Of a stretch of 33,635 nt of DNA, positions 1 through 33,635 are shown piece by piece (the stretch's first letter is position 1; the number at the start of each line of letters is the position of its first letter). The stretch is from Anaerolineae bacterium. Its GTDB lineage: Bacteria > Chloroflexota > Anaerolineae > UBA3071. The stretch lies in NCBI GenBank assembly GCA_029907105.1, contig JARYMM010000039.1:1-33635 (forward strand). Direction: 5' to 3'. The notes under the pieces are model-generated. The model did not search any database and was not told where the DNA came from. It worked only from the letters and a program-made list of their open reading frames with translations. The translations under genes and the position numbers were made by a program.

Positions 1-115
1 GGGCGTGGGGGTGGGTGTGGAGGTCGGCGTGGCCGTGGGTGTGGGTGTGCTGGTGGGCGTGGCCGTAGGTGTGGGGGTATAGGTTGGCGTAGGGGTGGGG
101 GTCGGCGGACGGATG
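1..115 (-). repeat. Thr-Pro linker hexamer repeat (partial)
   Basis: Degenerate 6-bp repeat (ACxCCx on the minus strand) encoding a Thr-Pro-x linker after the second DNRLRE domain of protein A. It runs off the window edge. Confidence 0.8.
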
Positions 116-3100
116 CCGTAGGTCAGCACCAGCCGGGGGCGCCGCAGGACATCCTCGTTCTCGGAGGAGATGAGGTTGACCTGAACGGAGCGATCCTCGC
201 CGCCTTGCAGGAGGAGGCCCCGATTGCTGGCCGGATCGTCAGCCCAGCGCTGTGCCAGGTCCGTCAGGTCAAAGCTGATCCATTCGTACTCGCCGTTGAC
301 GGGGAGCTCCGCCAGCGGTGTGGCAGCGCGGTCGCTGCCCGCCGCGCCACAGCCCGGCTCAGCCCAGTTCTTTCCCGTCTCTGCGCTCCACCAGGTCGCC
401 TCGTTCTCCGCCCATGTGCGCAGCACCTCGTAGACGCGCATCGTCAGCGGGTTGGGGTTGGAGCGTGCGCCGACGTACAGGTAGAGCCTGGCCTCGTACA
501 GCAGGGCATATGGTGGAAGCGTGCTCAGGTCGAAGCGCAGCAGGGCACGCATCACGCCCTGGGCGCGCACGCCCAGTGTGCCCTCATTGCCGAAGTTGGT
601 CCCCGGCGTCCACAGGCTCAGGGTGGTGTCGGCAGTGCCCGCATAACCGCCCTCCTGGTTTTGCAGGATCACCGTGGCCGGTGTAGGGGTGGGTGTGGGA
701 GTGGGCGTGTTTGTCGGCGTGGGCGTGAAGGTGGGCGTTGGTGTGGGTGTGGGCGTGTCAGTCGGCGTTGGCGTGTGGGTCGGCGTGGGCGTGATGGTAG
801 GTGTTGGCGTGACGGTAGGCGTGGGCGTGATCGTGGGCGTCGGCGTGTGGGTTGGCGTTGGTGTAGCGGTGGGCGTGGATGTGGCCGTGCCGCCCACCGT
901 GGGTGTGCTCGTTGACCAGGGGGTCCAGGTGGGCGTCGGCGTGGGCGGCGTGCCCGCAGGTGTTGCCGTAGGCAATCCGCTCAGTTCCACGCTCAGCTTA
1001 GGCCGCAGCGACGTGGTGCCGTATTGTGCGCTGGCGAAGCCGTATTCGAGGGCCGCGTAGCCAAAGGCGCGCAGGAGCACGCCGCTGTTGCTGGCGGGGT
1101 CCTCGCGCCAGCGTCGCACCAGATCGGTGACTTCCAATTCCGCCCAGCGCCCTACGCCGGGCAGCCAGGCCTCGCCGCTGTACATGGCTGCCCGGTCCGT
1201 GGTTGTGTTAGCGGCCCCTGGCGCGCCCCAGGGCTGGCCACTGCTGGCCTGCTTCCAGGTGGCCTGCCCTTCTGTCCAGGGGCGATACAGTTCGTAGGCC
1301 CGCGGGAAAAGAGAGGCATCGGTGCTTTGATTCAGGGCATACAAGGACAGGACAGCCCGGCGAATGGTCAGGTTCGGGGGGAGAGTCGAGAGATCGAAGC
1401 GGATCAGGCCGTTGCTCATGCCCCGGGAACGCAACCGGATCTCTGAGGCGCTGCCGAAGTTGTTGTCGGGGGTAGAGGAGTGAATGTAGGTGTCCTGGGT
1501 GCCCCTGTAGCCGTCCTTGCCCTGTTGCAGCACCACCACCTGCTGCGGCGTGGGCGTGGGTGTCAGCGTTGCCGGCGGCGTGAAGGAAGGCGGCGGCGTG
1601 ATGGGCGTTGGCGTGACCGGGGCGGGCGCACGGCTGACCTGCACGAAGTGGATGTACTCGTCGCCATCATTGCGGCTCCAGAGGCGGAAATCGCCGCCGC
1701 CCTCCTGGCGGTTGGCCAGGCGGGCATCGTTCAGCACAAACGTCTTCTGCACCCACCGGCCGCTGCCGGTCTTGCCGATCACGCCGCCGCTGCGATAGGG
1801 GTCCGCCCAGGCGTCGTATTGCAGCTCCCATTGGTCTGTGCCCTGGTCGTAGTAGACGACGGTCAGGGTGACAGCCTCCCCTATGGCCACGTCGTACAGG
1901 TAGCCGTCGTCCACGTCGAAGACCATGTAGGGATTGCCCGTGGCCTCGTCGGTGCGGCGGGTATAGCGCCCTTCCTTGTAGCTGCTGACGTTCCACTCCG
2001 GCACGGTGCGGCCGCCCGGCGCGTCGTCCTTTTGGTACAGCCAGAAGTCATAGTTGCCCCGCTGTGGGTAGTCCCACGGACCGGTGCGTTCCGTCTCCCG
2101 CAAAGCTACCCAGACGCTGGGCGTGTCTTCCAGCGTACGCCCCAGGTGCTCATTGGCGAAGCGCAGCACGGGCCAGCGGGCCTCGTCCGTGATCACGTCG
2201 GCGGCCAGCACCATATAGTCGGGGTGCTTGTTCAGGCCGTTGTAGATGCCCCACAGCGTCCCCACCTCTCCCGGGATGAGGTAATCGTAGCTTTCCCAGG
2301 CCAGGGGCACCCGGTCGCCCCACTTGAACATCGGATCGTATTGGCCGGTGCCGTCGCGGATAGCCGCGCCGCTGTCCGGTTGCAGGCCGTTATGTTTGAG
2401 GCCCACACCCCGCGCCGCAGCATAGTCGGTGAAGCGCTGACGCTCATCCCACTTATCGAAGGCCGGGGCAAACTGCAAGAACAGGGGCGTGCGTGTGAAG
2501 GCCTGTGTGTAGAGGTCCGTGATCCTGTTCACCGTCTCCACCCACAGGTCGGAGGTGAGCCCGGCGTCCATCAGGCACTGGCGATAGTCGGCCCGTCCCC
2601 CGTTCTCCGCCGGCCAGGTCTCGCCGTACATGCCCACGCCCATGCCAATCCAGGCGATGCGGGGGTCGCCGTCGTAGCGGGCTGCGGCGTCGAGCACGAA
2701 GTCAGCGTAGTGGGCGAAGTAGGTGGGATGCCAGTAGCGGGGGATAGGCCAGTCGTCGTCGTAGTCGCCATCACAGAAGACGAGGGCCCCCGGTTCCAGG
2801 TTGAAGAGCCAGGTGGGCACCGCATTGCCGCCGGCAGCGCCGTTGTAGACGCTGAAGCTGAGACCGACAGGCTTGCCCAGCGCGGCTTCGGCCTCCAGCC
2901 AGTTGTCAATCAGATCCCAGCGATACTCGTCCTGGGCGGGTTCGAGGTGCTTCCAGGAGAAGACGTAGTTGCCGCCGACGATGGGGTAACTCTTGGGGTC
3001 AAGGTTATAGTAATCGAAGAAGACATAAATGCCCGGCCAGGGGGCATTGGGCAGCCGACCGGTTGCGGATTGTGGATTGTGGATTGCGGATTGCGGATTG

Positions 3101-3270
3101 TGGATTGCAGATGCTGCTGCCGGCTTCATTCCTGAGCTGGACAGGATCAACGAACTGGCGAGTGTCAGCAGGGCGACGATGAGTAGGGGCGCACGGCGGT
3201 GCGCCCGTATGGGGTTGCGATAGCAGGTTGCGGTTTGCAGCTTGCGGCTTGTGAATTGGCCGTCCATCAT
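1..3270 (-). CDS. Secreted multidomain protein A, GH-like + beta-sandwich + 2x DNRLRE (3' end beyond window)
   Basis: The reading frame stays open from the ATG at 3270 to base 1 (1090 codons), so the C-terminus is missing. A hydrophobic stretch at residues ~29-48 is probably a signal peptide or anchor. Residues ~75-430 form a TIM-barrel-like domain shared with three other proteins in this window; it carries GVGMYGE (E217) and PLAWESY (E326), which are candidate catalytic glutamates. A beta-sandwich domain follows (~433-545). Two DNRLRE-type domains (~580-760 and ~865-1048), each with a LLRFDLS or LIRFDLS core, are joined by Thr-Pro linkers. The ATG overlaps the TGA of the upstream methyltransferase as ATGA, so the two are probably translationally coupled. 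GAGGAG lies 2 nt before this ATG and 5 nt before a second ATG at 3267, so either may be used. Residues ~4-19 and ~55-70 are encoded by heptameric DNA repeats. The substrate is unknown, and the glycosidase role is inferred from fold-like motifs only. Confidence 0.85.
674..950 (-). repeat. Thr-Pro linker hexamer repeat between DNRLRE domains
   Basis: About 270 bp of 6-bp periodic sequence (GTGGGC-like on the plus strand) encoding the extended Thr-Pro linker between the two DNRLRE domains of protein A. The reverse strand also stays open here as a Val-Gly-rich frame, an artefact of the repeat. Confidence 0.8.
3061..3109. repeat. Heptad repeat, 7 units (GATTGYG)
   Basis: Seven consecutive 7-bp units of the type GATTGTG or GATTGCG lie inside the coding sequence of protein A, just after the signal peptide. 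Because 21 bp equals three heptads, they encode a 7-residue repeat, IHNPQSA. Confidence 0.85.
3187..3206. repeat. Short palindrome GGGCGCAC/GTGCGCCC
   Basis: 8-bp inverted repeat with a 4-nt loop, flanked by GTAGG on the left. It sits in the coding region for the N-terminal segment of protein A, and looks like a REP-type element absorbed into the gene. Confidence 0.6.
3214..3261. repeat. Heptad repeat (GTTGCGG/TTTGCAG/CTTGCGG)
   Basis: About seven degenerate heptads (GTTGCGG, TTTGCAG, CTTGCGG, CTTGTGA and so on, with one 6-nt unit). They lie between the start codon and the hydrophobic segment of protein A and so lengthen its n-region. Confidence 0.75.
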
Positions 3271-4064
3271 GGCTCCTCGGCTACGGCGATGGCCATCACC
3301 GTGCCCATCACGTGCAGCAGAGGACTTTGGCGCAGGCGCGGTTCGATGCGGGCGAAAAACCAGTCGGCAAAGGCGCGGGGGAAGAGGGGGATGGAGAAGC
3401 GGCGGGTGAAGGCCAGCCGCGCCCCGGCCTGGAACAACCCTTGCCCGCGCAGCAGGCAGACCCGCAAGCCGGCCTGCTGCAACCACCTCCGGAAGGTCCT
3501 CGTGCTGTAGTACCAGGCAATCTGAGGGCCGGCGGGCGACCTGTTCAGTCGCAAGGCGCGGGCGCAGGCTTGTGGCAGGTTGGCCAGGGCGTTGATGCGC
3601 CACTTGTTGGTCATGCTGAAAATCGTCTGGCCGCCGGGACGCACCACGCGGGCCGCCTCGGCCACTGCCTGCTGCGGATGGGGCACGTGCATCAACGACT
3701 CCATACAGGAGACCACATCGAAGGCCTGGCTGGAGAAGGGCAGATGTTCGGCATCGCCCTGGACGAAGCAGGGTGACAGGCCCGCCTGCTGCGCCCGTTG
3801 CCGTGCCTGGGCCAGCATCTCGCCCGAGATGTCTATGGCCGTCACCCTGGCTCCGGCCTGGGCGCAGGGGATGGCGAAGCGGCCTTTGCCCGTGCCCACA
3901 TCCAGCACTCGCTGTCCCTCCCAGGCCACCTGCGCCATGGCCCAGGTCAATTGCTCCCGGAAGTGGGCAAAGTGAGGGTCTCGCTCGTCTTCCGGATTCC
4001 ACCAGCGGGCCACCGTGCCCGGGCGTTGGAAATAATGCTTCACGTCGTTCGTCGGTTGGGACAT
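3267..4064 (-). CDS. Class I SAM-dependent methyltransferase (Methyltransf_11/UbiE-like)
   Basis: Small cytosolic methyltransferase, 265 residues from the ATG at 4064. A TTG 12 bp upstream is possible but would lie in heptad-repeat DNA. Motif [12 protein letters not shown], is at residues ~53-63. The acidic residue after beta2 is in VTAIDIS, and the DAEHLPF and [12 protein letters not shown] segments give motifs II and III. This pattern is typical of methyltransferases acting on lipids, quinones or small sugar-linked molecules. The stop overlaps the start of secreted protein A by 4 nt (ATGA), which ties the enzyme to that protein or to the glycan locus. No Shine-Dalgarno sequence is visible, because the upstream bases are heptad repeat. 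The substrate is unknown; modification of a surface glycan is an inference from context. Confidence 0.88.
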
Positions 4065-4068
4065 GGGA

Positions 4069-4107
4069 AAGCTCAAAGTTCAAAGCTCAAAGCTCAAACT
4101 CCAAACC
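4069..4107. repeat. Heptad repeat (AAGCTCA)n abutting a start codon
   Basis: AAGCTCA, AAGTTCA, AAGCTCA, AAGCTCA, AACTCCA: five 7-bp units ending 5 bp before the methyltransferase ATG at 4064, in the place where a ribosome-binding site is expected. The same unit family recurs at 16451, 26151 and 30282-30381. Confidence 0.85.
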
Positions 4108-4184
4108 GATAGAGCAAGGCGATGGCTGAATCGGCTGACTGGTTTCATCGGCTTTATCTCAAGCCCGGTTCATTTAGCGATCAG

Positions 4185-7100
4185 TTACTCCTCTCTGATC
4201 ACCAAAGGCAGGAAAGCATGGTGGACGGGAAGCGGGGTCGGCGTGGCTGTGGGCATGGCCGTCGGCGTTGGCGTGACGGTGGGCTTGCTCGTCGCTGTGG
4301 GCGTGGGGGTGACCGTGGGCGTGGCGGTAGGCGTGGCAGTGGGCAGCGCGTAGTCACCGAAGTTCACCGTCACCACCTGGTTAGCGCTGAGGTAGACGCC
4401 GATCTCGTTCACCGTGCTGGAAGCGTAGCCTGGTGGGTCGCTCTCACTGACGTAGTAGGTGCCCGGCGTCAGGTTGACGAATTCGTACGTGCCGCTGGCC
4501 TGGGTGACCCATAGGCCGATCACGGCGTGGCTGGGGTCCTTGAGGCGCACGGTGGCTCCGGCCAGCGGCGGTTCGCCGGCCTCGCGCTGGCCGTTTTGGT
4601 CCAGGTCATTCCACACCAGGCCACGGATCGTTCCCGTGCCCGGCGTCGCCGTCGGCGTGGGCGATGGCGTAGGTGTGGTTGTAGCCGTGGGCGTGCGGGT
4701 GGGCGTGGCCGTTAGTGTTGGTGTCGGTGTAGGAGAAACGATGCTCGTGGGCGTGCGGGTGGGCGTGCGGGTGGGCGTGGGCGTGGGCGTGGCTGTGGAG
4801 CCGGATGTCCCGCCGACGTGGCAAATCTTCAGCTTGGCGGCCCATTTGGGTTCCTGATCGTAGGCCGAAGCGCTGACGTACTGGGAGGTGCCCGGGTCCC
4901 CCTCGATCAACAGGGCCAGGGCATTGCCGGGCGACCAGCCCGGCCGGTTGACGATTTCCTGCACCAACTGCTTCACGTCCGGTGCCGAGAACCACTCAGA
5001 GGGGGTGCTGGTGATGCTCCAGGCCACAGAGGCTATGGTGTGCGGGCGAAGGTGAGCCAGCGTGTTGTCATCGGTGAAGGTCAGGGCGGAATCGGCGGCC
5101 TCGCCCCACACGTGCGCGTTCACCGGAACTCCTGAAATGTACCAGTACCTGAGGGAGAGCTGGGCTGAGGTGATGGTCGCCCCGCGCAACACGGGCACGC
5201 CGGTAAAGCGCAGGCCGGCGGCATAGCGCCATTCTCCGGTCCAGTAGGAGCCAAAGCGCACACGAAGGTCACGGGAGTTGTTCTCCGGCGGCGTGGTCAG
5301 GCTCACCGTGGTATCGTCGTCCAGCGCGCTGACCTGGCCCTCCCAGCAGGTGGGCGTGCCGCTGGTGGTCGGGGTAGGAGTGGGTGTGCGGGTGGGCACG
5401 GGGGTGCCCGGCTGCGAAAGGCCCTTGACCAGGTCCACGAAATGCACCCATTCGTCGCCGTCGTTGCGGCAATCCAGGCGGAAATCGCTGCCCCCTGCCA
5501 GACCATCGGCAAAGCCGGCATCGGGGATGATGAAAACGGCCTTCTTCCACGTGTTCGTGTTCGTCTTCTGTACCCAGGGGTTGGCGCTGCCTCGCGGTGT
5601 AGCCGTTTTCTCCGAACCGTCGGCGGCGTCATAGTGCAGGCTCCAGGTATCCAGGCCGCGATCCAGATAGGTCACCGTCACAGTCACCTGGGTGCTGCCG
5701 CCGTAGATATAGCCGTCATCCACCTGGAACCACATGGTGGGGTTGCCGCTGGCCTGGTCGGTGCGGCGGGTGACCCAGGCCTCACGGCCGGGGGGCAGGT
5801 AACTCCGGTAGGGGTTGAGCTGGCAAGGGGGGCCACCGCCGGGCGAGGTGCCGTAGCCGATGTTGCAGTTGCCGAAGCCGGTGATGGAAGGATCGTTGGT
5901 CTCTATCACCGTGCGCCCGCCGGCCACGCTGTCATCCTGATAGAGCCAGAAGCTGTAGTTGCCCCACTGGGGGAACCAGGGGCCTGCCTCTGGCGAAGAA
6001 TCGGCGCACGATTGCCAGGGCAGGCGGTGCTCGCGCATGGCCACCCAGACGCTGGGCGTGTTCTGCAGGGTCACGCCCATGTAGTCCCTGGCCCACTCAA
6101 AGATGGCCAGGTTCTCCGGGATGTCATTCCCGCTGGCCAGGTCTTTGAACAGGTCAATGTTCAGGCGGAAATAATCGGCGTGCTTGTCCAACCCGTTGAG
6201 GATGCCCCAGTAGACGTGAGTGGGGTCGCAGAGCATGTAGGCATAGGTCTCCCAGGCCAGAGGCACGTTCTGCCAATACAGTTGCAGTTGGTCGTACTTG
6301 CCGGTCCAGGGGTTGGAGGTATGGAGCTCTCTTTTGACCGCCGACTCGTCGTCGGGATAGAGGCCGTTGAAGGAAAGCCCCACGCCGTGCGTGGCCGAAT
6401 AGTTGCCGATATCCCGCCGTTCGCTGGCGTTGAAGGTCCAGGCAGCAAATTGCTGCAGGAGGGGTTTCTTGAGCTGGCCGCTCTCGGAGAAGGCGGTGAT
6501 GTAGTAGTCGGTGATCGTCTGCACCGTCTGTACCCAGAGGTTGCTGGTGAGGCCGGCTGCAGCCATTGCCCCTGTGTCGTCGTAGGGGCGGGTATTGTCA
6601 CAGGCGCGGGTCTCGCCGTGCAGGCCGGTGCCGATGGCGATGAACTCCACGCGCGGGTCGTTGCGATAGCGGGCGCCGAGGGCGGTGATGAATTGCCGAT
6701 AGGCGTTAAGGTAGTCCGTGCTCCAATACTTGGGGATCAGCCAACCGCTCACGTTGACGACGGCATTGGGGTTATTCTTCACGTAGTTGGGCACGCGGAT
6801 ACCCTGGCAGCCGGCGGGCTGTCCGATGCAGACGCGTCGGCCGGCGTAGGGGGTGATGCCAAACCCGGCGGCCTTGCCGCGGTTGGCCTGGCGGTTCAGC
6901 CAGGAGTCGACCGCCGACCAATCGTAAACCCCCGGTGTGGTGTTCTCTATCGAGTTCCAGTTGAAGGTGTAGTAGCCGCCTGTGAGGTGATAGCGCGTCG
7001 GGTCTTCGCTGTTCCAGTCGGCGGCCATGTAGATGCCCGGCTTGCCGGCCGGGGGTACCACGGCCAGCGCTGCGTCGGGCTGTGGCCCTGTGTCCGGCGC

Positions 7101-7205
7101 TGCCTTCAGCGTGCTGGCCCACACCGCCGCGCTCACCGTGCCGCTCAGCACCAGGCCTGCGATCACCATCAAGCGAAAAGCAAGGGGGCTGATGCGCCCT
7201 GTCAT
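4185..7205 (-). CDS. Secreted multidomain protein D: GH-like, beta-sandwich, DNRLRE-like, SdrD_B, LPLV tail
   Basis: 1006 residues from the ATG at 7205, chosen because AAGGAG lies 7 nt upstream. A signal peptide covers residues ~1-30. The GH-like domain (~55-470) has GTGLHGE (E198) and PLAWETY (E319), plus the shared motif VGLSFNGLYP. The beta-sandwich (~471-600) begins with a TRRTDQASGNP motif and ends in NDGDEWVHFVDL. After a short Thr-Pro linker, a DNRLRE-like module (~618-800) ends near WSPGNALALLIEG. A second linker leads to an SdrD_B or Cna-B-like domain (~858-953, starting IRGLVWNDLDQNG). A last linker precedes the C-terminal tail HAFLPLVIREE. Several Cys pairs in the barrel suggest disulfides outside the cell. 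No sortase, PEP-CTERM or SLH signal is seen. The function is probably binding or hydrolysis of polysaccharide at the cell surface (inferred). Confidence 0.88.
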   Translation of the reverse strand: MTGRISPLAFRLMVIAGLVLSGTVSAAVWASTLKAAPDTGPQPDAALAVVPPAGKPGIYMAADWNSEDPTRYHLTGGYYTFNWNSIENTTPGVYDWSAVDSWLNRQANRGKAAGFGITPYAGRRVCIGQPAGCQGIRVPNYVKNNPNAVVNVSGWLIPKYWSTDYLNAYRQFITALGARYRNDPRVEFIAIGTGLHGETRACDNTRPYDDTGAMAAAGLTSNLWVQTVQTITDYYITAFSESGQLKKPLLQQFAAWTFNASERRDIGNYSATHGVGLSFNGLYPDDESAVKRELHTSNPWTGKYDQLQLYWQNVPLAWETYAYMLCDPTHVYWGILNGLDKHADYFRLNIDLFKDLASGNDIPENLAIFEWARDYMGVTLQNTPSVWVAMREHRLPWQSCADSSPEAGPWFPQWGNYSFWLYQDDSVAGGRTVIETNDPSITGFGNCNIGYGTSPGGGPPCQLNPYRSYLPPGREAWVTRRTDQASGNPTMWFQVDDGYIYGGSTQVTVTVTYLDRGLDTWSLHYDAADGSEKTATPRGSANPWVQKTNTNTWKKAVFIIPDAGFADGLAGGSDFRLDCRNDGDEWVHFVDLVKGLSQPGTPVPTRTPTPTPTTSGTPTCWEGQVSALDDDTTVSLTTPPENNSRDLRVRFGSYWTGEWRYAAGLRFTGVPVLRGATITSAQLSLRYWYISGVPVNAHVWGEAADSALTFTDDNTLAHLRPHTIASVAWSITSTPSEWFSAPDVKQLVQEIVNRPGWSPGNALALLIEGDPGTSQYVSASAYDQEPKWAAKLKICHVGGTSGSTATPTPTPTRTPTRTPTSIVSPTPTPTLTATPTRTPTATTTPTPSPTPTATPGTGTIRGLVWNDLDQNGQREAGEPPLAGATVRLKDPSHAVIGLWVTQASGTYEFVNLTPGTYYVSESDPPGYASSTVNEIGVYLSANQVVTVNFGDYALPTATPTATPTVTPTPTATSKPTVTPTPTAMPTATPTPLPVHHAFLPLVIREE
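4236..4350 (-). repeat. C-terminal Thr-Pro linker repeat of protein D
   Basis: 6-bp periodic DNA encoding the last Thr-Pro linker before the LPLV tail. Confidence 0.75.
4640..4800 (-). repeat. Thr-Pro linker repeat before the SdrD_B domain of protein D
   Basis: 6-bp periodic ACxCCx sequence encoding TPTPT/TRTPT runs between the DNRLRE-like and SdrD_B modules. Confidence 0.75.
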
Positions 7206-7316
7206 CAGGTTTCTCCTTAACATAACTACTGGGCAGGGCCGGTTACCCTGTCGGAAAACAGTGCTGAGCATGCCGTTGCATAAAGAAAGACGCTGCACGG
7301 CGGATTTTGTCACGCC

Positions 7317-8060
7317 TTAGCTGACGCCGCGGGCCGAAAGCACGGTGGGAATGGTCTTGAGGAGGATGAAGAGATCCAGCCACAGGGAGCGGTGTTCGAT
7401 GTATTGGATGTCGTATCTGACGATATCATCGAAGGGTAGCGTGCTGCGGCCGTTCACCTGGGCCAGGCCGGTGATACCCGGCAGGACCTCCAGCCGTCGG
7501 CGGTGCCAGTCGGCATATTCCTCCACTTCGTAATCCATGGACGGGCGAGGGCCAACCAGGCTCATGTCACCCTTTAACACATTGATGAGCTGGGGCAGTT
7601 CATCCAGGCTGTACCGTCGCAGCCAGCGCCCCACCGGGGTGATGCTGGAGCCGTTGCTGGGCGGCTTGTAGAGGTCGCAGGGACGATGGTCCAGGTGAGT
7701 ATGGTTGCCGTTGATGTATTCCCGGCAGAATGCTCTGTGGGCGATGGTGTGGTCAACGTTGTTGAACATGGAGCGAAACTTGTAGAACTTGAAGACACGC
7801 CCCCCTTTTCCCACCCGCCGCTGCACATAAAGCGCCGGCCCCGGGGTGTCGAGCTTGATGAGGACCATCACCAGCACCTGGCAGGGCAGAAGAAGGACGA
7901 TAAGAGCACAGGACAGGAGGACGTCCAGGCCCCGCTTGCAGCGCTCATAGACCTGGATGCCGAAAGAGGCCGATCTGCGCGGCGCGGCCAGATGGGCACA
8001 AGGATAGCGGATGTCCGAAGATGGTTGGATTGACGAAAGCGGCACGCATCCACCAGACAT
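7317..8060 (-). CDS. Undecaprenyl-phosphate sugar-1-phosphate transferase (bacterial sugar transferase, PF02397 type)
   Basis: 247 residues from the ATG at 8060, which has GGAGG 7-9 nt upstream; an in-frame GTG at 8081 lies on the far side of that site. The enzyme class moves a hexose-1-phosphate from a nucleotide sugar to undecaprenyl phosphate, the first step of exopolysaccharide or glycan assembly at the inner membrane. One strong transmembrane helix (LDVLLSCALIVLLLPCQVLV, ~45-65) precedes the catalytic part. Family hallmarks are KFRSM, SLDELPQLINVLKGDMSLVGPRP and LPGITGLAQVNGRS. It is the monotopic short form without the N-terminal multi-helix region of WcaJ or WbaP. It sits between a radical SAM gene and secreted protein D, in the same direction as a GT4 enzyme ~10 kb upstream. 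The sugar specificity cannot be read from the sequence. Confidence 0.93.
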   Translation of the reverse strand: MSGGCVPLSSIQPSSDIRYPCAHLAAPRRSASFGIQVYERCKRGLDVLLSCALIVLLLPCQVLVMVLIKLDTPGPALYVQRRVGKGGRVFKFYKFRSMFNNVDHTIAHRAFCREYINGNHTHLDHRPCDLYKPPSNGSSITPVGRWLRRYSLDELPQLINVLKGDMSLVGPRPSMDYEVEEYADWHRRRLEVLPGITGLAQVNGRSTLPFDDIVRYDIQYIEHRSLWLDLFILLKTIPTVLSARGVS

Positions 8061-8143
8061 ACATGATCCTCCGCGGAACACTCAGGTGCAGGTAACTCTG
8101 CACAGGTGGCTGTTTTTCTCCATGTCCTGGGTTTCTTTCCCGT

Positions 8144-9172
8144 TCATTTCCGGCGTGCATAAGCCCGGAGAACACGGCGAGCGCGTCGCACAGCGCGGTG
8201 CAGCAGACGTACCCCTCCCCTGCTCAACTCTTCTTGCGTTACCCAGGAACCATCGGCTCTCATGCTCAGGTAAATATCGCACGTGGTGCAGGGGATGTCG
8301 CCCCGAGCGACCCGTTTGCCCCGCAACATCTCCCTGGCGTATCTCATCCTCTCGCTGTTCAGGCTCTCCAGGAGCCCGTCCCGGAAAGCGTTGCCGCCAA
8401 AGTCGCCCCAGGTATTGCGACAGCAGCCCAGAATCTTGCCATCCCAGTTGACCTGGGGCTCGAGCCAGAGCTGATAGCAAATGCGGGCGTAATCTACGCC
8501 GCGTTTGGCCTTGAACTCCTGACGGGAGACGGCATCCAATCCTGTTTCCCTTTTCACGAACTCCGCATCGCGCACGGGTGAGAAGTTCGCATCCCAGGAG
8601 AGCTTGGGACGGAAGGCCATGCCCAGTTCGTGGGCCAGCTTCCTGGCCGCCGGGATCTCGTGCTCATTGTGGCCGAAGACCACGAACTGCCAGGCCAGCC
8701 GCGGATAGTCCGAGCGATACTTTTGCTTGTAATGATTTATCTTGCGGATGTTTTCGATCACGGTCTCGAAATGGCCCCCCACGCGGTACATCTGATAGGT
8801 TTCGTTGCTGGCGCCGTCCAGAGAGCAGGTCATGCTGCCGAATCTGTATCTGACCAAACCTTCGAGTACCTCTTCCCTGACGTGATTGAGATTGACCCCG
8901 TTGTCGGCTCGTAAGACCACATGGTGCTCGCAGGCATATTTCATGATCTCCAGGAGGTCCGGATTGAGAAATATCTCCCCATAGTTGGAAAGCTCGATTT
9001 CCGCGAGCCATGGGTTGCTGTCCACAAGGTTCTGAAAGTCCTGCAACTTGAGGAAGCCGCTGCCGATGACAAACTGCAACACCTTGCTGGTGTTTGGACA
9101 GGATGGACATCTCAGTTGGCAAATCGAAGAGGCCTCAAGGCGAAGGCGTCTCGGTTTTATCGTGTTGGACAC
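8144..9172 (-). CDS. Radical SAM protein with SPASM-like C-terminus
   Basis: 342 residues. The start is GTG at 9172 with GGAGA about 8 nt upstream. The 4Fe-4S radical SAM motif is C18-x3-C22-x2-C25 (CQLRCPSC). A later cluster of Cys (CYQLW, GCCRN, and CTTC near residue 295) matches the auxiliary-cluster layout of SPASM or twitch proteins. LEPQVNWDGKILGCC is the usual SPASM entry region. Such proteins modify peptides (RiPP maturases, anaerobic sulfatase maturases) or sugars and lipids in surface-polysaccharide loci. No small precursor peptide was recognised next to it. It follows the secreted SdrD_B/DNRLRE protein and precedes the sugar transferase, so a role in surface glycoconjugate or surface-protein modification is plausible (inference). 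Confidence 0.88.
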   Translation of the reverse strand: MSNTIKPRRLRLEASSICQLRCPSCPNTSKVLQFVIGSGFLKLQDFQNLVDSNPWLAEIELSNYGEIFLNPDLLEIMKYACEHHVVLRADNGVNLNHVREEVLEGLVRYRFGSMTCSLDGASNETYQMYRVGGHFETVIENIRKINHYKQKYRSDYPRLAWQFVVFGHNEHEIPAARKLAHELGMAFRPKLSWDANFSPVRDAEFVKRETGLDAVSRQEFKAKRGVDYARICYQLWLEPQVNWDGKILGCCRNTWGDFGGNAFRDGLLESLNSERMRYAREMLRGKRVARGDIPCTTCDIYLSMRADGSWVTQEELSRGGVRLLHRAVRRARRVLRAYARRK

Positions 9173-9270
9173 AGGATATTCTCCAATGTGGCAGGGATAT
9201 TGTACAGTAAGAGGATGACAAACCGATGAAAATCGGGCCTTTTGGGGATGACACTTCTGTCATGATCGGC

Positions 9271-10914
9271 TCAAAAGCCGCCCCCGGGCGCCCAGTAGCT
9301 GATCTTCAATCGAGGGCGAAGGTCGCTGCGTCTGAACTCGGAAGAGTAAAAGATATATTCCACCTTGGGTATGGCGCTCCCTTTGAGGATCACGCCGTGG
9401 TTGGAGGCCGGGTCGGCCAGCCAGCGCCGGGCCGGCCAGGTGACGTCCCAGCCGTACCACACGCCGGTCTCCGACAGTTCCTGCTCATCCTCGGACGTCA
9501 GGTAGCGATCGCCGGCTCCGTTGCACCCTGCCACCTCCCAGGGCACCCCTTCTGCCGCCTGCAGCCAGGTCGTGCTGCTCACGGCCCAGGAGCGCACCAC
9601 GTTGTACGCGCTGACAGTGATGGGGTTGGCGTTGCTTCTGTCTACCACGTGCAGCTCCAGTGTGGCCCGGACGATGTACGCCTCTCGCGGCAAGAGCGAC
9701 AGGTCGAAACGCAGCAAGGGGGCCTTGACGTCGTAAGAACGCACTTCCAGAAACTCGTCGGCGGCGTAGTTGGCCGTGGCTTCCCAACTGTTCAGGTAGG
9801 TATCCTGCACGCCGAGATAGCCCTCGTTCCCCTGTTGCAGCACCAGGGTCGTCAACGGCGGGGTAGCTGTGGGATAGGCGCGCAAAGTCAGGGGGATTCT
9901 CTGCACCCAGATGAAGGGGTTTGTGGTTGGCGTAGGGGTGGGGGTTATCGTTGGCGTAGGGGTGGCCGTGGGCGTGGGGGTAGCTGTTGGCGTCGGCGTT
10001 GGCGTGGCTGTTGGCGTGGCCGTCGCCTGGGGATCCAGTGGGCAGTCCACCCGTAAGGTGTAGGGACCCGCATTTTGCGGATAGCTGCCGTCCATGCCGC
10101 CATCCACCACCACGTAGTACTGTCCGGCCGTCGGCACGTGGACCTGCACGAACGTGTCACCTGCCGCCAGGCAGGCATTGGGGTTGGGCCCCTGCAGCAG
10201 GAAGATATCCAGATCGGCCTGGGGTGGATAGTCGAAGGTCAGACGGGCCGTGACCTCCTGTGGCTGGGTGAGATGCAAGAGGAAGACCTGCTCCGGCCCG
10301 CTTTCGCGCCAGGAAGGGCGGCAGCTATAGCGCTCGACATAGGCGATACCCTGGCGCGTGTCGCCAGCATACGTGCTGCCACAGGCCAGGGCGATGGGCT
10401 GCATGGGGCCCCAGGCGGGCGTGGGCGTCGCCGTCGGAGGGAGACGGTCGCCGAAATTGATGGTACGCGTCACCCCCTCCCGCACCCTCACCGTGAACTG
10501 GTCGGAGGTGGTGGAGATGTAGCCCGGCGGATTGGTCTCCGTCAGCTCGTAGTAGGTGGGGGCCAGGTTGGCGAAAAGATACAGGCCGTCGCTGCCCGTC
10601 GTGCGCGTGAGCAGCAGGGGCCCTTCCACCTCCCTCAGGGTGAGCCCGGCTCCTGCCAGTGGGGGCTCCCCGGCATCAATCTGGCCATCGCCGTCCTGGT
10701 CGTTCCACACCAGGCCCTGGATGGCTCCGGTCTCCGTGAGCACATGCGCTGAGGCGGACAAGGTGTGCGGCCCGGTCGCCTCCGGCAGGGGAGGGGGAAC
10801 CTCCAGGGCTCGTGTCGTCCCCCGTTCTGCCAACGCGCTGGCAAGCGACATGAGCAGCAGAACGGCCAATGTGCCCATGATCGCGGGCAGCGCTATCCGT
10901 CGGCTGGCGAACAT
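9271..10914 (-). CDS. Secreted SdrD_B + PPC-like + DNRLRE protein
   Basis: 547 residues with a signal peptide at ~1-30 (LPAIMGTLAVLLLMSLASALA). An SdrD_B or Cna-B-like domain (~65-155) starts IQGLVWNDQDGDGQIDAGE. Next is a domain resembling the bacterial pre-peptidase C-terminal (PPC) fold (~170-290, with DLDIFLLQG and GQYYVVVDGG). A Thr-Pro linker (~297-328) leads to FIWVQRIPLTLRAYP, which resembles the aromatic-x-PL tail that ends proteins B, C and D but is internal here. A DNRLRE domain (~360-545, core LLRFDLSLLP) closes the protein. It lacks the GH-like domain, so it is probably a purely structural or adhesive surface protein. A GAGAGG lies just upstream of the ATG. The function beyond cell-surface binding is unknown. 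Confidence 0.87.
   Translation of the reverse strand: MFASRRIALPAIMGTLAVLLLMSLASALAERGTTRALEVPPPLPEATGPHTLSASAHVLTETGAIQGLVWNDQDGDGQIDAGEPPLAGAGLTLREVEGPLLLTRTTGSDGLYLFANLAPTYYELTETNPPGYISTTSDQFTVRVREGVTRTINFGDRLPPTATPTPAWGPMQPIALACGSTYAGDTRQGIAYVERYSCRPSWRESGPEQVFLLHLTQPQEVTARLTFDYPPQADLDIFLLQGPNPNACLAAGDTFVQVHVPTAGQYYVVVDGGMDGSYPQNAGPYTLRVDCPLDPQATATPTATPTPTPTATPTPTATPTPTITPTPTPTTNPFIWVQRIPLTLRAYPTATPPLTTLVLQQGNEGYLGVQDTYLNSWEATANYAADEFLEVRSYDVKAPLLRFDLSLLPREAYIVRATLELHVVDRSNANPITVSAYNVVRSWAVSSTTWLQAAEGVPWEVAGCNGAGDRYLTSEDEQELSETGVWYGWDVTWPARRWLADPASNHGVILKGSAIPKVEYIFYSSEFRRSDLRPRLKISYWAPGGGF
9930..10026 (-). repeat. Thr-Pro linker hexamer repeat
   Basis: 6-bp periodic ACxCCx DNA encoding the linker between the PPC-like and DNRLRE parts of the 9271-10914 protein. 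Confidence 0.7.
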
Positions 10915-10934
10915 CTGGCCTCTCTACCCCTTCC

Positions 10935-10990
10935 CCCAGGGCTCAGCAAGGCCGCGCCGCGGGCGATTGCCTCCTGGAGCCCTGGGGGAC
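10935..10990. repeat. Intergenic inverted repeat CCCCCAGGGCTC / GAGCCCTGGGGG
   Basis: 12-bp arms separated by ~30 nt, between the stop of protein C and the start of the next secreted gene. It could act as a terminator-like or leader structure; no T-run follows it. Confidence 0.6.
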
Positions 10991-11047
10991 CCCTGTGACA
11001 TTCTTTCGATCACGGCTTTTCAGCAACCGGGCAGATGAACTTATGTC

Positions 11048-13744
11048 TCAGCCGCCCTGGATGACCAGCGGCAGGTAGACCCGCATCCCCTGGGGCGTGG
11101 TTGTGCTCGTCGGCGTATGGGTGGGTGTCGCCGTAGCCGTATGTGTCGGTGTCACCGTGGGCGTGCCGGTCGGCGTGCCTGTGGGCGTCGCCGTGGGCGT
11201 GTTCGTCACTGTGGGCGTCGGCGTGCTTGTCGCTGTGACCGTGTGCGTGCCCGTGGGCGTCGGTGTCGCCGTGGCCGAACTTGTCGCCGTCGGCGTGCTG
11301 GTCGGCGTGGCTGTGGGCGTCGGTGTCGGCGAGGCCGTAGGCGTGCGCGTGGGCGTGGCCGTCGGCGTGGGCGTGCGCGTGATGGTCGGCGTAGGCGTGG
11401 CCGTCGGCGTGGGCGTGCGCGTGGTGGTCGGCGTAGGCGTGGCCGTCGGCGTGGGCGTGCGCGTGGGCGTGGCTGTGGGCGTCGGTGTCGCCGTCGCTGT
11501 GGGCGTGGCAGTAGACGTTGCGGTAGCCGTTGGCGTGGGCGTGTCCGTCGGCGGCAGCCGCCGGAGGCCGAAGTTCTGCTCTATCGGAGGGGCCCCGGCC
11601 ACGATGTTCCAGAAGGCAGGATTCCAGGTGATCGACTCATAGCCTGGCGGGTCGTTCTCGCGGATGTAGTACCAACCCGGCGTGATGTCCCGGAATTCGT
11701 AGAACCCCTCGTTGTTGGTCGTCTGTGAGGCCACCAGGGACTGGGCGGGATAGGTCAGCAACTCCACAAGCACGCCCTCCAGCCGCGGTTCATTGGCTTC
11801 GGGAACGGCGTTCTGGTTCAGGTCTTCGAACACGACGCCATAGACGTGTCCGGTATTGGGTCGTGGCGTGGGCGTCACCGTCGGCGTGTGCGTCGGTGTA
11901 GGCGTGGCCGTCGCCGTCGGTGTGGGCACCTCGAAGACCGGCGTCCATTGGCCATTGGTCAGGTCCACGAAGTGAATCCACTCGTTGCCGTCGTTCCGGC
12001 AATCAATGTAAAAGTCGGCGCCACTGGTCAGGCGGTTGGCGAAGCGGGCGTCGGTGATGCGGAACACGGCCTGCTTGTAGGTATTGCTGCCCGTCTTCTG
12101 CACCCAGGGATTGCTAGAGCCCACAGGGGTGGCAGCCTTTTCGCCGCTCACCGCGTCGTAGTACAGGCTCCAGGTGTCAGTGGCGTTGTCCCAGTAAGTC
12201 ACGGTGATGGTCACCGCGTTGGTGCCCCCGAAGATGTAGCCGTCGTCAATGCTGAACCACATGCGGCGATTGCCGCTGGCCTGGTCCGTGCGGCGGATGA
12301 CCCACCCCTCTCGGCCGGCGGGCAGATTCGGATTGCAGGTCGGTTTGGTGAGGGGAACACCGGAATAGGTCGTGCAGTAGTTGGTCTCCACCACTGTCTG
12401 GCCGCCGGCGATTTCGTCACGCTGATAGAGCCAGAAATCATAGTTGCCATACTGCGGATACCATTCCGCCTGAGTAGGTGTATCGGGGAGCCGGGCCTGC
12501 CAGCAGGTCTGCCAGGGGGCGCGGACGTCGCGCATGGCCACCCAGACGCTGGGCGTGTTGTTCACCGTCGCTCCCAGATAGGGCCGCACCCACTGGAAGA
12601 TGGCGATGTTCCCTGCTTTGTCGGGACCATAGCCGTTGGTCTCCGGATATTTGACCGGGTCGTACTCCAGGAAGAGGCCGAAGTCGAGCCGCAGATACTG
12701 GGGGTGCTTGTCCAAAGCGTTGAGCATGGCCCAGTAGACCGATATGCCGCCATCGCAGTCTATCATGTAAGGGTAAGTTTCCCAGGCCTGAGGCACCGTC
12801 AGGCCGGTGCCTTCCTCGCCGCCAGCATCGTAGCGCAGGAGTTGATCGTACATGCCGCGGTAATTCCCGGCCGCCCCGAAGACGGCGCTCATGGTTTCCG
12901 GGTAGAGGCCATTGAGGGAAAGCCCCACCTTGTTCTGCACCGAGTAGTGGGCAATATCTGTTCGTTCATCACGTGAATAGGTGAAAGGAGCCGTCTGGTT
13001 AAAGAGCGCCTTCTTCAATTGTCCCCCTTCGGAGAAGGCGGCGACGTAATAACCGGTGATTTGCTTGAACGCGTCTCTCAGGAGCTGAGACATGGTATCT
13101 TGAGTCACACCCTCTGCAGCCAGGGCCATGGCGTCGTCCTCCTCATCCCAGCCCCTGATCTCGCCATACAGGCCCGTGCCAATAGCGATGAACTCCACGC
13201 GGGGGTCGTTGCGGTATTTGGTGCCCAGGGCCTGGATGAACCGCTGATAGGGTTGCTTGTAGGCGTCGCTCCAGTAGCGGGGGATCTTCCACCCTCCGGA
13301 GGAGGTCCACACCGCGCCCGGCGTGTCGCGCACATATTGCGGCATGGCTTTGACCCCGGCATAGGTGGCCTCCGGCCGTCGGCGGCTGTTGTAGGTCTTG
13401 ATGCCGATGCCCGCGCCCTTGCCCAGTCCTTTTTGCAGCTCCAGCCATGCATCTACCGCCGTCCAGTCGTACACCTCCTCCTGAACCTCGATTTCCGCCC
13501 AACTGAAGGTGCGCAGGCTGCCGGCCAGTCCGTAGCGGTGAGGGTCCATGCCTATATAGTCGTCGGCAGCATAGATCCCCGGCCGGGTGACGAGCGGCGT
13601 AAGCACATCGGGAGCTTGCGGTGCTGCTGCTGCACTGTTGTTAAGGGCAGGAGATTGCGTTGTGGCCGTGGCGCTGACGGCCATGGCTGCCAGCAGGAGG
13701 CCTGTCAGGCCAAACAAGCATAGCACAATCAACCATTGTCTCAT
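11048..13744 (-). CDS. Secreted multidomain protein C: GH-like, beta-sandwich, SdrD_B, long Thr-Pro stalk, LPLV tail
   Basis: 898 residues, with AGGAGG about 12 nt before the ATG. A signal peptide spans ~1-25. The GH-like domain (~50-475) has GTGLYGE (E195) and PQAWETY (E322), the same two Glu motifs found in proteins A, B and D, and VGLSLNGLYP. The beta-sandwich (~478-605) starts with the IRRTDQASGN motif. An SdrD_B-like domain (~630-720) starts with YGVVFEDLNQN. A very long Thr-Pro stalk (~730-885) ends in the tail VYLPLVIQGG. Relative to D it has lost the DNRLRE-like module and gained a longer stalk. It lies 36 bp downstream of paralogue B in the same direction, which suggests tandem duplication. 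Proposed role: cell-surface carbohydrate binding or hydrolysis (inferred from architecture). Confidence 0.88.
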   Translation of the reverse strand: MRQWLIVLCLFGLTGLLLAAMAVSATATTQSPALNNSAAAAPQAPDVLTPLVTRPGIYAADDYIGMDPHRYGLAGSLRTFSWAEIEVQEEVYDWTAVDAWLELQKGLGKGAGIGIKTYNSRRRPEATYAGVKAMPQYVRDTPGAVWTSSGGWKIPRYWSDAYKQPYQRFIQALGTKYRNDPRVEFIAIGTGLYGEIRGWDEEDDAMALAAEGVTQDTMSQLLRDAFKQITGYYVAAFSEGGQLKKALFNQTAPFTYSRDERTDIAHYSVQNKVGLSLNGLYPETMSAVFGAAGNYRGMYDQLLRYDAGGEEGTGLTVPQAWETYPYMIDCDGGISVYWAMLNALDKHPQYLRLDFGLFLEYDPVKYPETNGYGPDKAGNIAIFQWVRPYLGATVNNTPSVWVAMRDVRAPWQTCWQARLPDTPTQAEWYPQYGNYDFWLYQRDEIAGGQTVVETNYCTTYSGVPLTKPTCNPNLPAGREGWVIRRTDQASGNRRMWFSIDDGYIFGGTNAVTITVTYWDNATDTWSLYYDAVSGEKAATPVGSSNPWVQKTGSNTYKQAVFRITDARFANRLTSGADFYIDCRNDGNEWIHFVDLTNGQWTPVFEVPTPTATATPTPTHTPTVTPTPRPNTGHVYGVVFEDLNQNAVPEANEPRLEGVLVELLTYPAQSLVASQTTNNEGFYEFRDITPGWYYIRENDPPGYESITWNPAFWNIVAGAPPIEQNFGLRRLPPTDTPTPTATATSTATPTATATPTPTATPTRTPTPTATPTPTTTRTPTPTATPTPTITRTPTPTATPTRTPTASPTPTPTATPTSTPTATSSATATPTPTGTHTVTATSTPTPTVTNTPTATPTGTPTGTPTVTPTHTATATPTHTPTSTTTPQGMRVYLPLVIQGG
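11090..11550 (-). repeat. Long Thr-Pro stalk repeat with a 42-bp higher-order unit
   Basis: About 460 bp of 6-bp periodic DNA. Within it, three nearly identical 42-bp units (seven hexamers each) lie at 11349-11390, 11391-11432 and 11433-11474. This indicates recent tandem expansion of a 14-residue linker block. Confidence 0.85.
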
Positions 13745-13780
13745 AGCTACTCAAATCCTCCTGATCACCAGTGTACCAAT

Positions 13781-16429
13781 CTACCGGCTGATGAGTGGCA
13801 GATAGTAACGGTACACCACCGGTGTTGGCGTGGGTGTTTCCGTGGGTGTATGGGTGGCCGTGGCCGTCGGCGTGTCCGTGGGTGTCATTGTAGGCGTCGG
13901 CGTGGCTGTCGGTGTGGCTGTGGCTGTTGGCGTCGGCGTGGCTGTTGGCGTCCTGGTCGCCGTCGGCGTATGTGTTGGCGTGTTTGTTGGCGTGTGGGTT
14001 GGTGTCGCCGTCGGCGTATGCGTCGGAGTGCCGGTCGGCGTGGCCGTCGGCGTCGGCGTCTTCGTGGGGGTAGGCGTCTTTGTCGGTGTCGCCGTCGGAG
14101 TTGGCGTGTTCGTCGGCGTATTTGTCGGTGTCGGCGTGTTCGTCGGCGTATTCGTCGGCGTCGCCGTGTTCGTCGGCGTATTCGTCGGTGTCGCCGTGTT
14201 CGTCGGCGTATTCGTCGGCGTCGCTGTCGGTGTCGGCGTGTTCGTCGGCGGCATGCGGTAGTCGCCGAACTCCACCCAGCGTTCCTCGTTGGCAAAGACG
14301 GTGACGCCCTGCATGTTGAAGGTGCTGGACTGGTAACCCGGCGGGTCTGTTTCCTCCACCAGGTAGTTGCCGGGCTCGACGCCGCTGAACTCGAAGGTGC
14401 CATCAGCCAGCGTGGTCGTCTCCATGATGATGGCCATGGTGGGCAATGTCTTCAGCACCACGCGCACGCCCTCCAGTCCGGGCTCCCCCTCCTCTCGCAG
14501 ACCATCTCGATCCAGGTCTTCCCACACGAGGCCCCGAATCCAACCTGTGGTCGGCGTGGGCGTGGCGGTGGGGGTGGGGGTAGGGGTGGCCGTCGCCGTG
14601 GGCGTCGCTGTGGGCGTGGGCTCTGGCTGAGTGGAGATCCGCTTCACCTCCACGAGGTGGATCCAGTCGTCGCCGTCGTTATTGCAGTTGATGCGGAAAT
14701 CAGCACCGCCCGTGAGGCCGTTGGCCAGGCGGGCATCGTCAATGAGGAAAGTGGCCGTCTTGTAAGTGCCGCTGTTCGTCTTCTGCACCCAGGGGTCGCT
14801 GCTGCCCTGCGGCGTGGCGGCCTTCAGCAGCCCGCCGATGGCTTCGTACTCCAGGCTCCAGGTGTCGGAGAAGATGTCGGCGTAGGTGACGTTGATTTCC
14901 ACTGTGTTCCAGCCGCCGTTGATGTAGCCGTCGTCAATCTTCAGCCACATGTAGGGATTGCCGGTGGCCTGGTCCGTGCGGCGGATCGCCCAGCCGTATT
15001 GGCTGAGCACCCACTCCTCGTGGGTCGTGAAGTTGCATCGGCCGGTTGTGTAGTTGCACTTCCCCCAATTGGGCGCTGGCAGGTTGGGATTGTAAGGCGT
15101 GGTGTTGTCGCCCACGTACTCCAGGGGAACGCCATAGCGATCATAACGGGTATTGGTCTCGGCAACCGTTTTGCCCCCGGCGATGTTATCGTCCTGGTCG
15201 AGCCAGAAGCTGAAATTGCCCTGTTCCAGGCCCGTCTCATAGACGGTGGAGCTGGCGTTCTGCCAGCAGGTGCGGTAAGGCCAGCGCGGGGCGCGCATGG
15301 CCACCCACACGCCGGGCGTGTTGTGCACAGTGACGCCCAGGTAGGGCGAGAAGCGATTGAAAATGAGCAGATTCTCCGTGCGGTCGGGGCCTTTGCTGCC
15401 ATCCGGTTTCACTTCAAAGAAAAGGTCCTTCTGGAAGCGCATGTAGTCGGCATGCTTGTCCAGACCGCTGATCATCCCCCAGTACACCTCCAGGGGGTCG
15501 CAGAGCATGTAGTTATAGCTTTCCCAGGCGATGGGCACCTGATCCCAGAAGGCCAGGATGCCATCGTACATGCCACAGCTGGGACAACTGCCGCCTGTGA
15601 TCACCGCCCCGGACTGCTGGGGATAGAGGCCGTTGACCGACAGGCCGATACCCCTTTGCGCCGAGTACCAACTGATCTCCCGCCGCTCCCTGGCGTTGAA
15701 CGTGTAGGGGGCCACCTGTTGCAAGAGGGGCGTGGCCAGTTTCCCATCCCCATCCGGATCGAACCATTTGATCCAGATATTGGTCATGTCCTGCACGGCC
15801 TTTATCCACTTGTCGCTGGTGAGCCCTGCCGCGGCCATGGCGGCATCGTCCTCATCGTTACAGGCCCAGGCCTCGCCGTACATGCCGGTGCCGATGGCGA
15901 TGAACTCGATACGGGGGTCGCCGCGAAACTTCACAGCGATTTTAGACACCAGCTCATTGTAATAATTCAGATACTGGGTGCTCCAGTACTTGGGTATCAG
16001 CCAGCCGCCGCCCACGTCCACGACGGCGTTGGGGTCGTTTTTGACATAGGCGGGCACGACAATCCCCCCGCCCGTTCGGCCGTTGTAAGGGCTGATGCCA
16101 AAAGCCGCCTTGAGGCCCTGCGCGGCGCGGCTGGCCAGAAATCTTTCTATCCTGCTCGTGTACAGGGAGTGACTGGAATCGCCGGACTGGATGTAGTCCC
16201 AGTTGAAAACGACCAACTCCCCCACGTGTCCGTAGCGTGCTGGGTCCTCAGGGTAGTAGTCCGTAAAGGCCATGTACATGCCTGGCGTCGTGGCCGGCGG
16301 CGTCACGACCAGAGCCGGAGCGGCCTGCGACGCGGTGGGTGGTGCGGCGGTGGTCGCTGTCGCGCTCAGCAGCGAAAGCAGCACCATCGTGATCAGTGTA
16401 ACTAGCAGTTTGCGGTGCCGTGTCCTCAT
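13781..16429 (-). CDS. Secreted multidomain protein B: GH-like, beta-sandwich, SdrD_B, long Thr-Pro stalk, LPL tail
   Basis: 882 residues, with a strong GTAGGAGG ribosome-binding site upstream of the ATG. A signal peptide covers ~1-29. The GH-like domain (~45-475) carries GTGMYGE (E186) and PIAWESY (E303) and the motif [10 protein letters not shown]. The beta-sandwich (~476-598) opens with [14 protein letters not shown] and ends [13 protein letters not shown] short linker leads to an SdrD_B-like domain (~627-722, [13 protein letters not shown]). A Thr-Pro/Thr-Asn stalk (~722-870) ends in the tail [10 protein letters not shown]. The barrel has several Cys (for example SCPSC near 281-285), consistent with an oxidised extracellular protein. 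It directly follows the methyltransferase and GT4 genes. The domain does not match a CAZy family I can name with confidence. Confidence 0.88.
13815..14255 (-). repeat. Thr-Pro/Thr-Asn stalk repeat with a 30-bp unit x4
   Basis: 6-bp periodic stalk DNA. Four successive 30-bp units, each starting TGTTCGTCGGCG on the plus strand, lie at 14107-14136, 14137-14166, 14167-14196 and 14197-14226. They encode a 10-residue block rich in Thr-Asn-Thr-Pro, unlike the Thr-Pro-Thr-Ala stalks of the paralogues. Confidence 0.85.
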
Positions 16430-16437
16430 GATTTTCT

Positions 16438-16446
16438 GTTCCTCCT
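16438..16446 (-). promoter_or_regulatory. Strong ribosome-binding site for protein B
   Basis: GTAGGAGG on the minus strand, about 10 nt before the ATG at 16429. Confidence 0.6.
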
Positions 16447-16450
16447 ACAA

Positions 16451-16509
16451 AAGCTCAAAGTCCACCGCTGCCGTGGTGAAAGGTTTAGGATTTTTGAGCT
16501 TTGGATTCG
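16451..16509. repeat. Heptad repeats in two opposed blocks (AAGCTCA.. / ..GAGCTTT)
   Basis: AAGCTCA AAGTCCA and, after a spacer, GGTTTAG GATTTTT GAGCTTT GGATTCG. The right block enters the 3' end of the methyltransferase gene and encodes its last residues (KAQKS). Same unit family as at 4069, 26151 and 30282. Confidence 0.75.
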
Positions 16510-17501
16510 GTTTTTCGCTTCTGCAAGCAGACGGTCAGATACGGCAGCACAGCACAGGCGGGAATGCCCAGCGGCTTCAGCCATAATCGCTCCACCGTCC
16601 CTAAAGCGGTGCGCAGCAACACCTTGGCTGCCCGTCTGGCTTTCCCTTCCCCTGGCTGGGCCAGGGAGAAGTGGAAATAAGCCTCGACATCGCCTCCCCG
16701 CAGGCGGTTCCATTCGATCAACTCCGGACCCCGCAGGGGGCGGACGATTTCCCCGTAGCTGGCCCCGCGTATGCCGGCTACCAGCAGGTCTTCGATACTG
16801 TCAGCGGCGGTCACCCGCGGGCTGCGGCGGATGGCATAGCGACGGGCCAGCGGCAAAGGCATGTACGGCACCCACCACAGGCCCGTCGTATGGCCATCCC
16901 TGGGCCAGAACCGGTTGGGCGTCTCGCGGATGAACAGGTGGCCACCCGGCCGCAGCAGTCGCCACCATTCCCGCAGGTGCGCGGCCCGCGCCGGCGGCAG
17001 GATATGCTCCAGCAGCGCATTGGCCAGCACGATGTCGAAGCTGCCATCGGCCCGTGGCACGTGGGGCGGGTCCTCGAGGTGCACAAAAGTCACCCGATCG
17101 GCGCAGCCCTCCTCCACCGCCCGCTGCCTCGCCACGTCCACGCACCCGGCCACCACGTCCACCCCGCAGACGTGAGCTGCGCCGTGGCGGGCCAGCAGTA
17201 TGCTCGAAGCCCCCGCTCCCGAGCCGCAATCCAGCACTTCCGCTCCGGCCACGGCGACCCCGAAGTGGTCAAACATGAACACCAGGGGCCGCTCGATGTA
17301 GTCGGGGTTGTCCAGCCGTTGGATCTCGTCCCACAGATGCCCACCCTTGAGTTGGGCCAGCTTTTCCAGCAACTCCTGGCTGTACCGGCTGTCGAACTCG
17401 CTCAGCTCTCGCCGTTGCCCCAGGACGTAGTGGGGGCCGCTGATGCGCACATGGCGATAGTCGCCACAATCTTCTATGGCAATGGCAACCGGTGTGTCCA
17501 T
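16485..17501 (-). CDS. Class I SAM-dependent methyltransferase
   Basis: 338 residues. Motif I is VLDCGSGAGASSILLA (~89-104), with the acidic residue at the end of beta2 in VCGVDVVAG. The post-I segment VTFVHLEDPP and the motif FDIVLANALLEHI agree with a Rossmann methyltransferase. A ~50-residue N-terminal extension and a C-terminal part with a hydrophobic patch (PLGIPACAVLPYLTVCLQ) are less common and could contact the membrane or a lipid-linked sugar. The ATG shares one base with the TGA of the GT4 gene (TGATG), so the two are translationally coupled. That pairing suggests methylation of the glycan built by the glycosyltransferase (inference). The last residues are encoded by heptad repeat DNA. 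Confidence 0.9.
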   Translation of the reverse strand: MDTPVAIAIEDCGDYRHVRISGPHYVLGQRRELSEFDSRYSQELLEKLAQLKGGHLWDEIQRLDNPDYIERPLVFMFDHFGVAVAGAEVLDCGSGAGASSILLARHGAAHVCGVDVVAGCVDVARQRAVEEGCADRVTFVHLEDPPHVPRADGSFDIVLANALLEHILPPARAAHLREWWRLLRPGGHLFIRETPNRFWPRDGHTTGLWWVPYMPLPLARRYAIRRSPRVTAADSIEDLLVAGIRGASYGEIVRPLRGPELIEWNRLRGGDVEAYFHFSLAQPGEGKARRAAKVLLRTALGTVERLWLKPLGIPACAVLPYLTVCLQKRKTESKAQKS

Positions 17502-18655
17502 CAGTTCGACGTATGGCCAGAGCAGCGCCCTTTGGCCTGCAACAACTCTTCGTAGATGCGTTCATACGCCTCGGCCACCGGGCCGATGGTGTAGCGCCGA
17601 CGCACCGTCTCCTGACCCTGGCGGGCCAAAGCCTGCGCCCGCTCGCGGTCGTCGAGCAGTTCGGCCATGGCCTGGGCCAAGGCGGTCGCATCGCCCGGCG
17701 GCACCAGTCGCCCGCTGACCCCGTCTTCGATCACTTCGCTGCTGCCGGCCACATCGGTGGCCACCACCGGCCGGCCGGCGGCCATGGCCTCCAACAGTGC
17801 TAAAGGCAGCCCTTCGAACAGGGAAGGCAGGACGAAAAGGTCCAGGCACTGCAAGAGGGCGGGCACATCCCGCCGCAGGCCGCAGAAGCGGACGTGGTGC
17901 TGCAATTCCAACCGCACGGCCAGGGCCTCCAGCTCTGCGCGCAGTTCGCCTTCGCCTATGATGACGCAAAAAAGGTTCGGGAAGCGCGTGCGCAGGGTCA
18001 CCAGCGCCTGCAACAGATAAGCCAGCCCCTTCTGCGGCGTGAGCCGGGCCACTGTGCCCAGCAGCGGGGAGCGCCCTTCGGCACCCAGATCGCGCCTCGC
18101 CGCTTCCACCTGGGCGGGGGACACAGGCTCCGGCCAGGCAATGGCATTGGGCACGATCTCGATGCGGGCCGGCGCCACGCCCTCCACCTGGATCAGATAA
18201 TCCCGAGCGCCCTGAGAGACGGCCACCAGCCGGTCGTCAAGGCGGGCCAGCAGCCTCCCGGCCAGAACCTGCGCACGGGGCAGCAGATAACCTGGGGCAT
18301 AGGCGTTCTGCGCTGTGCTGATGACAACGGGCACCCCTGCCAGCTTTGCCGCCAGCCGCCCGAAGAACTCACCGACGAAGAGATGGGTATGGACGATATC
18401 CACCCGCTGCTGCCGCATGAAACGGGCCAGGCGCAGGACGGCGTTCAGTTGCCAGTGGCTGCGCACCCGCAGGGGGAAGACCTCGATGCCCGCCTGGCGC
18501 AGGTCGTCGGCCCGTGGCCCCTCGCCGGAGACGGTGGCGACGATGACCCGATAGCGGTGCGCAGGCAGCGCCCGACAGAGGTCCACCAGAAACCGTTCCG
18601 CACCGCCCAGGCCCAGCGTGGGGATGACGTGCAGCAGGACGATGGGTCTGTTCAC
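17501..18655 (-). CDS. Glycosyltransferase family 4 (GT-B)
   Basis: 384 residues. The N-terminal Rossmann half begins with IPTLGLGGAERFLVDLCRAL, the usual acceptor-side glycine loop of GT4 enzymes. The C-terminal half contains GTVARLTPQKGLAYLLQA, IIGEGELRAELE, and the E-x7-E nucleotide-sugar signature in FEGLPLALLEAMAAGRPVVAT. Retaining GT4 enzymes transfer sugars from UDP-, GDP- or CMP-type donors to lipid carriers or polysaccharides on the cytosolic face of the membrane. It is the first gene of the long minus-strand surface locus and is coupled to the methyltransferase by TGATG. Donor and acceptor are unknown. A candidate promoter lies ~355 bp upstream. Confidence 0.93.
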   Translation of the reverse strand: MNRPIVLLHVIPTLGLGGAERFLVDLCRALPAHRYRVIVATVSGEGPRADDLRQAGIEVFPLRVRSHWQLNAVLRLARFMRQQRVDIVHTHLFVGEFFGRLAAKLAGVPVVISTAQNAYAPGYLLPRAQVLAGRLLARLDDRLVAVSQGARDYLIQVEGVAPARIEIVPNAIAWPEPVSPAQVEAARRDLGAEGRSPLLGTVARLTPQKGLAYLLQALVTLRTRFPNLFCVIIGEGELRAELEALAVRLELQHHVRFCGLRRDVPALLQCLDLFVLPSLFEGLPLALLEAMAAGRPVVATDVAGSSEVIEDGVSGRLVPPGDATALAQAMAELLDDRERAQALARQGQETVRRRYTIGPVAEAYERIYEELLQAKGRCSGHTSN

Positions 18656-18673
18656 CGCCGCTCTGCTCCGAAA

Positions 18674-18757
18674 ATGTCACCCTGAGCGCAGCGAAGGGTC
18701 TCCCGCTCATGCAGCCAGGAGATTCTTCGCTCCCTTCGGTCGCTCAGAATGACATTC
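18674..18757. repeat. Imperfect palindromic element, TGTCAYYCTGAGCG type, copy 1
   Basis: The left arm ATGTCACCCTGAGCG..AGCGAAGGGTCTC and the right arm (read in reverse) ATGTCATTCTGAGCG..AGCGAAGAATCTC form an imperfect inverted repeat of ~84 bp. Related copies lie at 19294-19360 and 33560-33635. It lies in the leader of the GT4 gene. Confidence 0.75.
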
Positions 18758-18758
18758 T

Positions 18759-18929
18759 TCAGGGCGGCCCGTTGGGCCATGACAACTGCCTCCCCTTCCA
18801 GGCTTCTTGCCGGGCGTGGCTCTGTTCTCCAGCGACACCCGAAGGTGATCCGTTGGCTTCCCACATCTTAGCGCGCACGGATGACAGAACGATGAAGAAG
18901 CCGTTTCCCTCGGATGACAGTTTCTTCAT
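18759..18929 (-). CDS. Possible small ORF (56 aa) in the GT4 leader
   Basis: ATG at 18929 with GGGGAGG 5-6 nt upstream, preceded by a 7-bp hairpin (ACACGGT/ACCGTGT). The product starts MKKLSSEGNGFFIVLSS and has no recognisable domain or clear membrane helix. It lies inside the long leader between the candidate promoter and the GT4 gene. It may be a leader peptide or chance coding. Confidence 0.2.
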   Translation of the reverse strand: MKKLSSEGNGFFIVLSSVRAKMWEANGSPSGVAGEQSHARQEAWKGRQLSWPNGPP

Positions 18930-19009
18930 AAAGCCTCCCCGACACGGTGAGAAGACCGTGTTGCCGTCCGCTTCGATCATCCGCCGCCTCAGGGACGAAA
19001 AGTGGCGCG

Positions 19010-19038
19010 ATTTTAGCATAGATGCCCTCACCCCGCAA
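19010..19038 (-). promoter_or_regulatory. Candidate sigma-A promoter of the GT4/surface locus
   Basis: -35 TTGCGG (19038-19033), 17-nt spacer, -10 TAAAAT (19015-19010) with an extended TGC just upstream. Predicted +1 is near 19003, which leaves a ~350-nt leader before the GT4 gene. Confidence 0.5.
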
Positions 19039-19049
19039 ATCGTGGTGCC

Positions 19050-19212
19050 GCCAGCGGGGAGGTCTGGAGGGGCTTGCCCCTCCAGAAAAGCTTTTTAACC
19101 AGCCTTTTTACCTGCCTTCCTTGGCCCTCTGCAAGAGCCAGCCGAGCCAAGAAAGGGCAGGCAAGGGCTGAAAAAGCCCTTTTGCGGAGGGGGTTCCCTC
19201 CGCACCTCCCCA
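19050..19212. repeat. Nested palindromic intergenic region
   Basis: Within the gene-poor stretch 18656-19417. Outer arms GGGGAGGT (19056-19063) and ACCTCCCC (19204-19211) enclose a perfect 11-bp hairpin TCTGGAGGGGC/GCCCCTCCAGA (19063-19086), an AGGGCT/AGCCCT hairpin followed by T residues, and GGAGGG/CCCTCC. It looks like a non-coding repeat element; no gene is seen. Confidence 0.6.
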
Positions 19213-19272
19213 GTTATCAAGAGCGAAGACGCTCTTTTAGGCCACGGTTAAATGCAGAGCTATCCCTCAGAA

Positions 19273-19375
19273 GGCAGTAGCGCAAAACCAACCGTCATTT
19301 TGAGCAAAGCGAAGAATCTCGCTGACACAAAGCGAAACCCTTCGCTCGGCTCAGGGTGACTCTTGCGCTACTGCC
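19273..19375. mobile_element. MITE-like element with 13-bp terminal inverted repeats
   Basis: Perfect 13-bp ends GGCAGTAGCGCAA (19273-19285) and TTGCGCTACTGCC (19363-19375) enclose an inner imperfect palindrome of the GTCAYYYTGAGC family (19294-19360). Total 103 bp, no coding capacity. It sits directly beyond the tRNA operon terminator. Mobility is inferred from structure; no flanking duplication was established. Confidence 0.6.
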
Positions 19376-19376
19376 C

Positions 19377-19408
19377 AAAAAAGACCACGCCTGTGACAAC
19401 AGGCGTGG
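19377..19408 (-). terminator. Rho-independent terminator of the tRNA operon
   Basis: On the minus strand, CCACGCCTGT and ACAGGCGTGG form a 10-bp perfect stem with a 4-nt loop (TGTC), followed by TCTTTTTT. It starts 10 nt after the tRNA-Arg 3' end. Confidence 0.93.
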
Positions 19409-19417
19409 CTTCATAGG

Positions 19418-19491
19418 CACCCCAGACAGGATTCGAACCTGTGGCCTCTTCCTCCGCAGGGAAGCGCTCTAATCCACTGAGCTACTGGGGC
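19418..19491 (-). tRNA. tRNA-Arg (anticodon GCG)
   Basis: 74-nt cloverleaf: acceptor GCCCCAG/CTGGGGT (with one G-U pair), D stem GCTC/GAGC, anticodon stem CTTCC/GGAAG with loop CTGCGGA, five-base variable loop, T arm ACAGG-TTCGAAT-CCTGT. The anticodon GCG is at 19455-19457. The 3' CCA is not encoded (CCT follows the discriminator G). Most bacteria read CGN with an A34 (inosine) tRNA, so G34 is unusual. Confidence 0.93.
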
Positions 19492-19493
19492 TC

Positions 19494-19589
<96 letters not shown>

Positions 19590-19593
19590 TCAT

Positions 19594-19642
19594 TAGCCGA
19601 TAGCTGATCGCTTATGGCCAATAGCGAATGGCTTGCGACTGC
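19594..19642. repeat. Heptad repeat between two tRNA-Ser genes
   Basis: TAGCCGA TAGCTGA TCGCTTA TGGCCAA TAGCGAA TGGCTTG CGACTGC: seven degenerate 7-bp units inside the tRNA operon spacer. Confidence 0.75.
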
Positions 19643-19665
19643 TCGTCATCTGCCATCTGCTGACC

Positions 19666-19755
<90 letters not shown>

Positions 19756-19800
19756 GTGGTTTCGATACCACGCCAGAGCGTTTCTCCCTCCAGCAACAAA

Positions 19801-19829
19801 AGTATAGCAGAGAGCGGGCAAAATGTCAA
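19801..19829 (-). promoter_or_regulatory. Promoter of the tRNA operon
   Basis: Consensus -35 TTGACA (19829-19824), 17-nt spacer, -10 TATACT (19806-19801). Predicted +1 is near 19794. It lies between the serS stop and tRNA-Ser(UGA), so the tRNAs do not depend on serS read-through. Confidence 0.88.
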
Positions 19830-19866
19830 AACCGTCAGCCTTCGCATCGCGCCCCGCCGCGCCCGC

Positions 19867-21135
19867 TCAGCCGATCACCTCCACACCGCCCATGTACGGA
19901 CGCAAGACCTCGGGCACCACCACGCGGCCATCGGCCTGCTGGTAGTTCTCCAGGACGGCGATCAGGGTGCGCGGCAGAGCCAACCCCGACCCGTTGAGCG
20001 TATGCACGAAACGCGGGCGCTCCCCCGGCGCTGGCCGGTAGCGGATGTTGGCCCGCCGCGCCTGAAAGTCCATGAAGTTGCTGCAGGAGCTGACCTCCAA
20101 CCATTCCTGCACCCCCGGCGCCCACATCTCCACGTCATACTTGACCGCCGCCTGGAAGGCCAGATCGCCCGTGCACATCTGCACCACCCGGTGGGGGATC
20201 TCCAGGCGGCGGCAGACGTCCTCGGCGTTGTCAATCAGGCTCTCCAGCTCCTCCATGGAGGTCTCCGGCTCCACGAATTTGACCATCTCCACCTTGTCGA
20301 ACTGGTGGCCGCGTTTGATGCCGCGCACATCGCGCCCGGCGCTCATCTTCTCCCGCCGAAAGCAGGGCGTGTAGGCCACATGATAGATGGGCAGGCTGCC
20401 TGGCGGCAGAATCTCCTCGCGATAGAGGTTGGTCACCGGCACCTCCGCCGTGGGGATGAGCCACAGGTCATCTTCCACATCGTGGTAGAGGTTGTCGCCG
20501 AACTTGGGCAGGTTGCCCGTGCCCACCAGACACTCTGCCCTGACCACGAAGGGCGGATACACCTCCGTGTAGCCGTGTTCACGCACGTGCAGGTCGAGCA
20601 TCCAGGTGATGAGCGCCCGCTGCAGGCGGGCCCCCAGCCCCTTGAGCACATAGAAGCGCGTGCCGCTCAGCTTCACGCCCCGCTCGAAATCAATGATGCC
20701 CAGCGCCTCACCCAGGTCCCAGTGCGGCAGGGGCTGGAAATCGAAGTCACGCGGCTCGCCCTCCGTGCGCACGACGACGTTGTGCGACTCGTCGGGGCCG
20801 ACCGGCACGCTGGGATGGGGCATGTTGGGCATCTGCAGCAGCGCCTGGTGCAGCGCGTCCTCCACGCTGCGCAGGCGGTCGTCCAGCGCCTGGATGCGCT
20901 CGCCCACCTGGCGCATCTCGGCGATTTTGGCCTGGCGCGCCGCCGACTCCTTCAAACGGCCGATTTCCTTGGAAACGATGTTGCGCTCTGCCCGCAGCGC
21001 TTCCACTTCCCGCAGCAGTTCACGGCGTTGGGCGTCCAGTTCCAGGATGGCGTCAAGGGGCGCCTCGGTGTTGAGCTTGACCAGCGCCTCCCTGACCTGG
21101 TCCGGATGCTCACGAATGAAATTCAAGTCCAGCAT
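19867..21135 (-). CDS. serS: Serine--tRNA ligase
   Basis: 422 residues, the normal bacterial length. The start [18 protein letters not shown] at 21135 is supported by GGGGGAG just upstream and by the conserved N-terminus. The enzyme charges tRNA-Ser (and tRNA-Sec) with serine in the cytosol. Residues ~30-100 form the antiparallel coiled-coil arm that grips the long variable arm of tRNA-Ser. Class II motif 2 appears as [14 protein letters not shown], with the following [11 protein letters not shown], and motif 3 as [32 protein letters not shown] replaces the usual DFQARRMxxRYR. Its two tRNA-Ser substrates lie directly downstream on the same strand, an unusual arrangement. The promoter is recognisable and the leader only ~27 nt, so no T-box fits. 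Confidence 0.98.
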
Positions 21136-21168
21136 GATCTCCCCCTTTGACCAGGCGATAGCAGGCTC

Positions 21169-21197
21169 ATTGTAGCCGGAAAGCGGGAATCGAGCAA
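21169..21197 (-). promoter_or_regulatory. serS promoter
   Basis: -35 TTGCTC (21197-21192), 17-nt spacer, -10 TACAAT (21174-21169). Predicted +1 is near 21162, giving a ~27-nt leader. Confidence 0.65.
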
Positions 21198-21273
21198 ACC
21201 TGATAGGATGATGATCCGTGCCGTCTCCGGCGGGCTTGCGCGGCGATTGGGCGCAAGCCACAACGTGTAGGGG

Positions 21274-21290
21274 GGGCAAACGAGGGGGCA
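21274..21290. repeat. Hairpin CGAGGGG/CCCCTCG
   Basis: 7-bp perfect inverted repeat with a 3-nt loop, in the divergent serS-elp3 intergenic region. Probably a remnant of the GC-rich palindromes seen elsewhere in the window. Confidence 0.5.
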
Positions 21291-21342
21291 CCCCTCGTGC
21301 TCCCCGGGCCTTCGCTGCGCACGCCCTCCGGCGCTTTGCGCT

Positions 21343-21370
21343 TTGACACCACTGCCCGCTGTTGTATAAT
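21343..21370 (+). promoter_or_regulatory. Consensus sigma-A promoter of elp3
   Basis: -35 TTGACA (21343-21348) and -10 TATAAT (21365-21370), both fully consensus, with a 16-nt spacer. A +1 seven nt after the -10 falls on 21377, the A of the first in-frame ATG that fits, which suggests a leaderless mRNA. Confidence 0.88.
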
Positions 21371-21376
21371 GTCCGT

Positions 21377-22984
21377 ATGGAGACGGATCGCCAGATGTAT
21401 CATCCACCTGACCAGGGCAACGACCAGGAGGTGCGGGCCATCATCAACGCCGTGCGGGCCCGGGAGCACTGCACGCCGCATGATGTGGATCGCATCCTGC
21501 GCCGCTACCGCCGCCCGGGGCAGCCGCCCCTTTCCCGAACGCGCCTGGTGGCGGCGTACCGGCGGCTCTGCGCGCAGGGGGTCTGGCCCCTGGAGCGGGA
21601 AACGCTGCGGCGATTGCAGCGCAAGCCGGTGCGCACCCTCTCCGGCGTCGCTCCCGTCACCGTGCTGACCAAACCCTTCCCCTGCCCGGGCCGGTGCATC
21701 TTCTGCCCCGACCGGGAGGGCATGCCCAAAAGCTACCTGCCCGACGAGCCGGGCGCCCTGCGCGCGGCGGCGCACGATTTCGATCCCTACGCCCAGACCG
21801 CCAGCCGGATAGAGGCTTTTGAGGCCATCGGCCACTCCACAGACAAGGTGGAGTTGCTCATCCTGGGCGGCACCTGGTCTGTCTATCCTCACGACTACCA
21901 GGAGTGGTTCATCCGCCGCTGCCTGGAAGCCATGAACGGCGTGGAGAGCGCTTCCCTGCTCGACGCACAGCAGCGCAACGAGACAGCCGCGCACCGTAAC
22001 GTGGGCCTGGTGATCGAGACCCGTCCGGATACGATCACATCCGAGGAAGTGCGGCGGCTGCGCTGGCTGGGCGTGACCAAGGTACAGATGGGCATTCAGA
22101 GCCTTGACGACGCCATCCTGGCCCGCAACCGGCGCGGTCACACCGTCGAGCAGACCCGCCAGGCGGTGCGGCTGCTGCGGCTGGCGGGTTTCAAGATCGT
22201 TCTGCACTGGATGCCCAACCTGCTGGGGGCAACGCCGGAAGCGGACCTCGCCGACTTCCGCCGCCTGTGGGACGATCCCGCCCTGCGCCCCGACGAGCTG
22301 AAGATTTACCCTTGCCTCCTGCTGCCGGGCACAGAGTTGCACACCCTCTGGCAGCAGGGTCTCTATCGCCCTTACCCCGAAGAGACGTTGATTGACCTGC
22401 TGGTGCGCTGCAAGGCGATCATCCCGCCCTATTGCCGCGTCAACCGGCTGATGCGCGACTTCCCGGCGCCCAACATCGTCGAAGGCTGCACCAGCTCGAA
22501 CTTGCGCCAGATCGTGCAGCGGCGGATGCAGGAGCAGGGCCTGGCCTGCCAGTGTGTTCGCTGCCGCGAGGTGCGGGGAGCGGAGGTGGACCCGGACACA
22601 CTGCGGCTGGACACACTCACCTACGCCACCGACGTCAGCGAGGAGCACTTCCTGAGCGCCGTGACACCGGCAGGCCGGCTGGCGGGCTTCCTGCGGCTTT
22701 CGCTGCCGCGCCGCCAGGTTGAGCTGCCCATCGAGGAAATCCGGGGCTGCGCCGTGATCCGCGAGGTGCACGTCTACGGCCCGGCGCTGGAGATTGCCGC
22801 CCCCAGCGAAGGAGAGGCGCAGCATCTGGGCCTGGGCAGCCGGCTGATCGAGGAGGCCAAACGCATCTCACAGCAGCGGGGCTTCCACCGCCTGGCCGTC
22901 ATTGCCGCCGTGGGGACGAGGGAATACTACCGTCAGCGGGGCTTCGAGCTGGGCGAATTGTACATGCTTACCCCACTACAGTAG
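21377..22984 (+). CDS. elp3: Elp3-family radical SAM/GNAT tRNA-modifying enzyme
   Basis: 535 residues from the ATG at 21377. The radical SAM Fe-S motif is C103-x3-C107-x2-C110 (CPGRCIFC) in the Elp3-specific context [33 protein letters not shown]. Further Elp3 marks are [42 protein letters not shown] and [14 protein letters not shown]. The C-terminal ~140 residues are a GNAT acetyl-CoA domain ([27 protein letters not shown]). In eukaryotes Elp3 is the catalytic subunit of Elongator and makes carboxymethyl-uridine at wobble U34 of tRNA. Single-subunit forms occur in a few bacteria, including Chloroflexota (Dehalococcoides). It is divergent from serS and the tRNA operon. One of those tRNAs, Ser(UGA), has U34 and is a conceivable substrate (inference). 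Confidence 0.95.
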
Positions 22985-22992
22985 ATTGCCTG

Positions 22993-23034
22993 CCAATTTA
23001 CCACTACCAATTTACCAATATACCAGTGTGCCAA
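22993..23034. repeat. Heptad repeat (CCAATTT/ACCAATA)
   Basis: CCAATTT ACCACTA CCAATTT ACCAATA TACCAGT GTGCCAA: six degenerate 7-bp units filling the 52-bp gap between the convergent elp3 and ABC-2 permease genes. Confidence 0.8.
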
Positions 23035-23036
23035 CC

Positions 23037-24274
23037 CTACGCCTGGCGCAGGGCGCGCCACATCTCGGCCACACTGGGGCGCTTGCCGTACATCAGCAGC
23101 CCGAAGCGGAAGAGCTTGCCACCGGCCCACAGCACGCCCAGGATGCCCAGAGCCAACAAGACCAGGCTGATGGCCACCTCCAGCGGCGGGACGGTGGTCA
23201 CCGCCAGCCGCATCATCATGGTGATGGGCGCGGTGAGCGGGAAGAGGCTGAGGACTTTGGCCAACGTGGCGTTGGGCTGCATCATGATGAAATTGCCGAA
23301 CATGAAGGGCAAGGCCGAGAGGAAGGAGAAGATGCCAGAGATCTGCTGCCCCTCGCGAGCCGTCGAGCCCAGCGCGCCGGCGCTGGCCATCATGGTGGCA
23401 AAGAGCAGATAGCCGAGCAGGAAATAGACCAGGGCCAGGACCACCGTGCTTACCCTGATGGTCAACAACCCCGAAAGGGCGAAGACGGCCACCGCGCCGG
23501 ACATGAGAGCGAACCCCGCGCCCAGCCAGATCAGCACCTGTAGCAGGCCCAGAGCGCCCAATCCCAGGATCTTCCCCGCCAGCAGTTGCGTCGTGGAGAG
23601 AGAGGAGAGCAGGATCTCGATCACCCGGTTTTCCTTCTCTTCCCCCACCCCTTGCAGCAGGAAGCCGGAGGAGGTGAAGATGGTGATCATCAGCAGGATG
23701 GCGAAGAGGTAGGGCACGACGAAGGTGCTGATGAAAGCCATCGCGCCCTTGCTGGTGGGCTGGCCCTGCTCGTCCAGCGCCACCGGCGTGAGATGCAAAG
23801 GGTCCACCACGCGGGCCTGCAGTTCGGGAGCCACCTGCCCGGCCAGGAGGTGCTCGGTAAAAAAGTCCTGTATGTTCTCCTCGCTGACGGCAATGGCGCT
23901 GCTGAAAAAGGAGCTGCTTTTGCTGTAGGCGGTCACCTGGCCGCTCTGCAAGTAGTCTTCGGCGATAACGATGTAGCTGCTGATCTCGCCGGCCAGCAGG
24001 GCGGCTTTCGCTGTTTCCTCGTCGGCATAGGGGATGTAGGTGTCGGCATAGGCCGGCAGCGGGGGCGTGAAGATCCCCGAGTAGTCCACGTAAGCGACTG
24101 TTTGACCTTTGCCGGCGAAGGTCTCCTCGAAGAATTTCCCCATCTGCCCACCGAACACCCCGGCAATGGCCACGGCCAGGGCCAACACGGCCGGCACGGC
24201 GATGGTGGCGATGATGAAACCCGATCGCCTGACGTTGGTGACGAACTCCTGGCGGGCGACTTGCCATACCTTGT

Positions 24275-24278
<4 letters not shown>
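23037..24278 (-). CDS. ABC-2 type transporter permease (NatB-like)
   Basis: 413 residues. One transmembrane helix near the N-terminus (GFIIATIAVPAVLALAVAIAGVF, ~20-42) is followed by a large extracytoplasmic domain (~45-215). A cluster of five or more helices starts at VPYLFAILLMITIFTSSGFLL, with the conserved EEKENRVIEILLSSLSTTQLLAGKILG loop of the ABC2_membrane_3 family. It is the membrane half of an exporter, and its ATPase lies directly upstream with a 4-nt ATGA overlap. NatAB systems export Na+ or antimicrobials, and related pairs move lipids or peptides. The substrate here is unknown. Confidence 0.93.
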
Positions 24279-25160
<882 letters not shown>

Positions 25161-25174
<14 letters not shown>

Positions 25175-26108
25175 GTTTACTCCTGTGTTGCGTGTTCCGT
25201 GTTCCGTACAGCCAGGTCAGCGCTGTACCCACGGCCATAGCCACCAGTCCCGTGATTCCCGCCTCGGGGCCGAAGGGACCGCCCGTGATCCAGGCTGGCC
25301 CGGCCACCGTCTGGCGGATGAGGTGAAAACCGTCGGTGCCGCTGACCGGAAAGCCAAAAACCGTGCCCTGGAAGAAGTTCCAGCCGAAGTGCAGGCCGAT
25401 GGGCAGCCAGAGGGAGCGAGTGACCAGGTAGCCAGCGGCCAGGAACACCCCGGCTACGGCGATGTTGGCCGTGGATATCCAACTGGCGTAGGGATTGCCC
25501 AGGTGCAGCAGGCCAAAGACGGCCGAGGAGATGACCACGGCCCAGGCCATGTTCAGCCCCTCGGCCAGATTCTGCAACACGTAGCCGCGCATCATCAACT
25601 CCTCGTTGATGCCCACCACCCCGTAAACGAAGAAAGCAGTGGTCAAGGAAAGCGCAAGCTGGCCCCAACCCATCGCCTGCCAGGCAAAGCCCCCGAACTC
25701 CAGCCAGCCGGCGGCCCATTCGACGAAGGCGATGGCGGCCATGAGCAGCCCGCCCAGCGCTGTGCCGAAGAGCAGGTCGGCCCACCAGCCGCGAGGCAGG
25801 CGCAACCCCAGGTCGAGGAAAGGACGCCGATCCAGGAACCGCCGTGCCAGCGCGGTGACCAGCAGCACAGCCAAAAGATAAAGGGCATAGAAAAGCACCT
25901 GTCCCGCCCATGGCGGCAATTCGCCTGGCCTGCCCGCAGCGAACACAACACTTGTCGCCAACGGCGCCAGCGGCATGATGGTGGCGAGGAGCAGGCCATA
26001 GCCGAGAAGTCGCCACCCGGCGCGCAGGCGACGCTCCTCAGGGTTGACGAAGACGCGGTAGAGCCGACTATGCTGCCTGGCCTGATCCTGTAAACTCTCG
26101 TTGGACAT
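25161..26108 (-). CDS. CPBP-family intramembrane metalloprotease
   Basis: 315 residues with about eight membrane segments. The start at 26108 (MSNESLQDQ) is preferred because upstream codons are heptad repeat. The family motifs are present: E169-E170-x3-R174 (NEELMMRG), F198-x3-H202 (FGLLHLGN), and H240-x3-N244 (GLHFGWNF). These make up the glutamate/histidine active site of Abi/CPBP (Rce1-like) proteases. Members cleave prenylated or membrane proteins, and some cleave anti-sigma factors or give bacteriocin immunity. The position four genes after a sigma/anti-sigma pair makes site-2-like cleavage of the anti-sigma a testable idea. No Shine-Dalgarno sequence is visible upstream. The last residues come from a GTTCCGT heptad repeat. 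Confidence 0.92.
25180..25207. repeat. Heptad repeat (GTTGCGT/GTTCCGT)
   Basis: CTCCTGT GTTGCGT GTTCCGT GTTCCGT: four units across the 3' end of the CPBP gene, next to the ABC ATPase start. Confidence 0.75.
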
Positions 26109-26110
26109 GG

Positions 26111-26138
26111 GCAGGATGCAAGATGCAGGATGCAAGAT
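26111..26138. repeat. Heptad repeat (GCAGGAT/GCAAGAT) touching the CPBP start
   Basis: Four exact units GCAGGAT GCAAGAT GCAGGAT GCAAGAT. They begin 2 bp upstream of the CPBP ATG (26108) and occupy the ribosome-binding region. Confidence 0.88.
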
Positions 26139-26150
26139 GCGGCCTTTGCT

Positions 26151-26185
26151 GGTTTTGAGCTTTGAACTTTGGGCTTTGGATTTCG
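26151..26185. repeat. Heptad repeat (AGCTTTG/AACTTTG)
   Basis: GGTTTTG AGCTTTG AACTTTG GGCTTTG GATTTCG: five units just downstream of the membrane-protein stop. It is the reverse complement of the 4069 family. Confidence 0.85.
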
Positions 26186-26195
26186 CCTTCTGCGC

Positions 26196-27152
26196 TCAGG
26201 CGCGTGCTCTGAACTCCCGGTAGGTCAGCGTCCAGACGCTAGACTGGAAGACCAGGTACAGGCCGTTGAGGAAGACCAGCGGCGGGATCATGACCAGGAA
26301 GAACAGAGGGATGCCCACCAGCAGAGTAAGCCAGAGCGTCTCCGTGGCCTGCCAGATGATCCAGGCGGGGATGCCGCCCGCCGCAGCGGCCAGCAACAGC
26401 ACAATGATGAACACGGGGATCATGACAATGACCCAGCCGAAGCCCACACCGAGCATCAGCAGCCACATGATGGCCGCATCCTTGAAGTTGGCCCGCACCA
26501 TCTGATAGCCGAGGACGATGCTCTCGCCGATACTGCGGCCTTCCAACGCCGCCTGGCGATGGATGAAATGCTTGATCAGGCTGACGGCTACTGCCACTAC
26601 GATGAGCACGCCGATGGTCAGCAGCACCAGGCCGATGGTGAGCACAATGCCCAGCACGCGCAAGGCGTCGCTGTCCACCATCAGCAGCAGCAGTGGCGAG
26701 AGCGCCAGCGCCAGCAACAGGATGACGACAATGGCGAAGAGGATACCGATCGCCAGGTCAATGCCGAAGATGCGCAGCGCCCGCTGCGACCAGCCCAGGC
26801 GGAAGCCTTCCCGCCACGAGGGGCACCTGCCCGTCTCCTCAATCTCATCCACCAGGCGGTAAAGCGCCGTGCGTGCCATGTAGGAGATGATGATGCCGGC
26901 GACGACGAAGAGCAGCAGCAGGCAGCAGCAGGCGATGGCGATACCGACAATAACGCCGGGATCAACCGACGGCACTCTGAAGCCAGGAGGCCACCCTCCC
27001 GGGGCCCTGCCTTGTCCTCCGCCGGGGATGTTGATATTGGGCCCGCTGCCGCCACCACTGCTGAAAAGCGCCAGCAGAATGCCAAAGATCCACAGCACGC
27101 GGTAGCGGCGGGTGATGTGGAACGCTCGCTTGAGGATGCCTACGTGATCCAT
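26196..27152 (-). CDS. Multi-pass membrane protein of unknown function
   Basis: 318 residues. The N-terminus MDHVGILKRAFHITRRYRVLWIFGILLALF gives a first helix, followed by a Gly/Pro-rich loop (GGGSGPNINIPGGGQGRAPGG). About five or six long hydrophobic segments follow, including GVIVGIAIACCCLLLLFVVAGIII. I do not recognise a named family; the organisation resembles uncharacterised DUF membrane proteins found beside ECF sigma factors. Its start lies 13 nt inside the anti-sigma gene, so it is translationally coupled to it. Likely a membrane partner or target of the sigma regulon (inference). Confidence 0.8.
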   Translation of the reverse strand: MDHVGILKRAFHITRRYRVLWIFGILLALFSSGGGSGPNINIPGGGQGRAPGGWPPGFRVPSVDPGVIVGIAIACCCLLLLFVVAGIIISYMARTALYRLVDEIEETGRCPSWREGFRLGWSQRALRIFGIDLAIGILFAIVVILLLALALSPLLLLMVDSDALRVLGIVLTIGLVLLTIGVLIVVAVAVSLIKHFIHRQAALEGRSIGESIVLGYQMVRANFKDAAIMWLLMLGVGFGWVIVMIPVFIIVLLLAAAAGGIPAWIIWQATETLWLTLLVGIPLFFLVMIPPLVFLNGLYLVFQSSVWTLTYREFRARA

Positions 27153-27829
27153 TGAGAAGCCCCCTTTCGTGACAGGCGAAGAGCATCAGGTGACGCGGCG
27201 TGCGTCTGAGACCTCCAGTAAGCCAGCAGCCAACTCAGGTAGAGCAAAGCCAGGCCGACAGAGGCAATGACGGCCAGCGCGCCGGGCATCAGCCACGAGA
27301 ACAGCGGTGAGACATCCACTCCCCAGACCTGGGTCAGGGCGCTGAAGCCCGGCCCCAACGGCGCCGCCACAAGCCAGGACAGCAGATGGGCGATGGCCTC
27401 ATCCGGGGACAGGTGAGGGAGCTGCACCCCGGCCGGCAGCCAGGCTGTGGCCAGCGTGCGCCAGTCGAGTATACCCAGGCTGTCCAGCGCCCAGAGGCCC
27501 AGGGCTACGATAAGCGCCGCCTGCAGGACGACGTTAGAGGCGACCAACCCGACCGGCAGCAGCCAGCGCAGGAAACCGCCGGGAGCAGGCTGCATCTCCG
27601 TTCGCCGCTCCGGCAGCCGTTGTTGTACCCGCTGCCACAGGTCTCGCCCCACCCCTTCAGGCAGGGCGAACTCCCGCAGCCGCACCGACAGCGCCCGCAG
27701 CCCCGCCAGTTCCGCCTGACATTGCGCACAGCGCTCCAGATGCCGCTCGATCTCCCGCCGCTCGCCCCTTTTCAGTTCGCCGTCGGCATAGGCCGCCAGC
27801 CTGATCTCCGTGGGATGCTGCGCCTTCAT
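27140..27829 (-). CDS. Anti-sigma factor with zinc-finger (zf-HC2) N-terminus
   Basis: 229 residues from the ATG at 27829; an upstream extension would overlap the sigma gene. The N-terminal domain has the zf-HC2 motif H30-x3-C34-x2-C37 (HLERCAQC) in the context LAAYADGELKRGERREIERHLERC, which binds ECF sigma factors. Two hydrophobic segments, one in the middle (LLPVGLVASNVVLQAALIVALGLWAL) and one near the C-terminus (ALAVIASVGLALLYLSWLLAYW), anchor it in the membrane. It should hold the sigma factor encoded 37 nt upstream inactive until a signal triggers release. The signal is not evident. Confidence 0.92.
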   Translation of the reverse strand: MKAQHPTEIRLAAYADGELKRGERREIERHLERCAQCQAELAGLRALSVRLREFALPEGVGRDLWQRVQQRLPERRTEMQPAPGGFLRWLLPVGLVASNVVLQAALIVALGLWALDSLGILDWRTLATAWLPAGVQLPHLSPDEAIAHLLSWLVAAPLGPGFSALTQVWGVDVSPLFSWLMPGALAVIASVGLALLYLSWLLAYWRSQTHAASPDALRLSRKGASQWIT

Positions 27830-27865
27830 CACTGCCTGACCTTCCGATGCGCCGACTTGCGCTTG

Positions 27866-27905
27866 GCTAACTCGCTGATTCGCTGACCTGCTGACTCGCC
27901 AACTC
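27866..27905. repeat. 8-bp period repeat at the sigma factor 3' end
   Basis: GCTAACTC GCTGATTC GCTGACCT GCTGACTC GCCAACTC: five 8-bp units that encode the last residues (EELASQQVSESAS) of the sigma factor and its stop. Confidence 0.8.
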
Positions 27906-28442
27906 CTCCCGCAGCCTGTTCCGCGCATAGTTCAATCGTGACATCACCGTGCCCATCGGAATGCCCAGCGCTTCGCTGATCTCCCGGTAACTGAGCCCTT
28001 CGTACTCCCGCAGGATGAGCGTGGCCCGGCTCGCTTCCGGCAGGCGCAGGATGGCCGCCTGCACGGCCTGCGCCTGCTCCTGGCGCAGATGCGCCTCATC
28101 GGGACAGACGCCGCCCGGCAACGATAGCGCCTCCATCGGAGCCGTGAGATGGGCTTTGCGCAGCAGGTCGGTGGTCATGTTGGTGACGATGCGGCAGAGC
28201 CAGGCGCGAAAGCTGCCGGCGCCGCGGTGCTCGAAACTGGCCAGCCGCTGCCAGGCCCGCAGAAAGGCCTCCTGCGCCGCATCCTCGGCCAGCATGGCGT
28301 CGCCGCTCATGCGATAGGCGATGCTGATCGCCAACCGCTGATAGCGGCGCACCAGCTCGGTGAAAGCCTCTTTGTCCCCTTGCTGGCTGCGGGCGACCAA
28401 TTGCCCTTCTGTGAGCGTTGCCATGCCAACAACGCTGGCCAT
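27867..28442 (-). CDS. ECF-type RNA polymerase sigma factor
   Basis: 191 residues from the ATG at 28442; a TTG 30 bp upstream and an ATG at 28424 are alternatives. Region 2 is DKEAFTELVRRYQRLAISIAYRMSGDAMLAEDAAQEAFLRAWQ with the RAWLCRIVTNMTTDLLRK helix. Region 4 is LPEASRATLILREYEGLSYREISEALGIPMGTVMSRLNYARNRLREEL, a typical helix-turn-helix for -35 recognition. There is no region 1.1 or 3, as expected for group IV. It heads a collinear run with its anti-sigma, a membrane protein, a CPBP protease and an ABC exporter. Autoregulation is likely for the class, but I could not identify its promoter. The C-terminus is repeat-encoded. Confidence 0.94.
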   Translation of the reverse strand: MASVVGMATLTEGQLVARSQQGDKEAFTELVRRYQRLAISIAYRMSGDAMLAEDAAQEAFLRAWQRLASFEHRGAGSFRAWLCRIVTNMTTDLLRKAHLTAPMEALSLPGGVCPDEAHLRQEQAQAVQAAILRLPEASRATLILREYEGLSYREISEALGIPMGTVMSRLNYARNRLREELASQQVSESAS

Positions 28443-28470
28443 GTCACTGCACTTTTCTCTCTCAATTGCC

Positions 28471-28492
28471 AAACGGCAGCCGAAGGCCGTTT
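28471..28492. repeat. Hairpin AAACGGC/GCCGTTT upstream of the sigma gene
   Basis: 7-bp perfect inverted repeat with an 8-nt loop, ~30 nt before the sigma factor start. It could be a leader structure or an operator-like site; no T-run follows on the minus strand. Confidence 0.45.
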
Positions 28493-28502
28493 ATTCGCGA
28501 AA

Positions 28503-28533
28503 GACCTGACAGGTTGCCAAAACCTGTCAGGTC
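28503..28533. terminator. Perfect 13-bp palindrome downstream of lgt
   Basis: Arms GACCTGACAGGTT (28503-28515) and AACCTGTCAGGTC (28521-28533) with a 5-nt loop, 17 bp after the lgt stop. It could act as a terminator for lgt, although on the minus strand it is followed by only a short T run. It may equally be a dispersed repeat. Confidence 0.5.
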
Positions 28534-28549
28534 CTGAGCATCTCGCTTT

Positions 28550-29518
28550 TTACAACAGCGGGAGCGGCGGGGCGCTGCCTTCATCTTCACCACCCGCCAT
28601 CGTCGCCGCCTCCTCGATGACTTCCTCTGCCGCCTTTATCTCCGCTGCTCCCAGGCCCCCCTGCTCCTCTGCTCCTCTGCCTCCGTGCTCCTCCGCGCCC
28701 GGCCTCCAGCCGCGATGTCGCAGGAAGAGCATGACCGCAGCAAAGACGATGCAGATGATGGCGATGAGCTGCGCCGTGGCCAGCTTAGTTCCGCTGACCA
28801 TCCAGGCGTCGGGACGGAAGAACTCCACCCAGAAACGCCCCAGCGGGTACCAGATGAGGTAGGCGAAGAAGATGTCGCCCTCGCGCAACTTGCGCTGGAA
28901 CCTGCGCCCCAGCCACATGATCAGCCCGAAGCCGACCAGGTTCCACAGGGCCTCATAGAAGAAAGTGGGATGGAAGCGGGTGCTCTCGGACAGCTTGTCA
29001 CAGGTGAAGTTGCCGTAGCGGTGGTCACAGCCGATGGGCACACCCCAGGGCAATGTGGTGGGTTGGCCGTACAGCTCCTGATTGATGAAATTGCCCACAC
29101 GGCCGATAGCCTGGGCTACAAGCACTCCCGGCGCCGGGATGTCCAGCCAGCGCAGCAGGTTCAGTTTGGCGAAATGGGTGTAGAGCACGATGGCCACCAC
29201 GCCGCCGGCCACCGCCCCGTAGATGCCCAGGCCACGGAAACCGCCCCGCCAGAAGGCGATGATCTCGATGGGGTGCTCCCTATAGTACTCCCAGCCGACG
29301 AAGCCACCCTCGGGCGAGGAGAAGACGTGGTACAGCCGCGCCCCGATGATGCCTAAGATGAGACAATAGGTGAGGACGTTCCAGACGTGCTCCGGGTCTT
29401 CGCCTCGCCGCCGCGCCTCGTAGGTGGCGATCACGGCGGCCAGCACCGCGCCGGTGACGATGAGCAATCCATACCAGTGCACGGCCAGCGGGCCGATGCG
29501 GAAAGCGACAGGGTCCAT
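28550..29518 (-). CDS. lgt: Prolipoprotein diacylglyceryl transferase
   Basis: 322 residues, with AGGAGGAGG upstream of the ATG. It transfers diacylglycerol from phosphatidylglycerol to the lipobox Cys of prolipoproteins in the inner membrane. Family marks include HWYGLLIVTGAVLA, WRGGFRGLGIYGAVAGG, the Lgt signature QAIGRVGNFINQELYG (~136-151, with R140 and N143) and HPTFFYEALWN. Seven hydrophobic segments are visible. The C-terminal ~50 residues are a charged Glu/Gly/Ala-rich tail, partly encoded by an 8-bp tandem repeat; the core alone has the usual family length of ~270. It is divergent from the NTPase-ECF operon. Confidence 0.97.
   Translation of the reverse strand: MDPVAFRIGPLAVHWYGLLIVTGAVLAAVIATYEARRRGEDPEHVWNVLTYCLILGIIGARLYHVFSSPEGGFVGWEYYREHPIEIIAFWRGGFRGLGIYGAVAGGVVAIVLYTHFAKLNLLRWLDIPAPGVLVAQAIGRVGNFINQELYGQPTTLPWGVPIGCDHRYGNFTCDKLSESTRFHPTFFYEALWNLVGFGLIMWLGRRFQRKLREGDIFFAYLIWYPLGRFWVEFFRPDAWMVSGTKLATAQLIAIICIVFAAVMLFLRHRGWRPGAEEHGGRGAEEQGGLGAAEIKAAEEVIEEAATMAGGEDEGSAPPLPLL
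28661..28692. repeat. 8-bp period repeat in the lgt 3' end
   Basis: CTGCTCCT CTGCTCCT CTGCCTCC GTGCTCCT: four 8-bp units encoding part of the Glu-Gly-rich tail of Lgt. Confidence 0.8.
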
Positions 29519-29591
29519 GTTCCTCCTCCTCTAGTGTTTGCTTTCGCGGCCAGGGAGCGATATACACCCCTCACCCGGCAAAATCTACAGC

Positions 29592-29600
29592 ATTATACCA
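29592..29600 (-). promoter_or_regulatory. Extended -10 promoter of lgt
   Basis: TGGTATAAT on the minus strand (consensus -10 with a TGn extension). No good -35 at 17-18 nt. Predicted +1 is ~67 nt before the lgt ATG. Confidence 0.6.
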
Positions 29601-29627
29601 TACCTCTTGCCAAAGGGCGAACCTGTA

Positions 29628-29674
29628 GGGTGACCCTTGTGGTCGCCCTGGGGCAGGTACAAGGCCTGCCCCTA
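29628..29674. repeat. GTAGGG..CCCTAC palindromic intergenic repeat
   Basis: Opposed GTAGGGTGACC and GGTCGCCCT, and GGGGCAGGT and GCCTGCCCCTAC, form a nested inverted repeat between the two divergent promoters of lgt and the NTPase gene. Confidence 0.5.
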
Positions 29675-29675
29675 C

Positions 29676-29704
29676 TTGCGGGTGAAGGGGAAGTGTGGTA
29701 TCAT
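29676..29704 (+). promoter_or_regulatory. Promoter of the NTPase-ECF operon
   Basis: -35 TTGCGG (29676-29681), 17-nt spacer, extended -10 TGGTATCAT ending at 29704. Predicted +1 is near 29711, 24 nt before the GTG start. Confidence 0.6.
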
Positions 29705-29734
29705 GGGCTGCGTCGAAGGGGAGGCAGAAGACCG

Positions 29735-30337
29735 GTGACGAACGTCTTGTTGACGGGAACAAAACAGGCCGGCAAGACCACCGTCTGCCAGAGGGTGGCT
29801 GAGCTGGCCCGCCCCCAGGGCTACCGGCCTCGGGGCGTGTTGACCCCCGCTTTGTACGACGGCAACGGGGCAAAGATAGGCTTCGAGGCGCTGGACCTGG
29901 ACAGCGGCCGGCAGTGGTTGCTGGCCCTCACAGAACAGGGGCTGGATGGGCCGCAGATAGGGCCGTACACCTTCGACGCCGCCGGCCTGGCCCGGGCAAT
30001 CGAGGTATTGCAACGGGCCTGTGCACTTCCTGGCGACCTGCTCATCGTGGATGAGATCGGCCCCCTGGAATTGGAGCACGGTCAGGGTTTCGCCCCCGTG
30101 CTGGACCTCCTGCCGCTGCCAGGGCCGGGCCACGTGCTCATCGTCGTGCGGCCGGCTCTCCTGCCCGCGCTGCGCCGCCGCCTGGGCGGGGAGTTCGCCA
30201 TCTACACCGTCACGGCAGGCAACCGGAACCTCCTGCCCGCCTACATCACCCAAGAGCTCTGGCCCCGCAGGGGCAACCCCCAAGCTCAAAGTTCAAAGCT
30301 CAAGCAAAGCTCACATTCCTCCTCAATCTCGGTGTGA
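29735..30337 (+). CDS. THEP1-like nucleoside triphosphatase (NTPase_1 family)
   Basis: 200 residues from the GTG at 29735, which has GGGGAGG about 10 nt upstream; codons further upstream lie in the promoter and repeat region. The P-loop is GTKQAGKTT (~7-15) and the Walker B-like segment LLIVDEIGPLEL (~103-114) closely follows the IDEIGxMEL pattern of THEP1 proteins. GFEALDLDSGRQWLLA and IGPYTFD match the small beta-rich part of that family. The biological substrate of THEP1 proteins is unsettled (NTP hydrolysis, possibly nucleotide kinase). It is the first gene of a run with a complete ECF importer, which suggests a role in salvage of the imported compound (inference). The final ~17 residues (SKLKQSSHSSS) are encoded by heptad repeat DNA. 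Confidence 0.85.
   Translation: MTNVLLTGTKQAGKTTVCQRVAELARPQGYRPRGVLTPALYDGNGAKIGFEALDLDSGRQWLLALTEQGLDGPQIGPYTFDAAGLARAIEVLQRACALPGDLLIVDEIGPLELEHGQGFAPVLDLLPLPGPGHVLIVVRPALLPALRRRLGGEFAIYTVTAGNRNLLPAYITQELWPRRGNPQAQSSKLKQSSHSSSISV
30282..30302. repeat. Heptad repeat (AAGCTCA AAGTTCA AAGCTCA)
   Basis: Three units inside the 3' end of the NTPase gene. With the opposed block at 30340-30381 they form a divergent pair around a ~37-bp centre. Confidence 0.8.
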
Positions 30338-30339
30338 AC

Positions 30340-30381
30340 GGTTTTGGATTTTGAGCTTTGAAGTTTGGATTTTTAGGTTTT
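30340..30381. repeat. Heptad repeat (GATTTTG/AGCTTTG/AAGTTTG) touching the EcfA start
   Basis: GGTTTTG GATTTTG AGCTTTG AAGTTTG GATTTTT AGGTTTT: six units that end 2 bp before the ATG of the EcfA gene (30384), where the ribosome-binding site should be. Confidence 0.85.
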
Positions 30382-30383
30382 CT

Positions 30384-32072
30384 ATGATCGAAGTCGTGGA
30401 TCTCAATGTATCGTACGGAGAACACAAGGCCCTGGAAGACGTGTCCTTGCACGTGGAGGCGGGCGAATTCGTGTTGCTCACCGGGCCCTCGGGCTGCGGC
30501 AAGAGCACATTCGCTCGTTGCCTGGCCGGCCTGATCCCCCACGCGGCCACGGCGCAAACGGTGCGGATGTCCGGCTCGGTGCGCGTGGACGGCCTGCTGA
30601 CCGCAGAGCACGCTCTCCCGCAACTGGCGGCCCACGTCGGGCTGGTCTTCCAGAACCCGGCCACGCAGCTTTTCTGCCTGACGGTGGAGGAGGAGGTGGC
30701 CTTCGGCCCGCGCAACCTGGGGCTCTCGCCGGACGAGGTGGCCGCACGCGTCCGCTTCGCCCTGGCGGCGACAGGCATCGAACACCTGCGCCGGCGAACG
30801 GTGAATGCGCTCTCCACCGGCGAGCAGCAGCGGGTGGCCATCGCTGCCGTGCTGGCCATGCGCCCGCGCATCCTCGTCCTGGACGAGCCGACCTCCAACC
30901 TGGACCTGAAAGGCACGCGGGCGGTGCTGGACACGCTGGAGAGTTTGTGCCGCCAGTATGGCCTGACCGTGCTGGTCATCGAGCACCGGCTGCACGACCT
31001 GGGGCGGTTGGCCGACCGCCTGCTGGTGATGGACGGCGGGCGCATCATCGCCGACGACACGCCGCAGCATATCCTGGGGCAGAAGGAATTGCTGGCCCGG
31101 CTGGGCGTCCGCTACCCCTGGCATGTGCTGCAGGACGACTGGTCGGCGCTCCTGCCGGGAGGGCTGGTCCCGCGTCCTGGGAGCGACGAAGAGCCGCCGC
31201 TGGTAGCCTTGCAAAACGTCGAGGCCGGCTATGGCCGCCACGCTGTGCTGAAGGGACTTGATCTGGCCCTGTCACGGGGCGAGTTCGTGGCCCTGGTGGG
31301 CGACAACGGGGCGGGCAAGACGACGGTGGCCAGGGTGTTGGCCGGGTTGCTCAAGCCGCGGCGGGGCAAGGTCATCTGGAACGGTGACACCCGCGTGGGA
31401 TTGCTGCTGCAGAATCCCCTCAGCCAGCTCTTCTGCGACAGCGTGGAGGAGGAGGTGGCCTTCGGACCGCGCAATTTCGGGCATTTCTCAGCCGCATTGC
31501 TCGATGAAGTCCTGGAGATCGCCGATTTGCAGGAGCTGCGCACTCGCCGCCCTTATGCGCTCAGCAGTGGGCAGCAGCAGCGCACGGCGTTGGCCGCCGT
31601 CCTCTCCCTGATGCCAGAACAGCTTAGCAAACCACGAAAGCCCGTAGCGCCTCCCCACCCCCGTCAACGGGGGATAGGAGTCCGCCGTTCACCCGCTGGA
31701 CTTGGCAGTCCAGCGGGAGCACGTGATGGTTTGCTCATCCTTGACGAGCCAACCATGGGCCAGGATTGGCGACACCTGAGCGGCTTCATGGACTTCCTGA
31801 GCCAGCTCAACGGCCGGGGGATGACCATCCTGCTCATCACCCACGACTACAAGCTCATTTGCCGCTACGCGCGGCGCATCGTCGTGTTGCAGGATGGCCG
31901 CATCGTCGCCGACGGCACCCCGCGGCTGCCCCTCGCCGTCCCTGGCCAGCCTCCCATGGAAACCAATCTGCCGGTTTCCCAATCTACCGATCTCAGTGCA
32001 TCACAGTCTGCTCCTGGTGGATCCTTCACTTCGTTCAGGACAAGTTTGGCAATCCGCCGCGAACAACTGTGA
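30384..32072 (+). CDS. Fused double EcfA ATPase of an ECF transporter, with an in-frame palindromic insertion
   Basis: 562 residues containing two ABC ATPase domains. Domain 1: Walker A GPSGCGKST (34-42), Q90, signature LSTGEQQ (143-149), Walker B ILVLDEP (163-169), H201. Domain 2: Walker A GDNGAGKTT (306-314), Q343, signature LSSGQQQ (393-399), Walker B LLILDEP (450-456), H487. Both have the ECF-type Q-loop region QNPxxQLFC..VEEEVAFGPRN, so this is an EcfA-EcfA' fusion that powers vitamin or metal uptake with EcfT. Between signature and Walker B of domain 2 there are ~37 extra residues (about 413-449, rich in Pro, Arg and Gly) where domain 1 has one; this DNA is a palindromic element. The C-terminal ~45 residues are low-complexity and repeat-encoded. 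No Shine-Dalgarno sequence is visible. S and T genes follow. Confidence 0.95.
   Translation: MIEVVDLNVSYGEHKALEDVSLHVEAGEFVLLTGPSGCGKSTFARCLAGLIPHAATAQTVRMSGSVRVDGLLTAEHALPQLAAHVGLVFQNPATQLFCLTVEEEVAFGPRNLGLSPDEVAARVRFALAATGIEHLRRRTVNALSTGEQQRVAIAAVLAMRPRILVLDEPTSNLDLKGTRAVLDTLESLCRQYGLTVLVIEHRLHDLGRLADRLLVMDGGRIIADDTPQHILGQKELLARLGVRYPWHVLQDDWSALLPGGLVPRPGSDEEPPLVALQNVEAGYGRHAVLKGLDLALSRGEFVALVGDNGAGKTTVARVLAGLLKPRRGKVIWNGDTRVGLLLQNPLSQLFCDSVEEEVAFGPRNFGHFSAALLDEVLEIADLQELRTRRPYALSSGQQQRTALAAVLSLMPEQLSKPRKPVAPPHPRQRGIGVRRSPAGLGSPAGARDGLLILDEPTMGQDWRHLSGFMDFLSQLNGRGMTILLITHDYKLICRYARRIVVLQDGRIVADGTPRLPLAVPGQPPMETNLPVSQSTDLSASQSAPGGSFTSFRTSLAIRREQL
31620..31730 (+). mobile_element. In-frame palindromic element inside the EcfA gene
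   Basis: About 111 bp (37 codons, no stop). Outer arms AGCAAACCA (31626-31634) and TGGTTTGCT (31727-31735) enclose two hairpins: CCCCCGT/ACGGGGG (31658-31673) and the perfect 11-bp CCCGCTGGACT/AGTCCAGCGGG (31692-31717, loop TGGC). The exact ends are approximate. The insertion keeps the frame and all ATPase motifs. Confidence 0.8.
31963..31994. repeat. 8-bp period repeat at the EcfA 3' end
   Basis: CCAATCTG CCGGTTTC CCAATCTA CCGATCTC: four 8-bp units encoding part of the non-conserved C-terminal tail of EcfA. Confidence 0.7.
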
Positions 32073-32105
32073 TCACCTGGATCTACCAATCCACTGGAGA
32101 GAACC

Positions 32106-32711
32106 ATGACTAAACTCACCACACGCGACCTGACCACCATTGCCATTTTTGGCGCTATCTGGGGCGCACTGGAGATAACCCTGGGTTCGTACCTCCACGT
32201 TATCTTTCCGCCCCTGACCACGCCGCTGGTCGGAACTGGCACCATCATGACCGGCATCGGCATGATTATCGCCCTCATGGGCTATCTCTTTGTGCCCAAG
32301 ACCGGCGCGGTGCTGATGATCGGCGTGGTCACGGCCATCCTGAAGGCTCTCAGCATCGGCGGCGTCAAGCTCTCGCCCATGCTGGCCATCATCATCGAGT
32401 GCCTGTTGGCAGAAGCGGGGCTTGTGCTGGCCCGCAAGCCGAGCCGTTGGGGCTTCGTCCTGGCCGGTGCCCTGGCTGTGCTGTGGACCTTCTTCCATAA
32501 GTTCTTCGGCTCCTATGTCTTCCTGGGCCGGGCCATTACCGAGGTCTATCTGGGCATGCTCAAGCAGGGGTCGCAGGCTCTGGGCATTGACGTCAGCCTG
32601 GCCCTGGTCATCATCGCCGCGTTTCTGCTCATACGTATTGCCGTCGGTGCCGTGGCCGGCTGGCTGGCCTGGGAATTGGGCGGGGCGGTGCGCGGCCGGC
32701 TGGCCAGGTAG
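32106..32711 (+). CDS. ECF transporter S component (substrate-binding membrane protein)
   Basis: 201 residues, with GGAGAG about 5 nt before the ATG. Five or six membrane segments are visible (IAIFGAIWGALEITLGSYL, GTIMTGIGMIIALMGYLFV, GAVLMIGVVTAILKALSIGG, MLAIIIECLLAEAGLVLA, WGFVLAGALAVLWTFF, LALVIIAAFLLIRIAVGAVAGWLA). Helix 1 has the small-residue pattern A13-x3-A17-x3-A21, matching the AxxxA surface that S components use to dock onto EcfT. Size and layout fit the ECF S superfamily. I cannot assign the substrate: there is no BioY, ThiT, RibU or cobalt signature I trust. It lies between EcfA and EcfT in one transcription unit. Confidence 0.82.
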   Translation: MTKLTTRDLTTIAIFGAIWGALEITLGSYLHVIFPPLTTPLVGTGTIMTGIGMIIALMGYLFVPKTGAVLMIGVVTAILKALSIGGVKLSPMLAIIIECLLAEAGLVLARKPSRWGFVLAGALAVLWTFFHKFFGSYVFLGRAITEVYLGMLKQGSQALGIDVSLALVIIAAFLLIRIAVGAVAGWLAWELGGAVRGRLAR

Positions 32712-32720
32712 CGAGGGCGC

Positions 32721-32744
32721 AGGGGAGCAAGGGAGCAGAGGAGC
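32721..32744. repeat. 8-bp period repeat upstream of EcfT
   Basis: AGGGGAGC AAGGGAGC AGAGGAGC: three units ending ~10 bp before the EcfT ATG. The GGAG in the last unit could serve as the ribosome-binding site. Confidence 0.75.
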
Positions 32745-32754
32745 AAGAGCAACA

Positions 32755-33477
32755 ATGCAGATGCGCAGGGAATGGACGCAGGCTGAACGACAGGTTCTCA
32801 GCGTGTGGGGATACCTGAGCTTTCTCGTCGGCGCGGTGGCGATGGCCATGCTTGCTCCTGGCTCCAGGGTGTTCGTCGTCTTGGGGCTGGTGGTGAGCTT
32901 CTGTGTGCTTTTCTGCACCGGCAGCCTGCGCCTCCTCCGCCATGCCCGGTTCTGGCTGCTCATCGCCCTGGCGCTGTTTCTGAGCCCTTTCTTCATCGGC
33001 GAGAAGGACGTGACCTTGTGGGGGCTGCGGCTGTCGCGGCAGGGCTTCTGGGCCGGCCTGTGGATGACGGGGCGGGCGTTGAGCATCGGGCTGGCCTTCA
33101 ACGGCTTCGCCCGCCGCGTCTCTGTGGCTGAGCTGGCCACGCTTCTGGAGGGCGTGGGGCTGAAGGGGTTAGGCTTCGCCCTGGGCGTGGCCTTCAACGC
33201 CCTGCCCATCATCCAGGAGGCCGCCGGTGATGCCTATACGGCTATGCGGCTGCGCGGCGGCTTCCGGCGTCAGCGCTTCGTTGCCCTGAAGAAATTGCTG
33301 GTGACCATCGTGGCCAGCTCGCTGCGGCGTGGCGAGGAGATCGTGGATGCGGCCGAGGCCCGCGCCTTCGACCCGGCGCGGGCGCAGGGCCGGTTGGCCC
33401 GGCCTACCCGTGCCGACCTGCTGCTGGCTTTTGCCTTGCTTTGTTGCAACCTGGCGATCCTGCTTCCGCCATATTGA
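32755..33477 (+). CDS. ecfT: EcfT transmembrane component of an ECF transporter
   Basis: 240 residues. Four or more membrane segments precede the cytoplasmic coupling region. The EcfT family landmarks are present: LPIIQEAAGDAYTAMRLRGGFRR and, ~45 residues later, SSLRRGEEIVDAAEARAFD. The latter contains the Ala-Arg-x coupling motif that inserts into the EcfA grooves. Length is near the family's usual ~250. With the fused EcfA and the S component upstream it completes a dedicated (group I-like) ECF importer. It starts 43 bp after the S gene, across an 8-bp repeat. Confidence 0.92.
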   Translation: MQMRREWTQAERQVLSVWGYLSFLVGAVAMAMLAPGSRVFVVLGLVVSFCVLFCTGSLRLLRHARFWLLIALALFLSPFFIGEKDVTLWGLRLSRQGFWAGLWMTGRALSIGLAFNGFARRVSVAELATLLEGVGLKGLGFALGVAFNALPIIQEAAGDAYTAMRLRGGFRRQRFVALKKLLVTIVASSLRRGEEIVDAAEARAFDPARAQGRLARPTRADLLLAFALLCCNLAILLPPY

Positions 33478-33635
33478 TGTCTGTGCAGTTAACCCAGGAA
33501 GCTCTGCACCGTCACGCCGTTTTTACCGCTGAGAAGGGTGCATTTCAGTTTTTTGGAAATGTCATTGCGAGCCGAAGGTGAAGCAATCTCCTGCCAGCTA
33601 GTGGGAGATTGCCCTTCGGCAAAGCTCAGGGCAGG
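33478..33635. repeat. Intergenic tail with palindromic element copy 3 (truncated by window end)
   Basis: No gene is seen. From ~33560 on, TGTCATTGCGAGCC..GAAGCAATCTCC and the reverse-oriented GGGAGATTGCCCTTCGGCAAAG form an imperfect palindrome of the same family as 18674-18757 and 19294-19360. Confidence 0.65.

Follow-up and report, generated by a model that had tools for sequence, protein, structure and literature searches.

An in-frame palindromic insert in the fused EcfA gene of an Anaerolineae bacterium is very probably a diverged copy of a dispersed, MITE-like 91-bp element

Introduction

Palindromic elements that lie in frame within protein genes are best known from Rickettsiales. As described in the available part of one review, the Rickettsia palindromic elements (RPEs) are palindromes of 105-146 bp fused in frame into protein genes, and a guanylate kinase bearing such an element is still active with a changed substrate affinity (PMC2229807). 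A table in that review puts a question mark against the RPE target duplication, and the same excerpt describes other miniature inverted-repeat transposable elements (MITEs) with readable frames fused to host genes, namely the 107-bp form of Correia, ERIC and YPAL (PMC2229807). According to the portion of a second article available to us, in-frame palindromic elements occur in Rickettsiales at an unusually high frequency, how far they contribute to new proteins is still unexplored, and the same process is conceivable outside that order (PMC10969869). REP elements are described, again in an excerpt, as hairpins tagged by GTAG/CGTC (PMC3733652).

The locus described here lies in a stretch of 33,635 nucleotides (the window) from the genome of an Anaerolineae bacterium of the phylum Chloroflexota. 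A preliminary description, made from the letters of the window, had reported a palindromic segment inside an ABC ATPase domain of a fused EcfA and had likened it to RPEs. We find that the segment is very probably one diverged member of a palindromic 91-bp family that is dispersed in the genome and bounded by terminal repeats; it likely moved as a MITE and adds a predicted loop of 37 residues to the protein. The proposed parallel fits the review descriptions as far as these were available (PMC2229807, PMC10969869): RPEs and the Wolbachia palindromic elements, in the excerpts describing them, share with the 91-bp family a palindrome of about 100-150 bp, an occurrence both intergenic and in frame, and a tolerated peptide (PMC2229807, PMC10969869, PMC3767692). 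In-frame insertion into protein genes, a property of RPEs, was seen for the 91-bp family in ecfA and in genes for a xanthine-dehydrogenase-like enzyme, an MTA/SAH nucleosidase-like protein, an nSTAND1 protein and an S9 peptidase. Unlike RPEs, the family belongs to another phylum, is GC-rich and has 12-bp terminal repeats, a reproducible 5-bp ANNNT duplication and nested hairpins. By analogy, then, it seems to work like RPEs but is a MITE-like family of Chloroflexota defined by its terminal inverted repeats and target duplications, the likeness being one of described features. With the 107-bp Correia form, ERIC and YPAL, as partially described in the review, it shares short length, target duplications and frames fused to host genes (PMC2229807); it is set apart from them, on these descriptions, by its hosts, its hairpins nested in hairpin loops and a canonical footprint of 96 bp.

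Results

The insert in domain 2 of EcfA

An ECF-type transporter operon lies at the end of the window, on the plus strand, with the fused EcfA ORF at 30384..32072 (562 codons plus stop; two ABC ATPase domains matched by Pfam ABC_tran in two stretches; EcfA/CbiO among the best PDB matches), an ABC_cobalt-family membrane protein (PF09819) as the next gene at 32106..32711, and a CbiQ/EcfT-family membrane protein (PF02361) at 32794..33474, the last coordinates being those of the stretch scanned and not of a gene start. The ecfA start at ATG 30384 was picked by homology, a longer frame from 30021 also being listed, and there is no internal stop between this ATG and 32069. In domain 2 both the signature motif, LSSGQQQR (31560..31583), and the Walker B segment, LLILDEPT (31731..31754), are intact in the translation, and immediately 5' of the latter the alignment of the window with 120 homologues defines a net in-frame insert of 111 bp, or 37 codons, at 31620..31730 (plus strand). 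The limits are exactly those of the preliminary description, which had placed the segment between the signature helix and Walker B; its statements that the length is a multiple of three with no stop, and that domain 1 has a single residue at the equivalent point, were likewise borne out. Elsewhere in the window three tRNA genes, two with long variable arms, are clustered on the minus strand at 19418-19755, and further inverted-repeat-like sequence, presumably of a type present in many genomes, is found at the window end (33560-33635; GTCATTGCGAGC...GAAGCAATCTC / GGGAGATTGCCC).

The preliminary description had proposed an alignment of homologues, with a loop in all of them as the counter-case. 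Of 2594 homologues found at E 1e-80, 120 were listed, and 119 of these 120 have one residue at the insertion point, against 38 in the window protein and in P0001, the only listed homologue with the insert, which it carries in frame. P0001 is a diverged protein listed under another source, identical to the window protein at 32/37 residues in the insert and at 453/493 (92%) elsewhere, a difference that was not significant (Fisher p 0.23). In the next nearest proteins, P0002 and P0003 (identity 78-80%), the site is empty and reads P-E-LLILDEPT. A search for EcfA in 60 genomes, source included, gave matches in 28; of 29 loci, 13 yielded no ORF by our filter, and among the 16 ORFs four were in the wrong frame and one had no domain 2, leaving 11 usable, and the insert was absent in all 11 relatives with an alignable domain 2. 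Among 25 named loci encoding an EcfA relative, 19 were titled Chloroflexi/Chloroflexota, Anaerolineae, Anaerolineales or Ardenticatenia.

The segment had been described as two perfect hairpins between 9-bp outer inverted repeats. The outer repeats, AGCAAACCA (31626..31634) and TGGTTTGCT (31727..31735), are indeed perfect, as is the 11-bp stem of the second hairpin (31692..31717), which is common to the dispersed family; the first, GC-rich hairpin (31651..31680) is perfect in its core only (CCCCCGTCAACGGGGG, 31658-31673), its longer arms being 79% complementary. This first hairpin resembles a nested CACCCCCGTCNACGGGGGATAGG-like hairpin that is also present in a family copy with a perfect AGACT duplication (C38:68141-68255). 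Rfam at the gathering threshold gave no match in the insert and three tRNAs only in the rest of the window; below the threshold there were four matches, the best being whalefall-1 with 19.3 bits, short of its cut-off of 37.

An AlphaFold model, together with structure comparison, showed both ABC domains modelled like tandem ABC ATPases and the insert disordered, with residues 418-444 falling below pLDDT 50 and the helix before them and the strand after them both modelled confidently. According to this model, the 37 added residues would be a disordered, floppy loop preceding Walker B of domain 2.

The dispersed 91-bp family

A BLAST search of the insert against its own genome gave 71 matches, mostly to the second hairpin. 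Many of these matches, seen in their context, are part of an element whose canonical form is 91 bp long and carries CAGTAGATCACA at one terminus and the reverse complement of that sequence at the opposite terminus, enclosing two hairpins; 13 aligned copies have 12-bp terminal inverted repeats. These 13 clean copies, which include two taken from other genomes, were used to build a covariance model (R1; 33 pairs); they were chosen for clean ends, which biases the model toward terminal repeats, whereas the duplication counts below take in all merged hits. In the source genome R1 gave 142 rows, reduced to 99 places by strand merging and removal of matches with E > 1e-3, which is likely a lower bound because 150 of 4907 first-look candidates were scored. 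The genome search suggested in the preliminary description thus returned many further copies, several of which lie within other genes and keep the frame. At E 1e-4, R1 matched 21 of 150 genomes (source included; the others of the same family or class). Searched against 19 named loci of EcfA relatives, the model found no copy, its sole match being the window.

An exact 5-bp target duplication flanks 22 of 97 testable places, compared with 6 of 5238 at 54 outward shifts, and has the form ANNNT in 20 of the 22; exact duplications of any other length between 2 and 9 bp occurred at 0-7 places per length. The 22 copies are 86-137 bp long. In its shortness without a transposase gene, its terminal repeats and its target duplication, the family shows three features of MITEs. 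The mobile unit seems to be set by its ends, since a 244-bp element (G000:C61:11675-11918; L260:176-419) shares the terminal repeats and has a perfect duplication, AACTT, around an unrelated interior. Longer copies of 113-137 bp (L068, L071, L073, L075, L094) hold a second, GTCCTGAACGAAGTGAAGGA-like palindrome inside a hairpin loop, and it appears from them that one repeat inserts into another. A tandem array of ~21-bp units, each half of the second hairpin (GGCAGTCCAGCGGGAGCACTT), runs up to a contig end (G000:C104:14762-14933; L003).

No autonomous partner with the family's ends was found among matches to the transposase family PF01609 or among terminal-repeat pairs. PF01609 had no match in the source genome; in nine other genomes it had 21 matches, in six of them, none within a correctly oriented pair of terminal repeats. 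No kilobase-scale terminal-repeat pair with a matching duplication was seen, nor any kilobase-scale pair of exact repeats in eight other genomes. In the PMC open library, as far as titles and the first lines of abstracts tell, no article on the 91-bp family was found, and none in that library combined Anaerolineae with miniature inverted-repeat transposable elements.

Two copies in ecfA

The ecfA insert matches the whole 91-position model at 31625..31736 on the plus strand (cmsearch E 3.6e-10 in the genome, 1.5e-11 over 20 sources). Its ends are uncertain by ~5 bp, the covariance model giving 31625-31736 and pairwise alignment 31620-31733, and its terminal repeats are atypical and degenerate. 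There is no target duplication at the model ends, where CAGCT and ATCCT are found; ATCCT, an ANNNT pentamer, was considered as the target site, but it fits the right flank only and no duplication can be assigned. With neither a duplication nor typical terminal repeats, this copy's own insertion event is not readable from its ends. From these divergent ends and the missing duplication we infer that the copy is old, its ends and duplication having eroded.

A second family copy of 86 bp, on the minus strand, lies 257 bp downstream at 31994..32079 (cmsearch E 4.2e-5 in the genome). It has terminal repeats and the target duplication GATCT on its left (31989..31993) and right (32080..32084), and it supplies the last codons of ecfA together with the stop codon, TGA at 32070..32072. 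The C-terminus of P0001 differs after METNLP and is without the tail encoded by the second copy; judged from the sequences, the second copy likely inserted after the P0001 lineage had split off.

Copies in frame in other genes

At the 97 other places we found 58 open frames that read through an element and extend 40 codons or more to either side of it, several frames at some places. Thirty of the 58 were scanned with Pfam, of which 12 matched and 18 without a match were left uncounted; five of the 12 were counted as intragenic and seven were uncounted or rejected. Most of the 99 places stand outside the count. A TIR-nSTAND1 NTPase (C48) carries a 91-bp copy with a 4/5 duplication, and its net addition relative to P0122 (77% identical) is the 32 codons, or 96 bp, expected from 91 + 5. 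The copy (L173) lies 14 residues ahead of the strand LLIVDQ, presumably Walker B; the ecfA copy lies directly ahead of Walker B. Loop length at such sites can vary, as seen among the nSTAND1 relatives. In the xanthine-dehydrogenase-like enzyme (C68) the copy lies between two domains, and the segment is absent in 8 of 9 aligned relatives; in the MTA/SAH nucleosidase-like protein (C67) the element peptide is absent in all six aligned relatives; and the S9 peptidase (C41) has 45 excess residues around the element relative to 5l8s. A DUF2298 protein (C120), with its copy in a naturally length-variable loop, is a less clear case as regards net gain. The element has one orientation and reading frame, giving the peptide AGxGxPAxA, in ecfA and in the nSTAND1, xanthine-dehydrogenase-like and nucleosidase genes; the S9 peptidase uses another frame, and the DUF2298 gene the other strand.

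The xanthine-dehydrogenase-like loop holds the element in the source genome (G000) and, in a genome of the same family (G001; L285), an insert of unrelated sequence in which a G(Q)xQGLPLPQDIE-like peptide recurs; this suggests that the loop is insertion-tolerant.

Three candidates were kept out of the intragenic count: PfkB (C53) and the isopropylmalate dehydratase small subunit (C78:81433), whose PDB matches start only after the element, and HisRS (C115), whose Pfam match does so. PMT_2 (C38, C22), a methyltransferase (C51) and C78:84592 (RVT_1/FGE-sulfatase) were likewise left uncounted, their domain matches being one-sided or not followed up.

The 22 duplication-bearing copies have 60 of 132 frames open, against a mean of 41.9 for mononucleotide shuffles (0/500 shuffles as high), an excess that is weak because the copies are related and palindromic. 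In 11 of the 22 the length plus 5 is divisible by three, which is explained by the shared 91-bp ancestor.

Discussion

The route by which ecfA may have acquired its insert can be outlined as follows. A transposase acting in trans would have recognised the terminal repeats of the 91-bp element, and non-autonomous movement would insert the element with a 5-bp duplication. Because 91 + 5 = 96 bp, or 32 codons, such an insertion would keep the frame wherever the frame read through the element has no stop. In ecfA the insert would be translated as a disordered loop and tolerated since that loop lies outside the ATP-binding core; the low-pLDDT loop of the AlphaFold model and the retention of the insert in P0001 point the same way. 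Later, the second copy would have inserted at the 3' end of ecfA and given the gene its new C-terminal end. The suggestions in the preliminary description that the repeat family can spread into ORFs, and that the insert forms a tolerated surface loop, agree with the in-frame copies in several other genes and with the model, respectively. The terminal inverted repeats, the 5-bp duplications, the nested hairpins and the second copy at the 3' end of ecfA go beyond that description.

Among other explanations, the hairpins could owe their retention to a role in RNA, be it pausing of translation, mRNA processing or a function like that of a terminator, and the peptide would then be a by-product. The predicted fold of the insert is stable (-57.7 kcal/mol against a shuffle mean of -42.1; z -4.0, 0/200 shuffles as good), changes on both sides that keep the pair occur at 8 of the 33 pairs of R1 across its 13 copies, and some copies lie just upstream of genes, such as those for the PfkB-family kinase and the isopropylmalate dehydratase small subunit. 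The palindromes of a transposable element, however, can be explained without an RNA function, and the ecfA copy is deep within a coding region; we regard this explanation as unlikely. An ordinary lineage-specific loop, palindromic by chance and unrelated to a mobile element, is still harder to sustain. The eroded ends of the ecfA copy, its missing duplication and the length variation at comparable places in nSTAND1 relatives would suit such a loop, but the segment matches the whole element model at the E-value given above, its second hairpin is common to dozens of loci, and it resembles the nested hairpin of a copy with a perfect duplication.

That ecfA is a decaying pseudogene, with domain 2 inactivated by the insert, might be suspected from the replacement of its C-terminal end by a second copy, but no stop interrupts the frame, domain 2 has retained its signature and Walker B motifs, and in P0001 the insert is again in frame within an otherwise conserved protein, so that we find decay scarcely credible. 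No more credible is a REP-type palindrome. REP palindromes are moved by the RAYT (TnpA-REP) transposase, and the 91-bp family is like REP/BIME in its small, GC-rich, paired hairpins, its high copy number and its occasional clustering, as in the tandem array at C104. It differs in its terminal inverted repeats, its clear 5-bp duplications and its in-frame insertion; REP elements are not known to duplicate their target, and to our knowledge neither terminal inverted repeats nor such duplications are expected of them. An assembly artefact, conceivable in a contig of a draft genome (133 contigs, 92.7% complete), is refuted by the same insert in P0001, a diverged protein under another source, and its probability is negligible.

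The preferred reading is thus of a diverged copy of the 91-bp element, and proteins appear to gain new loops from an element that is likely mobile. A bolder proposal, which we put forward tentatively and consider doubtful, is that the element is a protein-compatible transposon, whose 96-bp (32-codon) footprint and stop-poor frames are shaped for spread in the coding genes of Anaerolineae-type Chloroflexota and which repeatedly donates disordered loops shortly before Walker B of P-loop NTPases (EcfA and, presumably, TIR-nSTAND1). If that were true, it would provide a measurable source of new protein segments outside Rickettsiales. With its clear duplication, its empty and filled sites and its several host proteins, such a family in a far-removed phylum would open three matters to test: the choice of loops that take up the element, selection on the added peptide, and any shaping of the element toward readability.
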